Position numbers and translations under genes: made by a program. Source: Levilactobacillus acidifarinae DSM 19394 = JCM 15949 (GTDB lineage: Bacteria; Bacillota; Bacilli; Lactobacillales; Lactobacillaceae). From it: a DNA stretch of 64,000 nt. Of this stretch, positions 1 through 64,000 are shown in pieces; position 1 is the stretch's first letter; the number at the start of each line of letters is the position of its first letter. The notes beneath the pieces were generated by a model. It had not been told where the DNA came from and searched no databases. It was given only the letters and a program-made list of their open reading frames with translations. The DNA is taken from assembly GCF_001434835.1 (NCBI RefSeq), contig NZ_AZDV01000028.1:362363-426362 (forward strand), given 5' to 3'.

Positions 1-299
1 TCCGTGGAATGGTAGCGCGAATCAAAGCTAATGGCGACCCCACGTTGCTTGGTGGCGTCGTCTAGGGTGTCCAGATACCGGGCCACCCCTTCGGTCGCTT
101 GCCGCACCGTGTAAACGTTCATTTGCCCGATACCGGGGCCCATAACGCCCCGCATACCGGCGGTCCCGAAGCTCATCGGCCCACTAAAAGCGGCTTCGAG
201 GGCTTGGTCGTCGCCCGCCATGGCGTCCAGTTCACGCTGCACGTCCGGTAACATGGTCGGTTGTTTTTGCCAAACGGCATAGTTTTCTTGCCAACTCAA
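1..299 (-). CDS. pgm: Alpha-phosphoglucomutase, N-terminal part (cut by window edge)
   Basis: This is the 5' end of a gene that runs off the left edge; about 99 codons are visible. It starts at a TTG (position 299) nine bases after AAGGAG. The motif FGTAGMRGVMGPG followed by QMNVYTVRQATEG is the sugar- and Mg-binding N-terminal signature of the alpha-D-phosphohexomutase family. In lactobacilli this form interconverts glucose-1-phosphate and glucose-6-phosphate. The catalytic serine loop would lie beyond the edge; the visible end (ISFDSRYHS) is just entering that region. It is co-directional with galM upstream, which fits galactose and glucan metabolism. The family is clear; strict glucose versus mannose specificity cannot be judged from this fragment. 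Confidence 0.85.
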   Translation of the reverse strand, partial: MSWQENYAVWQKQPTMLPDVQRELDAMAGDDQALEAAFSGPMSFGTAGMRGVMGPGIGQMNVYTVRQATEGVARYLDTLDDATKQRGVAISFDSRYHST

Positions 300-377
300 A
301 TCGAATCTCTCCTTCTGCTGATAACCTTAGTTAATCTCTATCGTACTCGTTTCTACTGGGACTGACCAGTTACGCCG

Positions 378-1397
378 TTACTTGCGGACGTATTGGTAGG
401 CAATCGTGTGCGTGACCGGTTGGTTAGCAGGAAGAACAATGTCCCCAAAGTCCTCGTGATGAATAGCATCGGGGAGATTCTGCGCTTCCAAAGCCAAGGC
501 GTTGTAATCGCGTTTGGCAGCCCGGGCCGGATCCGTGGCGTTGGCTGTGAAGACCACCACCCCGTTGCGGTCGGAATAGATCCGCACTTCCCGGTGACCG
601 GTCGTATCGCCGACCGTGGCAATTGGCTCGTCGCCCGCCTTGACCTCAAAGGCATCGTCGTATTCGACACCGCCATTTTCGGCGAGTTGGGCTAACCCGT
701 CTTTGATGGTCCGGGATTCACGGAAATCGTAGCCCGTACCAGCCACGTCAGCCTTTTCACCAGTTGGGATCTTTTCGTCGTTTAAAATTAAACGCTTGTC
801 GGCATTCAAGGTCAACCATTGTTGATCCAAATCATGTTGATCGTCAGTTACATTAAAGTACGCGTGAATTGTGGGATTAAACAGCGTCGCAGCGTCGCTC
901 TTCCCGTCAAACGTTACCGTTAACCGGTCGTTTTCGTCCAAGGTATAGGTAATCGTGGTCGTTAAGTTCCCCGGATACTGGTCATCTTGCGGGGTTGAGG
1001 TGTGGGTCAAAATCACACTAGCCGTGCTGGCCGTTTCCTTCGTCGTGGCGTCCCAGTTAACGTGCAGAAAGCCGTGGGGCCCACCATGAATGGCGTTTTT
1101 GCCCTCCGTAGCTTCGATGTGGTGGGGCGTCCCATCAATTTCAAACTCGGCCCCCTTGATCCGTCCGGCAACCCGACCGAGAGCTTGGCAGAGACAATAA
1201 GTATTGTTATCGTAAGCCGCTAAGTTGTCTTCGTGAACGGCGAGTTGTTGCCGTTTCCCATCTTCTAAGGCACTAAATTCTTGCAGGGTGGCCGCCCAGG
1301 TCAGAATCGCCGCGCGGGTCCCGTGTTGATTGGTTAAAACGTACTTGGTCACTTTTTGTTGGTGAAGTTCGCCAGCAACTTCTTGAGTAATTTGCAT
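378..1397 (-). CDS. galM: Aldose 1-epimerase (mutarotase)
   Basis: This 339-residue cytosolic protein interconverts the alpha and beta anomers of galactose or glucose, the first step feeding the Leloir pathway. Family features are the GRVAGRI segment (about residue 74), the IHGGPHGFLH motif with the first active-site histidine (about 103-112), NPTIHAYFNV with the second histidine (about 170-180), and a C-terminal LEAQNLPDAIH block carrying the catalytic glutamate. The ATG at 1397 follows GGAGGTG at good spacing. Length is normal for the GalM family. It is transcribed in the same direction as the phosphoglucomutase, 78 bp away, with no obvious terminator between them, so the two may be co-transcribed. 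Confidence 0.9.
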   Translation of the reverse strand: MQITQEVAGELHQQKVTKYVLTNQHGTRAAILTWAATLQEFSALEDGKRQQLAVHEDNLAAYDNNTYCLCQALGRVAGRIKGAEFEIDGTPHHIEATEGKNAIHGGPHGFLHVNWDATTKETASTASVILTHTSTPQDDQYPGNLTTTITYTLDENDRLTVTFDGKSDAATLFNPTIHAYFNVTDDQHDLDQQWLTLNADKRLILNDEKIPTGEKADVAGTGYDFRESRTIKDGLAQLAENGGVEYDDAFEVKAGDEPIATVGDTTGHREVRIYSDRNGVVVFTANATDPARAAKRDYNALALEAQNLPDAIHHEDFGDIVLPANQPVTHTIAYQYVRK

Positions 1398-1507
1398 AAA
1401 AGAGACACCTCCAAAAATTCTAAGAATACGGTTACATTGTATAATACTCGGCGTTTAAGTACCATTGTTTTTCGCGATTAAGTAAAATTTTACGCAAATT
1501 TTCCTAA

Positions 1508-1542
1508 CAAAAAGCCCCCGCTCACCGCGCGTAGCGGGAGCT
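1508..1542 (-). terminator. Rho-independent terminator, leftward
   Basis: Arms AGCCCCCGCT and AGCGGGAGCT (9 of 10 paired) surround a 10-nt loop. Read on the minus strand it ends in a run of five Ts. It probably ends the PEPCK-like operon transcript after the repeat at 1594-1825, and insulates galM. Confidence 0.7.
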
Positions 1543-1593
1543 GGGACTTTCTATAAATTAATGATCATTACGCAAAATCAATTTAGATAGGCC

Positions 1594-1825
1594 AGACGCT
1601 TCCGGGACCGGTCAGAAAACGGGCTGGAACGGAGCGGGCACGGCTTCAAGCCCCCCAAACCGGGTCTTGAAGACCGACCTTGGTCTAAGTCGTCTAAGAA
1701 CGCCGACTAAGACCAATTTCACCCCTGAGCCCATTTTCTGCCTGGCCCTCCGGCTCACACTGATCACGATGGCTACTCGGATAGACTTTTCCGATTAAAT
1801 AACACTGGAACGTTCGGAAGCGTCT
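1594..1825 (+). repeat. Dispersed multi-branched palindromic repeat, copy A
   Basis: This fills the gene-free stretch between galM and the next operon. The core (about 1597-1756) matches the reverse complement of copy D (45022-45182) almost along its length, including GGGCTGGAACGG, CACGGCTTCAAGCC, GGTCTTGAAGACCGACC and CCCCTGAGCCCA. An outer perfect 11-bp inverted repeat, AGACGCTTCCG at 1594 and CGGAAGCGTCT ending at 1825, encloses it. No protein signature is visible in the small frames that cross it. Confidence 0.8.
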
Positions 1826-1833
1826 CCCCACTC

Positions 1834-2055
1834 TTAATACTGCTTAAGTTGGGCCCGGATGATTTGCCAGGTCTCGGGGTCGTGGGTATCGATGGTGGAC
1901 GGGAAAAAGCGCTGTAAATCCTGCTGAATGAACTGTTCGTTAATATGAAACCACTCGTCTTCACTGCTGGCATCCTGAAATTGATTCAGGTAATACGGAT
2001 CGTCAATTTGAAGCAGCGTATGCAAAATCAAATCGCGTTGTTCGGGAGTCACCAT
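1834..2055 (-). CDS. Small uncharacterised protein (73 aa)
   Basis: I do not recognise this acidic 73-residue protein. It starts at an ATG preceded by GAGGAGG at seven bases, and follows the PEPCK-like gene by 18 bp in the same direction, so the two are almost certainly one operon. It has no signal peptide or membrane segment. The composition (DDPYYLNQF, EDEWFHINEQF, many aromatic and acidic residues) suggests a small soluble helical protein. A role linked to the upstream enzyme is inferred only from position. Confidence 0.65.
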   Translation of the reverse strand: MVTPEQRDLILHTLLQIDDPYYLNQFQDASSEDEWFHINEQFIQQDLQRFFPSTIDTHDPETWQIIRAQLKQY

Positions 2056-2073
2056 CGCTATCGCCTCCTCGGG

Positions 2074-3795
2074 CTAGTTATTCATTAATTCGGTTAAGAG
2101 GTCCCGGGCAGACGCATTTAACTTGTCCTGGGACTTATCGTTGCCTAAATGGGTGTAGATTTCACCGATGTACACCTGTTCCTTGAAGAGTTCGGTAAAG
2201 ACCGCGTCAATGATGGGCCGCGTCTGAGCCTCTTCTTGAACGGGGCCAAACGGGTTGGCAAAGAAGGTGGTGCTCATGCCGACCTCATCGGTGGTCCCTA
2301 ACGCCCGCCGTTTGCCGGCCACGAAGGTCGCCTCGGCCTCGTCGCGGTCCGTGAAGCGGTGCACGCCAACGGCATCGTCATAGTTGTTGGCGTAGACCCA
2401 CATATCGATGTGGTGTTGGGCCACCACGCGATCCCAGGTGTTAGCTGGGATAATCACCCGGGCGTTAGATAATTCGGGATTCATGTAAATCCCGCGATCC
2501 ATGTTGTTAAAGGCGACTTCGCTGCTGAGGTCGTCCAAACGAACAAAGGCCCCGGTTTCGGTCCCCTGCGCGTAAACGCCCTTCTCGGGATCGAGGGTAA
2601 AGCTCCCCATGTCGTCGAAGATGGTTTCAATATTAACAATTTGTTCGTCGGCCACGTTCTGCAAGGCTTCGATGGATTCGGACTTGCCCGCCCCGGAGTC
2701 CCCGAAGAAGACCACGGTCTTGGTCTTGCCGTTCGCAAAGGTAATCTTGACCATTGAACCGTGAATCGGCAGGCGCTTTTGGGCGATCTGGTGCAGGTTA
2801 TGCAGCGTCAGGCACATCTTCTTCATGTACCCAAAGTAGGTCGTCTGGTCGTTGTACGGCACTTGCCCCACGTAGATTTGGTTCTGCGCATCGTAGAAGT
2901 AGTGTCCATTTTCGGGATCCGCATCGCCCTGCGCACTCGGTGACCCGAAAAGTAAGATCAGGTCCGGCTTCTGGTTCAAGACTTCCTTACGATCGGCCAG
3001 TTGGAATAAGTTGGCCAGAGCCAATCCCGACGCCATGTAGTCGCGGTGGAAGTAGATATAAGCCAAGCTTTCACCAATTTTAGCCGGGTAGCACAGCCAG
3101 TCTTGCGTGGTCCCCGTGAAGTTCTTCAAGGGGTTTTCGTGACTGGCCGTGAAGCGGCCCTTCCGCTTGTTACTCTTAGTGTGGAGCATCATCGGTGGCC
3201 GCAGCATCAAGCGGTTCATGAACCGAATGTCCGTTAAGGCTTCGTACCCTGCCGGAACGGGCCACTGAACCTGTTGTAACAGGACGCAGGCGCTGGTCGC
3301 AGCGTTGGTTTGCCGGTAGACGTGGTTGGCGTGGCCCTGTAGCTTTTCCTCCACCGTGCGATACAGACGTAAGACCACGTCGTTGAAGCGTTGGTCGATG
3401 GTCATAAATTCACTGGCGACCACGTGATTTTGTTGGGTGGTCATCGTGGCGACCCGTAAGTATGACCGGTAATACGAGTAGAGGTCTTCGATGCTGACCA
3501 GGATCTCTTTACGCGAGAAGTGGTCAAACGCCCGCGGTTGATCGGTCAAGACGTCCTTTAAGGTGGTGATGTAGGTCTCGGGGTCCACCCGGTCATAGGT
3601 GGTCTCGGGATCGGCATCGTCGGGAATAAAGGCCCGTTGTTCGTCCAAAAAGAGCTTGACGAAGGCGGCGAACTCGTCACTGTTGATCAAATCAAAGGTG
3701 CTTGATAAGAAGCGAGCACTGTAGTTCAACACGGCCACGTTGCGGTCCGGGTTGGCGTAGAAGGTCCGTAAATCAATCGGTGCTGGTACTGACAT
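2074..3795 (-). CDS. PEPCK/HPr-kinase-like P-loop protein (573 aa)
   Basis: The protein is cytosolic, with no signal peptide. Its Walker A loop is GDSGAGKS (residues 365-372) preceded by hydrophobic TVVFF, followed by an acidic IFDDMGSFTLD segment and KGVYAQGTETGAFVRLDD. ATP-dependent PEP carboxykinases and HPr kinases share a structurally related nucleotide-binding core. The loop here reads like the HPr kinase form (GDSGxGKSE) rather than the PEPCK form (GLSGTGKT). The length is near that of ATP-PEPCK (about 540). Proteins of this kind are often annotated as PEPCK in lactobacilli, but carboxykinase activity is not shown by the sequence. It heads an operon with the 73-residue protein. The start at 3795 follows AGAGGGG. 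Confidence 0.6.
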   Translation of the reverse strand: MSVPAPIDLRTFYANPDRNVAVLNYSARFLSSTFDLINSDEFAAFVKLFLDEQRAFIPDDADPETTYDRVDPETYITTLKDVLTDQPRAFDHFSRKEILVSIEDLYSYYRSYLRVATMTTQQNHVVASEFMTIDQRFNDVVLRLYRTVEEKLQGHANHVYRQTNAATSACVLLQQVQWPVPAGYEALTDIRFMNRLMLRPPMMLHTKSNKRKGRFTASHENPLKNFTGTTQDWLCYPAKIGESLAYIYFHRDYMASGLALANLFQLADRKEVLNQKPDLILLFGSPSAQGDADPENGHYFYDAQNQIYVGQVPYNDQTTYFGYMKKMCLTLHNLHQIAQKRLPIHGSMVKITFANGKTKTVVFFGDSGAGKSESIEALQNVADEQIVNIETIFDDMGSFTLDPEKGVYAQGTETGAFVRLDDLSSEVAFNNMDRGIYMNPELSNARVIIPANTWDRVVAQHHIDMWVYANNYDDAVGVHRFTDRDEAEATFVAGKRRALGTTDEVGMSTTFFANPFGPVQEEAQTRPIIDAVFTELFKEQVYIGEIYTHLGNDKSQDKLNASARDLLTELMNN

Positions 3796-3862
3796 AGAAA
3801 AACCCCTCTCATAGTTGTCTCATTATTTGATTATGACAAGTTTAGCCTATTTTCCAACCAGA

Positions 3863-3875
3863 TGAAAGCCTTTCA
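3863..3875. promoter_or_regulatory. 13-bp palindrome upstream of the PEPCK-like gene
   Basis: TGAAAGCCTTTCA is a perfect inverted repeat around a central base, 68 bp upstream of the start. It resembles a catabolite-response element (TGAAAGCGCTTTCA) with one central base missing. The spacing defect makes CcpA binding doubtful. Confidence 0.25.
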
Positions 3876-3976
3876 CCAAGCTTGGCTTAAAATTAAATTC
3901 GGCTGATCACCTCCCGTTTGGTTAGTGAATGGCCTAACTCATAGAAGCCGCCTATCAATTTCTCTACCCGTTGCTA

Positions 3977-4005
3977 TTGGACTTTGGTCCTCACCCGACT
4001 AGCAT
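3977..4005 (+). promoter_or_regulatory. Likely sigma-A promoter for the SDR gene
   Basis: TTGGAC, 17 bp, TAGCAT. The transcript would start about 30 bp before the AAGGAGG of the downstream dehydrogenase. Confidence 0.5.
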
Positions 4006-4044
4006 AGATAGTGAACGGTTACACAATTTAAGGAGGATGATGAG

Positions 4045-4866
4045 ATGACAACCGATTGGTTAGGACTCAAGGATCAGGTGTGCGTGGTCACCGGGGCGGT
4101 CGGCGGCATGGGCACCAAAATTTGTGGCGACTTAGCCGCCCAAAAGGCAACGGTCGTCGCCCTAGACAGACAGGCGGACCCACTAAACAAGTTGGTTAAT
4201 CACTTAAAGGACACTGAAAACGTTTCAGCCCTCGACGTGGTCTGCGACGTCACCGACGAGGCCAGCGTGCAACGGGCCGTCGCCCAGGTCAAAGCGGCGT
4301 TTGGCCGGGTCGACGTGGTGATCAACACCGCCGGCATCTTGAAGTTTGACCCGTTAGAGGATCTCGACTATGCCACCTGGAAACAAGTTCTCGACGTTAA
4401 TTTAAACGGCTACTACCTGGTGACTCACGAATTTGGTAAGCTAATGATCGCTCAGAAACACGGGACCTTTGTCCACATTTCCACGGTCGCCAGCGACATC
4501 CCCGAGACTTACAGTGGCGCTTACAGCACCAGTAAGGCCGGCGTCAACATGCTGTCCAAACAGGTGGCCGCCGAATGGGGCATGTTCGGCATCCGCAGCA
4601 ACGTGCTGGAACCCTGCTTGGTCAAGACGCCCATGTCGGCGGCCTTCTACGCGGACCCGCAAGTCGAAAACGGTCGTAAAGAACTGACCGCCAGCAAGCG
4701 AATCGGAACCACCCAAGACATCGCCAACGCCATCTTATTTCTGGCCAGCGACCGCTCCAGCTACGTCAACGCCGCGGCCCTTCCCATCGATGGCGGTTTC
4801 AGCGTGATGATGCAAAACCAGATTCCTAAGCCCGGTGGCCGCCGGGGCTTTGCAGAAACGCACTAA
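4045..4866 (+). CDS. Short-chain dehydrogenase/reductase (classical SDR)
   Basis: This 273-residue soluble oxidoreductase is predicted to use NAD(P)(H). The cofactor motif TGAVGGMG is at 16-23, an acidic LD ends strand 2 (40-41, which usually favours NAD), the structural motif NTAG is at 94-97, and the catalytic tetrad is N119, S146, Y160 and K164 (YSTSK). The C-terminal LASDRSSYVNAAALPIDGGFSV block is typical of 3-oxoacyl-ACP reductase-like members. A 20-residue basic tail (PKPGGRRGF) extends past the usual end. The ATG follows TAAGGAGGATGATGAG. It stands alone with its own promoter and terminator, so the physiological substrate (sugar alcohol, diacetyl or acyl group) cannot be told. Confidence 0.85.
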   Translation: MTTDWLGLKDQVCVVTGAVGGMGTKICGDLAAQKATVVALDRQADPLNKLVNHLKDTENVSALDVVCDVTDEASVQRAVAQVKAAFGRVDVVINTAGILKFDPLEDLDYATWKQVLDVNLNGYYLVTHEFGKLMIAQKHGTFVHISTVASDIPETYSGAYSTSKAGVNMLSKQVAAEWGMFGIRSNVLEPCLVKTPMSAAFYADPQVENGRKELTASKRIGTTQDIANAILFLASDRSSYVNAAALPIDGGFSVMMQNQIPKPGGRRGFAETH

Positions 4867-4903
4867 CCATTTCTAATTAATTCCAGAGCTAATCGCTAAT
4901 TTT

Positions 4904-4948
4904 AGGTGTAACTATCAGCCCGTTTTCGGGGTGGCGGCTACACCTTTT
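4904..4948 (+). terminator. Terminator after the SDR gene
   Basis: AGGTGTA and TACACCT arms, with an inner GCCC/GGGT pairing, are followed by TTTTG. Confidence 0.7.
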
Positions 4949-4975
4949 GTTTCTCCTGTTTCTCCTGTTTCTCCT
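4949..4975 (+). repeat. Three tandem copies of a 9-bp unit
   Basis: GTTTCTCCT occurs three times head to tail just after the terminator and immediately before the next promoter. It is likely a slippage-prone microsatellite. Confidence 0.8.
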
Positions 4976-5004
4976 AGTTACCGCCCCCTAAACTGGCGTA
5001 TACT
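4975..5004 (+). promoter_or_regulatory. Promoter of the first secreted paralogue
   Basis: TAGTTA, 18 bp, TATACT. The -10 and the distance to the ribosome site closely match those of the second paralogue at 5987-6016. Confidence 0.5.
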
Positions 5005-5037
5005 AAGTGTAACTAATCACCATGGAGGCATTTACCG

Positions 5038-5892
5038 ATGAAAAAATGGTTACTGGGCAGTATCGCCCTACTCATGGGACTGGGACTTCTGGGAAGCACT
5101 CCCGTTCAGGCGGCTAAATACACTGTCAAGATTGGTCCCACCACGGCTTTTAAAGAATTTTTACATATCTCGCCGTACTATCGCACCACTAAGACCGTCA
5201 AGGCTCAGATTGACACCAACCCCATCACCCGCACTAGCACCGCGGCAGCTACGCAAACGCTGACCATTCCCAAAGGAACCGTCCTGGCCGCCAACAACAT
5301 CGCTAACCGTAAAGTTTATCAGATCGATGCGGCGCAATTAAGCTACGGTGTTTTAAAACCCCTGATTAAGAAGGGCGTCGTCCCCACCGACCAGTTCTAC
5401 GGCAAAATTAAGGCCAGCGCTCACGCCCTAACGAAGGTGGCTCGGCCCACCTATTTGCCGGCATACAGTTACGGGGATCTCTACCCCGGCCAAACCACTC
5501 AGACCATCAATCACGTTTTCGGTGAACAGGTCGGCCCCAAAGTCCTCCTGACCTCCGATGGTTACCTCGAACGTCACGTGGCCACCAACTTGAAGGCCAA
5601 CCAATTTGTGCGTTTACAGCTACGTCCCCAGAGCAGCGCCAAGATTCAAAAAACCACGGTCAAGGGGGCAACGCGCTACCTGTACTTTAAGACTAAGGTC
5701 GCGGGCATCCCCACTAAACACGTTCGCTCAACGGGGAACTACCGCTACCGCCTCGCGTTGGCCAACCGCCATCAGCCCATCTACCAACAGGGAAACTCGG
5801 ATGATGACGGTGCCGGTAGCTTCTACAGTTTGTACCGCTTAGGTAAGCAAACCTATTTCACGCCGCTGGGTAACGACGGGTCCGGCGACTAA
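5038..5892 (+). CDS. Secreted protein of unknown function, paralogue 1 (284 aa)
   Basis: The N-terminus (KKW, then LLGSIALLMGLGLLGS, then VQAA) is a Sec signal peptide with a likely cut after residue 25 or 26. The mature part is basic and Thr/Ala-rich, beginning KYTVKIGPTTAFKEFLHISPYYRTTKTVK. It contains PAYSYGDLYPGQT, LTSDGYLERH and a terminal YFTPLGNDGSGD motif. All of these recur in the next gene, so the two are a tandem duplication. There is no LPxTG anchor or recognisable cell-wall-binding repeat, so the protein is probably released or loosely attached. I do not recognise the family. The ATG follows GGAGG by nine bases, and the gene has its own promoter and terminator. Confidence 0.75.
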   Translation: MKKWLLGSIALLMGLGLLGSTPVQAAKYTVKIGPTTAFKEFLHISPYYRTTKTVKAQIDTNPITRTSTAAATQTLTIPKGTVLAANNIANRKVYQIDAAQLSYGVLKPLIKKGVVPTDQFYGKIKASAHALTKVARPTYLPAYSYGDLYPGQTTQTINHVFGEQVGPKVLLTSDGYLERHVATNLKANQFVRLQLRPQSSAKIQKTTVKGATRYLYFKTKVAGIPTKHVRSTGNYRYRLALANRHQPIYQQGNSDDDGAGSFYSLYRLGKQTYFTPLGNDGSGD

Positions 5893-5913
5893 CAGATATG
5901 ATCTTCTAAATTA

Positions 5914-5949
5914 ACTGGTCCTAGGCCACTGCGCCCCGGACCAGTTTTT
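5914..5949 (+). terminator. Terminator after secreted paralogue 1
   Basis: Perfect 8-bp arms ACTGGTCC and GGACCAGT, then TTTT. Confidence 0.85.
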
Positions 5950-5986
5950 GTACTCACTTTTCGTCTCATGGTACCGCCCTAGGGAG

Positions 5987-6016
5987 TTGCCTTCCCCGAA
6001 ACTACAGGCTTATACT
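5987..6016 (+). promoter_or_regulatory. Promoter of secreted paralogue 2
   Basis: TTGCCT, 18 bp, TATACT. A GGGAG ribosome site lies 18 bp after the -10, as in paralogue 1. Confidence 0.6.
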
Positions 6017-6047
6017 GTGAGTTAACAATTTTTTGGGAGATGATTTT

Positions 6048-6893
6048 ATTAATAAACACGCACTAGGTCTTATGACGTGCCTTCTGAGCTTGGGATTTCT
6101 GAGTGCTCCCAACACCGCACTGGCCGCCAGTGGGACCGTCAAAATCGGCTCTGTTTCTGCGGACAAAACCTTCTTACATATTGCGCAACATTACCGCACG
6201 ACCCGAACCACCAAGCTCCACGTGATGGTCACGGCCATTCACAGCCACCAAAGTGCTAAGACCAAAACGCTCACCCTCCCCAAGGGCGTGACGCTGGCCG
6301 CTAAACACGAAAATGGTGCCAACTATCGGTTAGACGCTTCTCTACTCAGTTATCGACGGCTCAAGCCGTTGATCAGCCAGGGTTATGTTCCCGTTTCGGG
6401 GGAGATGACCACCCTGAAGTCCCGCACACTAGTCAAGGTCAAACGACCTGCGTTTCTGCCAGCCTACAGCTACGGTGACCTCTATCCCGGCCACAGCCAG
6501 GCCGCCATTACCCGGGCCGCGGGCAACCAAGAAGCTAACCGAATTCAGCTAACGGCCGATGGTTACTTAGACCGCTACAAACCCAACCATCAGGTTCTCG
6601 CAACCGCTCGCTTACAGGTCACCCCCACGCTTCACGCGAAAATCCAGCGGACTCAAGTGACCAAAAACGGGACGCGTTACCTGTATTTCAAAACCAAGCT
6701 TCCGGGTCTCACCACCAAATACGTCCAACGAACGGGAACGGCCCGGTACCGCCTCACGTTGACCAATAATCACCGCCCCATCCACAATCCGGGTAACAGT
6801 GATAACGACCTCGCCGGCTGGTTTTATAGTTGCTACACGGTTGGCGGTCACGCCTACTTCACTCCATTAGGTAACGACGGTCCCGGCGATTAA
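6048..6893 (+). CDS. Secreted protein of unknown function, paralogue 2 (281 aa, apparent ATT start)
   Basis: This shares motifs along its length with the preceding gene: VKIGSVSADKTFLHIAQHYRTTRTTK, PAYSYGDLYPGH, LTADGYLDRY and YFTPLGNDGPGD. Its signal peptide reads NKHALGLMTCLLSLGFLSAPNTALAA. No ATG, GTG or TTG is suitably spaced from the GGGAG at 6035-6039. The TTG at 6033 overlaps that site, and the in-frame ATG at 6072 would remove the charged N-terminal region. The ATT at 6048 sits eight bases after it, exactly where paralogue 1 has its ATG. I therefore place the start there. ATT is a rare, weak start (known for infC), so expression may be low, or this may be a recent ATG-to-ATT mutation. 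Confidence 0.65.
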   Translation: MNKHALGLMTCLLSLGFLSAPNTALAASGTVKIGSVSADKTFLHIAQHYRTTRTTKLHVMVTAIHSHQSAKTKTLTLPKGVTLAAKHENGANYRLDASLLSYRRLKPLISQGYVPVSGEMTTLKSRTLVKVKRPAFLPAYSYGDLYPGHSQAAITRAAGNQEANRIQLTADGYLDRYKPNHQVLATARLQVTPTLHAKIQRTQVTKNGTRYLYFKTKLPGLTTKYVQRTGTARYRLTLTNNHRPIHNPGNSDNDLAGWFYSCYTVGGHAYFTPLGNDGPGD

Positions 6894-6908
6894 GCCCACT
6901 AATCACGC

Positions 6909-6960
6909 AAAAAGACGCCCATTGAACGCATTCAGCGCACAATGGACGTCTTTAATTTTA
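6909..6960. terminator. Bidirectional terminator between convergent genes
   Basis: AAAGACGCCCATT and AATGGACGTCTTT arms (12 of 13 paired) have A and T tracts on both sides. It serves the secreted paralogue and the MFS gene. Confidence 0.8.
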
Positions 6961-7021
6961 GCCTTGTTTAGTTGATTGAACCGGTCACCCTCAAGCGACC
7001 CGGATCAAGCCAATCATCGGT

Positions 7022-8443
7022 TTAAGCTTGCGCCTTGGTCTTCCGACCATCCCGTAACATGGCCGCGAAGATAAAGCCCACGATGGAGACGACCAAGAAG
7101 GTCGCAAAGACCGCCCGGTAACCCGCCAAGTTGGCGTTCGCCGCCGTGGTCGTGGCCTTGTGGCTGGCCGTCACCATCGCCAAAATCAGCGTGGCCACGG
7201 CAACCCCGGTCGACCCTAGGATCTGCCGGACCGTGGTAATCACGGCGGTTCCGTGTGAAATCAGGTTATCGGGTAACGAGTTAGCGCCCAAGGTAACGGC
7301 TGGCATCATGACGAAGGCGTTACCCCCTTCAATCAGGGCTGCAATCAAGATCATGCTGAGTAAGGGTTGTTTCCCCGGCATCAAGACCAGTAAGGCCCAA
7401 CCGACGACAATCATGCCCATCCCGGTCAACATGGTACCCTTAAACCCAATCTTATCCGCTAAGTGTCCGGTAACCGGGTTCAACAGGCTGAGTAAGACGG
7501 CCCCAGGAACCAGTGACATCCCGGAAGCAAACGGCGATAAGCCCAGCACCGTTTGATAATACAACGGAAAGATGATGGTGACCACGATCAACGCAATGTA
7601 CGAGGTCCCGGTCAGCAAAACCGCCAAGTCGAAGTTAAAGGTCTTTAAGACCCGTAACTCCAGCAAGGGCGTGTCGACGTGGAACTGCCGCCAAACGAAG
7701 AACGTGACCAGTAACAGACTGACGATCAACAGGGCCCCTTGTAACCCCCAGTTGACACCGGCCTTCCCGATTTGGTTGACCACGTACAAAATCCCGATGA
7801 ACCCTAAGCTCCCCACAACGGACAAGTAATCCAACCGTGACGTGTGCTGGGGCATGACGTCCTTAATGGTCTTAAGCGACAGGACGAAGACCACCGTGAT
7901 GATCAACATGAAGACCACGAAGAGTCCCTGCCAGGTGGTGTATTTCAGGACGATCCCGGAAATGATCGGCCCCACGGCTAACGCGGACCCCATGACCAAT
8001 CCGGCGAAGCCCATCACACCACCCCGTTTATCCTCCGGCGTAATGCGCAACATCACGGTTTGATACGACGGGAACATCACCCCGACGGCCATGGCTTCCA
8101 TGACCCGCCCGAGCATCATCATCGGAAAACTAGTCGCTAAGTAAATGATAAAGGTCCCCACATCGAATAAGGCCAACATACTCATGAACAAAACGGGAAA
8201 CCGTAAATTATTCAACAACCACGGACTGACCGGCATCATCACCACCATCACCAACATGAATCCGGTGGTCAACCACTGCACGGTTGACGCCGGCACGTTG
8301 AAGTAGTGCATCAGTGTCGGATAGGCCGTTGAGAGCGATGACTGACTGATGGACATAGTAAACGTCCCGGCCAGTAGCGTCCAGATAAACGCTAAATGAT
8401 TATAAGGCCGCCCCTTTAAATCGATTGGTTGTGCTTCTGCCAT
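7022..8443 (-). CDS. MFS exporter of the DHA2 (14-TMS drug:H+ antiporter) type
   Basis: This integral membrane protein of 473 residues has about 14 hydrophobic segments. The N-terminal LAGTFTMSISQSSLSTAYPTLMHYFNV and the STVQWLTTGFMLV stretch are the typical opening of EmrB/QacA-like transporters. GRVMEAMAVGVMFPSYQTVMLRITPEDKRGGVMG matches motif A/B surroundings, and GLVMGSALAVGPIISG is motif C of antiporters. The substrate is probably a toxic amphiphile, but this cannot be read. I chose the ATG at 8443, eight bases after AGGAG. A GTG at 8452 abuts that site and is unlikely. It is monocistronic. A palindrome upstream (8468-8483) may be an operator, but no regulator gene is adjacent. Confidence 0.85.
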   Translation of the reverse strand: MAEAQPIDLKGRPYNHLAFIWTLLAGTFTMSISQSSLSTAYPTLMHYFNVPASTVQWLTTGFMLVMVVMMPVSPWLLNNLRFPVLFMSMLALFDVGTFIIYLATSFPMMMLGRVMEAMAVGVMFPSYQTVMLRITPEDKRGGVMGFAGLVMGSALAVGPIISGIVLKYTTWQGLFVVFMLIITVVFVLSLKTIKDVMPQHTSRLDYLSVVGSLGFIGILYVVNQIGKAGVNWGLQGALLIVSLLLVTFFVWRQFHVDTPLLELRVLKTFNFDLAVLLTGTSYIALIVVTIIFPLYYQTVLGLSPFASGMSLVPGAVLLSLLNPVTGHLADKIGFKGTMLTGMGMIVVGWALLVLMPGKQPLLSMILIAALIEGGNAFVMMPAVTLGANSLPDNLISHGTAVITTVRQILGSTGVAVATLILAMVTASHKATTTAANANLAGYRAVFATFLVVSIVGFIFAAMLRDGRKTKAQA

Positions 8444-8467
8444 CTTACCCACTCCTCTTTGCCTAGT

Positions 8468-8483
8468 TTAGAACTGTTCTTAA
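8468..8483. promoter_or_regulatory. Palindrome upstream of the MFS gene, possible operator
   Basis: TTAGAACTGTTCTTAA contains a perfect AGAAC-T-GTTCT inverted repeat, 25 bp upstream of the start codon, where a repressor could block transcription. Confidence 0.35.
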
Positions 8484-8598
8484 CTATTCTATCGTAGCCC
8501 TTTTCTTAGTTTCTGTAAACTCGTAACGCCCGGTAATCGCCCTAGTTTGGCCACTGACTTAGCCAGGACGGTTCCCGGTTTCCCTCCGGCAGGATAAG

Positions 8599-8626
8599 TT
8601 ACTTCCAGCGCCTTTTTTGGTACAAT
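8599..8626 (+). promoter_or_regulatory. Promoter of the 59-residue ORF
   Basis: TTACTT, 16 bp, TACAAT. Confidence 0.55.
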
Positions 8627-8682
8627 GGAGTTTATTAGGAATAGAAATCATTCTGGTAAATTAAAGGAATTGAGGGCAAGCC

Positions 8683-8862
8683 ATGGACTTAGTAAGCTAT
8701 TTACATGATGAAATTAACTTTCTCACCGAACAAATGAACGAAGCGGAAAAAGATAAGAACAGCTCCATGCGGTTTCTCTGCGATGCCCGGATCGAAGAAG
8801 CCAAGCACCTCTTAAACAAGATTGAAGCCGGAGACATCACTCAACTGACCAAAACCGAATAG
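8683..8862 (+). CDS. Small uncharacterised cytosolic protein (59 aa)
   Basis: This short gene has its own promoter, a GAGGG ribosome site six bases before the ATG, and a strong terminator ten bases after the stop. All of this supports a real gene. The product begins MDLVSYLHDEINFLTEQMNEAEKD and continues as one probable amphipathic, charged helix (ARIEEAKHLLNKIEAG). One cysteine (C33) is present and there is no membrane segment. I do not recognise the family. It could be a small regulatory or adaptor protein. Confidence 0.7.
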   Translation: MDLVSYLHDEINFLTEQMNEAEKDKNSSMRFLCDARIEEAKHLLNKIEAGDITQLTKTE

Positions 8863-8871
8863 GTGATTCAA

Positions 8872-8904
8872 CGAGGGCGAGGCCACCATCTCGCCCTCGT
8901 TTTG
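8872..8904 (+). terminator. Strong terminator
   Basis: Perfect 10-bp arms CGAGGGCGAG and CTCGCCCTCG, 8-nt loop, then TTTT. Confidence 0.9.
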
Positions 8905-8996
8905 GCTTTCAGCGAATCTAAGCCACCACTTAGTTCGCCGAATCGGTCGTTTTGGTGTAAATTAGAAGTGTCAATCAATTTAGAGGGGGTAACACG

Positions 8997-9788
8997 TTGA
9001 TAACCATTAAATCAGCTCGTGAAATTGAAAAAATGCGTGAATCCGGTGCGGTCCTGGCTGGTGTTCATTTGGGCTTACGTAAGCTCATCAAGCCCGGTAT
9101 CTCCAGTTGGGAAATTGAAGAATTTGCCAACAAGTACATCGAAGAACACAGGGCTAAACCGTCCGAAAAGGGCTTCGAAGGCTATAAGTACGCCACCTGC
9201 GTCAGCGTCAACGACGAAGTGGCCCACGCTATTCCGCGCAAGAACTTAATTCTAAAGAACGGTGACGTGGTCAAGGTCGACATGACCGTTAACTTGGACG
9301 GTTTTGAAAGCGACTCTTGCTGGGCTTACGCGGTCGGTGAGATCAGTGACGACGCCAAGCGGCTAATGGCCGTTACGAAAAAGGCGTTGTACCTGGGCAT
9401 CGATCAAGCCGTTGTGGGGAACCGCATCGGTGATATCGGTCACGCCATTCAAGACTACGTCGAAACTCAAAATCACATGGGCGACGTTCGGGAATTGATT
9501 GGCCACGGTATCGGCCCGACCATGCACGAACAACCCAACGTCCCCCACTACGGGGAAGCCGGTCACGGGTTACGGTTACGCGAAGGCATGACTATCACCA
9601 TCGAACCCATGGTCAACTTAGGCACTTGGGAAATCAAATCTAAGCCCACGGCTGACAAATCGTGGGAATACTACGTTTCGGCCGACGGATCGCTGTCCTG
9701 CCAATACGAACACACCCTGGCCATTACCAAGGACGGTCCCAAGATCTTAACGTCTCAAGATCCCGAATTTGACGCCAAGTATCTTTAA
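8997..9788 (+). CDS. map: Methionine aminopeptidase, type I
   Basis: This cytosolic metalloenzyme removes N-terminal methionine from nascent proteins. The 263 residues carry the five family metal ligands in order: D (VVKVDMTVN), D (FESDSCWAY), H (ELIGHGIGPTMHE), E (TIEPMVNL) and E (CQYEHTLAIT). The substrate-site histidine is in VAHAIPR. There is no N-terminal zinc finger, as expected for the bacterial type. Translation starts at a TTG eight bases after GAGGGGG. A ubiE-like methyltransferase follows after 17 bp, so the two form an operon. The pairing has no obvious functional logic. Confidence 0.93.
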   Translation: MITIKSAREIEKMRESGAVLAGVHLGLRKLIKPGISSWEIEEFANKYIEEHRAKPSEKGFEGYKYATCVSVNDEVAHAIPRKNLILKNGDVVKVDMTVNLDGFESDSCWAYAVGEISDDAKRLMAVTKKALYLGIDQAVVGNRIGDIGHAIQDYVETQNHMGDVRELIGHGIGPTMHEQPNVPHYGEAGHGLRLREGMTITIEPMVNLGTWEIKSKPTADKSWEYYVSADGSLSCQYEHTLAITKDGPKILTSQDPEFDAKYL

Positions 9789-9805
9789 TTAAGGAGGCGA
9801 TCCCC

Positions 9806-10531
9806 ATGGCGTTAACCAACCACACGTCCGAGAAAAACGTGGCGCACCTGTTCAATCAGATTGCACCCCAGTACGACCAGATGAATAGCGTCATCAGTCT
9901 GGGCACTCACCGACTCTGGCGCCGACGGGTCATGGGCGCCATGCGGGTGGCGCCGGGTAACTTCGCTCTCGACCTGTGTTGCGGCACCGGTGATTGGACG
10001 TTGGCTTTGGCTCAAGCAGTCGGCCCCCGTGGTCAAGTCGTTGGCCTCGACCTGAGTTCCGAAATGTTGGCGGTCGCTCGCCAGAAGGTGACAGCGGCCC
10101 ATCTGCAAAGTCAAATCACGCTAAAGGCTGGCGACGCGATGCACCTCCCCTACCCGGATAACCACTTCGACGTGGTCACCATCGGGTTCGGCCTACGTAA
10201 CGTCCCCGATGCTCAGCAGGTCTTAAACGAAATGACTCGGGTGGTCAAGCCCGGCGGTCAGGTGGTTTGTCTGGAAACGTCGCAACCCACCAATCCGTTA
10301 GTCCACGCCGGTTGGCAGGTTTACTTCGGTCACCTGGTACCGCTAATGGGGCGGGTGGTAGCGCACCATTACCAAGCCTACAACTACCTCCAACGGACCA
10401 CTCACGAATTCGTCTCGGCCGAGACTTTAGCGCAAATGTTCACCCAAGCGGGGCTGCAACAGGTGCACTTTGCTCGGTTCAATCTGGGCGCGGCGGCCGT
10501 GCACTTCGGACTAAAGCCGCGCTCAAAATGA
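9806..10531 (+). CDS. menG: Demethylmenaquinone methyltransferase (UbiE/MenG type)
   Basis: This SAM-dependent methyltransferase of 241 residues is expected to C-methylate demethylmenaquinone. The opening KNVAHLFNQIAPQYDQMNSVISLGTHRLWRR is the UbiE signature. The SAM-binding motif I is ALDLCCGTGDWTLAL, the acidic end of strand 2 is VGLDLSSEML, and GFGLRNVPDAQQVLNEMTRVVKPGGQVVCLE is the second UbiE signature. It is translated from an ATG after AAGGAGG, downstream of map. Most lactobacilli cannot make menaquinone de novo, so it may act on scavenged precursors. No other men genes are in the window. Confidence 0.85.
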   Translation: MALTNHTSEKNVAHLFNQIAPQYDQMNSVISLGTHRLWRRRVMGAMRVAPGNFALDLCCGTGDWTLALAQAVGPRGQVVGLDLSSEMLAVARQKVTAAHLQSQITLKAGDAMHLPYPDNHFDVVTIGFGLRNVPDAQQVLNEMTRVVKPGGQVVCLETSQPTNPLVHAGWQVYFGHLVPLMGRVVAHHYQAYNYLQRTTHEFVSAETLAQMFTQAGLQQVHFARFNLGAAAVHFGLKPRSK

Positions 10532-10551
10532 TTAAAGACTTATCCGAACCA

Positions 10552-10673
10552 CCGCTTCCGAGCCAGTCAGAATGGGCTGGAACGGGGGAGGTACGGCTTC
10601 AAGCCCCAAACACTGGGGCTTGAAGACCGACCTTTGCCTAAGTCCATTTCTGACCGGCTCTCCAGCTCGCACT
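10552..10673 (+). repeat. Dispersed multi-branched repeat, copy B (shortened)
   Basis: This has the same arms as copy A (CGCTTCCG.. CAGTCAGAATGGGCTGGAACGG .. TCTCCAGCTCGCACT) and the conserved GGCTTCAAGCC and GGGGCTTGAAGACCGACCTTTG. It lacks the 40-50 bp third branch found in copies A, C and D. Confidence 0.75.
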
Positions 10674-10725
10674 AGAGTTAACACCACAATTAAGCGCCGA
10701 TAGATATCCTAATTATCATAAACAT

Positions 10726-10770
10726 CAAAGGCACTGTCTAAGAAGATGATCTTCTTAGACAGTGCCTTTG
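10726..10770. repeat. Perfect 45-bp palindrome
   Basis: Two 22-bp arms, starting CAAAGGCACTGTCTAAGAAG and pairing perfectly, surround a single central G. There is no T-run after either arm, so it is not a classical terminator. It lies in the 490-bp gene-free gap between menG and the HTH regulator. Confidence 0.9.
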
Positions 10771-10847
10771 AATTACCATTTGGCAATGATAAGTCCGTAC
10801 GGTGGGCAATCGTGGCCCGTAACCTCCACTCACAAGCTTAGCCGTGA

Positions 10848-10984
10848 GGGTGGCTCTGAGCGAGCTCAGTGGTGTCGTTTGGGTTAGTCAGCGTCCTGAG
10901 CTGGCTTACCCAAAGGCCAATCTTGAAGACCGCTCTTTGGCTTCAAGTTGCGCCCACCACGTTCCAGCTTGCTCAGAGCCACCC
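10848..10984. repeat. Dispersed multi-branched repeat, copy E (variant)
   Basis: An outer stem of 18 pairs in 19 (GGGTGGCTCTGAGCGAGCT and AGCTTGCTCAGAGCCACCC) encloses a GTGGTG/CACCAC stem, a hairpin TTTGGGTTAGTCAGC/GCTGGCTTACCCAAA, and a hairpin CTTGAAG/CTTCAAG. The arrangement and the TTCCAG and CTTGAAGACCG words match copies A to D, but the arm sequences differ. Confidence 0.75.
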
Positions 10985-11022
10985 GGTAAGGCGACTGATT
11001 ACCACTAGTTCATCCCTTTCGC

Positions 11023-11880
11023 CTAGTCCAAAGTGGCTTCGGCATCGCGAATCAACCCCAACACGTGCTGGTTATCGTTGAGCCGCGCAAAGGCCGCCGC
11101 ATCGTCTAGATCCTGCTGGATTTTGGCGCGGTCAGCGTGATGTTGTTGCCGATTCAACGCCCGCCGCAAAATAATCCGTGCCAGATAAAACGTCACGTGG
11201 TACTGTGCACAGACCTTGACCCCGTAATCAAGTAGATCATTACTGGTCTCATAATCGCCCTGCTGACTGTAGAACTCGGCAGTGTAGTTAATAATGTTGA
11301 GCGCCCGCCAGATACTGTGCCGGGTCTTAAACGATAACTTACGGATCTCACCGAAGACTTTATTGAAATAAAACTCCGCGCGTTTAGAATCGTCGGCCTG
11401 ATTGTAGGCGATCCCCATCCCCGTGTAGGCCAACATGGCATACATCGAGTGATGGCCCTCGTCCAACCGGTTTAAAATCTGCGAAAAATCGTACAACGCA
11501 TCGCTAATACTCCCGTGCGACAGCGCCGTGGCGTATCCCCGCAGGAAGTAGTAGCGCAGTTGAAAAGTCACGGAATCGTCGATGGGATCGCCTAACTTCT
11601 CCAAATCCGCATGCACCATTGGGTACATCTCTTGTTGGAGGTGTGTTTCGGCCGACTCCAGAATCACCGCGCGCTTAGAATCACCACTCTGATTGACCGG
11701 AAACAGATCGTCTAGCGTGAGCTCCAAACGGTCACAGAGTTGCAGTAAGATTTTTAATGACGGGACCTTCCCGTTCCGTTCAAATTTACTTAAAGTTGCC
11801 TGCGTGCAAATTCCCTGGGCTAGTTGATCTTGCGACAGGTGCATCCGTTTGCGGGTCTCAATGAAGATTTCTACGTTCAT
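11023..11880 (-). CDS. HTH-TPR transcription regulator (Rgg/PlcR-like)
   Basis: This 285-residue protein has an N-terminal XRE-type helix-turn-helix (residues 5-58: RKRMHLSQDQLAQGICTQATLSKFERNGKVPSLKILLQLCDRLELTLDDLF). About 220 residues of helical repeats resembling TPRs follow (YFLRGYATALSHGSISDALYDFSQIL, AYTGMGIAYNQADDSKRAEFYFNKVF). This layout is that of RNPP and Rgg regulators, which bind short signal peptides through the TPR region. No pheromone gene is obvious beside it. The gene is alone, with the mpg gene diverging in timing but not direction, so its targets are unknown. The ATG at 11880 lacks a strong ribosome site (GAGGAACTGACAAC). Confidence 0.75.
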   Translation of the reverse strand: MNVEIFIETRKRMHLSQDQLAQGICTQATLSKFERNGKVPSLKILLQLCDRLELTLDDLFPVNQSGDSKRAVILESAETHLQQEMYPMVHADLEKLGDPIDDSVTFQLRYYFLRGYATALSHGSISDALYDFSQILNRLDEGHHSMYAMLAYTGMGIAYNQADDSKRAEFYFNKVFGEIRKLSFKTRHSIWRALNIINYTAEFYSQQGDYETSNDLLDYGVKVCAQYHVTFYLARIILRRALNRQQHHADRAKIQQDLDDAAAFARLNDNQHVLGLIRDAEATLD

Positions 11881-11923
11881 GTTGTCAGTTCCTCATCCCT
11901 TGAATGGTTTTGGGCTTGTCTTT

Positions 11924-12568
11924 TTAGTGTACAAGATTATCACCTGATTGCCAACCATGCTGATTTTTGTCCCAATCACGCTTACGGCTCGCCGACACGA
12001 ACGGGTTACCCGCGACCGTAAAGCGTAGCGGCTGATTGTGCCAACTGCCCTCACTGACCCCGATCCGGGCCGACGTCGCGATCTGCCGGGGCGTCCGGCT
12101 AGCCGTAGGGGTAATCCGCAGATTGTGCGCCCCTAATAGGGTCCGGTTCAAATCCTTGGTGTGAATCCCCAACGCCGCCATTAACTTTCCCGGGCCGTTG
12201 GTCACGTCCGGCACCGGCTTATCACGGTGCAGTTGCATCAATTCTAGTCCCTGGTGGGGCTCAATTCCCCGAATTAAGATTCCTTGGGGGGTGCCTTGCG
12301 GTTGGGCCGCCACGTTCAACATGTAATACCCCCGCAAGACGTATATGTAAATGGTTCCCGGCGCATCGTATAGCGCCGCATTAGCCGCCGTGTGTCGCCC
12401 GTTAAACGCGTGCGCGGCGGTATCCTGTTCCCCCAGATAAGCTTCGGTCTCCACAATCCAGCCGCTCATTATTCCGGCCTTAGTCTCATAGATCAACTCG
12501 TGGCCCAACAGGTCGCGGGCAATCTCCGGGGTGGGCCGGCCCATGTAAAAATCGCCGATTGCTGTCAT
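11924..12568 (-). CDS. mpg: 3-methyladenine DNA glycosylase (AAG/MPG family)
   Basis: This base-excision repair enzyme removes alkylated purines and hypoxanthine. The 214 residues include the family motifs DLLGHELIYE, GWIVETEAYLGEQDTAAHAFNGR (with the catalytic Glu in ETEAY and the following Asp/His), GTIYIYVLRGYYMLNVAA, GILIRGIEP and TNGPGKLMAALGI. Length is normal for bacterial MPG. I use the ATG at 12568, eight bases after AAAGGAG, rather than the in-frame start six codons upstream. It is monocistronic, back to back with the DUF488 gene. It is unrelated in fold to the two Tag-type proteins elsewhere in the window. Confidence 0.9.
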   Translation of the reverse strand: MTAIGDFYMGRPTPEIARDLLGHELIYETKAGIMSGWIVETEAYLGEQDTAAHAFNGRHTAANAALYDAPGTIYIYVLRGYYMLNVAAQPQGTPQGILIRGIEPHQGLELMQLHRDKPVPDVTNGPGKLMAALGIHTKDLNRTLLGAHNLRITPTASRTPRQIATSARIGVSEGSWHNQPLRFTVAGNPFVSASRKRDWDKNQHGWQSGDNLVH

Positions 12569-12638
12569 TGCTAGAACTCCTTTCAATTAATAAAAGTTAC
12601 TGTTGCCCCATAACTATTTTTTCAGCTCCCCCGTTCCT

Positions 12639-12666
12639 TTGCATGACCACTAACAAACGGTAGAAT
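12639..12666 (+). promoter_or_regulatory. Promoter of the DUF488 gene
   Basis: TTGCAT, 16 bp, TAGAAT, ending 22 bp before the ATG. Confidence 0.6.
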
Positions 12667-12688
12667 AGGCCTAGGAGATGATGTTTTT

Positions 12689-13081
12689 ATGGCATTAAAG
12701 TTAGAACGTATTTACACAAAACCCGCCGACCTTACCGGTTACCGGGTCCTGGTCGACCGCCTATGGCCCCGCGGGATCTCTAAGGTCAACGCCCATCTCG
12801 ACCACTGGGACAAAGAAATCGGCCCTTCGACCGATTTACGAAAATGGTTTAACCATGATCCCGAAAAATTTTCCGAATTTAAAACCCGCTACCTCGCGGA
12901 ATTAAAAGCTAACCCCGCGTTGCCAGCGTTCTTGCAACAACTCACCGAACAACTCGCCACCCAGGACGTGATCCTCCTGTACGGCGCTAAGGACGAGACC
13001 CATAACCAGGCCGTCGTGCTTAAAGCTTTTCTGCAAGCACAGCTTGCGGGGCAAGTACCCGCCGCACGGTTGCAAGACTAA
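12689..13081 (+). CDS. DUF488-family protein (130 aa)
   Basis: The pattern IYTKPADLTGYRVLVDRLWPRGISK, HLDHWDKEIGPSTDLRKWFNHDPEKFSEFKTRYLAEL and the C-terminal VILLYGAKDETHNQAVVLKAFL identify the short single-domain DUF488 family, of unknown biochemical role. It is soluble, with no membrane segment. The last 62 bp overlap the end of the convergent HAD gene on the other strand. An ATG follows GGAGATG. The family is often found near stress and repair genes, which fits the neighbouring glycosylase, but that is only association. Confidence 0.85.
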   Translation: MALKLERIYTKPADLTGYRVLVDRLWPRGISKVNAHLDHWDKEIGPSTDLRKWFNHDPEKFSEFKTRYLAELKANPALPAFLQQLTEQLATQDVILLYGAKDETHNQAVVLKAFLQAQLAGQVPAARLQD

Positions 13082-13706
13082 GAGCGTGAGTTCCCGGCAA
13101 CATGGCCGCTACGGGGGTCAAGGGGACCGCATTGATGCCGATGGTCACACAGCCAGCCGCCGTAGCCGCCTGAACGCCCGTTACGGTGTCTTCAAACGCC
13201 ACGCAGGCCCCCGGGGCCAAATCTAAGAGTTCGGCCGCCGCCAGGTAAACGTCCGGCGCAGGCTTACTGGCACCCAGATTAGCGGCCGGTACGATTTTAT
13301 CGAAAACGGCGGACAACCCCAACCGGTCAATTTCGGCCGCCGCGTTCGTGGATGCCGAAGCTAACGCTAACGGGTACCCCGCTTGTTGGAGTTCGGTCAA
13401 AAAAGCCGTCACCCCGGGCAACCGGTTGGCCGGGGTCATAGCGGTCACGTACTGGCGATACAGGTCGTTTTCGTGGTCGGTCATGGCTTGAAACTGAGCC
13501 GCCGTCAGCGTCTTTGCGCGGCCGACCGAGGCTAAAATCGTAGTCAGTGAGTCCGCACGACTCATTCCTGGTAAGCGAGTCGCTAACGTTGACGTCCAAG
13601 GAATATCTAGTTCCCGCGCAACGGTTTGCCAAGACTTCAAATGGTACTGCCACGAGTCCGCAATGACCCCGTGCAGATCGAATAAAAACCCGTGAATCGT
13701 CGTCAT
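13020..13706 (-). CDS. Beta-phosphoglucomutase-like HAD phosphatase/mutase with altered active site
   Basis: This 228-residue cytosolic HAD protein has the beta-phosphoglucomutase layout: motif I FDLHGVIADSWQYHLKSWQ (8-26), a helical cap with ATRLPGMSRADSL, motif II LASAST, motif III GASKPAPDVYLAAAELL, and motif IV FEDTVTGVQAATAAG. The nucleophile Asp is D10. The residue two places on, the general acid/base Asp in beta-PGM (DLDG), is histidine here (DLHG). The cap loop and hinge look normal, so the protein is probably folded but may have lost or changed mutase activity. It converges on and overlaps DUF488 by 62 bp. The ATG at 13706 follows GAGGGGG. Confidence 0.8.
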   Translation of the reverse strand: MTTIHGFLFDLHGVIADSWQYHLKSWQTVARELDIPWTSTLATRLPGMSRADSLTTILASVGRAKTLTAAQFQAMTDHENDLYRQYVTAMTPANRLPGVTAFLTELQQAGYPLALASASTNAAAEIDRLGLSAVFDKIVPAANLGASKPAPDVYLAAAELLDLAPGACVAFEDTVTGVQAATAAGCVTIGINAVPLTPVAAMLPGTHALSLATVRRVLAPQAVLAEKL

Positions 13707-13765
13707 TCGATTACCCCCTCGTCATCATGGGTGTTAACAAGTCTTATTATACACCTATCGCGCAG

Positions 13766-13800
13766 CAAAAAAGCGTCAACGGCCTTTACCGTTGGCGCTT
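13766..13800 (-). terminator. Terminator of the UspA gene
   Basis: Arms AAGCGTCAACGG and CCGTTGGCGCTT (11 of 12 paired), with a T-run on the minus strand. Confidence 0.85.
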
Positions 13801-13828
13801 ATTTAAGTTACTTGGTTTAACGATTCTG

Positions 13829-14287
13829 TTACCGAATCACAATCACGGAAACGTCGGATTTCCGCGCCAAGCGTAACCCGATAGCCCCCGGATGTCCGTG
13901 ACTGGCAAAATCTACGTCGGCCCCGCAAACGACTAAGTCCGGTTGAAAGTCCGGAATGATCTGTTGCAAGATCACGTCGTCGACGTCGCCGCCTTCCGCC
14001 ACGATGGGCCGCACGTTCTCCACGCCAAATTCCTTGGCCTTAGCGGCGTAATCCTTGACCACGTCTTGGAGTTCCTGACGCTTCTCGTGGACCTTATCCG
14101 GCATCAACGATTCGTAGATACTGATATCGTCGCTCTCTAGGACCGACGCAATTCCGAGTTCCGCCCCGTAATCTCGGGCCGTGGTCAACGCAAAGCGAAA
14201 GGCCCGGGCGGTTGACGGCCGATCATCTTCATCGATCGTAATCAACACGCGGTGGAAAAACAGTGGTCGGTAATTTTCATCTGGCAT
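13829..14287 (-). CDS. Universal stress protein (UspA family)
   Basis: This is a 152-residue single Usp domain. It opens with HRVLITIDEDDRPSTARAFRFALTTARDYGAELGIASV and ends PDLVVCGADVDFASHGHPGAIGLRLARKSDVSVIVIR. The ATP-binding type has G-x2-G-x9-G-(S/T), which here is only partly kept (GHPGAIGLRLARKSD), so nucleotide binding is uncertain. The protein is cytosolic and probably a dimer. It is monocistronic with its own terminator. The ATG at 14287 is preceded by CAGGAGGGG. Such proteins in lactobacilli respond to acid and starvation; nothing in the sequence shows that here. Confidence 0.85.
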   Translation of the reverse strand: MPDENYRPLFFHRVLITIDEDDRPSTARAFRFALTTARDYGAELGIASVLESDDISIYESLMPDKVHEKRQELQDVVKDYAAKAKEFGVENVRPIVAEGGDVDDVILQQIIPDFQPDLVVCGADVDFASHGHPGAIGLRLARKSDVSVIVIR

Positions 14288-14417
14288 AAAACCCCTCCTG
14301 GCGTCACAATCTCTGGTCTCATTATAACAAGCCTAATTGGAAACGCAACTGGCGTCCCGGTTAACGCTAGACTGGACGCTAATTAGCAGCTAGATTCTGG
14401 TTAAGTACTTCTCCCGT

Positions 14418-14459
14418 AAAAAGCAGCAGCCCAAACGGTAAAATTCGGGTTGCTGCTTT
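14418..14459 (-). terminator. Terminator of the BCCT gene
   Basis: AAAGCAGCAGCCC and GGGTTGCTGCTTT arms, with TTTTT on the minus strand. Confidence 0.85.
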
Positions 14460-14487
14460 AAGTTTAAATTGATTTTTAGTTAATTGT

Positions 14488-16083
14488 TTACCGCGCGTGA
14501 TCCGGCGATAAGATCATTGGTCCGCGAACGGCACGGGGTAATTCGACGGTAATCCGGCGCATGACGACGGGCTTGGGAACCACCACCGGTTCGGTCACCT
14601 TCGCTGGCGCCGTCTTGGCCGTCAGCATGTGCCAGATCGAATGGATCAGCAGCAAACAGACAATCATCAACGGGAAGCCGGCAATCGTTGACACGGTTTG
14701 CACGGTCTTGAAGCCCCCAACCATCACAATCCCGAAGGAGAAGACGATGAAGACTACGACCCAGATCATCCGGTTCCAGCGACTTGGTTGTTGGCCGTCA
14801 TCCAAGTGAAGACTGGTAAACGACGACACGATAAACGCCGAAGACGAAATCGTGGTGGCCAAGAAGATGAAACACGAGATACAGTACAGGGCTAAGACAA
14901 TCATCTTAAACGGTAACGTGGCAATCACCGTGGCAACCACGGCGGCTTGACCCTGCGTGTTTAAGATGTGGACCAAGTTCACGGCCCCGGTCCGTTGCAG
15001 CCACAGGGAGTAACCCCCGAAGATGGCGTAGAAGCTCATGCACCCTAAGGCCCCGTAAGTCAACATTCCGACCAAGACCTGCTTGATTGTCCGACCCTTA
15101 GAGATCCGGGCGATAAACAGTCCCATAACGGGCATATAAGACAACCACCAGCCCCAGTAGAAAATGGTTTCCTGCTGAGCCGTGGAATCCCCACCGTTCG
15201 GTAACGTGTTGGTGGACATCGAAATGAACTTTTGGGCCATTAAACCCAGACTATTGGTTTCGGAATTTAAAATGTAGACGGTCGGGCCAATGATTAAAAT
15301 CAAGGCCAAGAGTCCTAAGGCCGTCCAGATATGCGCGGCACTTAACCGGTCGATCCCCCCGTTTAACCCGTGGAAGACCGTTACGGCAAAGAGAATAAAC
15401 AGAATAATAAAGAGCTCAATCTTTAAAGCGAGGTTATCTTGAACCCCGGTCAGGCGACTCAGAACCTTCGAGATAATTGGAATTTCCATCCCGACGGAAG
15501 AGCCAATCCCGCCCATGATGCCGAAGACCACCAAGAAGTCGATGATCTGCCGCGCAATCTTTTTCCCGCGACTATCGCCTTGGAGGCTGGTAATGGCGGC
15601 ACTGACCCGTTGAACCTTACCGTGCTTGACGAATAAGACGTAAGCAATCGCAATGGTCGCGGGCGCAAACATCATCCACGCCATGGGGCCCCAGTTGAAC
15701 TGGCCGTACATGTGCGCTGCCCCGTAGGCCGCCGTCGAAAACGGCTTCAACCCAAAGGCTGGGTGTTGCAGGTACCGTAAGGGATCGACGATCGACAGCA
15801 TCAAGATGCTGGCATCGATCGCCGTGGCGAACACCATGCTTCCCCACTGGAAGCTGCTGTAACGCGGTTTATCGTCGGGATCCCCCAACTTAACCTTCCC
15901 AAACTTTCCAAAAGCGAGATACATAAAGAATAAAAAGTTAATCGCATAGACCAACAGGTAAGCCCACGACATCTGGGTATCAATCCAGTTAAGAATTGCC
16001 CCTAATACCGCTTGTAGCCGATCCCCGCCCATGATAAAGATCACGGACGCAATGGCAAACAAGACAAACGTTGGCACGAACAC
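14488..16083 (-). CDS. BCCT-family transporter, possibly N-terminally truncated
   Basis: This membrane protein of 531 residues has about 12 segments. The BCCT signature is ETIFYWGWWLSYMPVMGLFIARISKGRTIKQVLVG, with a conserved GMEIPIISKVLSR-type segment before it. The family imports choline, carnitine or betaine coupled to Na+ or H+. The glycine-rich MGIG-type motif of Na+-coupled betaine carriers is replaced by ATAIDASI, so the substrate and coupling ion differ or are unknown. The first usable start is a GTG at 16083 with no ribosome site. The frame stays open for 17 more codons upstream (including ARKNIDKLVF, which looks like genuine BCCT N-terminus) until a TGA in the terminal repeat of the element at 16115-16412. 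The native start was probably displaced. Confidence 0.75.
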   Translation of the reverse strand: MFVPTFVLFAIASVIFIMGGDRLQAVLGAILNWIDTQMSWAYLLVYAINFLFFMYLAFGKFGKVKLGDPDDKPRYSSFQWGSMVFATAIDASILMLSIVDPLRYLQHPAFGLKPFSTAAYGAAHMYGQFNWGPMAWMMFAPATIAIAYVLFVKHGKVQRVSAAITSLQGDSRGKKIARQIIDFLVVFGIMGGIGSSVGMEIPIISKVLSRLTGVQDNLALKIELFIILFILFAVTVFHGLNGGIDRLSAAHIWTALGLLALILIIGPTVYILNSETNSLGLMAQKFISMSTNTLPNGGDSTAQQETIFYWGWWLSYMPVMGLFIARISKGRTIKQVLVGMLTYGALGCMSFYAIFGGYSLWLQRTGAVNLVHILNTQGQAAVVATVIATLPFKMIVLALYCISCFIFLATTISSSAFIVSSFTSLHLDDGQQPSRWNRMIWVVVFIVFSFGIVMVGGFKTVQTVSTIAGFPLMIVCLLLIHSIWHMLTAKTAPAKVTEPVVVPKPVVMRRITVELPRAVRGPMILSPDHAR

Positions 16084-16114
16084 TAACTTATCAATATTTT
16101 TTCGCGCTAAAATA

Positions 16115-16412
16115 AAAATCCTGCTACTGATGACTCAGTTTAAGTTCCAGAATTTCTTGCTTCGTCCTAGTTGGCACTGGTCAAATTGTATCCTGTACAA
16201 CTGAGTGCCTAGTCCACAAGCGTAAATTCCCGGCTAGCAACCGGTACAGCGCTTTGTTGGCGGCGGTTAACCGCACAAAGTTTTCAGTATCTCTAGATTT
16301 TTAACGAAGCTTTGACGACACTTCGTTGGGCGCAGCGACGCGGTTAACGTCTCTGATAGAGTTTTTGCACGTTCAGCCTAGTTTCGCTAGGTTAAAATCA
16401 GTAGCAGATTTT
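16115..16412. mobile_element. MITE-like element with terminal inverted repeats
   Basis: The ends AAAATCCTGCTACTGAT (16115-16131) and ATCAGTAGCAGATTTT (16397-16412) are inverted repeats, 16 matches with one extra C. The 298-bp interior has no plausible gene. It contains hairpins (TTGGCACT..AGTGCC, AACGAA..TTCGTT, CCTAG..CTAGG). A clear target-site duplication is not visible. The left end lies 31 bp from the first usable BCCT start codon. Confidence 0.45.
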
Positions 16413-16767
16413 CCTTCCTTCTTCGGTCTGGCCTGCAGTGCAAGATACTGACGAGAAGCCTCTTAACTAAAATTAGTGCCTACGGGAGTTGCGTTCAAGT
16501 TCCCTGTCCGTCTGACGCGCCACGGCGTCGCAAGTTGAGGCCTCACGATTGGCAAAACGCCAATGGGTCTGGTCACACGGACATAACTGCCAGAAACGTT
16601 GAACTCAACAGCCAGCCAATCTTCGGTAATCGTAAATGATAACCGCATTCGAAACGTTGCTGGCAAACTGCACCAGCAGATGTTTAATTGAATTTAGAAA
16701 TCATCAATTACCTCCTCATTTTTTGCCTGAACCCCATTTGTTCAGAGCGTTACTTCCCAAGATACAC

Positions 16768-16805
16768 AAAAAGCGCCGAACCGGGTCGTCCCACGAGTCC
16801 GACGC
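16768..16805 (-). terminator. Attenuator-like hairpin
   Basis: RNA arms GCGUCGGA and UUCGGCGC pair fully if G-U is allowed and are followed by UUUUU. They lie between the promoter at 16861 and the ATG at 16704. Confidence 0.45.
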
Positions 16806-16860
16806 CATGCGCCTAAACAGCCGTTGCGACTGCATTCCTGTGAAGCAATATCCACGTTTC

Positions 16861-16889
16861 ATTATACGCGGACGGCATGATTAGTAAAA
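16861..16889 (-). promoter_or_regulatory. Leftward promoter in the gene-poor region
   Basis: TTTTAC, 17 bp, TATAAT on the minus strand. Confidence 0.45.
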
Positions 16890-17004
16890 TGGCACAACTG
16901 GTTTCCAAGTTTTCTGAACAAAGTAACCGGTTTCACCGCCTATCATGATACGAATCTAAGAATTTGATGAGAATTTTAGTTGTCCACCATCGTTTGGTCG
17001 GCAA

Positions 17005-17607
17005 CTAAAAAGCGTGGGGCCACTGCGCCTTTGCGGCCGCATCTCCGGTCGCGCCGTTATCAATTACCTTGATTACGCGTGCCGGGTTCCCTGCGATTAC
17101 CACGTCGTCGCCAAACGACTTGGTCACCACGGACCCCGCGCCAACGACCACGTTATTCCCCAGCGTTACGCCGGGTAAAATGGTTACCCGACCACCCAAC
17201 CAAGCGTTATCGCCAATGGTGATGGGCGCCCCCATTTCCACGTCAGCCACGCGAGCCATAGCGTTTAAGGGGTGTACGGGGGTGTACAGGCCGATGTTCG
17301 GGCCGAAGTAGCAGTGTTCCCCGATGGTGATTGGACAGGTGTCCAGGAAGGTCATGTCGTAGTTTCCGTAGAAGTGGTCCCCAATGTGGATGTTCCACCC
17401 ATAATCGAACTTAAATCCCGCTTCCACGAAGAAATCGTCACCGGTATCGGTGATGAGTTGGCGGTACCCGTGATTACGCTCGTCGTTGTCGTCTAACTGG
17501 TTAACGGCCCGCAGTTGCTTCCGGGCGGTCGTCCGCCGAGCAATCAACTCGTGATCAAATTGATCATACGGTTGACCAGCTGTCATCTTTTCCCGTTCTG
17601 TTGCCAT
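17005..17607 (-). CDS. Maltose/galactoside O-acetyltransferase-like enzyme
   Basis: This is a 200-residue trimeric left-handed beta-helix acetyltransferase using acetyl-CoA. The N-terminal Mac domain is visible (REKMTAGQPYDQFDHELIARRTTARKQLRAVN). The hexapeptide repeat region includes FFVEAGFKFDYGWNIHIGDHFYGNYDMTFLD and GPNIGLYTPVHPLNAMAR, where the catalytic histidine is in TPVHP. It ends with VVGAGSVVTKSFGDDVVIAGNPARVIK. This is the Maa/LacA/NodL group; acceptor specificity (maltose, glucose, galactosides) cannot be read. The ATG is 12 bases after GAGGAG. It is monocistronic. Confidence 0.85.
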   Translation of the reverse strand: MATEREKMTAGQPYDQFDHELIARRTTARKQLRAVNQLDDNDERNHGYRQLITDTGDDFFVEAGFKFDYGWNIHIGDHFYGNYDMTFLDTCPITIGEHCYFGPNIGLYTPVHPLNAMARVADVEMGAPITIGDNAWLGGRVTILPGVTLGNNVVVGAGSVVTKSFGDDVVIAGNPARVIKVIDNGATGDAAAKAQWPHAF

Positions 17608-17678
17608 AGTCTAACATCACTCCTCTTGGGGCCATCATACCACTTCTAAGGGACGGGCCTCAAAAGACGAGTCAAACC

Positions 17679-17712
17679 AAAAATGGCGGCCATCCCTGGG
17701 ACGACCGCCATT
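17679..17712 (-). terminator. Terminator of the VOC gene
   Basis: Perfect arms AATGGCGG and CCGCCATT with TTTTT on the minus strand. Confidence 0.8.
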
Positions 17713-17726
17713 AACTGGGTTTAAAC

Positions 17727-18194
17727 TTAATCTTCAACGTTAGGATTCATGCTCATCGATGGCGCTTCTCTGAGGATCCAAGTGATCCCGTAAGCGTCCA
17801 CGATTTGTCCCATTTTACCGCCCTGAGTCTGGTCGGCAAACGGATTGATCACCTTCACGTCGGACTTGATCAGCCGCTGATACAGCGCCAATAATTCCTT
17901 GACGCTGTCGTTATCGTCTTCATCGACGACCAGCATCAGTGAAATTAACGTTGACGAGGTCGGTTGCCCCATCAGCGCGTCGGCACACTGCACGTCCAGG
18001 CCTAATAATTGAAAGCCCCCGCGCATGGTCAACTGGTCTAAGTCCACATCCGGTTCTAATCCGTACTGTTCCGCCTCATCCGCCGTTGGGCTGACCCGGT
18101 AAACGTTCGTTGCGCCAAAGACATCCTGGTAGTACGCCAGGGCTTCCTTGGCACTTTCAAATTCCAAATAGGGAATTAACTTTGCTTGCATCAT
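17727..18194 (-). CDS. VOC-fold protein (PhnB-like)
   Basis: This 155-residue protein has the PhnB/glyoxalase-like arrangement: KLIPYLEFESAKEALAYYQDVFGA at the start, RGGFQLLGLDVQ in the first half, SLMLVVDEDDNDSVKELLALYQRL in the second, and GGKMGQIVDAYGITWILRE at the end. The usual metal ligands of true glyoxalases are not all present, as is common for PhnB-like members whose function is unknown. It is soluble. The two adjacent ATG codons at 18194 and 18191 follow a modest GAGGTA. It lies 31 bp downstream of rnhA in the same direction and may share its transcript. Confidence 0.8.
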   Translation of the reverse strand: MMQAKLIPYLEFESAKEALAYYQDVFGATNVYRVSPTADEAEQYGLEPDVDLDQLTMRGGFQLLGLDVQCADALMGQPTSSTLISLMLVVDEDDNDSVKELLALYQRLIKSDVKVINPFADQTQGGKMGQIVDAYGITWILREAPSMSMNPNVED

Positions 18195-18225
18195 CGGTAC
18201 CTCGTTACTTTATTTAGTCTGGTAG

Positions 18226-19101
18226 TTACTGATCGTCACTGACGCCTGCATCCCGCAAGATCTGCCGAATCGCCGCCACCGAACGGTCCACCGTCTGATG
18301 ACTCGCGGGTTGGGCGGCCACCTGAGTGGGGTGCGGTGCGACAGACGCCGGCGCTGCTTTAGGACTCGCCGTGGTGACGGGTCCCTTGGCTGGTGGCGTT
18401 ACGCCCGGCGTCGTCATGTGATCCATCGTTTGATTTAATAGGTGATCGACAAACACGTTACCTTGGTTGGTGGCGTGGCCCTTGGTCCAATGAAAACTCA
18501 GGTGCGAAAATTGGGGCAGTAACTGGTCGACTTCCCGCCATAATTCGGCGTTAGCCAACGGACCAGCACTGCGCTTCCAACCGCGCCGTTTCCAACCAGC
18601 TAACCAGCCCTGCGTCACCGCATTTAAAACGTAACGGGAGTCCAAGACGAACTGCACGGACTTAGTTGCTTGTCCCAACCGACTTAACTGTTGTAAGGCC
18701 CGCAAAAACGCCATGATTTCCATCCGGTTGTTGCTGGCCCCCCACTCGCCAGCCGAATCAGTCACCACTTGGTCCGGCAGTTCCATTCGGTAAGCCCAGG
18801 CCGCCTTGTCGTCATTGCGCACGTGACCGCCCGCGACATTGCCCGTGTTCCGGGACCCCCCGTCCGTGTAGACGGTAATGTCAGCGGGAGTTGCCGAACC
18901 GGTTGCTCGTACCTTAGCTGCCCCGGGGGTGGCGTGAGTCGGCGTCGACGTGCCGGCCATAAAGGCCTGGGCCGCCGCCTCGGTGGGAAAACTCTTATAT
19001 TGCGCGCCCGGGTACCCACTCACCTGCTTTTGCGCATCCGGCCAGGTCCGATAGATTCCGGTTTGGCGTCCTTGACGGACCGCATAAAACTTTTGTGCCA
19101 T
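18226..19101 (-). CDS. rnhA: Ribonuclease HI with N-terminal viroplasmin-like domain
   Basis: This 291-residue enzyme cleaves RNA in RNA-DNA hybrids. Residues 1-50 (AQKFYAVRQGRQTGIYRTWPDAQKQVSGYPGAQYKSFPTEAAAQAFM) form the hybrid-binding domain also found in eukaryotic RNase H1 and caulimovirus viroplasmin. A Ser/Thr/Ala linker follows. The catalytic domain supplies D (VYTDGGSRN), E (SNNRMEIMAFLRAL), D (FVLDSRYVLNAV) and D (GNVFVDHLLN), with the handle KRRGWKRS. The usual GNxxAD is GNVFVD here, keeping the Asp. A 60-residue Pro/Ala-rich C-terminal tail ending in a short helix is not part of the core. The ATG at 19101 follows GGGGATAGA. Confidence 0.9.
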   Translation of the reverse strand: MAQKFYAVRQGRQTGIYRTWPDAQKQVSGYPGAQYKSFPTEAAAQAFMAGTSTPTHATPGAAKVRATGSATPADITVYTDGGSRNTGNVAGGHVRNDDKAAWAYRMELPDQVVTDSAGEWGASNNRMEIMAFLRALQQLSRLGQATKSVQFVLDSRYVLNAVTQGWLAGWKRRGWKRSAGPLANAELWREVDQLLPQFSHLSFHWTKGHATNQGNVFVDHLLNQTMDHMTTPGVTPPAKGPVTTASPKAAPASVAPHPTQVAAQPASHQTVDRSVAAIRQILRDAGVSDDQ

Positions 19102-19383
19102 TCTATCCCCACTTTCGCACTAATCTTAGCTAGTTTACCATACTTTTCCCGCACTTCGATGAAATTGAGTATTACCAAAATCATGAAGCCGTTACCACGC
19201 CACTCATTTGTGGGTCCCGTGCCAACTGACTTTTACGGTAACTAGAACGTTAAGAATGGGTAACTTAGAGGGAGAAATTGTTTTCATCATGTAGGGATTA
19301 TGCTAACCTAGTAGGTAGAAGGATTTTACTGACCGGCGGGTAAATAACCAATTGTCTCGCCCAAATTTTTAAGGAGGTTTTTT

Positions 19384-19857
19384 ATGGAAAGTCCTATTCG
19401 CGCCACCCTCATCACCGTCGACCAAGCCCGCGCCATGTTGAAAGATCAACGTGACCAACGGGGTGAACGTTTTCCCGAACTTGCACTCTCCGGCCAGTAC
19501 ATCCTGCCAGATTATCGCTTAACGCGGAAACGGGAAGCCTTTAAGATTCGGCGGCATACGTTTTTAAAGAAGCATTTTCGCTCCTACGTCGCCTTTGACT
19601 CCGATAACGGTCAAACGTTATGGATTCATAACTTCCCTAGTCTATCCGAAGCCTGCTTTTGGTTAAATACCGGCTTAAAACCCAACGACACCGATTCGAC
19701 GAGTTCCTACCAGGAATGGAAAACCAACCACGTCGCCGAGATTGAGGTTTTAAAAGAACAGCTCCGCACGCAACATCACGAAAAGAAGAAGAGCGTCGAG
19801 ACACCCAAGAAGCCCACGGTTTCCACGGTGAAAAAGACGAAACACTTAAAAAAGTAA
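19384..19857 (+). CDS. Uncharacterised protein with basic tail (157 aa)
   Basis: I do not recognise this protein. It begins MESPIRATLITVDQARAMLKDQRDQRGERFPELALSGQYILPDYRL. It has an aromatic-rich middle (RSYVAFDSDNGQTLWIHNFPSLSEACFWLN) and ends in about 45 residues rich in Lys, His and Thr (EKKKSVETPKKPTVSTVKKTKHLKK) that look disordered and could bind nucleic acid. There is no signal peptide or membrane segment. It starts after TAAGGAGG, has its own terminator, and diverges from rnhA across 280 bp. Confidence 0.65.
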   Translation: MESPIRATLITVDQARAMLKDQRDQRGERFPELALSGQYILPDYRLTRKREAFKIRRHTFLKKHFRSYVAFDSDNGQTLWIHNFPSLSEACFWLNTGLKPNDTDSTSSYQEWKTNHVAEIEVLKEQLRTQHHEKKKSVETPKKPTVSTVKKTKHLKK

Positions 19858-19886
19858 GCGGTCCGAATCCTCGGAGCGCTTTTTGT
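19856..19886 (+). terminator. Terminator overlapping the 157-residue gene's stop codon
   Basis: AAGCGGTCCGA, loop ATCC, TCGGAGCGCTT, then TTT. The arms match at 10 of 11 positions and begin inside the TAA. Confidence 0.85.
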
Positions 19887-19910
19887 TTGCCCCGCATTCA
19901 AAGAGTGAGC

Positions 19911-19979
19911 CAGAAGGCGGTTAGTAGTGGTGTCGTTGGGGGTAGTCAGCGTCTTTGCGCTGGCTTCCCTCAGGGCCAA
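19911..19979. repeat. Dispersed repeat, copy F (fragment of type E)
   Basis: AGTGGTGTCGTTGGGGGTAGTCAGCGTC and GCGCTGGCTTCCCTCAGGGCCAA match the left half of copy E base for base over most positions. The right half is missing. Confidence 0.6.
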
Positions 19980-20024
19980 CCGGCAAGACGGATGACTTTC
20001 ACAATCTGTCCTTGACTAACCGTA

Positions 20025-20066
20025 GAAAAGAGGTCAGGACTTATACTGATGTCCTGGCCTCTAAAT
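20025..20066 (-). terminator. Terminator of codA
   Basis: Arms AGAGGTCAGGAC and GTCCTGGCCTCT, with TTTTC on the minus strand. Confidence 0.85.
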
Positions 20067-20072
20067 TTAGTG

Positions 20073-21314
20073 TTATTTAGTTAAGTTCAAGTGAACCTGC
20101 TTAGGATCGGTCTGCACAATAACGCGGCCGTGGTGGATTGAGTATAGAATCTCCGCCCGGGTGTTCAACGCGTTATAGAAGTTATCGCTGTTCATGATGA
20201 CCAGGTTGGCGGGCTTGCCCACCGTTAAGCCGTAGTGATCACTCACGTGCATGGCCTTGGCCCCGTGAGTCGTGACGAACTGGTACGAGTTCAAGATATC
20301 GTCGTACCCCATCATCTGAGTCACGTGAATCCCGGTGTGCAGCGCGTCAAGCATGTTGCCGTCGCCCATCGGGTACCAAGGATCCTTGATGTCGTCTTCC
20401 CCGAAGGCCACGTTAACGCCGGCTTCGTTGAGTTCCTTGACCCGGGTCAAGCCCCGCCGTTTAGGATACGTGTCGAACCGTCCGCCCAAGTGAGTGTTGA
20501 TCAGTGGATTGGAAATCATATTAATGTGCGAGAGTTGTAATAACCGCATCAATTTGTAAGCGTAGGCGTTGTTGTACGAGCCCATGGCCGTGGTGTGACT
20601 AGCCGTGACTTGGTCGCCCAAGCCGGTTTCGTAAGCCAACGTCGCCAACGTTTCCAAGCCCCGGGAAGCCGGGTCGTCGATTTCGTCACAGTGAGCGTCA
20701 ACCAACTTACCGTATTTCTGCGCCAAACCAACCGCAAAGTGTAGTGATTCCACGCTGTATTCGCGAGTAAATTCAAAATGAGGAATGGCCCCGATCACGT
20801 CGACGCCCAGCTTAGCCGCCTGCTCCATCAATTCCTTGCCGTGAGGAAACGACAAGATCCCGTCTTGCGGAAAGGCCACCAACTGAAGTTCAATGAAGTC
20901 CTTGACCTCATCTCGCACTTCTAACAGTGCCTTTAACGCCGTGAGGTTCGGGTCGGTCACGTCCACGTGGGAACGCACGAACTGAATCCCGTGCGAAGCT
21001 TGGAGTTCCAACGCTTGCCGGGCCCGTTGCTTCACGTCGTCGTGAGTCAACGTTTTCTTCCGTTCTCCCCAGATCCGAATCCCGTCGAACAGGGTCCCGG
21101 ACTGGTTCCATTCGGGATCTCCCGCCGTCATGGTGCTATCCAGATGCACGTGGGGATCGACAAACGGTGGCAAGATCAGCTTGCCGTGCGCGTCAATGAC
21201 CGTCTCGTGATCTTTAGGCGTAAGGTGCGCCGCAATGGCGGTAAACTTCCCGTCCTCAATGCGAATGTCCTGTGGGGCGGTGGCATTTTCAATCAATCCT
21301 TGTTGAATTAACAT
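20073..21314 (-). CDS. codA: Cytosine deaminase (CodA-like amidohydrolase)
   Basis: This 413-residue metal-dependent amidohydrolase should convert cytosine to uracil in pyrimidine salvage. Ligands visible in order are HVHLD in PPFVDPHVHLDSTM, the H of GAIPHFEFT, HCDEID with the catalytic Glu, the H of VTASHTTAMG, and D in FGEDDIKDPWYPMGDGNML. These match E. coli CodA closely (including EDDIxDPWYPLG). I use the ATG at 21314, preceded by CAGGAGG. A longer in-frame start lacks one. A 98-residue membrane protein gene ends 65 bp upstream and may be co-transcribed. Because that partner is not CodB-like (only about three membrane segments), cytosine uptake would need another carrier. Isoguanine or another purine-like substrate is possible. 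Confidence 0.85.
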   Translation of the reverse strand: MLIQQGLIENATAPQDIRIEDGKFTAIAAHLTPKDHETVIDAHGKLILPPFVDPHVHLDSTMTAGDPEWNQSGTLFDGIRIWGERKKTLTHDDVKQRARQALELQASHGIQFVRSHVDVTDPNLTALKALLEVRDEVKDFIELQLVAFPQDGILSFPHGKELMEQAAKLGVDVIGAIPHFEFTREYSVESLHFAVGLAQKYGKLVDAHCDEIDDPASRGLETLATLAYETGLGDQVTASHTTAMGSYNNAYAYKLMRLLQLSHINMISNPLINTHLGGRFDTYPKRRGLTRVKELNEAGVNVAFGEDDIKDPWYPMGDGNMLDALHTGIHVTQMMGYDDILNSYQFVTTHGAKAMHVSDHYGLTVGKPANLVIMNSDNFYNALNTRAEILYSIHHGRVIVQTDPKQVHLNLTK

Positions 21315-21379
21315 GTCTACTATTTCCTCCTGAAACGGGTATGTCCGTCGCCACACCATCCGATGCGTTGCAACCCGAC

Positions 21380-21676
21380 TTAATAAAATCCCGAAATCGT
21401 TTGGCCGAACCACAACAACAGTCCATCAGCCAGCGCACCAAGTCCCGCAACCCAAGTTGCCACGACCAGCCACGCTAGCCACCAGCCCGACTGGTGAGGA
21501 AACGCCTTCACGATTCCTATTAAGCTTATCACACATCCACCTAAACCGAGCGATAAAGTCACGGGTTCCTGACCAATAATCCGGTAGGCCCAACCCGTGG
21601 CCCCGTTCAGGGCAAATATTCCTGCCAGAAGTCCCACTAGGCCCCAGATTAACCCCCACCATTGTTGTCGCGACAT
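21380..21676 (-). CDS. Small membrane protein (98 aa)
   Basis: Three hydrophobic segments are visible (WGLIWGLVGLLAGIFAL, LSLGLGGCVISLIGIVKAF and WWLAWLVVATWVAGLGALADGLLLWF). I do not recognise the family. The start at 21676 is nine bases after GAGGGG; an earlier ATG abuts that site and is unlikely. Its position directly upstream of codA in the same direction suggests co-expression, but the protein is too small to be a nucleobase permease. Confidence 0.65.
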   Translation of the reverse strand: MSRQQWWGLIWGLVGLLAGIFALNGATGWAYRIIGQEPVTLSLGLGGCVISLIGIVKAFPHQSGWWLAWLVVATWVAGLGALADGLLLWFGQTISGFY

Positions 21677-21778
21677 CTCTTTCATCCCCTCGTTTCATCT
21701 TGGAAACATCTCTGGTCGCATTTTCACGATTTCATGCTATCCTTAGAACAATCAGGTTTGTTCTAAGGAGGAATTCAG

Positions 21779-22603
21779 ATGACTAATACTTATCCACAGG
21801 CCCTCACCATTGCGGGCTCTGATAGCGATGGGAGCGCCGGCATGCAAGCCGATTTACATACCTTTTTTGCCCGGGGCGTTTACGGTGCTTCCGTGATTAC
21901 GGCCTGCGTGGCCGGTAATTCGTACGGTATCCATGCTAGCGTTCCCATGCCCACCGACTTCATTGATCAGGAGTTTAAAGACCTGGCGGCCGACTACCAC
22001 ATTCGGGCCGCTAAGACCGGGATGCTCGCCGACTCCGAACTGATCAACGACGTGGTTCAAAATTACCAAGCCGCCGATTTTGGTCCCTTAGTAGTCGATC
22101 CCGTCATCATGACCAAGCACGGCAATCAGTTATTGGAAGAAAGCGCCTTTGAAACGTTGCGGACGCAACTACTCCCCTTAGCGACGGTGCTCACCCCGAA
22201 CTTCTACGAGGTCGAAAAAATTGCCGAAACCACGATTCGCACCGACGCGGACATGGTCGCCGCCACCCAAAAGATGCAGGCCATGGGGGCGAAGAACATC
22301 ATCGCCAAGGGTAGCCACGCCATCGCCGACCAGACCACCGTTAGAGATTTCGTGCTTCTTGAATCCGGCGACAGCTTCTGGCTGAGCGAACCCTACCACG
22401 CGACCGATCGGGTCAACGGTACCGGGGACTCCTTATCGGCCTGCATCACGGCCGAACTAGCCAAGGGTACGCCGATGAAGCAAGCCATCACCATTGCCAA
22501 GGCCTTCGTCAACACCGCGATTGGCCACCCCATCGACGTTGCTCACAAGTTTGGTCCTATCAACCATTGGGCCGCCCAAAATCGGGCTTACGAACAGCTC
22601 TAA
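21779..22603 (+). CDS. ThiD-type kinase (hydroxymethylpyrimidine or pyridoxine kinase)
   Basis: This 274-residue ribokinase-fold enzyme shows TIAGSDSDGSAGMQADLHTFFARGVYG (the ThiD substrate-site signature), KTGMLAD, VVDPVIMTKHG and the anion-hole motif RVNGTGDSLSACITAEL with the catalytic Asp. In Firmicutes, ThiD-like proteins split into HMP kinases and pyridoxal kinases, and lone copies away from thi genes are often the vitamin B6 type. No thiamine genes are nearby, and the motif GSDSDGSAG carries Asp where HMP kinases often have GGGAG, so a pyridoxine kinase role is favoured. It starts at an ATG after AAGGAGG and is monocistronic. Confidence 0.75.
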   Translation: MTNTYPQALTIAGSDSDGSAGMQADLHTFFARGVYGASVITACVAGNSYGIHASVPMPTDFIDQEFKDLAADYHIRAAKTGMLADSELINDVVQNYQAADFGPLVVDPVIMTKHGNQLLEESAFETLRTQLLPLATVLTPNFYEVEKIAETTIRTDADMVAATQKMQAMGAKNIIAKGSHAIADQTTVRDFVLLESGDSFWLSEPYHATDRVNGTGDSLSACITAELAKGTPMKQAITIAKAFVNTAIGHPIDVAHKFGPINHWAAQNRAYEQL

Positions 22604-22609
22604 ATCCTA

Positions 22610-22639
22610 GCGTCCTGGACAATCGTCCGGGGCGTTTTT
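22610..22639 (+). terminator. Terminator of the ThiD-type gene
   Basis: GCGTCCTGGAC pairs with GTCCGGGGCG through a 4-nt loop (two G-U pairs), followed by TTTTT. Confidence 0.7.
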
Positions 22640-22651
22640 GGTCGTCATGGC

Positions 22652-22831
22652 TTACCATTTATCCGGTCGCCAGGTGCGACCGTCGATTTCGCCCTGTAAT
22701 TGATCTTGACGTTGCGCTTGTTCGGCCGCTAGATGGTCTAACGCGACCCAAAAGGCCCGGTCCGTAAATTTTGTCTGGTGCTGGGCCACCGTTTGTAACT
22801 GTTGGTGTAACCACGCTTGGTTATCAGTCAT
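22652..22831 (-). CDS. Small protein translationally coupled to the oxidoreductase (59 aa)
   Basis: This short frame starts at an ATG that overlaps the last eight bases of the upstream oxidoreductase gene (ATGACTGA). It has AAGGAG exactly seven bases before it, a strong sign of translational coupling. The product, MTDNQAWLHQQLQTVAQHQTKF followed by DRAFWVALDHLAAEQAQRQDQLQG, is a soluble, Gln-rich, probably helical protein of no family known to me. Its role is likely tied to the flavoprotein. Confidence 0.65.
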   Translation of the reverse strand: MTDNQAWLHQQLQTVAQHQTKFTDRAFWVALDHLAAEQAQRQDQLQGEIDGRTWRPDKW

Positions 22832-23516
22832 CGTCTTGCTCCTTAATCATGGCTAACGTCGCCATGAGCGCTTCTAGCTCGTCTGCTTGTTGCGTCAAAG
22901 TCGCGGTAATTAGTTTCCCGATCGCCCGGTCCTTCGGGGCTAACTTTGCCACCATGGCCGGTAGGCGGGCCGCAAACCAAGCCTGCCGGTTAGCCAGCGT
23001 ATCGGGCGCGGATTGGGTCAGGTAGCGCTGATAAGCCACTACTAGTTGTAATTTTTGGGTTTCGTCTAAATAGTTAAATTGATGGACCGCCATCGTCGGT
23101 AACCAAGTCATGTGCGCGCGGTGCGCCAGGGCCGCTAACGGGGCCATCAGTGTATCAATGGTGACGTTTTCGAGGCCCCCGCGGCGAAAGGCCTGCGCGG
23201 GCATCCCCGTGGTGACCACGACGCCCAGTTCCTTATCCGCAAGTGGGTAGCGCCGATCGCCGTAAACAAAGGTCCGGGTCAAAACGGCTGCTTCCCAGCG
23301 AGCCAAACTGGCCGGGGCCGCGTACCAGTACAGGGGAAACTGCAAGATAATCCGGTCGGCCTGCCGCAACGCGGCCTGTTCCCGGTCAACCGCGTACGTC
23401 TCCTGCGCATCCAAAGACTCGTAGGTCACCCCCGTCGCGGGTAAACTCGCCTTAAAAAATTGTTGGGTGGTCGAATCCGCCAAATGCGGATGGGCCACCA
23501 AGACTAACGTCTGCAT
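22824..23516 (-). CDS. Flavodoxin-fold NAD(P)H oxidoreductase (KefF/MdaB-like)
   Basis: This 230-residue cytosolic protein opens with TLVLVAHPHLADSTTQQFFKAS and has RIILQFPLYWYAAPASLARWEAAVLTRTFVYG. Both are hallmarks of the NQO1/KefF family of FMN-dependent quinone or NADPH reductases (phosphate-binding loop, and the PxxWY substrate and flavin segment). VVVTTGMPAQAF is the third flavin loop. The C-terminal third is a helical extension of 60 to 70 residues not found in the minimal fold. The ATG at 23516 is nine bases after AAGGAG; the TTG three codons earlier abuts that site. It is followed by the coupled 59-residue gene. Confidence 0.8.
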   Translation of the reverse strand: MQTLVLVAHPHLADSTTQQFFKASLPATGVTYESLDAQETYAVDREQAALRQADRIILQFPLYWYAAPASLARWEAAVLTRTFVYGDRRYPLADKELGVVVTTGMPAQAFRRGGLENVTIDTLMAPLAALAHRAHMTWLPTMAVHQFNYLDETQKLQLVVAYQRYLTQSAPDTLANRQAWFAARLPAMVAKLAPKDRAIGKLITATLTQQADELEALMATLAMIKEQDDD

Positions 23517-23573
23517 CTCCGTCAACTCCTTTATCGTTGGGTTTACTGTAGCATAGAACTACTTTTTTACCAG

Positions 23574-23614
23574 CAAAAACGGCCCGCAAGCCAGCGCTTG
23601 TGAGCCGTCGTTTT
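23574..23614 (-). terminator. Terminator overlapping the 49-residue gene's stop
   Basis: AAAACGGCCCGCAAGC and GCTTGTGAGCCGTCGTTTT arms, with TTTTT on the minus strand. Confidence 0.7.
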
Positions 23615-23762
23615 AACTTAATCGTTGCTTGGAATGATCCGTGAAGCGGTCGTGGCCGGCCAAATGCTTACTCTTTTTCCGAAAGGCCGCTAAATTATTG
23701 AGGTACAATTGCCCTCCCGCAGCGAACAAGATAATCAACAAAATGATCAAAACAGCCATCAT
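23613..23762 (-). CDS. Small single-pass membrane protein (49 aa)
   Basis: The product is MMAVLIILLIILFAAGGQLYL followed by a charged cytosolic tail (FRKKSKHLAGHDRFTDHSKQ). The signals are complete: a promoter at 23799-23827, GGGGGG eight bases before the ATG, and a terminator overlapping the stop. It was found by reading, since it is under 60 codons. The layout (one hydrophobic helix then a basic tail) is common among small stress-related or regulatory membrane proteins. I assign no function. A palindrome spanning its -10 suggests it is regulated. Confidence 0.65.
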   Translation of the reverse strand: MMAVLIILLIILFAAGGQLYLNNLAAFRKKSKHLAGHDRFTDHSKQRLS

Positions 23763-23798
23763 CAGAAATTCCCCCCGTCAACATGAGATTACAATTAC

Positions 23799-23827
23799 AT
23801 TATCGTAATGTTACAGAAAGATTGCAA
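23799..23827 (-). promoter_or_regulatory. Promoter of the 49-residue gene, with overlapping palindrome
   Basis: TTGCAA, 17 bp, GATAAT on the minus strand. An inverted repeat, ACATTA-TCG-TAATGT, covers the -10 box and could be an operator. Confidence 0.6.
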
Positions 23828-23861
23828 GACCCAATCGCCAAAAATTGAAATTTCTTGAGAA

Positions 23862-24167
23862 TTAGCGTGCTGAACTGGTCGATTCTGAGGTTGATTCCGA
23901 AGAACGGGAAGACTCGCGTTGGCGGTCTTGATGCTGTTTTTTAACCTTCTTGACCTGGTTAGAAATTTGGTTGGTTGGGCTAACGTCCTTTTTCCCCGCC
24001 AGGTTCGATACCGGGTAGGCAATCAGCAACACCACGATGGCGATGCCGACGTTGCGTAAATTCTTCCGGCGATCTCCCTGTGCCTGGGTGATCTGAAAGA
24101 AATAGTAAATCAAACTAATGGCGGCAAAAAATACCCCAATTTCCGCCAAGATATGCACAATGGTCAT
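23862..24167 (-). CDS. Two-pass membrane protein with Ser-rich tail (101 aa)
   Basis: Residues 1-26 (TIVHILAEIGVFFAAISLIYYFFQI) and 39-60 (NVGIAIVVLLIAYPVSNLAG) are membrane helices joined by a basic loop (QGDRRKNLR). The C-terminal 40 residues are Lys/Gln then Ser/Arg/Glu-rich (ESSRSSESTSESTSSAR) and probably disordered. The ATG at 24167 lies just after GAGGGGGGCG. Longer in-frame reading would run through the tRNA gene and is rejected. I do not recognise the family. Confidence 0.65.
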   Translation of the reverse strand: MTIVHILAEIGVFFAAISLIYYFFQITQAQGDRRKNLRNVGIAIVVLLIAYPVSNLAGKKDVSPTNQISNQVKKVKKQHQDRQRESSRSSESTSESTSSAR

Positions 24168-24225
24168 GGTCTCGCCCCCCTCTAATCGACGTGGTTTCGC
24201 CCTTAACACGCCCGACGACTCGCGA

Positions 24226-24254
24226 TTGACACGGCGCGTTGGCTTCTCTATAAT
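24226..24254 (+). promoter_or_regulatory. Consensus promoter of tRNA-Arg
   Basis: A perfect TTGACA, 17 bp, TATAAT, 20 bp upstream of the tRNA. Confidence 0.9.
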
Positions 24255-24274
24255 AAATGACTGTGAGTGATTTT

Positions 24275-24348
24275 GTCGCAATAGCTCAGCTGGATAGAGC
24301 AACGGTCTTCTAAACCGTAGGTCGAGGGTTCGAATCTCTCTTGCGACA
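24275..24348 (+). tRNA. tRNA-Arg (anticodon TCT)
   Basis: The 74-nt cloverleaf has acceptor arms GTCGCAA/TTGCGAC, a D arm AGCTCAGCTGGATAGAGCA, an anticodon stem ACGGT/ACCGT with loop CTTCTAA (anticodon TCT, reading AGA/AGG), and a T arm GAGGGTTCGAATCTCTC. CCA is not encoded. It is a single-gene transcript with a consensus promoter and its own terminator. Confidence 0.97.
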
Positions 24349-24380
24349 TCGTTAAATCGTTTAATCGATTGAAACACCAG

Positions 24381-24499
24381 AGTCTGGGGCAAAAGTCTCA
24401 GGCTTTTTTGTTTTCCGAACATCTGTGCCGAAACGTGCGCCAAAGGGCAGCTGGTTCCGCTTAACCCCGTAAGCCAGCTAAGCGCCTTTTGTCCCACTC
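24381..24499. repeat. Palindrome-bounded intergenic element (GGGACAAAAG type)
   Basis: The ends AGTCTGGGGCAAAAG and CTTTTGTCCCACT are inverted repeats, enclosing a second one (AGCTGG...GCCAGCT). The word GTGGGACAAAAG resembles a common lactobacillar intergenic repeat. It differs in sequence from the copies A to F family. Confidence 0.5.
24382..24409 (+). terminator. Terminator of tRNA-Arg
   Basis: GUCUGG and UCAGGC pair (two G-U) around a short loop and run into UUUUUU. Confidence 0.65.
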
Positions 24500-24507
24500 T
24501 TGGTTAG

Positions 24508-25089
24508 CTACTTTAAATGTTGAGCAAAGGTCTTAATATTTTCCGCTACGAACCGATCGAGCGGGATTCCAAGCTCACCGTACGAGTACACGTCGTTGAA
24601 CACGGCGTTCCCAAAGTTAATCAGAATAAAGTTACTGACTTCTTGGGGAACGTTGACCTGCGCATTGATCTCCCCGCTAGCCACCATCTGATTAAAGGTG
24701 TTGGTTAACGAAGCCGCAAATTGCAACGGCAACTTTTTGACCGCCTGCCGAATCTCGGGGAATTGATTCCCCTCCTTAACACCCAGTAGCGATACGGCCT
24801 GGTGCCGTTGAATAAAGTCGGCGTAGAGTTCTGCGACCCGTTGCAGATCCGTTTCGATGTCGCCGTCAACTTGAAACGTTTTATTGATCTTGTCAATATC
24901 TTCAATGTACAGCTCAATCAACTGGTCTAATAGATGATGCTTATCTTTAAAGTGGCGAAAGACCGTGCTTTCGTTGACCCCCGCCCGGTCCGCAATCTTC
25001 CGGGTCGTGGTGCCGTGATAGCCGTACTTTAAAACCAATTCCGAAAAGGCGGTTAGAATCCGTTGATCGGTTTCCTGTTTCGTCGCCAT
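24508..25089 (-). CDS. TetR/AcrR-family repressor
   Basis: This 193-residue regulator has the N-terminal DNA-binding domain QRILTAFSELVLKYGYHGTTTRKIADRAGVNESTVFRHFKDKHHLLDQL (about 8-57). A helical ligand-binding half follows, with little sequence conservation. There is no Cys/His cluster, so direct metal sensing is not evident. It diverges from the P1B ATPase across 168 bp, so it may control that gene, itself, or both. The ATG at 25089 follows GGGAGG poorly spaced (GGGAGTTCGATAGG). Confidence 0.85.
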   Translation of the reverse strand: MATKQETDQRILTAFSELVLKYGYHGTTTRKIADRAGVNESTVFRHFKDKHHLLDQLIELYIEDIDKINKTFQVDGDIETDLQRVAELYADFIQRHQAVSLLGVKEGNQFPEIRQAVKKLPLQFAASLTNTFNQMVASGEINAQVNVPQEVSNFILINFGNAVFNDVYSYGELGIPLDRFVAENIKTFAQHLK

Positions 25090-25257
25090 CCTATCGAACT
25101 CCCTCCCACGTTAATCATTGTCTAGATAAAGTGTACCATGCGTTCTCGGCAACTTGGTGGAATACGCCCAGCAAAAAAGTTGTTATACTAAAGATAATTA
25201 CTTTACGGGCTGTATCAGTTATCCCAAGATGTGGTCCGTTATTAGGAGGCGTGTCAC

Positions 25258-27048
25258 GTGAAACTCGCAAATTATAAACGCTTATGGGGCGTTCTGGTGG
25301 CCGGGATCGCCGCGTTAAGTGCTCAGTTCATCTTTCAACAACCACACTGGACGGCCGGGATTCTGATCGTCGCCGGCAGTCTGATCGCCCTACTTATGTT
25401 CATCGACATGGTGCAGACTTTAAAATCCGGTAAATTTGGGGTCGACCTCTTAGCCATCACGGCGGTGATCGCCACGCTGGCCGTAGGTGAATACTGGGCC
25501 GCCCTCATCGTTTTGCTCATGCTGACCGGTGGGGACGCCCTAGAAGACTTTGCCGCCCACCGGGCCAACACCGAGCTGCAAAGCCTCTTGGCAAATTCGC
25601 CCCAAGATGCCCACCTGGTCACGGCCAATACCCTCACGGACATTCATATTGACGCCGTCACCGTCGGCCAAGAGCTGCTGGTTAAACCCGGCGAAGCCAT
25701 CCCCGTAGACGGCACGGTGTTGCAAGGGACCACCACGGTCGATGAATCCTCGCTGACCGGTGAATCTCGTCCCATCGATAAGGGGCCCAACGACACCGTG
25801 ATGTCTGGGGCCATCAACGGCGATCAAGCCATCCATATCCGGGCCGACCAGACCGCGGCCAATAGTCAATACCAAAACATCGTGCGCTTGGTCCAACAGG
25901 CCGAAAATCAACCGGCCCACTTCGTCCGCATGGCCGACCGTTACGCCGTCCCCTTTACCTTGGGGGCCTACCTCATCGCCGGTATCGCTTGGTGGTTATC
26001 GGGTGATCCCGTCCGCGTCGCCGAGGTCTTAGTGGTGGCGTCGCCATGTCCGTTGATTTTAGCCGCGCCCATCGCCCTCGTCTCCGGGATGAGTCGCGCC
26101 AGTCGGAACGGCATCATCGTCAAGACCGGGACCACGCTAGAAAAATTGGCCCAGGTTCGCAGTTTTGCTTTCGACAAAACGGGAACGATTACCCAGGGTC
26201 ACCTGGTCGTGGCCAGCGTCTTGCCCCAGGCCGGGATGACCAGCGACCGGCTACTCCAGCTCGCCGCCAGCGTGGAACAGCACTCCAATCACGTGTTAGC
26301 GCGATCGTTACTGGCCGCTAACCAACAAGCCTTACTAGCCGCCAGCGACGTTACGGAGACCACCGCGGCCGGGATTCAGGCCACCATTGACGGTCAAACG
26401 GTCCGGGCCGGTAAAGCCGGCTACGTGACTAACGAACCCATTCGGAAGGTCCAACAGACCGCCGTTTACGTCGCGGTCAACGACCAGTACGTGGGGTGCG
26501 TTACCTTTACCGACCGGGTACGGCCGGAAGCGGCCACGACCATGGCCACCCTTCACCGGCTGGGCATCACCAATCTTCTAATGATTTCCGGGGACCAACC
26601 GGCTATCGCCCACCAGATTGCCCGCGAGGTCGGTATCGACCAAATTCACGCGGAGTGCCTACCGGCCGATAAAATTGACGTGTTACGTCAGCTTCCCACC
26701 GACCAGCGGCCCGTGGCCATGGTCGGTGACGGGGTCAACGACGCACCGTCGCTGGTCACGGCCGATGTGGGGATCGCCATGGGCGCTCACGGCGCCACCG
26801 CGGCCAGTGAATCCGCCGACGCGGTGGTCTTAAAAGACGACCTGACCCGGGTCAGCACCGCCGTCAAAATTTCGCGGGACACCATGCGGATTGCCCGTCA
26901 ATCGGTTCTGATCGGCATCGCCATCTGCACTGGGCTCATGCTGATTGCCAGCTTCGGGATCATCCCCGCCATCATCGGCGCCTTGTTCCAAGAGGCCGTG
27001 GACACCATTACGATTCTCTACGCCTTACGGGCCAGAACGGATCGGTAA
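25258..27048 (+). CDS. P1B-type heavy-metal ATPase with SPC motif (P1B-4-like)
   Basis: This 596-residue membrane pump exports a transition metal using ATP. The metal-site motif in the transmembrane core is S262-P263-C264, not CPC, which places it near the P1B-4 group (Co, Fe(II), Zn or Cd in characterised members). No N-terminal CxxC or His-rich metal-binding domain is present, also typical of that group. Other landmarks are TGES (168-171), the phosphorylated D306 in DKTGT, and VGDGVNDAPSL. The usual SEHP histidine-proline motif is SNHV here. The GTG start follows TAGGAGG. It diverges from a TetR gene. Confidence 0.88.
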   Translation: MKLANYKRLWGVLVAGIAALSAQFIFQQPHWTAGILIVAGSLIALLMFIDMVQTLKSGKFGVDLLAITAVIATLAVGEYWAALIVLLMLTGGDALEDFAAHRANTELQSLLANSPQDAHLVTANTLTDIHIDAVTVGQELLVKPGEAIPVDGTVLQGTTTVDESSLTGESRPIDKGPNDTVMSGAINGDQAIHIRADQTAANSQYQNIVRLVQQAENQPAHFVRMADRYAVPFTLGAYLIAGIAWWLSGDPVRVAEVLVVASPCPLILAAPIALVSGMSRASRNGIIVKTGTTLEKLAQVRSFAFDKTGTITQGHLVVASVLPQAGMTSDRLLQLAASVEQHSNHVLARSLLAANQQALLAASDVTETTAAGIQATIDGQTVRAGKAGYVTNEPIRKVQQTAVYVAVNDQYVGCVTFTDRVRPEAATTMATLHRLGITNLLMISGDQPAIAHQIAREVGIDQIHAECLPADKIDVLRQLPTDQRPVAMVGDGVNDAPSLVTADVGIAMGAHGATAASESADAVVLKDDLTRVSTAVKISRDTMRIARQSVLIGIAICTGLMLIASFGIIPAIIGALFQEAVDTITILYALRARTDR

Positions 27049-27062
27049 CCTTAATCCTTTTC

Positions 27063-27097
27063 AAAACTCGTGGCCGCAATCAGCCGCGAGTTTTTTA
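27063..27097 (+). terminator. Terminator of the metal ATPase
   Basis: AAAACTCGTGGC and GCCGCGAGTTTT arms, then TTT. Confidence 0.85.
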
Positions 27098-27224
27098 TTG
27101 ACCCCCGTAATCAATGTGTGCGTGTTTCCATAATAGTCATCCTAACCATTTCCCTGTAAGGCCGTTTAACCCCGCTCACTTCTAAATTGGTCCTATGCTG
27201 AGGATAATCTAAGGAGGGGGTTCC

Positions 27225-27635
27225 ATGACAACATTTAAACACCCACTCGCCCATCAAGTGGCGAGTGCTTATTTAAAGGCATTACCGTTAGTCAGCATTC
27301 TTGTATTGTTAAATTGTCAGTTCATCGTCGGCCATTTCGTTTGGAATTGGTCACCGATAAACTGGTATTGGTTCCTGAGTTACGGGCTGTTTCCGTTGGC
27401 GGACCGAGACGTGCGCCATCTCATCAATTTACTGAGTCAACGCGCCGAATCAGCCCCCACCGCACCGAAACCTCGCGCCGCCCTCTACGCCGCGGGTCTG
27501 CCCCTAATGCCCTTAGAAGACTACGACCCGCACCAAGTCCATATTTTACCGGCATTGGGCCGCGTCAGCCTCACCTTGCTTCTGGCACCGGCGATTGTCC
27601 TGATTAGCCAGATTGGCCACCACAACGCCCTCTAA
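27225..27635 (+). CDS. Uncharacterised membrane protein (136 aa)
   Basis: Three hydrophobic stretches are visible: ALPLVSILVLLNCQFIVGHFVW, INWYWFLSYGLFPLAD and RVSLTLLLAPAIVLISQIG. A cytosolic or external loop of about 45 residues contains SQRAESAPTAPKPRAALYAAG. I do not recognise the family. It has an ATG after AAGGAGGGGG and a terminator, so it is a stand-alone gene. Confidence 0.65.
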   Translation: MTTFKHPLAHQVASAYLKALPLVSILVLLNCQFIVGHFVWNWSPINWYWFLSYGLFPLADRDVRHLINLLSQRAESAPTAPKPRAALYAAGLPLMPLEDYDPHQVHILPALGRVSLTLLLAPAIVLISQIGHHNAL

Positions 27636-27637
27636 TC

Positions 27638-27687
27638 AAAAGCGCCACCGTTACGAGAATAATTCCCGTTAACGGTGACGTTTTTTG
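27638..27687 (+). terminator. Terminator
   Basis: AGCGCCACCGTTA and TAACGGTGACGTT arms, then TTTT. Confidence 0.8.
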
Positions 27688-27707
27688 CTAAGATTGGGTG
27701 AATCGGC

Positions 27708-28916
27708 CTAGTCGGCCAGAATCCCCTTCTTATAAACTTGTTTGTCGGTCTGTTGGACGGCGTGAATGTCGGCTAACGGATTGGCGTCTAAGACAACGAA
27801 GTCCGCCACCTTCCCCGTTGCTAACGTGCCGTATCGATCATCGATTTGTAGTAATTTCGCGGCGTTTTGCGTCGCGCCCAATAAGGCTTGGTACGGCGTA
27901 AGACCCATCTCGGTCATTAAGACGATTTCGTCCGTGGTCCCGGTGGTAAACCCGTTAAACGGGGTTCCCGCATCGGTTCCCACGGCGTAGTTGATCCCCG
28001 AGTTCAACGCAATGCGCATATTTTTATAGAAGATTTCCTTCACGCCGGCGTTCTTTCGGTAGACGTAATCTGGCACGATTTCCTTGCCGTAGCGGTCGAT
28101 CTTATCGCAAGGACTCAGCGTCGGCACCAAATAAGTGCCTTGGTCCTTCATCAGTTGAATCTGATCGGCGTCGATGTAGATCCCGTGTTCGATAGAATCT
28201 ACCCCAGCTTCAAGTGAGAGTTGGATCCCCCGGTTACCCTGGGCATGTGAGGCCACCGTCATGTGCTTACTATGAGCTTCTTGCACGGCCACGCGAATCT
28301 CTTCTTCGGTCAGTTCCGTATCGTCAACCTCGTCGTCGGCGGACATGACGCCCCCGGTAGCCATGACCTTGATGTTACCGGCCCCTAACTTAAAGTTTTC
28401 CCGGACGGCCCGGCGCACATCGGTGGCGGAATTGACCAGGTGCCCCAGATTACTTTCCCCGTCAAGGCCCTGCGGTTCATCCCCGTGGCCGCCAATGATG
28501 GAAATCGGGCGCCCGGAACCGTCGATCTCGGTTCCACCCAGTTCACCGGCCTTTTGCAGGCGCGACAACTTGATGTCCACCCCGAACGCACAACCGCAGT
28601 CCCGAATATAGGTCACCCCGTCGTGCAGTAACGCCTTCAAGTTCTTTAACGCCCGGTAGGTCACTTCCGTTTCGGAGAGATGATCCCCCGGTTGGTCCGC
28701 CGCTCCACTCATGATATGGGTGTGCACGTTCATCAGCCCGGGAATCACCACCTTACCACGTAAATCAATCGTTTCCCCCGCTACGGTCTCCGCTGCCGGC
28801 GCGCCCGTACCGAGGGCCGTAATGACGCCGTGATCGTCCACGGTCAGGTAGGTATCGGGTTGTAATTGGTCATCAACGCCGTTAAAGAGCTGGGCGTGTA
28901 AAAATGTTTTTGTCAT
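27708..28916 (-). CDS. Amidohydrolase (Xaa-Pro dipeptidase/prolidase-like, imidazolonepropionase-related)
   Basis: This 402-residue binuclear-metal amidohydrolase has HTHIM (VIPGLMNVHTHIMSG), a conserved Lys that is carboxylated in relatives (NIKVMATGGVMS), HAQGNRG, DSIEHGIYID and the catalytic Asp in YAVGTDAGTPFNG. The C-terminal TLATGKVADFVVLDANPL is the small beta domain. The best match in my memory is the Sgx9260/prolidase-like group that hydrolyses N-acyl-L-amino acids or Xaa-Pro dipeptides. The exact substrate is uncertain. There is no signal peptide, so it is cytosolic. The ATG at 28916 is eight bases after AAGGGAG. It is monocistronic. Confidence 0.75.
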   Translation of the reverse strand: MTKTFLHAQLFNGVDDQLQPDTYLTVDDHGVITALGTGAPAAETVAGETIDLRGKVVIPGLMNVHTHIMSGAADQPGDHLSETEVTYRALKNLKALLHDGVTYIRDCGCAFGVDIKLSRLQKAGELGGTEIDGSGRPISIIGGHGDEPQGLDGESNLGHLVNSATDVRRAVRENFKLGAGNIKVMATGGVMSADDEVDDTELTEEEIRVAVQEAHSKHMTVASHAQGNRGIQLSLEAGVDSIEHGIYIDADQIQLMKDQGTYLVPTLSPCDKIDRYGKEIVPDYVYRKNAGVKEIFYKNMRIALNSGINYAVGTDAGTPFNGFTTGTTDEIVLMTEMGLTPYQALLGATQNAAKLLQIDDRYGTLATGKVADFVVLDANPLADIHAVQQTDKQVYKKGILAD

Positions 28917-29085
28917 GAACAAAACTCCCTTGAATTCAGTAATTAGTCAAATTCTAAGAGAACTTCTCATAATTGTCAATTTAATTTCAGGCTATTAAGC
29001 ATAGTTATGTTCAAAAACCCTGTAAATACAATGTTTACCTGAGTATTAATTGAACTCATTATTTTTTAATCTAAAAGTTGAGCAC

Positions 29086-29122
29086 GAAAAAAGGTCACCA
29101 TCCGAAGATGGTGACCTTTTTG
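29086..29122. terminator. Strong terminator of the cold-shock gene
   Basis: Perfect 15-bp arms AAAAAGGTCACCATC and GATGGTGACCTTTTT around CGAA, with T-runs on both strands. Confidence 0.9.
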
Positions 29123-29140
29123 GCTATAGGCTAATGTAAA

Positions 29141-29344
29141 TTAGTCAACAACCGTAACGTTAGCAGCTTGTGGGCCACGATCGCCTTGTTCTACGTCAAG
29201 GGATACGTGTTGGCCTTCTTCAAGAGTCTTGAAGCCTTCACTGTTGATAGCAGAGAAGTGAACGAAAACGTCTGAGCCGTTTTCAAGAGTGATGAAGCCG
29301 TAACCTTTATCAGCGTTGAACCATTTAACAGTACCTTGTTCCAT
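29141..29344 (-). CDS. Cold-shock protein (CspA family)
   Basis: This 67-residue RNA chaperone has a single cold-shock domain with RNP1 KGYGFITL and RNP2 VFVHFSAI. The rest ([36 protein letters not shown]) is standard. The ATG at 29344 follows GGAGG. A 120-nt untranslated leader lies between it and the promoter at 29467-29495, as in temperature-regulated csp genes. Codon use is A/T-richer than most neighbours, fitting a highly expressed gene. Which paralogue (CspA, P or C) it is cannot be told. Confidence 0.95.
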
Positions 29345-29466
29345 AAGAATGAAACCTCCGTGCGCATAGCGCAATAATATTTGCATTTGAAAGCTGGGGT
29401 AAAAAGGAGCCATTCTTAAAGAACGTCGAGCCTTTAAAACTTCCGAACCATAAATACATTAACCAT

Positions 29467-29495
29467 AGGATAACAGGTATTGCCCAGAATAGCAA
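29467..29495 (-). promoter_or_regulatory. Promoter of the cold-shock gene
   Basis: TTGCTA, 17 bp, TATCCT on the minus strand, giving a leader of roughly 115 to 120 nt. Confidence 0.6.
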
Positions 29496-29532
29496 ATGGG
29501 AAATCCTAAATATTTGCTGAAATTGATAATAA

Positions 29533-30141
29533 TTAGTCTAATCGTTCCGCTAACCACCGGTACGCCGCCATTACTTCGTGGGGTGTTAAATGATGCGTTC
29601 CCCCGGTCACCTCAAGGGTGGTCGCTATTTTCAGGTTCTGACAGGCCGTCGCGATTTTTTGAACGGTGGCCACGCTGACCAACGGATCTCGTTGCCCCGC
29701 CGATAACCAAACTTCTCGCCGAGCGTCCGTCACCGGTTGGGCCACGTCCAACCATAACGGGTGAAATAGCAGGGCGACCCGACCAGGTAACAGCCCCGTA
29801 CGAATCCCGTAGGCCCCTAACGCCGCCCCGTTAGAGTATCCAACCGTGACCAGTTGCGACACGTCCCAGTGGTTCTCACGACACACTCGGCGGGCTTGAG
29901 CGGCCACCCACCGGGTCTCTTGGTCGACCTGTGCCGGTTGGGCCGGTGAACTGGCCGTTTGGGTGTAATACTGCCGTTGGGCCCCCACGCCCTGCCGCCC
30001 CGCAATCGTCAATAGCGGACTTTGCGGCGCTAACCGGCGACCAAATTCCAAGATTTCGCGGCTAGTTCCGCCCGTTCCCTGAAGCAACAACAATGGTGGC
30101 GCCGTATTAGCGCCGGGCATGGTTTCAATCAACTCACTCAT
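29533..30141 (-). CDS. Alpha/beta hydrolase (carboxylesterase, MhqD-like)
   Basis: This 202-residue esterase has an oxyanion GTGGTSREILEFGRRLAP loop, the nucleophile elbow GYSNGA, the catalytic Asp in AGQRDPLV and the His in GGTHHLT. This is the phospholipase/carboxylesterase subfamily that includes MhqD, which is linked to quinone stress in bacilli. It is cytosolic, with no signal peptide. It is third in a likely operon, mutY then a 106-residue protein then this gene, with gaps of 12 to 13 bp. Substrate is unknown. Confidence 0.82.
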   Translation of the reverse strand: MSELIETMPGANTAPPLLLLQGTGGTSREILEFGRRLAPQSPLLTIAGRQGVGAQRQYYTQTASSPAQPAQVDQETRWVAAQARRVCRENHWDVSQLVTVGYSNGAALGAYGIRTGLLPGRVALLFHPLWLDVAQPVTDARREVWLSAGQRDPLVSVATVQKIATACQNLKIATTLEVTGGTHHLTPHEVMAAYRWLAERLD

Positions 30142-30153
30142 GATTAACCACCC

Positions 30154-30474
30154 CTACCGGTGAACCACGATTTCTACCGTATCCTTCTGGGGAGCCACGT
30201 TCAGCCCAAAACAGGGTTCGGTTAAAATCTTACCGTATTCGTCTAAAACGTCATTAGGGAGTGGCGTGTGTTCGTGAAGCTTGGCAACCAGCTCTTCCGG
30301 AGTCTCCAGGTCCGCTAAGTTGACAAACAGCAGCGCATCGTTGATCAAATCGTGGACCAAATCACTCAGTAACCCGTTTGGCTTGCCCGTGGCATCCGTA
30401 ATGATGACTTGTGAACTGGCCATGGGTTGGTGATTGACGGAAACGAATTTTAAAATCGTAAAAATGGTTGGCAT
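30154..30474 (-). CDS. Uncharacterised protein in the mutY operon (106 aa)
   Basis: I do not recognise this soluble protein. It begins PTIFTILKFVSVNHQPMASSQVIITDATGKPNGLLSDLVHDLINDALLFVNL and ends GKILTEPCFGLNVAPQKDTVEIVVHR, with alternating strand and helix character. The ATG follows GGGGGAG. It lies 13 bp after mutY and 12 bp before the hydrolase, so co-transcription is almost certain. One cysteine is present. Confidence 0.65.
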   Translation of the reverse strand: MPTIFTILKFVSVNHQPMASSQVIITDATGKPNGLLSDLVHDLINDALLFVNLADLETPEELVAKLHEHTPLPNDVLDEYGKILTEPCFGLNVAPQKDTVEIVVHR

Positions 30475-30487
30475 AAGTAAACTCCCC

Positions 30488-31618
30488 CTATTTATTGACG
30501 GCTGAACGGCTTTTCGCCCAGCGCTGCATCATTTTTTCTTGCACCTTCGGTAACGGTAACGCCTTTACTTGCTCACGTGGCACCCACTCACCCGGAAAAT
30601 AGGTCAGGTCTAACGCGCTTGAAACTTCAGCGACCAAGAGTTTGACCTGCCACCGTTGATGCGTGTAGGTCTGACTGACGGCCTGGCCGCCCAGTGGCTG
30701 AAAGGTCACTGCTAGGTGGTAGTCTTGCGCCCACCGCTGCTCTATCGCCGTGATATCGGCCGCTAACGTGGTTGGTTCGGGGGCTTCATCCGGCTGTAAA
30801 TCGGCTTTAGTGACCAACGGATAGGTCCAATAACCGGTCAGCATTTGCTGACTCGTCCGCTGAACCACCAAGTCACCAGCCGGCGAGTGAACCAGTAAGC
30901 CATAATACGGAATCAATTTGGGCCGGGGTTTCTTGGTTTTTACCGGAAAATCTAGTACCCGATTATCACGATACGACGCGTCAAACCGCCGCACGGGTGA
31001 ATGAGCCGGATCGGAATTTTTGGCGGTCATGTAGCTCGATCCCAAGTCCATCACGGCCTGGTTGAAGTCCCCCGGCCGCTGAGGATCCACGATGGGGTGA
31101 ATCGCGTCAAAGAAGAGCTGGCGCGTCTTGGGCTGGGCAATGTCGGCGTCGATCAGTAATAGCCGCGCAAAGACCCGAAAGGCGTTGCCGTCGACGGCCG
31201 GCACCACCTCCTTAAAGGCGATACTGGCAATTGCGCAGGCCGTGTACGGCCCGATGCCGACTAAGTCCTGGAGGGCCACTGCGGTCCGGGGCCACTGGCC
31301 ATGATAATCGGTGACTAATTGCTGGGCCGCCCGTTGTAGGTTGCGGGCTCGTGAATAGTAGCCGAGCCCCTGCCAGGCCTTCAACAAATCCGGTTCGGCG
31401 GCGTGGGCCAACGCTTCAACCGTGGGAAAAGCCGCCATAAACCGTTGATAGTACGGAATCACCGTGTTGACCTGCGTTTGTTGGAGCATGATCTCACTGA
31501 CCCACACGTGATAGGGGTCCTGGTCATGCCGCCAGGGCAAATCGCGACCTTCCTGATCGTACCAAGCGAGTAACGTGCGCCGAAAGTCGGCAATCGTCGT
31601 GGTTGACCATTTTTCCAT
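30488..31618 (-). CDS. mutY: A/G-specific adenine glycosylase lacking the iron-sulfur cluster
   Basis: This excises adenine mispaired with 8-oxoguanine. The 376 residues include WVSEIMLQQTQV with catalytic E42, LGYYSRARNL, the helix-hairpin-helix LVGIGPYTACAIASIAF, and catalytic D143 (VPAVDGNAF). The C-terminal third is the NUDIX-like 8-oxoG recognition domain (YYGLLVHSPAGDLVVQRTSQQMLTGYWTYPLV). The four cysteines that normally bind a [4Fe-4S] cluster are all missing: the region 193-217 reads SSYMTAKNSDPAHSPVRRFDASYRD. Cluster-free MutY forms are known in some lactobacilli. The ATG at 31618 is seven bases after GGAGG; one two codons earlier is too close. It heads a three-gene operon. Confidence 0.92.
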   Translation of the reverse strand: MEKWSTTTIADFRRTLLAWYDQEGRDLPWRHDQDPYHVWVSEIMLQQTQVNTVIPYYQRFMAAFPTVEALAHAAEPDLLKAWQGLGYYSRARNLQRAAQQLVTDYHGQWPRTAVALQDLVGIGPYTACAIASIAFKEVVPAVDGNAFRVFARLLLIDADIAQPKTRQLFFDAIHPIVDPQRPGDFNQAVMDLGSSYMTAKNSDPAHSPVRRFDASYRDNRVLDFPVKTKKPRPKLIPYYGLLVHSPAGDLVVQRTSQQMLTGYWTYPLVTKADLQPDEAPEPTTLAADITAIEQRWAQDYHLAVTFQPLGGQAVSQTYTHQRWQVKLLVAEVSSALDLTYFPGEWVPREQVKALPLPKVQEKMMQRWAKSRSAVNK

Positions 31619-31779
31619 GAGCATCCCTCCAGAATGACGATTTAATACATCAATAATGCACTAATTAAATCAGCTAGACTAAAATTAGGCGCCCTCCAAT
31701 ACTCAGGGTGAACGGTTGACACGCCCCCAGACCGGACACTGATCAACTGAAGAGGCCAAGTTACTTTCCAAAATTACCT

Positions 31780-31950
31780 TCATGACCAGTGTAAGCTGAA
31801 GGGTTAGTCAGAAATGGGCTCAGGGGCGAAATTTGTGTTGGCCGGTGTTCTTTTACCGGCCTAGACAAGGGCCGGTTTTCAAGGCCTGATTTATGGAGTT
31901 GAAGCTGTGCCCACCCCGTTTCAGCCCGTTGCTGACTAGCCCGGCAGCGT
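31780..31950 (-). repeat. Dispersed multi-branched repeat, copy C
   Basis: This is in the same orientation as copy D: TTAGTCAGAAATGGGCTCAGGGGCGAAATTT, TTGGCCGGTGTTCTTTTACCGGCCTAGACAAGGGCCGG, GTTGAAGCTGTGCCCACCCCGTTTCAGCCCGTTGCTGACTAGCC. It occupies most of the 500-bp gap between mutY and the oppA-like gene. Confidence 0.8.
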
Positions 31951-32121
31951 TGGCTCACCCGGATTAGAGTCTTAGATCCTAACCTAGTGTATAATCATTT
32001 TCTTAATTCTAGCGAATTCCCCGGCCCATCACAAGTCACGGCCCTTAACTGGGACTTGACGCCACTATTTTGCTCCCCTATCATCAAACAGGAAGCTGTT
32101 TACATATCGGAGGGGTCAATA

Positions 32122-33777
32122 GTGAAACACTGGATTATCCCATTTTTAATTATCCTGGTCGGCGGGTTAGCCGGCTGTACGCAAAATACCACCGTCAATT
32201 CTACCAGTGACAGCAAAGGGGTCATGGCCCAGCGGCAAACCTTGGACCTGGCGACCGGGAACCCGCTGACCACCTTAGACACCGACAAAATGGATCAGTT
32301 TGGTCGCCTCAACAACACCATCGAAGGTCTATATCAAACGAACCGCGATGGTCAGGCCCAGTTAGCCCTGGCCCAACGCGTCAAGGTCAACGCCGCTAAA
32401 ACGACCTATACCTTCACTTTATGGAAGGATTCCTACTGGAGTAACGGTGACCTCATCACCGCTCAAAATTTCGTATACGCTTGGCGCCGGGCCCTCGATC
32501 CACGAACCAAGGCGCCCGACGCCGACCTATTCCGGGGGATTCAAAACGCCAAACAAATTCTGGCCGGGCAGCTTCCCGCCGACCAGTTGGGCGTCCAAGC
32601 CCAGGGCAAGTTTAAGCTCATCGTGCACCTTGACCACCCCATGGCCGAACTCCCCCAACGCTTGGCCTATCCCCTGTTCGGCCCGCAAAATCAACGGATT
32701 GCTAAAAAGTTTGGCAAAAAGTACGCCACCAAACCGGAATACCAGGTCTACGCGGGCCCCTTCATGGTCAGCAGTCACGGCGACACCCGCCAACACTGGC
32801 ACATGGTCCCCAACCCCCACTACTGGGACCGTAAGCACGTCTATCTGACCCGCATCAACGTCAACGTTTACCGGAGTCAGGCGAAGGCCTGGCACGACTA
32901 TCGAGCCGGCAAACTCGACGAGGTGCGTCTCCTCACGAAGAAGAGTGTCAAAGCTTACGAATACAAGAATTCCTACACCGCCCGGCCTTATTCACGCATG
33001 ATTCTCCTAAACTACCGGCGTAACGGCCCCAACGTTCACCACAATCAACTGTTAGCTCAAAGCCAGGCTCGTCTGGCCATCTCCCACGCCATCAACCGCA
33101 AAACGTTAGGACGTAACACCTATGGGAGTGCCTCGTTACCCGCCCAAGGCATCGTCCCCGCCGGCCTTAGCCGCGGCCTAAGGGGCACCGCCGACTTTGC
33201 GGCCAGCCAGCCTCACCAAAAAACACTAAAGTACCAGCCTAAGGTGGCCCAACGCGAGTGGCGCGCCGCTTTAAAACGAGCGGGCCTGACCCACGTCACC
33301 CTGACGTTAAGCTATCTGGACGCGACAAACAGTCAGTCCCTAGCCAAACAATTGATTAAGCAGTTGACCCAAACCCTGCCCGGCCTGACGATCAAACCCC
33401 AAGCCCGGGTCTGGCAACTTACAACCGACCGCTCGGCACCGTTAACGAGTGACCTCAACCTCACCACCCAACGAGCCCAGTACGCCGATCCGTTGTCAAT
33501 GCTGTCGCTGTACACCTCCACCAGTACGGCCAATACCGGTCACTGGCGTAACTTTACCTACGACGATTTAGTAGCTCAGGCCAGCACCGCGCCGGCGTTC
33601 AACACCCACCGGTGGAAGACCCTGCTCAAGGCCGATGGCATCTTGATGCAACAACAGGGCGTCACCCCATTGTTTCAACCCGCCAGCACGTACCTGATCA
33701 ATCCACACTTGAACGGCGTGCAGTTTAACACCGTGGGTACCCAGTCGAACTTCAAGGAAGCTTACTTCGTGAAATAA
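32122..33777 (+). CDS. Peptide-binding lipoprotein (OppA family), copy 1
   Basis: This extracytoplasmic solute-binding protein of 551 residues is lipid-anchored (signal ending LVGGLAGC, lipidated Cys at about residue 17). SBP_bac_5 features are DLATGNPLTTLDTDKMDQFGRLNNTIEGLYQ, YTFTLWKDSYWSNGDLITAQNFVYAWRRALDP, RLAISHAINRKTL and the C-terminal PLFQPASTYLINP. No ABC permease or ATPase is adjacent, so it must feed a transporter encoded elsewhere. The GTG start follows GGAGGGG. A TATAAT at 31990 with a weak -35 implies a leader of about 120 nt containing CAAGTC/GACTTG arms. It is related to copy 2 at 45195, with which it shares the whole domain plan. Confidence 0.85.
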   Translation: MKHWIIPFLIILVGGLAGCTQNTTVNSTSDSKGVMAQRQTLDLATGNPLTTLDTDKMDQFGRLNNTIEGLYQTNRDGQAQLALAQRVKVNAAKTTYTFTLWKDSYWSNGDLITAQNFVYAWRRALDPRTKAPDADLFRGIQNAKQILAGQLPADQLGVQAQGKFKLIVHLDHPMAELPQRLAYPLFGPQNQRIAKKFGKKYATKPEYQVYAGPFMVSSHGDTRQHWHMVPNPHYWDRKHVYLTRINVNVYRSQAKAWHDYRAGKLDEVRLLTKKSVKAYEYKNSYTARPYSRMILLNYRRNGPNVHHNQLLAQSQARLAISHAINRKTLGRNTYGSASLPAQGIVPAGLSRGLRGTADFAASQPHQKTLKYQPKVAQREWRAALKRAGLTHVTLTLSYLDATNSQSLAKQLIKQLTQTLPGLTIKPQARVWQLTTDRSAPLTSDLNLTTQRAQYADPLSMLSLYTSTSTANTGHWRNFTYDDLVAQASTAPAFNTHRWKTLLKADGILMQQQGVTPLFQPASTYLINPHLNGVQFNTVGTQSNFKEAYFVK

Positions 33778-33795
33778 TGTCACTAAACGATTGGC

Positions 33796-33857
33796 AAACC
33801 ATTTAAAACGCGTCCGTTCAGAAATTTAGACCTGAACGGACGCGTTTTAAATGGTTT
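33796..33857. terminator. Shared terminator with 26-bp perfect stem
   Basis: Arms of 26 bp, beginning AAACCATTTAAAACGCGTCC, pair perfectly around a 10-nt loop. The GC-rich core is flanked by A/T tracts on both sides, so it should stop transcripts of the oppA-like gene and the convergent lplA operon. Confidence 0.85.
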
Positions 33858-33861
33858 AACC

Positions 33862-34185
33862 TTATTTTGCCTGGGGTAACCGCTCCTGGGCAACCTTCAG
33901 CACCGCCTCATCAATGAATTCACTGGTCAAGCGTTGCATTGGCGTGTACCCGTGCCGTTCCTTGTAAGCGACCGGATAGGCGGCGACCACCGCCACCTTC
34001 AGATTGTTTTCGGTCAGAAAGATCTGTCCCGCACCCCGGTACTTGCCCTTACTGTGGCGCCCGGTGCGCCAAGAATGGAGTTTGAAATCGCCATCCGGCT
34101 CCCGTTTGATCTGGTAATGTCCCGAAGCATCGGTCTCTACCGGTACCCCCAGGTATTGATTCACCGCGTACTTTGCCTTCGCCAC
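33862..34185 (-). CDS. Uncharacterised protein in the lplA operon (107 aa)
   Basis: This is basic and soluble, with no signal or membrane segment: YAVNQYLGVPVETDASGHYQIKREPDGDFKLHSWRTGRHSKGKYRGAGQIFLTENNLKVAVVAAYPVAYKERHGY. I do not recognise the family. The GTG start follows AAGGGGG and lies two bases after the lplA stop, so it is translated from the same message. It may have an accessory role to lipoylation, but nothing in the sequence shows this. Confidence 0.65.
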   Translation of the reverse strand: MAKAKYAVNQYLGVPVETDASGHYQIKREPDGDFKLHSWRTGRHSKGKYRGAGQIFLTENNLKVAVVAAYPVAYKERHGYTPMQRLTSEFIDEAVLKVAQERLPQAK

Positions 34186-34187
34186 GT

Positions 34188-35222
34188 TTACGCCCCCTTC
34201 GTCAATGCGTCGATTAACGGCGCAACGGTTGCGGTTCCCAGCACCGCCGTTACGGCCGGCTGGGTCAACACGGGCGTTAACGCCGCGGCCGTCGTCGCAA
34301 CACCGACCAACTGCTCGGCGATCTGCGCCAGTTGTGGCGCACTAGCGACCGTCCCAAAGAGCGCGACCCGTCGCAGTTCTCCCCGCTGACTAGTGAAGTT
34401 GACGTGTAGGTCACCGGCGGGCACGGTCAATCGCTGGTACTGCCGAAAACCGGGATTGGCCCCGTAATTCCAGGCATCCGTGTGATACTTCTCGGCCAAG
34501 CGTTGGTCGATGACCGCCCAATCGTGGTCGGTCAGGTGGTAAGTGTCGATTTGGTCGACCCGTTCGACGTCAAAGACGTGGCAGAGTAAGGCCTCGCGGA
34601 AGGCTTGAATATCTAAGTCCTGGTATGCCGGTGCGAGGTATTGGCGCAGATTCGTAATGGGGACCCGGTTCGAGGCCACACCGCGGTGGGGCCGGTCGCC
34701 CGCCGGAATCAACGCCGCGTGGGCGGCATCGACGTTCAAATCATACATGATGGTCCCCCCGGCCGCGTAGCCGTCGCCGTTCTTAAACATGGTCATCCCC
34801 GAAAATTTCTTGCCGGCTACCGTCAACGCGCTCTTCTGACTGATGCCCAGCTCCGCCACACCCATGGCCTTTAGGGCCCGTAAAATCGGGTCGGCAAAGA
34901 CCGTGTAGTCGCCAAATTTCGACCCGTCTTGCGGATCGCCGTTAACGATATGCTCGAAAATCAGGTTGCGTTCGTCATGGTACACGGCTCCGCCTCCGGA
35001 CGTCCGCCGAACTAGTTGGACGTGATGCTCGGCGAGGTACCGAAAGTCGACCTCGGCCGTCACCGTCTGGTTAATGCCCACGATGACCGCCGGCTGGTTG
35101 ACGTACATCATGAGGCCGTGACCCGGCAACTTTAACTCGTTGACCAGGTAATTATCAATGGATTGATTCACGATTGCGTCGGTGACCACTTGCCCCCGAC
35201 GCGTCGTATCGATCAAAAACAT
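34188..35222 (-). CDS. lplA: Lipoate-protein ligase A
   Basis: This 344-residue enzyme activates lipoate with ATP and attaches it to lysines of acceptor proteins. The catalytic domain has MMYVNQPAVIVGINQTVTAEVDFRYLAEHHVQLVRRTSGGGAVYHDERNLIFEHI (with the RRTSGGGAVYHD lipoyl-AMP motif), the KKFSG motif with the active-site Lys (LTVAGKKFSGMTMF) and GTIMYDLNVD. Residues from about 250 on form the C-terminal accessory domain (NPGFRQYQRLTVPAGDLHVNFTSQRGEL). An Ala/Thr-rich tail follows. The ATG at 35222 is preceded by GGGAG. It diverges from a gene for a lipoyl acceptor (H-protein), a likely substrate. Confidence 0.92.
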   Translation of the reverse strand: MFLIDTTRRGQVVTDAIVNQSIDNYLVNELKLPGHGLMMYVNQPAVIVGINQTVTAEVDFRYLAEHHVQLVRRTSGGGAVYHDERNLIFEHIVNGDPQDGSKFGDYTVFADPILRALKAMGVAELGISQKSALTVAGKKFSGMTMFKNGDGYAAGGTIMYDLNVDAAHAALIPAGDRPHRGVASNRVPITNLRQYLAPAYQDLDIQAFREALLCHVFDVERVDQIDTYHLTDHDWAVIDQRLAEKYHTDAWNYGANPGFRQYQRLTVPAGDLHVNFTSQRGELRRVALFGTVASAPQLAQIAEQLVGVATTAAALTPVLTQPAVTAVLGTATVAPLIDALTKGA

Positions 35223-35332
35223 AGTTGGGTAGCTCCCTTCGTGCCTTTTCACTAGGCAACCAGCAAATTTAAGTTAAGTTTAGCATAAGCACCGACCCCC
35301 AACAACTCCCCAGGATAGCGGAACGTCGATGG

Positions 35333-35361
35333 TTGTCAGCGGTTCCATAAATCCGTATACT
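35333..35361 (+). promoter_or_regulatory. Promoter of gcvH
   Basis: TTGTCA, 17 bp, TATACT, 30 bp before the ATG. Confidence 0.75.
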
Positions 35362-35391
35362 AGAGTCAAATTCACAATTGAGAGGAAGTTT

Positions 35392-35778
35392 ATGATGACT
35401 AATTCAACCCCATCCTTCTGGCAACGCCTAAAAAATTGGTGGCACCACCGCCACATCCCCAGCACCCCACCTTTGACTGTCAAGGACGGTGTGTGGATCG
35501 AGCAACGGGGGCACGGTCACTATCGCCTAGGCTTGGCCAGCGACGCGCTCACCCAGATCGGTGAGATCAGCTTCGCCGACCTGCCCATCATGGTCGACGA
35601 CGACCTGCTAGCCAACGACGACATCTTAGAGGTCGAAAGTGATAAGGCGGTCGAAAATTTCAAGACACCTTACGCGGGTACCGTGACTCAGGTCAACGAA
35701 GCCTTGGTCGCCGATCCCAGTACCATCAGTCCTAAACGCCAAGCGGACAATTGGATTTTAGATTTACAGGTCGCCTGA
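35392..35778 (+). CDS. gcvH: Glycine cleavage H-protein-like lipoyl carrier
   Basis: This 128-residue protein carries a lipoyl domain in which K85 in LEVESDKAVENFKTPYAGTV is the lipoylation site. The surrounding YRLGLASDALTQIGEISFADLP is the H-protein fold. The N-terminal 25 residues (TNSTPSFWQRLKNWWHHRHIPSTPP) are an unusual basic, Trp/His-rich extension. No glycine cleavage P, T or L genes are in the window, so it may serve as a lipoate relay or storage protein for the divergent LplA. The ATG at 35392 follows GAGGAAG, with a second ATG next to it. Confidence 0.82.
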   Translation: MMTNSTPSFWQRLKNWWHHRHIPSTPPLTVKDGVWIEQRGHGHYRLGLASDALTQIGEISFADLPIMVDDDLLANDDILEVESDKAVENFKTPYAGTVTQVNEALVADPSTISPKRQADNWILDLQVA

Positions 35779-35911
35779 CCAAGCACCTCCTAATCTGGAT
35801 AAATTAGTTCCCATTTTTCTTAAAATGAACTATCATGAGAATTGAAGCCGGTGGTACCCATGCCAATCAACTGAGCTACACTGACCCAATTTTTAATTGG
35901 AGGTAATGGTT

Positions 35912-36127
35912 ATGGCTGTTGTATTTAAGACCGCTTTATTGGATGAAAAGATGGACGAAGTTTTTGACTGGTCCAAGGATTCAATTCCTGTTCGTGACGC
36001 CCTTTGGGATCACTTCATGGAAGCCAATGGTCACAACACCGATGAAACTGAAGCTTCGATGCAGAAGATCGATGCGAAGTCTGACGCTGACGTCAAGGCT
36101 TACGTTGAAGAAAATCTGAAGAAGTAA
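35912..36127 (+). CDS. Small acidic uncharacterised protein (71 aa)
   Basis: The protein is MAVVFKTALLDEKMDEVFDWSKDSIPVRDALWDHF then an acidic, Lys-rich helix (EASMQKIDAKSDADVKAYVEENLKK). It is soluble. Codon use is A/T-rich and biased (GAA, AAG, GCT), as in highly expressed genes. It has a strong TGGAGG site and a T-rich terminator. I do not recognise the family; abundance is inferred from codon bias. Confidence 0.75.
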   Translation: MAVVFKTALLDEKMDEVFDWSKDSIPVRDALWDHFMEANGHNTDETEASMQKIDAKSDADVKAYVEENLKK

Positions 36128-36140
36128 CCGGCTCACTTAA

Positions 36141-36177
36141 AAATAACGTCGTCCATTATGGTGGCGTTATTTTTTTT
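36141..36177 (+). terminator. Terminator of the 71-residue gene
   Basis: AAATAACG and CGTTATT arms followed by seven or more Ts. Confidence 0.85.
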
Positions 36178-36220
36178 GGCCTAAATTTAGCCGCATGCCC
36201 ACCAACCTACCTGGCCAATC

Positions 36221-36268
36221 AAAAACGGACGGTCCGGAATTCCCCAATTCCAGACCGTCCGTTATTTT
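36221..36268. terminator. Terminator of the PAP2 gene
   Basis: ACGGACGGTCCGGAATT and AATTCCAGACCGTCCGT arms (16 of 17 paired), with T-runs on both strands. Confidence 0.85.
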
Positions 36269-36281
36269 TATGCCGTCTTCT

Positions 36282-36974
36282 TTAGTGTCCCCAATTTATT
36301 TTTTCTCGTTGCTTACTCCGTTGACCATGCTTAGCCTGTGGGCGTTGCGGTAATCGTTTGACCAATACCGGCCACCAGACACGCCATTGATACCACCACC
36401 CCGTGGCCAGTAGCAGGCTAGCCAGCGTATCGCTGGGATAATGAGCCCGTAAAACCAACCGCGAGATTAAGATCAAGAGGACCCCCAAGCCCACTAATCC
36501 CTGTAAACTAAAGCGTAAGCGACCCGCCGGTAACCATTGAGCGATGAGTACCCCTAACGCCAACGCCAGTAACGTCGCACTAAACACGTGGCCACTGGGA
36601 AAGCTGTACCCGCTGTCGGCAATGACCGGCAAGACCGGTCGCGATCGAGCCACCAGCTGTTTAAAACACCAGGCAATGGCATCCCCACTGATCAATAACG
36701 TCCCCAGAAACGCGGCCCATTCACGGTGTCCCCGCCACCAATAACCGGCCGCCATGAGCAGGATTAAGCCACCAGTCACGACTGGACTCCCGATAAGCGT
36801 CATAGCGTGAAACCACCGAATCCCCCCCCGCGCTAAGTGCGCCGAGACGATGGCCAACCCCCGCTGATCCACGGCAGTTAGAAAGGCAAACCGAAATTTC
36901 GCCAGTAACGCTAAAATGCCAAAAAGCCCTAAACCACTCAGCGCAAAATATTCATTTTCTTGTCGTCGTGACAT
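36282..36974 (-). CDS. PAP2-family membrane phosphatase
   Basis: This 230-residue membrane protein of about six segments has the three phosphatase motifs: KQLVARSRP (KxxxxxxRP), FPSGHVFS (PSGH) and SRLVLRAHYPSD (SRxxxxxHxxxD). Relatives dephosphorylate undecaprenyl pyrophosphate or phosphatidylglycerol phosphate at the outer face of the membrane. Which substrate applies here is not readable. The ATG at 36974 lies eight bases after GGGGGAG. A basic tail (KRLPQRPQAKHGQRSKQREK) is cytosolic by the positive-inside rule. It is monocistronic. Confidence 0.88.
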   Translation of the reverse strand: MSRRQENEYFALSGLGLFGILALLAKFRFAFLTAVDQRGLAIVSAHLARGGIRWFHAMTLIGSPVVTGGLILLMAAGYWWRGHREWAAFLGTLLISGDAIAWCFKQLVARSRPVLPVIADSGYSFPSGHVFSATLLALALGVLIAQWLPAGRLRFSLQGLVGLGVLLILISRLVLRAHYPSDTLASLLLATGWWYQWRVWWPVLVKRLPQRPQAKHGQRSKQREKINWGH

Positions 36975-37145
36975 GTCTTCGTCTCCCCCTATCCGGCTAG
37001 CCAACTAATCAAGCTCGTGACAATTAAAATGCCTAACTGCAAACTCCCCATTGCACCCGTCTCTTTCCGCCTAAAAGCCTTCTATTTCAGAACACCTTCT
37101 ATGATAGTCAAGACTTGCCCTTTTAACTACTTATAGGAAAAGAGA

Positions 37146-38525
37146 TTAATCTGAGATTTTTTCAGAATTGGGCGCCGCAAAGGTTAATTCAAACCGGCTT
37201 CCCGTGGGCTGGTTATCTTGAATCGTCACCGTCACGTGGTTTAACGCCGCCAACTGCGCAACAATGGCTAACCCCAAGCCCGTGCCAGCCACCTTCTGAT
37301 CACGGGCGGACGCAGAACGGTAAAATCGGTCAAAAACTTTGGTTTTGTCCGCGGCCGCAATTCCCGACCCCAGGTCCTCTACGGCCACCGTCACGTGAGT
37401 CCCCACCGTTACCCGCACCGTAATGCGTTGATCAGCCGGGCTATACTTACCGGCATTGTCGAGCAGGGCACTCACCATCTGTTGAACGCTAGCGGCGTTC
37501 CCATTAACGACCGCCGTTGTGGGCCCCTGATAGGTAATGGATTGCGTAAAGACCGCCCGCTTTTCCACGAGCGTCTCGTGAATTAGGGGCACCACATCGA
37601 GCGTCGTCAATTTAAGCATCCCCCGATCGGCCCGCGATAACGTGAGCAGACTATTAACCAAACGTTGCATCTTCGCCGATTCGTCATCGATAAACCCCAG
37701 CGAACGGGGAATGATTTCGGGATGCGCGGCCCCCCGCCGTTGAACCAGCTGCACGTGGCCCCGAATCGCCGTGATCGGCGTGCGCAGTTCGTGAGCGGCG
37801 TTGGCAATAAATTCCCGTTCCTGTTGCGTATGCTGATTAATGGCTCCCAATAGCGCGTTAATACTTTGGGCCAACTGATGGACCTCTAAGGGCTGCTCCG
37901 GCACCGGTAACGCCACCTTGGTCTGCGGACTTTGCGCCTGTTGCCGTGCGGTATCACTCAGAGTCGCCAACGGTTTCGTGATGCTGCGGGCACTCACGCG
38001 GACGTAGGCCCACCCGATCAGTAAAATCAAAAGGGCCACCGCCGTCACCACCGCGGCCACCAACCACAATAGACTCGTAATTGGTTCTAGACTGACCCAG
38101 GTCTCGAACGAAACGTGAGCCCGCGATCCCGAACGATAATAGGTAATCCCGTACCCCGGCGTGTAGGTCAACGCCTCAAAGAAGGGAATATCATAATGTT
38201 TCGCTTTGATAAACGTGCGTGCGTTGGGCGAATAATAAGTTTTCGTCACTTTCCCTTCCAGATTAGCCAGCACGTAAGTTCGGCGGGTATCGATGGCACT
38301 ATTTTGTCGCCACAAGTGCCAGTCCCAAGCTTGCCAGTCGGGTTCCCAATCGTTCAGTGAGCGTTTGAGACTGGCAACCACGTGGTTCGAGATTCGCTCC
38401 TGCTGCTTGAGTAGCTGATAACCCACCGTTCCGACAACGCTTAGGCCCATTAGAAGAGTCAGCGCCACTAACATAATCAGGAACCGGCGTTGAATCTCTT
38501 GAGCGGTCGTTAAACGTTTCGTCAT
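37146..38525 (-). CDS. Sensor histidine kinase
   Basis: This 459-residue membrane kinase has a TM1 at about 14-36 (RFLIMLVALTLLMGLSVVGTVGYQL), an extracellular domain of about 110 residues, TM2 (LLWLVAAVVTAVALLILLIGWAYV), HAMP (ARSITKPLATLSDTARQQAQ), HisKA with the phosphorylated His in FIANAAHELRTPITAIRGH, and HATPase_c with N box LLDNAGKYS, G1 VEDLGSGIA and G2 GTGLGLAIVAQLA. It lies 10 bp after its response regulator gene. The sensor domain has no recognisable fold. The ArlS/CiaH-type layout hints at cell-envelope sensing, an inference only. Confidence 0.92.
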   Translation of the reverse strand: MTKRLTTAQEIQRRFLIMLVALTLLMGLSVVGTVGYQLLKQQERISNHVVASLKRSLNDWEPDWQAWDWHLWRQNSAIDTRRTYVLANLEGKVTKTYYSPNARTFIKAKHYDIPFFEALTYTPGYGITYYRSGSRAHVSFETWVSLEPITSLLWLVAAVVTAVALLILLIGWAYVRVSARSITKPLATLSDTARQQAQSPQTKVALPVPEQPLEVHQLAQSINALLGAINQHTQQEREFIANAAHELRTPITAIRGHVQLVQRRGAAHPEIIPRSLGFIDDESAKMQRLVNSLLTLSRADRGMLKLTTLDVVPLIHETLVEKRAVFTQSITYQGPTTAVVNGNAASVQQMVSALLDNAGKYSPADQRITVRVTVGTHVTVAVEDLGSGIAAADKTKVFDRFYRSASARDQKVAGTGLGLAIVAQLAALNHVTVTIQDNQPTGSRFELTFAAPNSEKISD

Positions 38526-38535
38526 GACAGCCCCC

Positions 38536-39225
38536 TTACCGGTAATCGGCCGACAAGACGTACCCCACGCCCCGAACCGTGTGAATCAGGTGGGGCGTAA
38601 TCAGATCCACCTTATGTCGCAGATAGCGAATGTAAACGTCAACGATGTTGGGTTGTCCGTCAAAGTCTACCCCCCACACGGCGTCTAACAACTCATCACG
38701 CGTTAGCGTCTGCCCGGCGTGTTGCATCAGGCACAGTAATAGTTCGTATTCGCGTTGGGTCAACTGAATAAGCCCATTTTGCCGTAGGACCTGTCGCGCC
38801 GTGGTGTCGAGGGTCAAATCGGCCACCTGTAATTGCTGGGCTCGCCGTTGATGGCCCTGTTGGTGGCGCAAAATGACCCGAATTCGAGCGAGTAACTCTT
38901 CAATATTAAACGGCTTGGTAATGTAATCGTCCGCCCCAGTATCCAACCCGGCCACCTTGTCACCGACGTAGTCTCTGGCCGTCATCATAATGACCGGCAA
39001 ATCATCGCGTTTTCGAATCCGGCGTAGGACCTCTAACCCATCCAGACCAGGTAACATCCAATCCAATAAAATCAAATCTAGCCGTCCCCGGTGACTCTCG
39101 TAGATTTCCAGTGCCGCCTGCCCGTCGGTGGCGTTGAGCACCGTATACCCCTCAAACTGTAATTCACTGGTTAAGTAGGTAATCACGGCTTCCTCATCCT
39201 CAACCACCAAAATAGTGTTTGCCAT
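38536..39225 (-). CDS. OmpR-family response regulator
   Basis: This 229-residue regulator has receiver acidic residues EDE at the N-terminus, the phosphorylated Asp in LILLDWMLPGLDGLEVLRRIR, T in PVIMMTARD, and K in DYITKPFNIEELLARI. The winged-helix DNA-binding domain is LTLDTTARQVLRQNGLIQLTQREYELLLCLMQHAGQTLTRDELLDAVWG..YIRYLRHKVD. The ATG at 39225 follows GGGGGAAACTACT; an ATG five codons earlier lacks a site. It is transcribed before the kinase. Targets are unknown. Confidence 0.92.
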   Translation of the reverse strand: MANTILVVEDEEAVITYLTSELQFEGYTVLNATDGQAALEIYESHRGRLDLILLDWMLPGLDGLEVLRRIRKRDDLPVIMMTARDYVGDKVAGLDTGADDYITKPFNIEELLARIRVILRHQQGHQRRAQQLQVADLTLDTTARQVLRQNGLIQLTQREYELLLCLMQHAGQTLTRDELLDAVWGVDFDGQPNIVDVYIRYLRHKVDLITPHLIHTVRGVGYVLSADYR

Positions 39226-39323
39226 AGTAGTTTCCCCCATATCTAATTTTTAAAGTTAATTATAAGGCGGATAACCGCGGGACACAAAACTTCTAACGGA
39301 ACTTAAAAAGTTTCCGGCAAGCT

Positions 39324-39359
39324 TAAAAAAACCGCAACCTCTTCACCGAGGTTGCGGTT
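39324..39359 (-). terminator. Terminator of the EamA-phosphatase operon
   Basis: Perfect 12-bp arms AACCGCAACCTC and GAGGTTGCGGTT, with TTTTTTT on the minus strand. Confidence 0.9.
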
Positions 39360-39368
39360 CATTTTAAC

Positions 39369-39998
39369 TCACAGGCTCAGCCGTGTGAGGCTGTACCCCC
39401 GCAAATACCGGTGGCCCGTGGCCGGGTCAATCGTGGTGCGGGTTAAGCTGGCGTTACGCGGTTCGGGCAACGCAACCGACGTCTCTAAGCCCAGCATCAT
39501 CAAAGCGGCCACCTTAATGGTGAGGCCGTGACTGATCACCAGAATGTGCTCATACGGATACTTGACCACCAGTTCAGCCACCAGTTGGCCCACCCGTTCC
39601 TGGATCTGACCGTAGCTTTCACCCTTGGTTCGGGGCAGCCAATTCGGTAAAACCTCGTGAGTTAACGGGTCAAAGGCCGCCGGATAGCGTTTCTGTAACT
39701 CAGCGGTCGGTTGCCCCGTCCAATCGCCGTAGTTTCCCTCCATCAACCGTGAATCCAGCGTCAGGGGCAACGTCTTGGCCGATCCGGTAGTGAGAATCGC
39801 CGCGGTCTGACGTGTTCGTTGTAACGGACTCACGACCAGGCGGTTATAATCGGTCATCTCGAGGTGCACCAAGAGATCTTGGACCTGCTGTTCCCCCGTC
39901 GTCGTTAAGGTGGTGACGGTCGTATCTAATTGTCCTTGAATGATGCGATTCACGTTAGCTTGGGTTTGCCCGTGTCGCACCCAATCAATCGTTGTCAT
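39369..39998 (-). CDS. Histidine phosphatase (phosphoglycerate mutase-like)
   Basis: This 209-residue cytosolic enzyme has the catalytic RHGQT motif (IDWVRHGQTQANVNRIIQG), SPLQRTRQTA, the acid Glu in LMEGNYGDWTG and the second His in ILVISHGLTIKVAAL. In this branch most members are broad-specificity phosphatases rather than glycolytic mutases. The ATG at 39998 follows GGAGG and lies 16 bp after the EamA gene in the same operon. The longer in-frame version would read through that gene's end and is rejected. Confidence 0.85.
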   Translation of the reverse strand: MTTIDWVRHGQTQANVNRIIQGQLDTTVTTLTTTGEQQVQDLLVHLEMTDYNRLVVSPLQRTRQTAAILTTGSAKTLPLTLDSRLMEGNYGDWTGQPTAELQKRYPAAFDPLTHEVLPNWLPRTKGESYGQIQERVGQLVAELVVKYPYEHILVISHGLTIKVAALMMLGLETSVALPEPRNASLTRTTIDPATGHRYLRGYSLTRLSL

Positions 39999-40014
39999 AC
40001 CCGTTATCCTCCAG

Positions 40015-40962
40015 TCAATCTTCCTGTTCTTCAAAAACAGTCGTGACTTTGCGTCGACCCCGTTGGAGCAGATAGATAGCCACGATAACCAAGACGGAAC
40101 CAATCACTTCAGCTATGGTAATTTTAAGACTTAAGAAGAGAATCGACAAGATAAACGTCATCACGGGCTGCGTCGCGTCCACGATACTGATCACGTCGGA
40201 CGGCGCAAAGTGACTACTGTACAACAACAGGGAGAACGGCAAGATCGTCCCCACCAAAATCACGGTACTCATGGAGGCGAGTAACCCGGTCGTTAACGGC
40301 GGCGTACTAACCCAGACCGGATGGTTCAGGTTAAAGACGATCCCGGCAATCAACGTGCCCCACCCTAAAACGGTGATTGGAGAATGCCCGTCGTCTCTGA
40401 CCAACGTCCGGGGTAAGACCACGTAGCAAGCCGCGGTGATCCCGGAACCGATCCCCCAGAGCAGCGAATCAAAGGGAATCGCCAGTTGGGAGATGTTCCC
40501 CCGGGTAATCGCTAAGAACACCCCGATCATGGCCACCACGAAGGCCACCATGTCGCTACGCAACGGCCGCTCGTGCTTAAAGAGGAAGCTGCCTAACACG
40601 ATAAATAAGGGGCTCAAGTATTGCAAGATGGTCGACGCCGCGGCGTTCCCGGTCTGCACGGACATGTAGAAGGTCAACAGGTTGGCCCCCAGTCCAATGA
40701 TGGCGTAGGCCACCAACCAAGCAATCTCGCGTAAGCTACCAAAGACTGCGAACGTTTTCTTACCATATAAAACTAAACTAATCAGTAACAAAACAACGCC
40801 GGCGCCCAGAGTTCGGGCGGATAAGAACCAACTGGCCGGAATATCCTGGCCCTGTGAAATAAACTGTAACACGGTCCCGGAAATCCCAAACATGGTCGAC
40901 GCCACAGTCGCCCAGAAAATCCCCTTCATGATACTGCCGGCTGGCGTATTTACTGTTTTCAA
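40015..40962 (-). CDS. EamA/DMT-family transporter
   Basis: This 315-residue membrane protein of about ten segments has two EamA repeats (WATVASTMFGISGTVLQF...LQYLSPLFIVLGSFLFKHERP and SLLWGIGSGITAACYVVLPRTL...VDATQPVMTFILSILFLSLKITIAEVIGSVLVIVAIYLL). Family members export amino acids or metabolites; the substrate is not readable. Translation starts at TTG (40962), nine bases after GAGGA. The soluble tail is basic then acidic (RGRRKVTTVFEEQED). It is first in an operon with the phosphatase. Confidence 0.82.
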   Translation of the reverse strand: MKTVNTPAGSIMKGIFWATVASTMFGISGTVLQFISQGQDIPASWFLSARTLGAGVVLLLISLVLYGKKTFAVFGSLREIAWLVAYAIIGLGANLLTFYMSVQTGNAAASTILQYLSPLFIVLGSFLFKHERPLRSDMVAFVVAMIGVFLAITRGNISQLAIPFDSLLWGIGSGITAACYVVLPRTLVRDDGHSPITVLGWGTLIAGIVFNLNHPVWVSTPPLTTGLLASMSTVILVGTILPFSLLLYSSHFAPSDVISIVDATQPVMTFILSILFLSLKITIAEVIGSVLVIVAIYLLQRGRRKVTTVFEEQED

Positions 40963-41118
40963 CGCGCAAAATCCTCGCTTTCGTTCACCATTTTTAATTT
41001 TCTAATTCTAACGAATCATGATTAAAATTTGCTAACAAACAGCAACTTTTTTCACTAATTTATGGGTGGCACCGCTAATCTCCCTCTATATAAATTTACT
41101 TATAAAAAGGTTGCCAGA

Positions 41119-41150
41119 CAAAAAGACGTGATCCGCTCAGATCACGTCTT
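41119..41150 (-). terminator. Terminator of metQNI
   Basis: Perfect 11-bp arms AAGACGTGATC and GATCACGTCTT, with TTTTT on the minus strand. Confidence 0.9.
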
Positions 41151-41166
41151 CTCTGTTTAATTAAGG

Positions 41167-41850
41167 TTAAGCGTTGTGGTCCACGTGGCGGGCCAGTAAG
41201 TCCCCACACAGCTGAATGGCGAAAACAATCACCAGAATAATCAGCATGGCCAGGATGGTCACGTCACCTTCGAAGCGACTGTACCCGACGTTGATGGCCA
41301 AGTTCCCCAGGCCACCCCCACCAATGGCGCCGGCCATGGCGGTTAGGTCGATCAGACTGATCAACGTGAGGACGGACGAACGGATAATATCCGCTAAGCC
41401 TTCCTTGAGGTAAACCCGAAAGATGATGGCAATGGGACCAGACCCGACTGCTTCGGCGGCTTCGATCACGCCCCGGTCGACTTCGGCCAAAGCGTTTTGA
41501 ATCTGCCGCGCGTAGAACGGTGCGGACCCGATAATCAACGGCACAATGGCCGCCGTGGTCCCAATCGCCGTCCCGACGATCAGCCGCGTCACCGGCGCGA
41601 TGACGGCCAGTAAGATCACGAACGGAATCGACCGGAACAGGTTGACCAGTTTATCGAGGATGTTATAGACGACCTTGTTTTCGAGAATCCCGCCCGATTG
41701 GGTGACCGTTAAGCCAATCCCAATGGCCATCCCGATGATCCCCGCGATGATCGCGGTGAACAGGGTCATGTAAATGGTTTCGCCAGTGGCCTGCAGGAAA
41801 TCACTCTTCATGGTTACCGCGTTAGGAAAATATTGGGCAAAGAGTTTCAA
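41167..41850 (-). CDS. metI: Methionine ABC transporter permease
   Basis: This 227-residue membrane subunit has five segments. The BPD_transp_1 motif that contacts the ATPase is EAAEAVGSGPIAIIFRVYLKEGL. The N-terminal SDFLQATGETIYMTLFTAIIAGIIGMAIGIGLTVTQSGGIL and C-terminal AGAIGGGGLGNLAINVGYSRF are typical of MetI. It is the last gene of the operon and follows the metN stop immediately. Methionine (D and L) and possibly derivatives would be imported together with MetN and MetQ. Confidence 0.93.
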   Translation of the reverse strand: MKLFAQYFPNAVTMKSDFLQATGETIYMTLFTAIIAGIIGMAIGIGLTVTQSGGILENKVVYNILDKLVNLFRSIPFVILLAVIAPVTRLIVGTAIGTTAAIVPLIIGSAPFYARQIQNALAEVDRGVIEAAEAVGSGPIAIIFRVYLKEGLADIIRSSVLTLISLIDLTAMAGAIGGGGLGNLAINVGYSRFEGDVTILAMLIILVIVFAIQLCGDLLARHVDHNA

Positions 41851-42915
41851 CTAGGCCACCTCCGAATCATTTGGCTTGAGTTGCGTGACTTGAATCCCGG
41901 CATCCCGGCAATACTGCCAGGCCTGATCCAGTTGGTCGGGTTCCCCGGCCATGACCACCACCAGGTTCCCTAATGGCGTATCTTGCAGGATTTCCACGTT
42001 GCCGTACAGGATGTTGGAGACCACCTGATAACGTTTGAACAGTTCGGTGATTAGCGGTGCGTCGGTGCTGGCGCCCACGTATTTGAGTTGGACCAACCGG
42101 TGATGGTCGTCCAACCCCAGTGCGTTGGCTTGCTTGTAGATCTTGTCGAGCGCTTGGTCGATCTGCGTGGCGGTGTTGATGAAGTCTTGGGTCAACTTCT
42201 GCTTGGGTTCACTGAAGATGGTGACCAGGTCCCCACGTTCGATGATCTCACCGTCTTCCATCACGGCCACCTTGTTACAGATTTCCTTGACAGCTTCCAT
42301 TTCGTGGGTGATCAAGACCACCGTCAAACCCAGGTCCTTGTTCAACTGCTTAAGCAGTTCCAAGATCGCCGTGGTGGTCTTGGGGTCCAGAGCACTGGTG
42401 GCTTCGTCACTAATCAGAATTTCAGGATCGTTGGCTAACGCCCGCGCGATGGCGACCCGTTGCTTTTGGCCCCCAGATAACTGGGCAGGATAGTCGTTGG
42501 CCTTTTCACTCAACCCGACTAAAGCCAATAGCTTAGCGACCTTTTCTTTCCGTTGGGCGTGGGTCAGCTTACCGCCCTTCAGCGGATAATCCACGTTGTC
42601 GGCGATGGTCCGGGCGTTCATTAGGTTGAAGTGTTGGAAGATCATCCCGATTTTCGTCCGGGCTTGCCGTAAATCCTTAGCCTTCATCGCGAGGATGTCT
42701 TGGCCGTTAACAATGACTTGGCCGGATGTGGGCCGTTGAAGACGGTTAATCACCCGGACGAGGGTGCTCTTTCCGGCGCCGGAATACCCGACCACGCCGT
42801 AGATGTCCCCCCGATTGACATCTAACGAGACGTGCTTAACGGCTGGTACCGTTTGGCCCTTATTATGGAAGGTCACGTCAACGTCCTTTAACTGAATAAT
42901 CGCATCTTTGGTCAC
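41851..42915 (-). CDS. metN: Methionine ABC transporter ATP-binding protein
   Basis: This 354-residue ATPase has Walker [11 protein letters not shown]-loop FQHFNLM, signature LSGGQKQR, Walker [14 protein letters not shown] and switch His ITHEM. The C-terminal 80 residues ([48 protein letters not shown]) are the NIL domain, which binds methionine and shuts the transporter down when it is plentiful. I prefer the GTG at 42915, nine bases after AAGGAG. An ATG eight codons earlier lacks a site. Confidence 0.93.
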
Positions 42916-42972
42916 TATCGCATTCTCCTTACTCGCCATGCCGGCAATTCTCACTTAACGCCACGGGGTTGT

Positions 42973-43776
42973 CTACCATGCTGGAACGGACAACCCGTGG
43001 TAGTACTTCTTGATTAACTTCTTAGTTGATTCGCTTTGGTAAGCCTTAACGATCTTCTTGTAAGTCTTGTTGTTCTTATCCGCCTTGTTCGCCGCAATGA
43101 TGTTGATGTACGGGATTGAGGCCTTGTTAAGCTTTTCCTTGAAGATGCATTCGTTGTTCGGTAACTTCGCTTCAGCCGCAAATTCGTTGTTGACCACGGC
43201 ACCGGCCGCATCCGATAAGGAACGTGGCGTTTGCGCGGCATCAACTGGCGTAATCTTTAACTTTAATTTGTTTTCCGTAATGTTCTTAGGTGTTGGTAAC
43301 TCAACCTTGTTGTCCACCTTGATCAAACCAGCGGATTGCAGTAAGTGTAAAGCCCGCCCTTCGTTGGTCGAATCGTTAGGAATGGTGATTTGGTCACCTT
43401 TCTTGATGGCCGACACGTTCTTAACCTTCTTGGAATATAACCGTAGTGGTGCGCGGACGGTCTTCCCGATGGAAACGATGTTGGTCTTGTGGGCCTTGTT
43501 CCACGCTTGCATGAAGAACGTGTGTTGGAACGAGTTAATATCGATTTCGTGGTTGGTCAGCGCCGCGTTGGGTTGATTGTAATCCGTAAAGGTCACTAAC
43601 TTGATGTTGACGCCTTCCTTGGCCAACTTGGTCTTAATCGGCTTCCAAATCTTTTCGTCGGATCCCATGATTCCGACCTTGACCGTCTTGTTTGAGCTGG
43701 ATTTCCCACAGCCAGCAACGATTAACAACGGAATCAATAATAGAAATAACCAGGCAAATCGTTTAAATTGCTTCAT
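42973..43776 (-). CDS. metQ: Methionine-binding lipoprotein
   Basis: This 267-residue NlpA/MetQ-family binding protein has a lipoprotein signal ending LLIVAGC. The mature part contains VKVGIMGSDEKIWKPIKTKLAKEGVNIKLVTFTDYNQPNAALTNHEIDINSFQHTFFMQAW, IPNDSTNEGRALHLLQSAGLIKV and VVNNEFA, all MetQ hallmarks. Codon use is more biased than in its neighbours, which fits high expression. The ATG at 43776 is preceded by AAGGGGA. It is the first gene after a T-box leader, so the operon should respond to uncharged tRNA-Met. Confidence 0.93.
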   Translation of the reverse strand: MKQFKRFAWLFLLLIPLLIVAGCGKSSSNKTVKVGIMGSDEKIWKPIKTKLAKEGVNIKLVTFTDYNQPNAALTNHEIDINSFQHTFFMQAWNKAHKTNIVSIGKTVRAPLRLYSKKVKNVSAIKKGDQITIPNDSTNEGRALHLLQSAGLIKVDNKVELPTPKNITENKLKLKITPVDAAQTPRSLSDAAGAVVNNEFAAEAKLPNNECIFKEKLNKASIPYINIIAANKADKNNKTYKKIVKAYQSESTKKLIKKYYHGLSVPAW

Positions 43777-43799
43777 TAATAAAATCCCCTTTTTCCTCA

Positions 43800-44138
43800 A
43801 AATTTATAATAGCTAATTGCCAAGTGATTGAACCCGGACCAAAAGAAAAAGTCCGCTCCTAAGTTAATAGAAACGAACTTGTCGTGGTACCATTCTAGTT
43901 TAAGTCAGCGTTTGACGGCCGGCTCCTCATTAACACTCACCGCTAAAGCGGGAAGTGCGTGCACGGTAATGAGTGCCAGTCATCGTCACCTCATTCTAAC
44001 GAACTCAGCAACGCCAATTCATTTCAGGCCATCTTCACCCCGGCGTGGGCTACCCGCTTGCAGCAAATCGCGAGCTCTCTATCAAACCATTACCGGTGGC
44101 TACTCTCCTGATCACATTGTTTTCAATCACTTAATTTA
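43800..44138 (-). ncRNA. T-box leader of metQNI (probable Met specifier)
   Basis: The 340-nt untranslated leader contains GAATGGTACCACG (43883-43895), which matches the conserved T-box sequence (AGGGTGGTACCGCG type). A terminator follows: stem AGUUCGU/GCGGACU (43850-43879) then UUUUU. Upstream lies a long stem I region beginning AGAGAGCTCGCG. An AAATGAA segment there could be the specifier loop presenting ATG. T-box control of met transport by uncharged tRNA-Met is known in lactobacilli. The exact specifier was not folded, so methionine is inferred from the operon and the ATG. Confidence 0.8.
43845..43879 (-). terminator. T-box terminator hairpin
   Basis: AGTTCGT and GCGGACT pair with two G-U contacts and precede TTTTT. 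The antiterminator would use the GGTACCAC element just upstream. Confidence 0.7.
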
Positions 44139-44144
44139 CAAGTA

Positions 44145-44173
44145 AGTCTAATGCAACTTTAATCCGGTGTCAA
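44145..44173 (-). promoter_or_regulatory. Promoter of the metQNI T-box transcript
   Basis: TTGACA, 17 bp, TAGACT on the minus strand. The RNA would begin near 44138. Confidence 0.8.
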
Positions 44174-44319
44174 GGCGCAGCCGCAATAAATTTATTTATA
44201 TCAAAACGCGTCAGACCGGCGTTTGGTCGTTAAGCCCCCGCCAGTCTTGAAGAAATCGTTCTCAGTCAAACGAGAATTCTCATCTTAATTTCAGATACTT
44301 GCAGCGCACCATTAAGGCG

Positions 44320-44868
44320 CTATTCGTCCAAAATCTGATCTTGCAAAATACCGGCCGCCTTTAAGAACATGTGCGTGACCACCGGGCCCACAAATTTACA
44401 CCCGCGGCGCTTTAAATCCTTAGCAACCGCGGAACCGATGGTCGATTGATTCACGATTTCGTCACGCGTAACCACGGGTAATAGCAACGGCGTGCCGTTC
44501 ACAAAGTCCCAAAGGTAGTCGGCAAAGCTGCCAAACTCGGCCTGAATCTGGGTAATGGCCCGAGCATTTTGAATCGTGGCGCGAATCTTGCGGACGTTAC
44601 GAATCATCTCGTCGTCTCTGGCAATCCGCTCCACGTCAATTTCCAGATCGAACCCCGCCACCTGGGCAACGTCCATCCCGGCAAAGACGCGGCGGTAAAC
44701 GGGTAATTTACTAGCCGCAGCCTGCCAACTGAGACCCACCTGAAAGACCCCCACGGTCATCAGCTCAAACAAGATATGATCATCATGGGTCGGCGTCCCA
44801 AAGTAGGCATCGTATTCCTTGACCCCGTTGGTGTGCCACTGGTGCCCGTCGTCAACGGCAATGGTCAT
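44320..44868 (-). CDS. Tag-family protein lacking zinc and catalytic residues
   Basis: This 182-residue protein has the fold signature of 3-methyladenine glycosylase I (ILFELMTVGVFQVGLSWQAAASKLPVYRRVFAGMDVAQVAGFD, RNVRKIRATIQNARAI, LKRRGCKFVGPVVTHMFLKAAGIL). It lacks the N-terminal RCxW zinc Cys and the HDxEWG His, and it ends QDQILDE where Tag has NDHLMTC, so all four zinc ligands are gone. The catalytic Glu of Tag (E39 in the paralogue at 55515) is Gly here. It may bind DNA or damaged bases without excising them, or have another role. The ATG at 44868 follows GGAGGAGGGG. Confidence 0.75.
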   Translation of the reverse strand: MTIAVDDGHQWHTNGVKEYDAYFGTPTHDDHILFELMTVGVFQVGLSWQAAASKLPVYRRVFAGMDVAQVAGFDLEIDVERIARDDEMIRNVRKIRATIQNARAITQIQAEFGSFADYLWDFVNGTPLLLPVVTRDEIVNQSTIGSAVAKDLKRRGCKFVGPVVTHMFLKAAGILQDQILDE

Positions 44869-45021
44869 GGTGATCCCCTCCTCCATCATTCAGTGTACCA
44901 TGTTCACTAATAGTTGAGGGGAACTTTTCGACGCCTAAGAATTGGTTCGTCACCAAACAAAACACCGGCAACTGAGCTTAACAATCCCCCTTCACCACAT
45001 CCACTTGAAACTCGTACAAGT

Positions 45022-45182
45022 CTCAGCTGGAGGACCAGACAAAAATGGGCTCAGGGGCGAAATTTATCTTGGTCGGTGTTTTCCAACCGGCCTAGACAAA
45101 GGTCGGTCTTCAAGACCTGGTTTTAGGGCTTGAAGCCGTGCCCGCCCCGTTCCAGCCCATTTTTGTCTGGTCCGGAAGCGAT
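45022..45182 (-). repeat. Dispersed multi-branched repeat, copy D (best preserved)
   Basis: A perfect 20-bp outer stem, GGACCAGACAAAAATGGGCT at 45032-45051 and its complement at 45154-45173, encloses three inner hairpins: GGTCGGT..ACCGGCC, GGTCTT-C-AAGACC and GGGCTT-GA-AGCC. The fold resembles a four-way cloverleaf. It lies 12 bp after the oppA copy 2 stop codon. Confidence 0.85.
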
Positions 45183-45194
45183 GACAACACATGC

Positions 45195-46835
45195 CTACTT
45201 AATATAGGCGTACTTGTAACTCCACTGCGTGCCGGCTGTGTTGTGAATCACACCCTTGACCGTCGACCGTTGAAGGTAAGCGTAATCTGCCTGGTACAGT
45301 GGCGTAAAGCTCTGTTCCTTGTTCAACAGCTTAGCGCCCTGCACCAGATCCTGCCAGCGCTTTTCCGGCGTAGCAGCATCCTGGTTTTGAGCCTTGGCAA
45401 TCAACTTGTCATAGGTCTTGTTCGACCACTTACCGTAGTTCAAGGAGTTCGAGCTCAACGGAATCTGCATGAAGGAGATTGGGTCGTTGAAGTCCGCACC
45501 CCAGTGTGACAGGTAGATATCGAAGTCCCCGGATTGCGAGCGTTGCTGGGCAACCTGCGCCGGTACGTTTTGGATGTTCAACTTAAAGCCAGGTAGCGTC
45601 TTTTCCAGTTGGCCCTTCAGGTACTGGGTGACCGTGCTGGCCATTGGATCATCATTTCCAGCCAGAACGCTCAGTTTAACTTCCTTGGTTCCCAATTGTT
45701 TCAGCGCTTGTTGCCACTTTTGCTTAGCTAACGTGGGATTGTAAGTCGTGGTATTCTTAACGGCTTGTTGCGTCGCAAAATCTTTGCCGGTCTTGGGATC
45801 CTTGGCCAGGCCGCTGGTAACAAACCCGGTCGGCGTTACGGAACCGTCGCCTAAGACCTTCTTGGTCAACTGCTGACGGTTGATGGATAAGGCGATTGCC
45901 TGCCGTAAGTTTCGGTTACTCAACGCCGCTTGCTTCGTGGCGTCGGTATCCTTAAAGTTATACTTCAGGTGAATCATGATGGAATACGGGTATTCCTTGA
46001 ACTCGGAATCGTTCTTGTAATTTTTGACCTGTTCGTTGGTTAATTGCGCCAAGTCCAGTTTCTTGTTTTGGTAAAGCCCTAAGCCCGTTTGCTGGTTCGT
46101 CACCACTTGGTAGTTAATCTTGTGCAGCTTGACCACCCCGTGATCCCAGTAATCGTTGTTCTTGACGAATGACCAGGTATTGCTGGTTCCTTTCCAGTTT
46201 TCAATCTTAAACGGCCCACTGTAGACCATGTACTGTGACTTCGTAGCGTATTTCTTCCCGTACTGCTTGACCACCTTTTCGTTTTGCGGGGCAAACAACG
46301 GGTAGGCCATCAGGATCTTAAAGTAGGCCATGGGCTTAGTCAGCTGCACCACCACGGTCTGCTGGTTCTTGGCGTGAATCCCAATCTTATCGGGGCTCAT
46401 CTTGCCGGCAATGATCTGATCGCCGTTCTTAATACCGGAGAACAAGTACGTGTAGGTCGACTTGGTGGCCGGCGTCAACGTCCGGCGCCAGGAGTACACG
46501 AAGTCCTTGGCGGTAATCTTGTCACCGTTACTCCACTTAGCGTTGTCCCGAATATGGAAGGTCCAGGTCTTTTGATCCTTGGACTCCTGTACCTTGTCGG
46601 CTAACCCGGGCGCCACCTTGCCGTCCTTGCCTAACCGATAGAAGCTTTCAAACACGTTCCCGGTCTGTCCGTAGCCGGTGGCCTTCGCTAAATCAATCGT
46701 ATCCAATTGCGCGGTTGCCGGTAAATTCAAGTCTTGCTTGGGTTGAGCGCTGGTCGTGGATTTCCCACAAGCGGCGAGCCCCACTCCTAACGCAACCACT
46801 GCGGTGACTAATCCTAAACTCGTCCATCTGTTCAT
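45195..46835 (-). CDS. Peptide-binding lipoprotein (OppA family), copy 2
   Basis: This 546-residue extracytoplasmic binding protein has signal VVALGVGLAAC with the lipidated Cys at about 23. The SBP_bac_5 core is visible: LPATAQLDTIDLAKATGYGQTGNVFESFYRL, WTFHIRDNAKWSNGDKITAKDFVYSWRRTLTP, RNLRQAIALSINRQQL and FTPLYQADYAYLQ. It is an orphan gene with no permease or ATPase beside it. The start at 46835 follows AAGGGAG. Its message begins about 270 nt upstream with a cysteine-rich leader peptide and a strong terminator, so expression probably rises when cysteine is short. The ligand may be cystine-containing or other peptides; this is inferred from the leader, not from the protein. Confidence 0.88.
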   Translation of the reverse strand: MNRWTSLGLVTAVVALGVGLAACGKSTTSAQPKQDLNLPATAQLDTIDLAKATGYGQTGNVFESFYRLGKDGKVAPGLADKVQESKDQKTWTFHIRDNAKWSNGDKITAKDFVYSWRRTLTPATKSTYTYLFSGIKNGDQIIAGKMSPDKIGIHAKNQQTVVVQLTKPMAYFKILMAYPLFAPQNEKVVKQYGKKYATKSQYMVYSGPFKIENWKGTSNTWSFVKNNDYWDHGVVKLHKINYQVVTNQQTGLGLYQNKKLDLAQLTNEQVKNYKNDSEFKEYPYSIMIHLKYNFKDTDATKQAALSNRNLRQAIALSINRQQLTKKVLGDGSVTPTGFVTSGLAKDPKTGKDFATQQAVKNTTTYNPTLAKQKWQQALKQLGTKEVKLSVLAGNDDPMASTVTQYLKGQLEKTLPGFKLNIQNVPAQVAQQRSQSGDFDIYLSHWGADFNDPISFMQIPLSSNSLNYGKWSNKTYDKLIAKAQNQDAATPEKRWQDLVQGAKLLNKEQSFTPLYQADYAYLQRSTVKGVIHNTAGTQWSYKYAYIK

Positions 46836-46885
46836 TCCTGACACTCTCCCTTTCGTTCCTCAATTTGGCGTGCAACCACTGACGA

Positions 46886-46930
46886 CAAAAAACGGGTGTT
46901 TCCCCACGTTCATCGTGGAGAAACACCCGT
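46886..46930 (-). terminator. Leader terminator before oppA copy 2
   Basis: A 17-bp stem (ACGGGTGTTTCTCCACG with CGTGGGGAAACACCCGT, one mismatch-type pair) with loop ATGAA and TTTTTT lies inside the leader, 50 nt before the gene. A competing pairing uses GAGTGTTTC (46944-46936) and ACGAC (46949-46945) against the 3' arm and GTCGT (46886-46882). Confidence 0.88.
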
Positions 46931-46958
46931 TGACAGAAACACTCGTCGTTATGTAAGG

Positions 46959-47063
46959 CTACGAGTTTGCCGGGGACCCCGAATGAACGCAACGCAAAAG
47001 ACACATGTTACATTCGCAACATGCGGCAACAAACCCTTGAATTTGGGTAGCGTTGGTTAACAT
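46959..47063 (-). CDS. Cysteine-rich leader peptide (34 aa), attenuator
   Basis: A strong AAAGGAGGGG lies at the right distance before an ATG at 47063. The peptide runs MLTNATQIQGFVAA then CCECNMCLLRC then VHSGSPANS and stop. Five cysteine codons (TGT and TGC) fall within 11 codons (residues 15 to 25), at a place where a starved ribosome would stall ahead of the terminator at 46886-46930. No signal peptide or known Cys-rich fold is present, and the ORF ends just before the competing RNA arms. I read it as a ribosome-mediated attenuation leader for the downstream oppA. A small metal-binding peptide is the alternative. Confidence 0.75.
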   Translation of the reverse strand: MLTNATQIQGFVAACCECNMCLLRCVHSGSPANS

Positions 47064-47113
47064 TCGTGAGTCCCCTCCTTTAAAATTTATGTTCGTCTCG
47101 ATTGCACTTCCTA

Positions 47114-47142
47114 AAAGTAACCCACTTCTCCTGGCTTGTCAA
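47114..47142 (-). promoter_or_regulatory. Promoter of the leader-oppA transcript
   Basis: TTGACA, 17 bp, TACTTT on the minus strand, about 45 nt before the leader peptide ATG. Confidence 0.75.
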
Positions 47143-47246
47143 CGGTTATGATTTTTTGATTAGGAAAGCCCCTTCACTGGTAACATCTTCGTCCTGAAAA
47201 CGGTATACTGGGTTTAAGCTGAACTCAGTAGAAAGGATTTGAACGT

Positions 47247-49499
47247 ATGGACATCGAAAAGACGCTGGCGGCCCTCACGCTGCCGGAAAAAGCCGCTTTA
47301 GTTTCGGGAAAAAATAGTTGGTACACCGCAAAGATCGACCGCCTGGGGCTCCCCGCCCTGATGATGACGGACGGCCCATCGGGATTACGGAAACAGACGA
47401 CCGCCACCAACGACCTCAACCAGTCGGTTCAGGCCATCACCTACCCGTCATCGGCGCTCAGTGCCAGTTCCTGGAACACTAACTTGCTTCGCCAATTGGG
47501 GGAACACCTCGGGATTGAAGCCCGCGCGGAACAAGTTAGTCTCCTCTTAGGTCCCGGCGTCAACCTCAAGCGTTCACCGTTGGGCGGTCGGAACTTCGAA
47601 TACTTAGCCGAAGATCCGCTAGTCGCCGGCAAGCTGGGCACTGCCTACGTTCAAGGGGTCCAATCCCAACACGTCGGCGTGGCCTTGAAGCACTTTGCCG
47701 CTAATAACCGGGAAAATCAACGCTTCACGGCCTCCAGTGATATGTCGCAACGGACCCTCCGTGAATTATACTTAAAGACGTTCGAAATCATCGTTAAAAA
47801 GGCCCTCCCCGCCACCGTCATGGCGTCCTATAACCGGATTAACGGCGTTCTCAACTCCCAAAACCACTACCTGCTACGGGACATTCTCCGCGACGAATGG
47901 GGGTTTCACGGTGCCGTCATGTCCGACTGGGGGGCCGTCGCTAACCACGCTGCGGCTCTAAGCGCCGGTCTGGACCTAGAAATGCCCGGCAAGGGTCAGG
48001 CGTCGATCGACGAAATCGTCAAAGCCATCGAAACTGGAGAACTCGATGAAGGAACGTTAAACAAGTCCGTTCGGCACCTCCTCCACCTGATTCAGGATTG
48101 CCAAGCCGCCCCGCAGGCCAAGACCTACGATCACGCCTCGCATCACCAATTTGCCCGCAAGCTGGCCGATGACAGTATCGTCTTACTGAAGAACGCCCAC
48201 GACGAATTACCCCTGGTTCCCGCCAAGACCGGTAAACTAGTCGTGGTGGGGGCTTTAGCTAAGCATCCCCGTTATCAAGGCGCTGGCAGTTCGCACGTCA
48301 ACCCGACTCACCTGGTTACCCCGCTTGACGCGTTGGCCGACAGCGGTCTGAGCGCCACCTACTATCCGGGCTACCGGTTAGACGATGACGAAACCGACGA
48401 ACAACTGGCCGATGCCGCGTTAGCCGCCGCCAAGACCGCCGATCACGTGGTCGTCTTTGCCGGCTACCCCGCCGAAGAAGAATCCGAAGGGTTTGACAAG
48501 ATCGACATCCTCTTACCCGAAAACCAAACGGAACTGATTGGCCGGTTAGCTAAGATCAACGCGCACACCACGGTGGTCCTCCAAAACGGGTCCGTCCTCG
48601 AGATGCCGTGGATCGAAAACGTCGCCGCGGTGGTCGAAACCTACCTGGCTGGGGAAGCCGTCGGGGAAGCCACCTGGGACATTCTCACCGGGAAGGTCAA
48701 TCCATCGGGCCACTTAGCCGAAACCTTCCCGCTGCAATTAGCGGACACCCCGATGGCGCCGACCTTTGGCCAGGACCCGCACCACGAGTACTACTCCGAA
48801 GGGATCTTCATGGGTTACCGCTACTACGATACCCACGAAATGCACGTCCTGTTCCCGTTTGGTCACGGTCTCAGCTACACAACTTTCGAATACACGAATT
48901 TAGAAACTCAGGCCGACGCGCACGGCGCGACCATCACCTTCGACGTTACGAATACGGGGAAGGTCGCCGGCAAATCGGTCCCGCAACTCTACGTGGCAAA
49001 CCACGCTTCCCACGCCCCGATGCCCACCAAGGAACTTCGGGCCTTCACCAAACTTGCCGTGGCGCCGGGCGAGACCCAAGCGGTCACCCTGCACCTAAGC
49101 CGGCAAGACTTCAGTTGGTGGCGGGAACGCAAGCACCGTTGGCAGGCCGATACCGGGGACTACGAAGTCATGATCGGTGAATCATCCCGCGATATTCGCT
49201 TGCAGACTAAGCTCACCATGAACTTCGAGAACGCCCCCGCACCACTTTCGCTGGAAAGCTACCTCTACCGGGTCATCGCCGATCCGCGGCTCAAGGGCCT
49301 CTTCCAACGTATCGTGATTACACCGCTCTCCCAGCCCGACGTCCCCGCTAACTTCTTTAGCGAGCTGGACGCTGACGGTCAACCGTTAGCCTTCCATAAC
49401 CGAATGTTCTTGAATATGCCGTTACGGGCCCTGATTGCCTTGGGGACCCCGGATAAACCCATCAAAACCTTTATCCGTCAGGCAAATCAAGACCGGTAA
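47247..49499 (+). CDS. Beta-glucosidase, glycoside hydrolase family 3
   Basis: This 750-residue cytosolic enzyme (no signal peptide) has three domains: an N-terminal TIM barrel with LMMTDGPSGLRKQ, GPGVNLKRSPLGGRNFEYLAEDP, VGVALKHFAANNRENQR and the nucleophile Asp in GAVMSDWGAV; a middle alpha/beta sandwich with SIVLLKNAHDELPL and AGSSHVNPTHLVTPLDAL; and a C-terminal fibronectin type III-like domain (VTNTGKVAGKSVPQLYV). It should release glucose from beta-glucosides such as plant glycosides or gentiobiose. The last 80 residues extend beyond the usual end. The start is an ATG after GAAAGGA. It is monocistronic with a strong terminator. Confidence 0.92.
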   Translation: MDIEKTLAALTLPEKAALVSGKNSWYTAKIDRLGLPALMMTDGPSGLRKQTTATNDLNQSVQAITYPSSALSASSWNTNLLRQLGEHLGIEARAEQVSLLLGPGVNLKRSPLGGRNFEYLAEDPLVAGKLGTAYVQGVQSQHVGVALKHFAANNRENQRFTASSDMSQRTLRELYLKTFEIIVKKALPATVMASYNRINGVLNSQNHYLLRDILRDEWGFHGAVMSDWGAVANHAAALSAGLDLEMPGKGQASIDEIVKAIETGELDEGTLNKSVRHLLHLIQDCQAAPQAKTYDHASHHQFARKLADDSIVLLKNAHDELPLVPAKTGKLVVVGALAKHPRYQGAGSSHVNPTHLVTPLDALADSGLSATYYPGYRLDDDETDEQLADAALAAAKTADHVVVFAGYPAEEESEGFDKIDILLPENQTELIGRLAKINAHTTVVLQNGSVLEMPWIENVAAVVETYLAGEAVGEATWDILTGKVNPSGHLAETFPLQLADTPMAPTFGQDPHHEYYSEGIFMGYRYYDTHEMHVLFPFGHGLSYTTFEYTNLETQADAHGATITFDVTNTGKVAGKSVPQLYVANHASHAPMPTKELRAFTKLAVAPGETQAVTLHLSRQDFSWWRERKHRWQADTGDYEVMIGESSRDIRLQTKLTMNFENAPAPLSLESYLYRVIADPRLKGLFQRIVITPLSQPDVPANFFSELDADGQPLAFHNRMFLNMPLRALIALGTPDKPIKTFIRQANQDR

Positions 49500-49530
49500 T
49501 TAATCAATTTAGTTGCTAATTCTCAGCATT

Positions 49531-49567
49531 AAAAAGGACTTCACGATTTTTTCGTGAAGTCCTTTTA
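49531..49567. terminator. Bidirectional terminator
   Basis: Perfect 15-bp arms AAAAGGACTTCACGA and TCGTGAAGTCCTTTT, shared by the GH3 and GNAT genes. Confidence 0.9.
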
Positions 49568-49598
49568 CTGGTTGGACCTAGTTCTCACCAACCATTTT

Positions 49599-50054
49599 CT
49601 ACGATTTTTTCATGGGTAAAACCATATCCAGGTGCGGAATCCCCGTGTCCAGGTACACCTCACTGGTCGCTTGAAACCCAAACGACGCGTAAAAGTCCTG
49701 CAGGTACGCTTGCGCTTCAATGTCAATTTGTTGGACGTCTGGCCACTGGTGCCGAATCGTCTGAATTGCCTGCGTGACTAATTGCCGGCCCACCCCAGCC
49801 TTACGAGCAGAAGGGGCCACTACCACCCGACCGATTTGAACGTGCTCCTGAGCACTCGGAATCAAGCGCGCGTAGGCCTTTAACTCATTTTGGTCATTAA
49901 CCCCCATCAGGTGAACGGCCACCCGATCGTTAACGTCGACCTCTTGATAAGCACAATTCTGTTCCACCACAAAGACGGCGGTCCTGAGCTGATAAATCGC
50001 CCACAACTCGTCCGTGGTCAGTTGGTCAAAGGTTCTGGTTCGGTAATTAATCAT
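49599..50054 (-). CDS. GNAT acetyltransferase, ElaA type
   Basis: This 151-residue protein opens INYRTRTFDQLTTDELWAIYQLRTAVFVVEQNCAYQEVDVND, the ElaA signature, and has the acetyl-CoA loop IGRVVVAPSARKAGVGRQLVTQAI (Q/RxxGxG/A). AQAYLQDFYASFGFQATSEVYLDTGIPHLDM is the C-terminal part. The acceptor is unknown. The ATG at 50054 is eight bases after AAGGGAG. It lies 13 bp downstream of the bile salt hydrolase gene and is probably co-transcribed with it. Confidence 0.88.
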   Translation of the reverse strand: MINYRTRTFDQLTTDELWAIYQLRTAVFVVEQNCAYQEVDVNDRVAVHLMGVNDQNELKAYARLIPSAQEHVQIGRVVVAPSARKAGVGRQLVTQAIQTIRHQWPDVQQIDIEAQAYLQDFYASFGFQATSEVYLDTGIPHLDMVLPMKKS

Positions 50055-50067
50055 CGGCACGACTCCC

Positions 50068-51051
50068 TTAGTTTAAGGCTTGAATGTGAACCTGATGAGT
50101 CAACGGGTACTCCGTTGGTGTTTGGCAATTTTCCAACAACTCGTCGGTCAACTTCAACGCCTGAAGTTCCTGATTATCATAGGGTTCCATGTAATAGGTG
50201 CGCTCCTCTAACCCCATGTACCCGCGATATTGCGTGTAGTCGCTGGTCCCATCGGCCTTGAGTTTTACCCCCTTAGGAATCGTAACGCTATCCAGCAGGT
50301 GTTGCAACAGGTTTAACGTGCTGGGGGTGTCGGCCGTGGGTTGGCTGAAGTGCTTAGCAAACACGGTACGAACGAACCGCGATGGCGACGTGTAATCACC
50401 CGGTAAGCCCAACGCCCCCGTCCCCGGGCCCTGAGTCTTCAATTGATACCCTAAGTAATTGTTTAAGGGTCGTTCTGCGGCCGTTAAGGTACCGTAAGTG
50501 CTTAGATTTTGCAGGTGCCAACCAAACTCCGGCGAATTGGTCATTACGCCCACCGGATTGTCAATCAGCCGTAAGTCGTGACTGGTGGCCTCCAGCACGG
50601 CCGTTGCTCCCGTTGGATCACTCACGATGAAATGGAGGGGTGTGACGACTTGTAACAACGCCACCGGCACGTTCACCAGTTGAATGGTCTTCACCAATTC
50701 GCCCAGTTCCGCCACACTACCGGCATTACCCAGTGCCCACGCGGTAAAGTCATGGGGCGCTAACCCCAATTTATCATTAGCCGCCTGTTCAACGTACGCC
50801 GTGTTCCCCGGGAAGTATAACGCGGCGACGCCTAGTCCCTTCTCGTTGACCCCGTCGACAAATATCTCGTGGCCTAGCGTCCGACCGGCGCCGACAAAGC
50901 CGTACGTGGTGGTAAACTCGCCAGCATCCCCCTTCACGGTTCGGTGGCGCGGCATAAACATCGGCCGACCATCCAACTCAAAGGCAAAATCCATCGTCCG
51001 GGCGAGGAAGTGATCGCCGCGGCTATTTTCATACGTCAAACTGGTACACAT
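50068..51051 (-). CDS. Bile salt hydrolase / penicillin V acylase family (choloylglycine hydrolase)
   Basis: This 327-residue Ntn-hydrolase has a nucleophile Cys2 exposed by Met removal. I start at the ATG at 51051 so that MCTSLTY follows. Conserved residues are R18 and D21 (LARTMDF), N of GVNEKGLGVAALYFPG, N of TNSPEFGWHLQNL, and R in YTSPSRFVR. It could cleave conjugated bile acids or penicillin V. Loop motifs that separate the two activities cannot be judged by eye. It is cytosolic, with no signal peptide. An acetyltransferase follows in the same operon. Confidence 0.88.
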   Translation of the reverse strand: MCTSLTYENSRGDHFLARTMDFAFELDGRPMFMPRHRTVKGDAGEFTTTYGFVGAGRTLGHEIFVDGVNEKGLGVAALYFPGNTAYVEQAANDKLGLAPHDFTAWALGNAGSVAELGELVKTIQLVNVPVALLQVVTPLHFIVSDPTGATAVLEATSHDLRLIDNPVGVMTNSPEFGWHLQNLSTYGTLTAAERPLNNYLGYQLKTQGPGTGALGLPGDYTSPSRFVRTVFAKHFSQPTADTPSTLNLLQHLLDSVTIPKGVKLKADGTSDYTQYRGYMGLEERTYYMEPYDNQELQALKLTDELLENCQTPTEYPLTHQVHIQALN

Positions 51052-51213
51052 TCTGGTCATCCCATTTCTACTTAATTATTTGACCATTTTACCCTCTTTT
51101 CAGAAGCTTTGCACGAATAATCGTTGATTATATAACCAATTTCGTAAAAACCGATAAAATCCCTTCGTACCGCCCTTTAACGGTTTAGGGGACTAGATAA
51201 TAGCATCCCATTT

Positions 51214-54200
51214 TTACCCGTTTTCGTGAATCTGATACGTCAGGTGACTTTCCCCGTTTCCCTGGGCCACCACCTGTAATTGGTTAGGGACCTGCGCCCG
51301 CAATTCGCTCACGTGACTAATAATCCCAATCATCCGGTGCTGTCCCTCAATCGTTTCTAAAGATTCTAACGCGGTCATGAGCGCGTCCTCGTCTAGCGAC
51401 CCGAACCCTTCATCGATAAACAATGCCTCCACGTCGACGCTACCGGTCGTGCGTTGAATCACTTCTCCCAGCGCTAAGGCTAAGGCTAACGCCGCAATGA
51501 AGCTTTCCCCACCGGAAAGCGTGTGAACGCTTCGTTGCTCACCCACGTGGTCATCGTAAACGTTGATTTCTAAGCCCGAATACTTCTTTGAAGCTGCGGG
51601 CGTGTCGTCGATCACAAACTGGTACCGTCCGTTGGTCAGCTGTTGCAACCGATGATTCCCCACCAGCAGGATTTGCCGTAGATAAGTCTGCAGCACGTAG
51701 CGTTCCAATCCCAACTTACTGTTCGGACCATCCCCATTTAAAACACCCGATAATTCATCTAAGGCTTGGGTCTGCTGTAAAGCCGTCGCCTGAGCGGCCA
51801 GTTGTTGTTGGAGCCGTTGGCTCAATTCCGCGTTTCGTTGCCACTGTTGGTGTGCGGCGTAACGGTCCGCCTGCCGCTGGGCGACCAAGGCCTGCGCCGC
51901 GCTTAGGGCCGCTTGGGTCTGCTCTCTGTCTGGCTGTGGTTGATTGGCTAATCGTTGATGCAACTCAGCAATGGTTACCGCATTTTGCGCCTGTTCCGTA
52001 CGAAAGGCTTGTAGCCGTTGCCGGTAGGTTGGTAATTGCGTTAACTGGTCCAACTGCCGAGTAATCGCCGTCGTAGTGGTCGGCGTGACGGTCAGGTCAT
52101 GGGCGGACAACGTTTGTGCCACGGCTGCTTGAGTGGTCGTAACCCGTTGCGTACTCTGCTCAAGCTCGTGGGTGGCCGTCTGTAAATCGCTTTGGGCAAC
52201 GGCCAGAGCCTGAGTCGTCTGGGTCACCCGTTGTCCCAAAGCGTCCCACTGCTGCTGGGCGGCCGCTAGTTGGGCTTGCCGGGTTTGTTCCAGTTCGGTA
52301 AATTCATGCAGCGTTAGCGCATCCGCCGGTAGCCGCCGCTGCTGAGTCGTTAGCTGACCCTTAACTTGTGCGAGGGCCGTTTGCGCCGCCTGAGTCGCCT
52401 CCTGTGCCTGGGTCCAAGCGGTCTGCTGGGTCTGGGCCGTGGCTTGCAGGTGGCCTAACTGGGCCTGGGCCGTGCGTACCCGGGTCAGGGCTCGTTGAAC
52501 TTGCTCAGTTTGTTGTTTGGCTTCGGTCTGTGCTTGGGTCAACGTCGTCTCCAGCGTGATCAGTGACGCGTCGGCCGGCACCTCTAACGTCGCGGACATA
52601 GTCTGTCTCAATGTCGCGGTCTGGGTCGTAAAGTCGGCCTGGGCTTGGGTCAACGCCGCTTGTTGTTGAGCGAGCTGCGTCGCCAGTTGGGTGGCGGTTT
52701 GTTGGGCCTGAGTGGCCGCTTGCTGCGCTTGCTTAACTAGTGCCGCCGTGACGGGTGCCGTGACCGTGCTGACCGCGGGATGGGGGTGCGTGGTGGCCCC
52801 ACAGACGGGACACGGACTTCCCGGCGTCAATTGGGCACTCAACTCCGCGATTTGGGCCCGTAACCGGGCCTGATACCGCTCTTCCGCCGTTGCTTGGGCC
52901 TGGTCAGCGACCGTCTGAGCCGTCTTCACCCGTGCCGCTAGGGTCGTTATTTGTTCAGCTTGATCGGCCAAGGCTTGTTGGTCGGTCGTCAGCTGGGTCA
53001 GCCGTTGTTGCCAAGTGGTATAAGTGGCGGCCGTTTGCTGAAGGGTCTGACTTTGAGCGTACCAGGTCCCCTGCTGATCGATAATGGCTTGGGCGTCCTT
53101 TTGGGCTGCGGTGGTGGTCGCTAAATCTGCCGCCAACCGTTGAACGTCCGCTTGGGCGTGCTCCTGGGCCGTTTGCGCGGCCGTTTGTTGTTCCTGTAGT
53201 TGCGCAATTTGCTGATAGAGGGGTTTAATGGTCGCTTGTTGGGTGAGCTGCTCCTGTAAAGTTGTGAGCTTAGTCGGCAGGTCGGCCGCCGCTTGTTGCG
53301 CCGTTTGGGCCTGAGTTAAACTATCCTGAGCCTGCGTCACCCGTTGATTGGCCTGGTGTTGATCAGCCTGGCGTTGCGTCACGGCGGCCTGCGCCGTTTG
53401 CCAAGCCTGCCACTGCGGTCGTAAGCTTTGAACCCACTCTAATTCCGTTAGTTGCTGTTGTAACTGTGCCATAGCCGGTGCTTGTTGCTTTAACGTCGTT
53501 TGGGTGGTCGTTGCCGTCGTTAATCGGCGCTGATCGGCCAGAAATTGTTCCTCCTGGGTGTCTTGCCGCGTCAGGGCCGTCACGGTTTGTTGCGCCGTCG
53601 CCAACTGGTCGATCATCGCCTGCTCGTGTTGCTGGGTTGCCATCTGCTGCTGGGCCATGAGCTTCAGCAAATCATCGGTCTGGTGGTTAGCCTGAAGGTC
53701 GTGCGCCCGATCTTGATTGGCCGCCGTCCACTGCAACTCGTTTTGCACGTGGTCCAGACTTGCTAGTGCTTCCTGATTTGCTCGTTGGCTTTGCCGCAAC
53801 TGGGCCTTGAGCTGATCCGCCCACCGGGCATAGACCGCCGTATCAAAAAGCTGTTCCAGTACCTGGGCCTTGGCGTCACTATCCGCCACTAGAAATCGGC
53901 GAAACTGCCCCTGGGGTAACAATACGATTTGGGCAAACTGCTTGCCATCCATCTGTAACAGGTCTTGTAAAAAGTCTCTGACCTGCCCAATCTTGGTGAG
54001 CTGCCGTTCCTCAACCTCATCGTGCCAAACGGTCAACGTGACGCTCGCCGTGACATCGGTCAACCCGGTGCCCCGTTTCTTCGCTAGGGTCTGTGCGGGC
54101 TCCCGCACAATTTGGTAACGCCGGTCGCGGTGGGCAAACCAAAACTCTACCCGGGTTCGGTCGTGCGGGGTCGCAAAGTCCGAGCGCATCGCGGGCGCCT

Positions 54201-54381
54201 CCCGGTCGGTCCCCGACGTTTGATCGAACAACGCGTAGCACATCCCATCAAAAATGGTGGTCTTACCGCTCCCCGTTTTCCCACTGATCAAAAATAACGG
54301 CGTCGTGGCAAATTTAGTAAAGTCCACCGTAGTATCCCGGTATGGACCAAAAAATTCTAAGTGTAAACTGAGTGGTCTCAT
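51214..54381 (-). CDS. sbcC: Exonuclease SbcC
   Basis: This 1055-residue SMC-like ATPase is the partner of SbcD; the complex opens hairpins and processes blocked DNA ends. The N-terminus has Walker A LISGKTGSGKTTIFDGM. Two very long, Gln/Ala/Thr-rich coiled coils follow, joined at the zinc hook CPVCG (about residue 525). The C-terminus has the signature HTLSGGESFIAALALALAL and Walker B VEALFIDEGFGSLD. Unusually high Gln and Thr content in the coils reflects CAA/CAG-rich repetitive sequence. The start overlaps the sbcD stop by four bases (ATGA). Confidence 0.95.
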   Translation of the reverse strand: MRPLSLHLEFFGPYRDTTVDFTKFATTPLFLISGKTGSGKTTIFDGMCYALFDQTSGTDREAPAMRSDFATPHDRTRVEFWFAHRDRRYQIVREPAQTLAKKRGTGLTDVTASVTLTVWHDEVEERQLTKIGQVRDFLQDLLQMDGKQFAQIVLLPQGQFRRFLVADSDAKAQVLEQLFDTAVYARWADQLKAQLRQSQRANQEALASLDHVQNELQWTAANQDRAHDLQANHQTDDLLKLMAQQQMATQQHEQAMIDQLATAQQTVTALTRQDTQEEQFLADQRRLTTATTTQTTLKQQAPAMAQLQQQLTELEWVQSLRPQWQAWQTAQAAVTQRQADQHQANQRVTQAQDSLTQAQTAQQAAADLPTKLTTLQEQLTQQATIKPLYQQIAQLQEQQTAAQTAQEHAQADVQRLAADLATTTAAQKDAQAIIDQQGTWYAQSQTLQQTAATYTTWQQRLTQLTTDQQALADQAEQITTLAARVKTAQTVADQAQATAEERYQARLRAQIAELSAQLTPGSPCPVCGATTHPHPAVSTVTAPVTAALVKQAQQAATQAQQTATQLATQLAQQQAALTQAQADFTTQTATLRQTMSATLEVPADASLITLETTLTQAQTEAKQQTEQVQRALTRVRTAQAQLGHLQATAQTQQTAWTQAQEATQAAQTALAQVKGQLTTQQRRLPADALTLHEFTELEQTRQAQLAAAQQQWDALGQRVTQTTQALAVAQSDLQTATHELEQSTQRVTTTQAAVAQTLSAHDLTVTPTTTTAITRQLDQLTQLPTYRQRLQAFRTEQAQNAVTIAELHQRLANQPQPDREQTQAALSAAQALVAQRQADRYAAHQQWQRNAELSQRLQQQLAAQATALQQTQALDELSGVLNGDGPNSKLGLERYVLQTYLRQILLVGNHRLQQLTNGRYQFVIDDTPAASKKYSGLEINVYDDHVGEQRSVHTLSGGESFIAALALALALGEVIQRTTGSVDVEALFIDEGFGSLDEDALMTALESLETIEGQHRMIGIISHVSELRAQVPNQLQVVAQGNGESHLTYQIHENG

Positions 54382-55511
54382 TTTTTAGCCCCCTTCTCGG
54401 CCGCCTGGAGTGCCGTCTTCGCCCACGCTTGTTGCTGGGCAGTCAACTCATGTTGGGTAACCTGTTCGAAAAAGTCTCCCATCAAAGTGAGCGGATCGCG
54501 CTGAGTTTCCTGGGTCGTCATCACCTTCGGGGTCACCGTTAATTGGTTCACCCGTTTTAATTCGATGATTCGCGGAAAGCGGGTCTTCAAGCGTTGCATG
54601 ACGTTTGAAATCGGTGTGGTGTCCGTTAATCCGATGGTCACAAAGTCTTCTTTGGTCACCGGATACGCCTGCTGCGGGTCCATCAAGTGGTCAAAGCTGT
54701 CCTGTAAGACCACTAAATCATGCAACGGCGTCAACGGCTTAAAGGTTACCGTGACTGGCGTCGTGGCCGTGTCCACCAGCCAAACGCCCTTCGTATCATC
54801 CGCCTCACTAGTCGAAAACTTCAACGGCGAGCCACTATACTTCATCGTCGGCTCACTTTGCAAAGCCTCTTTGCGGTGTAAGTGTCCCAACGCGACGTAA
54901 TCAAAGTCCCGTAAAAGATCGGTGGGAACGGCGTTTAAGCCGCCGACCTGCACCAGGGTTTCGGAATCACTGTGCTGGCTCCCCGCCGCGAAAAAGTGCG
55001 CCACCAACACGTGTTTCTTGGCCGGATCAAAGGCAGCCTTCATGGCGGTCACCAACCGGACCATCGCCTGGGTCACCGTGCGAATCTCGGGATCGTCGAA
55101 CAATTGACGCACCGCAAACGGCTCAAAATAGGGCAGTAAAAAGAACTGGGTATCCCCCACCGTCACCGGATGCAGACTTTCCGCCACCGTCGTTTTCAAA
55201 TAGAAATGGGTACTGGCAAACCACTCCCGACCGTAACCCAGGCGGACCGCGGAATCGTGATTCCCGCTAATCGCCAGGACCGGCAAGTGTTCCTGGCGGT
55301 TGAGGTCCACCAGCATGTGGTCAAGCACCGCCACCGCGTCTTCTCCCGGCAGTGCCCGGTCGTACAAATCACCCGCGATGACCACCGCGTCCACCTGTTC
55401 GGCCAACGCGATAGCCTTAATCTGACGGTACGCATCCTCCTGTTCCGTAAGAAGATCGTAGCCGTGAAGTTTCTTACCGATATGCCAATCGGCCGTATGT
55501 AAAAAGCGCAT
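54378..55511 (-). CDS. sbcD: Exonuclease SbcD
   Basis: This 377-residue Mre11-type nuclease subunit of SbcCD has phosphodiesterase motifs in order: MRFLHTADWHIGK, VIAGDLYDR, AISGNHDSAVRLGYG, VLVAHFFAAG and DYVALGHLHR. All expected metal ligands (D, H, D, N, H, H, H) are visible. The C-terminal part carries the SbcC-binding and capping region. It is the middle gene of tag-sbcD-sbcC, three bases after tag, and ends overlapping sbcC. Its association with palindrome cleavage is notable in a genome with many long palindromic repeats. Confidence 0.95.
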   Translation of the reverse strand: MRFLHTADWHIGKKLHGYDLLTEQEDAYRQIKAIALAEQVDAVVIAGDLYDRALPGEDAVAVLDHMLVDLNRQEHLPVLAISGNHDSAVRLGYGREWFASTHFYLKTTVAESLHPVTVGDTQFFLLPYFEPFAVRQLFDDPEIRTVTQAMVRLVTAMKAAFDPAKKHVLVAHFFAAGSQHSDSETLVQVGGLNAVPTDLLRDFDYVALGHLHRKEALQSEPTMKYSGSPLKFSTSEADDTKGVWLVDTATTPVTVTFKPLTPLHDLVVLQDSFDHLMDPQQAYPVTKEDFVTIGLTDTTPISNVMQRLKTRFPRIIELKRVNQLTVTPKVMTTQETQRDPLTLMGDFFEQVTQHELTAQQQAWAKTALQAAEKGAKK

Positions 55512-55514
55512 GTC

Positions 55515-56087
55515 TTACCGCTCCTTTCGGTGATTTTCCGGTGCCCAATCGCAGGTCATTAAATGGTCGTTGATCAGTCCCGCCGCTTGGAGAAACGAAT
55601 AAATGGTGGTCGGTCCCACAAACTTGAAGCCCCGTTTCTTCATTTCCCGGGAAATCAAACGGGCCAAATCCGTGGTCGCCGGGATCTGGTCCGCCGCCGT
55701 GAAGTGGTGGCGAATGGGATGTCCACCGACAAAGGCCCATAACCAGGTACTAAAGTCGCTTCCCGCCGGCCAATGCAAAATGACTTGCGCGTTATTGACC
55801 GTGGCTGCCAACTTAAGCCGGTTGCGAATGATGCTGGCATCGCGTTGTAACCGTGCCAGATCCGCTGGCGTCATCGCCGCGACCTGCGCCAAATCATAGT
55901 CGTAAAAAGCGCGCTGAAACGCCGCACGCTTATTGAGGACCGTCTGCCAACTCAGTCCCGCTTGATAGGTCTCTAAACATAATAGTTCGAATAACCGTTG
56001 ATTGTCGTGCAGGGGCTGGCCCCATTCCGTATCGTGATACCGCTGAAGACTCGGCGATTGTTCCGCCCAAGGACATCGTGTGACCAT
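55515..56087 (-). CDS. tag: 3-methyladenine DNA glycosylase I
   Basis: This 190-residue repair enzyme removes 3-methyladenine. It has all family residues: zinc ligands C5 (RCPW) and H18 (YHDTEWG) plus H175 and C179 (NDHLMTC), the catalytic E39 in LCLETYQAGLSWQTVLNKR, and W and Y residues of the base pocket. It precedes sbcD by three bases, so alkylation repair and end processing are co-expressed. The ATG follows TAGGAGG. It serves as the intact reference for the divergent paralogue at 44320. Confidence 0.93.
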   Translation of the reverse strand: MVTRCPWAEQSPSLQRYHDTEWGQPLHDNQRLFELLCLETYQAGLSWQTVLNKRAAFQRAFYDYDLAQVAAMTPADLARLQRDASIIRNRLKLAATVNNAQVILHWPAGSDFSTWLWAFVGGHPIRHHFTAADQIPATTDLARLISREMKKRGFKFVGPTTIYSFLQAAGLINDHLMTCDWAPENHRKER

Positions 56088-56233
56088 CGTGCATTCCTCC
56101 TAAAAAATCGTTACCCTTACTATACCAGATTTCCGTCTAACACGAACATATATTCCCCTTTAGTTTCATTATGAAATCGGCTCCATGCCCGCTAAGTGGG
56201 GAATTATGTCATAACTTGTCGCGGCTGTTTTGC

Positions 56234-56262
56234 TTGACCCACCCCGTTGAAAGTCATATGCT
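56234..56262 (+). promoter_or_regulatory. Promoter of the M10-like protease gene
   Basis: TTGACC, 17 bp, TATGCT, 45 bp before the ATG. Confidence 0.65.
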
Positions 56263-56307
56263 ATTGTCAATTATAAATGTTTTGGGGATTTGAGGAGGTT
56301 ATCTATC

Positions 56308-57240
56308 ATGCGTACCACACATCGATTCAAGATCCACACAGTGTTTGTGGCAGCCGCCGCTGCCCTCTTAGTGACACCCGTTGCCGTAAGCGGCACGGTA
56401 ACGGCTCAGGCCGCCAGCGTAAAACCCACGACCAGCGTACTCAAGAAAAGTAACAGCTATTACCGCAAGAACGCTAAGACCCTCGGGAAGAAGTACAAGC
56501 TCGCCTATGACGCTCAGACGGCCCTTAAGAAGAACGGTAAGGCCGTCGTGTGGGTCAACACGTCCGACAAACAACTCAAGCAAAGTGTTCAGTTGGCCAT
56601 GGACTATTGGAATCACAAACTCGGTAAACAAGAATTCACTAAAGGTTCTAAGAAATCCCACACCCTCACCTTTTCGGTCTCCCATGCGCAGGCATCCAAG
56701 AGTGACAATAGCGATGCTTGGTGGACCCCGGCAACCAAGAAGGTTCAAGTACGGTGGTCCTACTATCAGGACGCCCAAAAGGACATTGCTCAACGGATGA
56801 GTGCCCCGTACCAGACGGCCTTTGACCACCAATACCAAGCCACCATTACGGCGACCGCTAAGAAGAACTTAGCCGCCCAAGGTGTCAGTTCGAGTGCCAA
56901 CAACTACAGCGCCCTGGTGGAACAAGAAGAGGTCAAGGTCGCTGAGAGCTTACCCGCCTTTCAGAACGTGAACAAGACGCTCACGGCCATCAACACTTCC
57001 GTCGCCGCTCAGGGGCGGATGTACGAATACGCCAGCACGATTGCCCACGAATTCGGGCACACCATGGGCCTAGATCACTCACCGAACACCAAGGATTTGA
57101 TGTATTTTGAAAGTGGGACAAACAAGATCTACAGCTATCAACAAGTAACCACAAAGATGAAGACGTATAATCCCGTTACCGCCACCGATAAGGCGCGAGC
57201 ACAGTTAGCCTTAAAGATCTACGTGGCCGTTCATAAATAG
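56308..57240 (+). CDS. Secreted matrixin-like (M10) zinc metalloprotease
   Basis: This 310-residue secreted protein has signal RFKIHTVFVAAAAALLVTPVAVSGTVTAQA (cut near residue 35). The zinc motif HEFGHTMGLDH (247-257) is the HExxHxxGxxH metzincin consensus. A Met-turn follows a short distance later (DLMYFES). The N-terminal half contains a predicted-soluble KAVVWVNTSDKQLKQSVQLAMDYWNHKLG segment like the matrixin fold and a Lys-rich linker. There is no propeptide cysteine switch and no wall anchor. Related proteins in lactobacilli are short, secreted M10A-like enzymes of unknown target. The ATG at 56308 follows GAGGAGG. Confidence 0.82.
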   Translation: MRTTHRFKIHTVFVAAAAALLVTPVAVSGTVTAQAASVKPTTSVLKKSNSYYRKNAKTLGKKYKLAYDAQTALKKNGKAVVWVNTSDKQLKQSVQLAMDYWNHKLGKQEFTKGSKKSHTLTFSVSHAQASKSDNSDAWWTPATKKVQVRWSYYQDAQKDIAQRMSAPYQTAFDHQYQATITATAKKNLAAQGVSSSANNYSALVEQEEVKVAESLPAFQNVNKTLTAINTSVAAQGRMYEYASTIAHEFGHTMGLDHSPNTKDLMYFESGTNKIYSYQQVTTKMKTYNPVTATDKARAQLALKIYVAVHK

Positions 57241-57248
57241 GTTCCGCC

Positions 57249-57284
57249 AACCCACACCCGTTTTTTTGACGGCGTGTGGGTTTT
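57249..57284 (+). terminator. Terminator of the metalloprotease gene
   Basis: AACCCACAC and GTGTGGGTT arms, then TTG. Confidence 0.75.
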
Positions 57285-57382
57285 GTCTTGCAATCGAACT
57301 GTAATTAATTGTAAATTTGCGGTAACCTCCGCTCCGACAATACCGTGTACAATATAGTCGATAAAGACTGAGGAGGATTTCT

Positions 57383-58333
57383 ATGCAAACTAAGTTACGT
57401 CGATTCGGTATCGGGTTAGCCGCCATGGCCGCCGTTGCGGCGGTAGGGATTGGGTTGAACACCACCACTGCTAGCGCTGCCGGCACTAAGATTGCCGATG
57501 TCTCGCAATATCAAGGAAATATTAACTGGACCAAGGCATCTAAAGACTTAAAGTACGCGCTGATCCGGGTCCAACACGGGAGCAAGGGTGACGCTGGTTA
57601 CGTGGTCGACACCAAGCGCAACGTGAACGCCAACGGTGCTTACAAGGCTGGCGTGCCATTCGGTCAGTACATGTTCGCCGAATTCACCAGCGTGAAGGAC
57701 GCCCAACAAGAAGCCAAAGACTTTTATAACCGGAGTAACAAACACACCAAGTTCTTCGTCCTGGACGAAGAAAAACGGATGGGCTCAGCCAAGAGTTCCG
57801 AACAGACCTACGTTAACGCTTGGTTGAAGACCATGCGGAAACTGACCAACAAACCGTTGATCATGTATTCCGGGGAATACTACGCTACCTCAAACAAGTT
57901 GAATTTCTCGAAGTTTGACGGTGCTTGGATCGCCAAATACAGCACGACTAAGCCGAGTGTACCGGGTGTTAAGGCCGACTTATGGCAATACACCAGCACC
58001 GGGCGGGTCGCCGGCATCAGCGGTAACGTGGACTTGAACAAGGCGTTACGGCCTTCCGTCGTTAACAGTTGGTTCAGTGGCAGTGCCACTCACGGCTCTT
58101 CCACGACGAGTTACTACACCACGGCGACCGGCGTTACCGGGGTCACCACCAAGAAGCCCGTCTACGAATACTCGTCCACGAGCTTTACCAAGGCTCACCG
58201 GGGCACTAAGGTCGCTACGGGGAGTAAGTTAGCCGTCAAGGCCATCGCCAAGAACAGCAAGAACGCTTACCGGTTCCAATTAACTAACGGGAAGTACGTT
58301 ACGGCTAATCAAGCCTACGTGGCAACCTACTAA
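57383..58333 (+). CDS. Secreted GH25 muramidase (lysozyme)
   Basis: This 316-residue peptidoglycan hydrolase has a Sec signal RRFGIGLAAMAAVAAVGIGLNTTTASA. The GH25 domain covers about 35-225: IADVSQYQGNINW with the first catalytic Asp, GAYKAGVPFGQYMFAEF, FFVLDEEKR with the catalytic Asp/Glu pair, PLIMYSGEYY and WIAKYSTTKPSVPGVKADLWQYTSTGRVAGISGNVDLNKA. The C-terminal 65 residues after a Ser/Thr linker (KPVYEYSSTSFTKAHRGTKVATGSKLAVKAIAKNSKNAYRFQLTNGKYVTANQAYVATY) look like an SH3- or SLAP-type cell-wall-binding domain. It should cut the cell's own or other cells' wall. Confidence 0.9.
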   Translation: MQTKLRRFGIGLAAMAAVAAVGIGLNTTTASAAGTKIADVSQYQGNINWTKASKDLKYALIRVQHGSKGDAGYVVDTKRNVNANGAYKAGVPFGQYMFAEFTSVKDAQQEAKDFYNRSNKHTKFFVLDEEKRMGSAKSSEQTYVNAWLKTMRKLTNKPLIMYSGEYYATSNKLNFSKFDGAWIAKYSTTKPSVPGVKADLWQYTSTGRVAGISGNVDLNKALRPSVVNSWFSGSATHGSSTTSYYTTATGVTGVTTKKPVYEYSSTSFTKAHRGTKVATGSKLAVKAIAKNSKNAYRFQLTNGKYVTANQAYVATY

Positions 58334-58345
58334 ACTTGATTTTCC

Positions 58346-58374
58346 AGTCGCTCATAATCGTGAGCGGCTTTTTT
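58346..58374 (+). terminator. Terminator of the GH25 gene
   Basis: GTCGCTCA and TGAGCGGC arms, then TTTTTT. Confidence 0.85.
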
Positions 58375-58414
58375 GGTTTTAAACTGGCCATCATAACCAC
58401 GGACTCTCGCCTCA

Positions 58415-58459
58415 TTAAAACGCCAAGTATTCCCCATTCAGGAATGCTTGGCGTTTTAA
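58415..58459. terminator. Terminator of the GH8 operon
   Basis: AAAACGCCAAGTATTCC and GGAATGCTTGGCGTTTT arms (16 of 17 paired). Confidence 0.85.
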
Positions 58460-58503
58460 CGTTACTGTTCGCAAGCTAAGTGTGCTTAGCCCTGCTTTAA
58501 TCC

Positions 58504-59628
58504 TCACGAGAGCGCCGTTAAGACTTGCAACGTGGCGCCAAAGTAACTCTTTTTCTGGATCATTTTTGGCAGTTGGTGGGCCAACCGTCGTTGTAGCGTT
58601 GAGCACTTTAGGGTCTTGGCTGCCAGATAAATTGGCGCGGTGAACGCCGGGTTCGTGTAGTGGTTAACTGCCCGACCGCCAAGCGTATACCCCGCGGTCA
58701 CGGTGTGGCGCCGATTAAAGAACGTCAACTGCTTGCTCAACGCCCACTTGGTCACCCGGTCTTTGGTTAGCCGGTAGGTCTGCGCCAGCCGCCAAGGGAC
58801 CCGACACGCGTTGTACCCGTACTGATTATCGGTACCTGATTCAATCTCTCCGGGCCGCACCGTGGTTAGTTTGAGACTGGCCCCCCGCACCCGAATGAAG
58901 TCGGGAAATAACCCCGTCTGGTGCCGGGCACTCAGTTTTTTAATCAACCGTTGACTTTGTTGGGCCACTCGGTTCCAATCTGACTTGCCCGTAAACTTGG
59001 CGAAGGTCTTAAAGTACCCCGTCATGAGGTCCCCGGTCCGCAACTTACTAAGATCGTTAGCACTTGTGGCCCAGTTTCCCATCAACGGCAGCTTGGTCGT
59101 AGGATTGACCTCGTGCGCCAGAATGGCGGTTAACAAGCGTTGGGCCGCCTGCCGATAATTAGTGGTTCGGCTCCCCCACTGCCGGTCGGCTAGAATCAAC
59201 GCGTAGGCGATGTCGAGATCGCCATCAGTGGCACTGTTGCGTTCACTTCCGACGCTGGTCAGCCGCCCGTTACGACGAGTTTGCTGCCAACACATTAGCG
59301 GATTTTGACTAGAGATTCGGTGGGTCCGGTAATACCGATACAGGTGATTAAAAGTGGCATGCGTGTTGGCCCCTTTCTTGGCTGCAAGTACGGCCGCCAA
59401 CATGCCGTACCCCTGACTCTCCGAGACCACCCGGGTTGCGCCCTGACCGTCGTTCATTCGAACGTACTGCTGTGTCCGGCCGCCCACGTAGGCGTGCTGC
59501 CATTGCCGATACCAGGTGATGGCCTGACTCGCCTTGGCCTGCGCCGGCTGAGGGGGATTGAATAAGACACCCCAGCTCAGAAACGCCAAAAGTACTAATC
59601 CGCTAATTTTCCATCCTCGTAGTTGCAC
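58504..59628 (-). CDS. Secreted glycoside hydrolase family 8 enzyme
   Basis: This extracellular (or membrane-anchored) endo-glycanase of about 374 residues has the GH8 catalytic residues: general acid Glu in VVSESQGYGMLAAV, Asp in SATDGDLDIAYALILA, and the base region in NQYGYNACRVPWRLA. The N-terminus from the GTG at 59628 is QLRGWKISGLVLLAFLSWGVLFNPPQPAQA, a signal peptide or anchor. A longer in-frame TTG start lacks a ribosome site and would bury the signal. GH8 members act on cellulose, chitosan, xylan or bacterial exopolysaccharide. The companion gene 20 bp upstream and the role are unclear, but BcsZ-like exopolysaccharide trimming is possible. Confidence 0.85.
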   Translation of the reverse strand: MQLRGWKISGLVLLAFLSWGVLFNPPQPAQAKASQAITWYRQWQHAYVGGRTQQYVRMNDGQGATRVVSESQGYGMLAAVLAAKKGANTHATFNHLYRYYRTHRISSQNPLMCWQQTRRNGRLTSVGSERNSATDGDLDIAYALILADRQWGSRTTNYRQAAQRLLTAILAHEVNPTTKLPLMGNWATSANDLSKLRTGDLMTGYFKTFAKFTGKSDWNRVAQQSQRLIKKLSARHQTGLFPDFIRVRGASLKLTTVRPGEIESGTDNQYGYNACRVPWRLAQTYRLTKDRVTKWALSKQLTFFNRRHTVTAGYTLGGRAVNHYTNPAFTAPIYLAAKTLKCSTLQRRLAHQLPKMIQKKSYFGATLQVLTALS

Positions 59629-59648
59629 ATTAAGTCGCCCCTTCACCT

Positions 59649-60308
59649 CTAACTTAGCCAAGAATCTAGCTCAAACTTTCGCATGGTGATTCGGTGCGCC
59701 GCCATCGCGGTCAACGCCTGAAGCTGAGTCGTCGCCGGATCTTGAGTGAGCTGGGTCATCGCCGCAGCGACCTGGTCGGCCGGTAACACCCATTTGAGCG
59801 CGTCTAATTGTTGAAAAATCATCAACAACTCACGGTGGGCCGGCGTCAACGTCTGGGTCTGTACCTCGTGACCTAGCTGCGTCATTAGGTCCTGTTTGGC
59901 CGCCACCGTGGGCACGTAGATGGTATGGGGCATCAGGTTATTTTGAAAAATCACCTTTTCCACTAACTGCCGCCGTTCCAACTGGGGGCCAATCGTATCA
60001 TAAACCGCATTCGCTAGGTTCCAGCTAACCAGCAGTTTAAACACGTCTTCGGTCTGATTGCTTTGGTTCAGCGCCGCTTGGAGCCGTTGCGCGATCATTT
60101 GCAGGCTCGCCGGTAACGCTGCCGTCAACCGGGCCGGATTGGGGACCGTCACGTGCTGCTCGTCAATCGTGATGAGGTCCTGCTGGCGCAAGTCGAAAAA
60201 GGTCGCTAAGACTAGGTAGGCTTGCGTGGTAAACCGGGTCCGTAACGTAGGTCGGCTGGTAATTTTTTCCGTCAATAAGAGATATTCCTGAGCAATAGGT
60301 AATTCCAT
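59649..60308 (-). CDS. Uncharacterised cytosolic protein upstream of the GH8 gene (219 aa)
   Basis: The ATG at 60308 follows CAGGAGG. The protein is soluble, helical and Leu/Gln-rich: LPIAQEYLLLTEKITSRPTLRTRFTTQAYLVLATFFDLRQQDLITIDEQHVTV, later RRQLVEKVIFQNNLMPHTIYVP and MFQQLDALKWVLPADQVAAAMTQL. The N-terminal LLLTEK and the layout weakly recall GPP34 (Golgi phosphoprotein 3)-type domains in bacteria, but I am not sure. It ends 20 bp before the GH8 start, in the same direction, so they are probably one operon and functionally linked. Confidence 0.55.
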   Translation of the reverse strand: MELPIAQEYLLLTEKITSRPTLRTRFTTQAYLVLATFFDLRQQDLITIDEQHVTVPNPARLTAALPASLQMIAQRLQAALNQSNQTEDVFKLLVSWNLANAVYDTIGPQLERRQLVEKVIFQNNLMPHTIYVPTVAAKQDLMTQLGHEVQTQTLTPAHRELLMIFQQLDALKWVLPADQVAAAMTQLTQDPATTQLQALTAMAAHRITMRKFELDSWLS

Positions 60309-60536
60309 GAAGGTTCCTCCTGACCAATTATTTCTTTCATTATATTCTGCTCCCCGGGAAAACGAAACCACCGGTTAGCCGCTTCTAGTTCCTACCGAAT
60401 TATATGGAAGTTAATTTATTTTCCCAAAAGTCAAAAAGCGTCGGAATTTCGGCACTTTTTTACTCGTTTCGTGTTAAACTGAAGAAAAGATAATTAATTA
60501 TCAGTCTGCAAAATCCATTTTCTAGGAGGCGCGAGC

Positions 60537-61163
60537 ATGATGTATCGAGTGGGAATTTTAGGTCAAACGACCACGCTAAAAGAACGCGTGGCGTTTCTCG
60601 TCAATCAACAGCCAAATTGCGCGGTTACGACCCGTCTGACGGACTGGACCGAACTCCAGGTGGCCCTACCGACCCTGGACGTTCTGTTCGTGCTGGCTGC
60701 GGACTATACCGAAGACCTGATGACATTAGCCCACGCCTACCTGGATCCATTGGACCCGTCAACGCGGGTGGTGGCTTTAGGTAACCTCTGCTCCAAGCAC
60801 CTGGCCGAGGACTACTTAGCGCAAGGCATCGCCGCCTACATTCTGGCTGATTCGCCCAACCACGAAATCGTCTGGGCGTTGCAAAGCGTCCTGGACGATC
60901 AACCATACTTGGACGCACAAATTGACCCTTGTCCCACCCGTGAACAGCTGCATAACAACAATTATACCCGCCTCTCCAAACGTGAGATCGAGGTTTTTCC
61001 GCTGATGGTTCTGGGTTACGCCAATAAAGATATTGCCGCGCACCTCTATATCTCACCGAAAACCGTTGAGGCCCATAAGGCCAGCATCATGCACAAGCTC
61101 AACATTCACTCACGGCCTGAATTAGTCCGTTACGCCTTAAAAAACAATCTGATCAACGCCTAA
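60537..61163 (+). CDS. LuxR/NarL-type regulator with degenerate receiver
   Basis: This 208-residue protein ends in a clear LuxR helix-turn-helix (LSKREIEVFPLMVLGYANKDIAAHLYISPKTVEAHKASIMHKLNIHSRPELVRYALKNN). The N-terminal 120 residues have the size and beta-alpha pattern of a receiver domain, but the phosphorylated Asp is absent: the strand is LDVLFVLAADYTED where D would be expected after VLF. The N-terminal acidic pair is also missing. It may act without phosphorylation or bind another signal. It diverges from the GH8 operon across 228 bp and may control it. There is no kinase nearby. Confidence 0.8.
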   Translation: MMYRVGILGQTTTLKERVAFLVNQQPNCAVTTRLTDWTELQVALPTLDVLFVLAADYTEDLMTLAHAYLDPLDPSTRVVALGNLCSKHLAEDYLAQGIAAYILADSPNHEIVWALQSVLDDQPYLDAQIDPCPTREQLHNNNYTRLSKREIEVFPLMVLGYANKDIAAHLYISPKTVEAHKASIMHKLNIHSRPELVRYALKNNLINA

Positions 61164-61167
61164 ACGA

Positions 61168-61212
61168 AAACCAGGTGGTCCGGGAATTTCCGGACCACCT
61201 GGTTTATTTTTT
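61168..61212 (+). terminator. Terminator of the LuxR-type gene
   Basis: Perfect 16-bp arms AAACCAGGTGGTCCGG and CCGGACCACCTGGTTT, followed by ATTTTTT. Confidence 0.9.
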
Positions 61213-61232
61213 CATTTTTAGTCATGAACCGT

Positions 61233-61553
61233 CTATTCATGTACTCCAAGGGCAATTTTAGCGTAACGGCTCATCTTGCCGATGTTCCAAGCGGGTTCCC
61301 AGACCAACTCCAAGTCGCAGGTCTCAACGCCATCCGCCGCCATGACGGCTTGGCTGATCTGGTTGGCCAACACGTTACCGATGGGGCAACCCATGGTCGT
61401 GAGCGTCATGGTCAGATCACAATGGCCGTCCGTGACCTTCACGCCATAAATCAAGCCGAGGTTAACGATGTCCACCCCAAGTTCGGGGTCAATCACCTTT
61501 TCCAGTTCCGCAACAACGTTTGATTCAACGGGTGATAAATTTTCGGTATCCAC
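61233..61553 (-). CDS. MIP18/DUF59-family Fe-S assembly protein
   Basis: This 106-residue protein is of the PaaD/SufT-like group. It contains VVAELEKVIDPELGVDIVNLGLIYGVKV, the conserved DPE, and TTMGCPIGNVLANQISQAV with the reactive Cys. VWEPAWNIGKMSRYAKIALG is the C-terminal motif. The family helps mature Fe-S or other metal enzymes. The start is a GTG at 61553 after AAGGAGG at good distance; a much longer upstream in-frame reading is unlikely. It is monocistronic. Partners are not in the window. Confidence 0.9.
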   Translation of the reverse strand: MDTENLSPVESNVVAELEKVIDPELGVDIVNLGLIYGVKVTDGHCDLTMTLTTMGCPIGNVLANQISQAVMAADGVETCDLELVWEPAWNIGKMSRYAKIALGVHE

Positions 61554-61699
61554 GTGAATTCCTCCTTCGGGTCGCATCAGCCTAGGCAGCCTGAACGACC
61601 CACTTATCCATACTTTTATTATACCGGAAACCGTTCTCAAAATAATCAGGAACTTCCCCTATCTTTAGCGGTGACTTTTCCCAATTTAAAAAAAGGGCA

Positions 61700-61748
61700 C
61701 AAAAAAAGTACTAATGTTAGATTTACGCACTACTAACATTAGTACTTT
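61700..61748 (-). terminator. Terminator with 16-bp perfect stem
   Basis: AAAGTACTAATGTTAG and CTAACATTAGTACTTT arms, with TTTTTTT on the minus strand. Confidence 0.9.
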
Positions 61749-61792
61749 ATAGACTGGACTGAACCGGAGACTGAATCAGAATCCATCATCAT
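61739..61792 (-). CDS. Possible micro-ORF (17 aa)
   Basis: AGAGGTG precedes three consecutive ATGs. The peptide MMMDSDSVSGSVQSIKY ends at a TAA that lies inside the terminator stem. It is too short for any inference about function and may be chance. Confidence 0.25.
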   Translation of the reverse strand: MMMDSDSVSGSVQSIKY

Positions 61793-61839
61793 GCACCTCT
61801 TCTATTTAACTTTTTATTGGTATTTTTTAACCTTGGTGA

Positions 61840-62034
61840 TTACATATTGACGGCTAACAACTGATCCATCTGACCATTCGTCATATTTAGTTCTCGTAAT
61901 CTAAGAAGCGTTTCTTTTAAATTCTCATATTCAGCTTCTGTATACAACCGATTGTCAATCTCAATATCGTAGTCCGCCATGATGGTAAACAACTCTCGAT
62001 TCAACTTTTTTTGAATATCTTTCTTGGTTAACAT
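61840..62034 (-). CDS. Small charged protein (64 aa)
   Basis: This is a soluble helical protein, LTKKDIQKKLNRELFTIMADYDIEIDNRLYTEAEYENLKETLLRLRELNMTNGQMDQLLAVN. The ATG at 62034 is nine bases after GGGAGG. The gene and its surroundings are clearly A/T-richer than the rest of the window, which fits a recently gained or highly biased gene. No family is recognised; the size and pattern allow a toxin-antitoxin or immunity-like role, but there is no partner gene. The terminator at 61700 would end it. Confidence 0.6.
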   Translation of the reverse strand: MLTKKDIQKKLNRELFTIMADYDIEIDNRLYTEAEYENLKETLLRLRELNMTNGQMDQLLAVNM

Positions 62035-62342
62035 AGGCAACGCCCTCCCTTTAAATTAATCATAATTCTATCACATAAATCCAGGATTACCAGGGATTTA
62101 AATGATTTGATAAATCTTTCTCAGTCACAAGTAACGGCTACCATTTGCGCCATTAGGAAGCGTAAATCCTTTTACTTATCGTTCGCTAACTCGCTTCTTT
62201 TATTAAAATGATAATGCATATAAATGTAAGCTTTATAAACATTTAATAATAAAATCTCATAATTGATAGAAACTTTTCTCAGTAAAACCTCATAAACCCT
62301 ATAACGACGCGGTTTACCTTTTTTAACCTTAAAAGTGGCGGG
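62035..62342. other. A/T-rich intergenic region without genes
   Basis: Much lower GC than the flanks. It contains direct repeats AAAATCTCATAA and AAAACCTCATAA, and a few short A/T tracts. No ORF with a ribosome site, no RNA signature and no clear hairpin is visible. Confidence 0.6.
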
Positions 62343-62370
62343 TTTACGTTCCTACAATTTATGCTATACT
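62343..62370 (+). promoter_or_regulatory. Promoter of the 112-residue membrane protein
   Basis: TTTACG, 16 bp, TATACT. Confidence 0.55.
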
Positions 62371-62400
62371 GCTTTTAATCTAAATCTGGGGGTGAGTTTT

Positions 62401-62739
62401 ATGACGATTATTAATATCATTGGACCGTTTTGTTTAACCGCTGTGATCGTCTTGGTGATCTATCACCAAATTCTCTGGGGCATGAAGCAAGGTTCCCCAA
62501 TCACAGCACTGATTTTTCCCGTTGGTTACGCCGTCTTTAGCCCCCTCCTCACGTTTGCCCTAGTCGGCGTGACTAATCAAAGTCTTCTATTCGCTGGTTC
62601 TCAACTCATCGTGGCTTACTGGTTATACTGGATCTATCAATGGGGCCAACAACACCCCCAAAAGCCCCATACACCGCACCAAGTCATGAATGACCGCCAT
62701 CCGTTAACCCTGGCTCAACGCAACGATAAAACCAAATAA
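62401..62739 (+). CDS. Small membrane protein (112 aa)
   Basis: Three hydrophobic segments are visible (TIINIIGPFCLTAVIVLVIYHQILWG, ITALIFPVGYAVFSPLLTFALVGV and LLFAGSQLIVAYWLYWIYQWG), then a polar His/Pro-rich tail (QQHPQKPHTPHQ). The ATG at 62401 follows GGGGGTGAG. No family is recognised. It converges on the YheO-like regulator gene. Confidence 0.65.
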   Translation: MTIINIIGPFCLTAVIVLVIYHQILWGMKQGSPITALIFPVGYAVFSPLLTFALVGVTNQSLLFAGSQLIVAYWLYWIYQWGQQHPQKPHTPHQVMNDRHPLTLAQRNDKTK

Positions 62740-62742
62740 TCT

Positions 62743-62794
62743 GTGACGACAAAAGTGGCCGAAGACCAACGTCTTCGACCACTTTTGTCGTCAC
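62743..62794. terminator. Long palindrome between convergent genes
   Basis: Arms of 24 bp (GTGACGACAAAAGTGGCCGAAGAC and its complement, one mismatch) surround a CAAC loop. There is no T-run, but its position right after one stop and touching the other suggests a terminator role or RNA 3' end protection. Confidence 0.6.
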
Positions 62795-63520
62795 CTATTT
62801 GTTTTTAAGTTCTTCATCTTTAACCACTTGCAGATAACGATACACACTGGGATCCGAAACGTGTAAGACTTTCGCTAGTTCACTCACGGCATCCTTTAAT
62901 AGGAAGTAACCCTGATGATACAGACTGCGGACAATCTCTAACTTGTCCTCACGCTTCAGGTAATCCACCGAGACGCCGTGCCGAGCACAGGTACTTTGCG
63001 TGACTTCCTTAGCCAGGTCGTTGATCGACGTGGTCAGGTGTTCCGGTTCAACGTCTTCTGTGGTTGCTTCGGTAGCTGGAGCGCCCTTGGTTTTATAAAT
63101 CGTTGGGGAGTTCAAGTGCTTGTAGTTCGTCAACACCTTGATGACTTGTTCCTGAAGCGTATCCAGGTCACTATCATCCGTGTTGATGCAGATCATCCCC
63201 ACAATCTCACCGTGTTGTCGTAAAAAGAACGTGGATGAGCGTAAGGGGTAGTCCCCGTGGGAAACTCCCTTGTAATTAGCCAGATAATCCCGCTTTTCGT
63301 CCTTGCCCGCCTTCATGGTGCGCAAAGCTAAATCCGTCGCTGGATCGCCCACTTGGCGGTGGGAAATATGGGCGTTGCGAATTGCCACTACAGAATGATT
63401 TAAATCGGTTAAATCGTTGAGTACCACTTCACTATTCGGCCCCAAAATATCAGCTAAGAACTCAACAAAAGGGATAAATTCACGAACATAGTTCTGTTCC
63501 TCCGTTAAATATTGCTGCAT
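62795..63520 (-). CDS. YheO-like PAS/HTH regulator
   Basis: This 241-residue protein has an N-terminal YheO-like PAS domain (IPFVEFLADILGPNSEVVLNDLTDLNHSVVAIRNAHISHRQVGDPATDLALR, then NYKGVSHGDYPLRSSTFFLRQHGEIVGMICINTD). The C-terminal helix-turn-helix of the same family is IVRSLYHQGYFLLKDAVSELAKVLHVSDPSVYRYLQVV. These proteins probably sense a small ligand. Its neighbour is the serine dehydratase gene sdaAA, separated by a terminator and 180 bp. Homologues often sit by amino-acid catabolic genes, so control of sdaA is possible but not shown. The start at 63520 follows GAGGCG. Confidence 0.82.
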   Translation of the reverse strand: MQQYLTEEQNYVREFIPFVEFLADILGPNSEVVLNDLTDLNHSVVAIRNAHISHRQVGDPATDLALRTMKAGKDEKRDYLANYKGVSHGDYPLRSSTFFLRQHGEIVGMICINTDDSDLDTLQEQVIKVLTNYKHLNSPTIYKTKGAPATEATTEDVEPEHLTTSINDLAKEVTQSTCARHGVSVDYLKREDKLEIVRSLYHQGYFLLKDAVSELAKVLHVSDPSVYRYLQVVKDEELKNK

Positions 63521-63629
63521 TATTCATCGCCTCACTAAAATGACTCGGTCGTTAACATCTCGTTATGTGTTCCGTTTATATTATTTTATCATACTAATAA
63601 AATAATTGTGTGAAATTTACTAGGTGATA

Positions 63630-63670
63630 AAAAAGAAAGCAACCTTATGAGTCTTATCGGGCTGCTTTCT
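63630..63670 (-). terminator. Terminator of sdaAA
   Basis: GAAAGCAACC and GGCTGCTTTC arms, with TTTTTT on the minus strand. Confidence 0.75.
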
Positions 63671-63699
63671 CTTCATCACTCTGATAATTTAACAGTCAG

Positions 63700-64000
63700 T
63701 TAAGCTTTAGCTTCAACTGATTTACCAAAGATCTTTTCCTTCATCCGAACACCAGTAGGCGTTGCGGCTAAGCCACCCAAACCGGTTTCACGTAAGGTGG
63801 AAGGTAAGCCCTTACCAACTTTATCCATGGCTGCAACCACTTCATCGGCAGGAATCTTGTTGGTGCAACCCGCTAAGGCCATGTCAGCAGCAATCAAGGC
63901 GTTCCCCACCCCGATGGCGTTCCGCTTAACACATGGTAATTCAACCAAACCAGCAACTGGGTCACACACTAACCCTAACAAGTTACTAATGGCCATTGCT
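63700..64000 (-). CDS. sdaAA: L-serine dehydratase alpha subunit, C-terminal part (cut by window edge)
   Basis: The visible 100 residues include LGLVCDPVAGLVELPCVKRNAIGVGNALIAADMALAG with Fe-S ligand cysteines (C of LVCDPV and of ELPCVKR), and end KVGKGLPSTLRETGLGGLAATPTGVRMKEKIFG. This is the alpha chain of the two-subunit iron-sulfur L-serine dehydratase, which deaminates serine to pyruvate. The frame continues past position 64000. The beta subunit (sdaAB) is expected further upstream, beyond the edge. A terminator follows. Confidence 0.9.
   Translation of the reverse strand, partial: AMAISNLLGLVCDPVAGLVELPCVKRNAIGVGNALIAADMALAGCTNKIPADEVVAAMDKVGKGLPSTLRETGLGGLAATPTGVRMKEKIFGKSVEAKA

Follow-up and report, generated by a model that had tools for sequence, protein, structure and literature searches.

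A putative cysteine leader-peptide attenuator that uses its own ribosome-binding site as first strand upstream of an oppA-type gene in Levilactobacillus

The window analysed here, a 64,000-nucleotide stretch of the Levilactobacillus acidifarinae DSM 19394 genome (contig NZ_AZDV01000028.1, positions 362,363 to 426,362), carries on its minus strand a promoter, a strong Shine–Dalgarno (SD) sequence, a short cysteine-rich ORF and a terminator, flanked by genes for a GH3 glycosidase and an OppA-type protein. The −35 (TTGACA, 47142-47137) and −10 (TACTTT, 47119-47114) elements are separated by 17 nt, and TTGACA is found at the equivalent position upstream of the leader in 35/35 genomes of the genus. 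The leader SD, AAAGGAGGGG (47081-47072; this and the following features lie on the minus strand), precedes a 34-codon ORF, MLTNATQIQGFVAACCECNMCLLRCVHSGSPANS (47063-46959), with a cluster of Cys codons at residues 15, 16, 18, 21 and 25 (46989-47021). The terminator (46931-46891), of 18 pairs and −31.6 kcal/mol with T6 at 46892-46887, is followed by the putative regulated gene (45195-46835, start ATG at 46835), encoding an OppA-type lipoprotein (SBP_bac_5) whose closest solved structure by sequence is 5kzt. An initial annotation had described this same arrangement, from the promoter and its 17-nt spacing to the five Cys codons, the T6 terminator and oppA, and all of it is present in the letters. 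The leader fold has a z-score of −6.77, with 0/200 shuffles as good, and the Cys-codon stretch is itself predicted, by folding and by RNAalifold, to form a hairpin (GCATGTTGC...GTAACATGTG, 47002-47024) whose bases are nearly frozen in the genus-wide alignment. ORFs of 12–60 residues with at least four Cys in 11 residues occur once on the minus strand of the window (the leader) and four times on the plus strand; Cys richness of the ORF alone is no proof of a regulatory leader.

The oppA leader has no covariance-model match to the T-box (RF00230), and a search of Rfam 15 yielded nothing there at gathering score, only sub-threshold matches. In the same genome, the T-box model gives 33 matches with E ≤ 0.001, of which 7 exceed the cut-off. 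Elsewhere in the window, a T-box match of 73.7 bits, below the gathering score, is located at 43866-44124 (minus) upstream of an NlpA-family lipoprotein gene (42973-43800), and a cspA thermoregulator match (RF01766, 95.3 bits) at 29088-29444 (minus).

Conservation was assessed in 58 genomes including that of the window, 35 of them from its genus, Levilactobacillus, and 23 from other families. An oppA orthologue (78–100% identity) is found in 35/35 genus genomes, each time downstream of an SD-led, in-frame short ORF with predicted translation that contains CCxCN and 4–5 Cys, the first at codon 14–18. The leader before oppA is not a chance feature. A covariance model running from SD to stop (R1) matches all 35 genus genomes and gives no match below E 0.04 in the 23 genomes of other families, nor does it reveal a convincing second copy of the leader in the own genome (next match E 0.8). 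The degenerate-codon pattern A-C-C-x-C-N recovered 23 of the 25 genus genomes drawn plus 11 genomes of other genera, and a stricter pattern gave 31 matches in the genome collection, 30 of which are Levilactobacillus or Lactobacillus sp. records, with L. brevis ATCC 14869 among the genomes that have the leader; the remaining one, in a Bacteroidetes MAG (L079), looks like a chance palindrome and was rejected. Inside the ORF, alignment gaps are exclusively of 3 nt before the Cys codons and of 1–2 nt after them, so that the reading frame seems important only up to the Cys codons; beyond these the frame shifts while the bases remain similar across the genus leaders. An intrinsic terminator lies between leader and oppA in 34/35 genus genomes and was not found in G019. 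The G019 leader (L029), from which the terminator stem is missing while the leader ORF and the P0 helix described below are kept, represents a natural test of unattenuated oppA.

Applied to 26/35 leaders (clade A and G019 omitted), with the ends cut at two P0 strands spotted by eye, RNAalifold predicts a stem that pairs the leader SD and start codon with the 3' part of the ORF, along with the Cys-codon hairpin, a post-stop hairpin, the terminator and P0. The competing structures can be described by four strands, which were defined only once the sequences had been seen. Strand 1, comprising the leader SD and start codon (47061-47080), is predicted from permutations and folding to pair with strand 2, the 3' part of the ORF (46962-46985), which may instead pair with strand 3, the terminator 5' arm and loop (46907-46931), to give an antiterminator; strand 3 alternatively pairs with strand 4, the terminator 3' arm (46891-46908). 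Co-evolution was assessed by swapping partners among 11 lineage groups, drawn by eye and sharing ancestry, over 20000 permutations. Native helix 1:2 is more stable than swapped pairings (−19.0 versus −14.8 kcal/mol; 0/20000 permutations as good), as is helix 2:3 (−16.5 versus −14.3 kcal/mol; 1/20000, with 39/20000 for its loop side and 12/20000 for its stem side), and helix 3:4 is likewise matched by 0/20000. The corresponding values for control pairings are 13681/20000 for uORF codons 2–13 with strand 3, 1098/20000 for the same codons with strand 2 and 18012/20000 for strand 1 with strand 4. A further candidate, 0:4, between the post-Cys stretch and the terminator 3' arm, appeared good by eye and was discarded, showing no co-evolution (10348/20000).

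Pair counts were made on fewer sequences. For the loop side of 2:3 (30 sequences, 9 distinct), 91.7% is paired (0/500 shuffles), and cells changed on both sides (5/500) and covariation (5/500) both exceed the control. Neither the number of further pair types (104/500) nor that of pairs changed on both sides (150/500) does so. For 1:2 (29/35 sequences), covariation stands out (0/500), pairs changed on both sides (112/500) and further pair types (500/500) are not above control, and one pair is broken in half of the distinct rows. G000, G005, G013 and G021 were omitted from both counts because the anchor motif is missing, which leaves the window's own clade in neither; G022 and G024 were also omitted for 1:2, and G019 has no strand 3. 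Compensatory changes are seen in the terminator-loop bases of 2:3 and in 1:2, in clades other than the window's own. These comparisons support the prediction of three mutually exclusive helices, 1:2, 2:3 and 3:4, making up a four-strand attenuator.

In the window's own clade (G000, G005 and G013), native 2:3 has no advantage over swapped pairings (−13.2 versus −13.7), and in the window alone (G000) 40/100 strand-3 shuffles equal the native helix. Support for 2:3 is comparative; the window and its own small clade do not rise above chance. By single-sequence energy, 2:3 is prominent in 21/74 leaders overall and in 14/34 within the genus. The antiterminator proposed in the initial annotation is a different one: the letters on which it was built exist (GTGTTTC, 46942-46936, with GAAACAC, 46902-46896; ACGAC with GTCGT), but that particular pairing is not conserved, since even the sister genome G005 no longer allows GTGTTTC/GAAACAC, and GTCGT lies downstream of the T-run and so cannot act before the termination decision. 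The conserved competitors are instead 46985-46962 with 46931-46907 and 46985-46962 with 47080-47061, the latter having been missed. The broader claims fare better, since the in-frame ORF with its 4–5 Cys is kept in all relatives within the genus, compensatory changes are found in the conserved helices 1:2 and 2:3, and the co-evolution of exclusive helices argues for the suggested ribosome-mediated terminator/antiterminator switch at cysteine codons. A helix formed by 46943-46949 and 46881-46885 (minus; ACGACGA/TCGTC) brackets the terminator in the wider clade of the window; it corresponds to CTAGACGA/TCGTCTAG in L008 and L009, and its place is taken by a local hairpin in the other clade.

A further helix, P0, joins GTGCAATC (47100-47107), at the 5' end that the promoter predicts for the transcript, to GGTTGCAC (46870-46877), between the terminator and the oppA SD. 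Its 3' strand lies past the terminator, so P0 is possible only in readthrough RNA. In pair counts on 32/35 leaders, covariation is matched in 1/500 and pairs changed on both sides in 48/500 controls. In G004, G022 and G024, which have a long insert at that place and an altered 5' side, no 3' side could be recognised. One lineage (L006, L007, L008 and L009) has ∼100–150 additional bases between terminator and oppA, with P0 lost or weak. As to its role, one guess is protection of the 5' end of the full-length mRNA and another is a split protein-binding site.

Very probably, the leader controls oppA by ribosome-mediated transcription attenuation in response to cysteine supply; this assessment rests on comparative sequence analysis, from which we infer the response to cysteine. 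With ample Cys-tRNA, the ribosome would reach the stop codon at or inside strand 2 and cover that strand, and 3:4 would terminate transcription. When Cys-tRNA is scarce, the ribosome would stall at the Cys codons, leaving strand 2 free to form 2:3, and oppA would be read. If the leader is not translated, 1:2 would form and mask the leader SD, again permitting 3:4. The terminator has roughly twice the stability of 2:3, and this large difference requires that the choice fall during transcription, by folding order. Ribosome-masked folding of 34 leaders, with transcripts ended before strand 4 and at least 6 expected pairs counted, agrees with part of this scheme. With no ribosome, 1:2 forms in 32/34 leaders and 2:3 in 5/34; a ribosome stalled at the first Cys codon leaves the outcome similar (1:2 in 33/34, 2:3 in 5/34), so that a lone stalled ribosome as a sufficient cause of 2:3 is unsupported by folding. 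When a second ribosome is placed on the start codon, 2:3 forms in 34/34, and with the ribosome at the stop codon in 1/34. In this model the parts yield the three classical attenuator states, provided that strand 1 is occupied during the stall of the first ribosome. The simplest cause would be a following ribosome queued on the leader start codon, and steric hindrance by the stalled ribosome may be an alternative. As the ribosome-binding site of the leader itself serves as strand 1, antitermination would, on the two-ribosome reading, need both a stalled and a queued ribosome.

Similar leaders are found in other genera. Over 397 genomes of the family, R1 matched 25/25 of the genus and 26 others; 27 R1 places in those 26 genomes comprise 24 Cys-rich leaders (16 in g55, 4 in g22, 3 in g23 and 1 in g39) and 3 false ones, L139, L149 and L158, which were dropped for want of a Cys leader, as were the order-level places L160 and L161. 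The g55 (CCPCC...NM[AV]ICV) and g22 (CCxxCC...NNM[VI]IC) leaders precede OppA-like genes, whose products, compared for one protein per genus, are 53% (g55) and 55% (g22) identical. In g55 the stem between SD and ORF shows, by eye, the compensatory combinations GAGACG/CGTCTC, GTGACG/CGTCAC and GGGAT/ATCCC. One g23 leader lies before amino-acid ABC permease genes, whose general permease domain alone exceeds its cut-off, and two lie before a symporter, the one searched being 54.7% identical to a protein annotated as an L-cystine transporter. In g39, the leader is followed by a MetA-like gene, which scores below its cut-off, and by CysK (429.9 bits, cut-off 350.95). Plasmid-borne OppA homologues were inspected in 2 of 64 records matched, and both have a Cys leader (CCCC in Lactobacillus amylolyticus, CCC..CC in Ligilactobacillus salivarius). 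Of 12 leaders taken from plasmids or from other genera, none has an Rfam match at gathering score.

CysK is carried by 86 genomes of the family, and the upstream DNA of 60 was examined. Short ORFs with a Cys cluster number 27 in the sense and 1 in the antisense orientation, some of the 27 being probably spurious, and a Cys leader followed by a terminator is found in 19/60 regions as against 1/60 antisense; one of the 19 (L220) has no terminator under a stricter test. All 8 g21 regions examined carry a Cys leader (..SCCCVVM.. or alike). On relaxed inspection of regions without a match, more short leaders with a final CC or CCC were seen in g23 and g50; in many regions, those of g29 among them, no such leader with a terminator was seen. 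A second leader type, with CC or CCC immediately before the stop codon, is observed upstream of cysK operons of other genera (L162-L168, L171, L185, L186, L191-L193 and L195).

Pairing of the SD and start codon with downstream sequence, relative to codon-shuffled ORFs, is exceptional (0/30 shuffles as high) in 39/76 leaders: 21/35 in Levilactobacillus, 8/16 in g55, 4/4 in g22, 6/8 in g21 and 0/13 in others. The single g23 ABC leader shows no excess of such pairing (12.8 versus 13.1 pairs). Judged by single-sequence energy, a clear 2:3 is present outside the genus in 3/4 g23 cysK leaders, in g54 and in L. salivarius, and is rare in g55 (1/16), g21 (1/8) and g22 (0/4). In other genera, Cys-rich leaders, the majority of which have a stem predicted to mask the SD, are thus located upstream of OppA homologues, an L-cystine symporter, an amino-acid ABC operon and MetA-like/cysK operons.

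A search of the own genome gave no CysK or CysE over the cut-off, and CysK (E ≤ 1e-100) was detected in 1/25 Levilactobacillus genomes tested. The sole carrier (G022; L200) has no CC-bearing leader in the 2.6 kb upstream. From the absence of these genes, uptake is probably the main source of cysteine. This gene content, and the fact that comparable leaders elsewhere precede genes for cystine transporters and cysK, favour the proposal in the initial annotation that this OppA would be part of cysteine supply. By analogy with the genes that similar leaders precede, and from its own leader, OppA would import cysteine-bearing peptides.

The presence of CCxCN in all 35 genus leaders could also reflect an arrest peptide, in which the nascent Cys-rich chain halts the ribosome on a metal or thiol redox signal and not on a lack of Cys-tRNA; clustered cysteines could bind metal. 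However, the hairpin that spans the Cys codons would also account for the frozen bases, between genera it is mainly Cys richness that persists (CCCVV, CCPCC, CCCC), and the genes downstream of similar leaders serve cysteine supply, and we consider an arrest peptide improbable. Slightly less probable again is a general sensor of translation stress, in which any stall on the leader, caused by an antibiotic or by shortage of other amino acids, would induce oppA: the 1:2/2:3/3:4 logic would respond to any suitably placed stall, but 4–5 Cys codons are kept in 35/35 leaders while the frame after them varies. A constitutive terminator beside an unrelated gene for a small Cys-rich protein, with no switch, would fit the very stable terminator but is highly improbable, given that the exclusive helices co-evolve and that the post-Cys frame, unlike that of a functional protein, is not conserved.

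The cysteine attenuator favoured here has both known and new aspects. Leader-peptide attenuation is a classical mechanism in which strand 1 is the regulatory-codon stretch, and for lactobacilli, T-boxes are the commonly described means of controlling genes for amino acids in general. Cysteine leaders are already known from Actinobacteria and Rhodobacterales, and leader-peptide attenuators for other amino acids from Bacillota, such as Rli60 upstream of ilv-leu in Listeria (PMC5864092) and the his leader of bacilli (PMC2965389). The oppA leader resembles trp/his/ilv-type attenuators in having an ORF with regulatory codons, a terminator and an antiterminator, with translation deciding between them, and differs in its Cys codons and in having a strand 1 that consists of the leader SD and start codon. 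In mycobacteria and other Actinobacteria, cysteine-responsive, Cys-rich short ORFs are described before cysteine genes (PMC1262725, PMC9094748); PMC1262725 reports no conserved terminator hairpin there, and the title of Canestrari 2020 (cited in PMC9094748) terms these ORFs leaderless. The oppA leader shares with them the Cys-rich short ORF, whereas its ORF is SD-led and followed by an intrinsic terminator and a predicted antiterminator, and both the genes and the phylum are others. Compared by description, it is also like the uORFC-8-2 motif before cysS in Rhodobacterales, which has tandem Cys codons at ∼14–15, stems and a terminal U-run (PMC8632094), with Cys codons at a similar place; that motif belongs to cysS in Alphaproteobacteria, the lactobacillus leaders to OppA and cysteine-supply genes. 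Sulfur amino-acid genes of lactobacilli are described as T-box controlled, and in L. paracasei a Cys T-box precedes an amino-acid ABC operon (PMC6004538). Both that T-box and, by prediction, the oppA leader are cis elements for cysteine uptake, but a T-box reads tRNA directly, unlike a leader ORF, and the oppA locus has no T-box match. No cysteine leader attenuator in lactobacilli is reported in the titles and abstracts of the literature matches listed. What appears to be new is a predicted attenuator in lactobacilli that is specific for cysteine and recruits the SD of its own leader as strand 1; this use of the SD provides a testable two-ribosome model.

It is conceivable, though we hold it as distinctly tentative, that these leaders belong to a large and unrecorded Lactobacillaceae family of cysteine attenuators with two-ribosome readout that replace T-boxes or repressors in the control of cysteine supply. 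In L. paracasei, cysK2-ctl1-cysE2 is described as having high 5'-UTR read coverage that is unexplained, with no T-box (PMC6004538), and cysteine leaders may bear on this observation. If true, such a multi-genus family would imply a common cysteine regulon for food and gut lactobacilli and would help to pick out the transporters and binding proteins through which they obtain cysteine.
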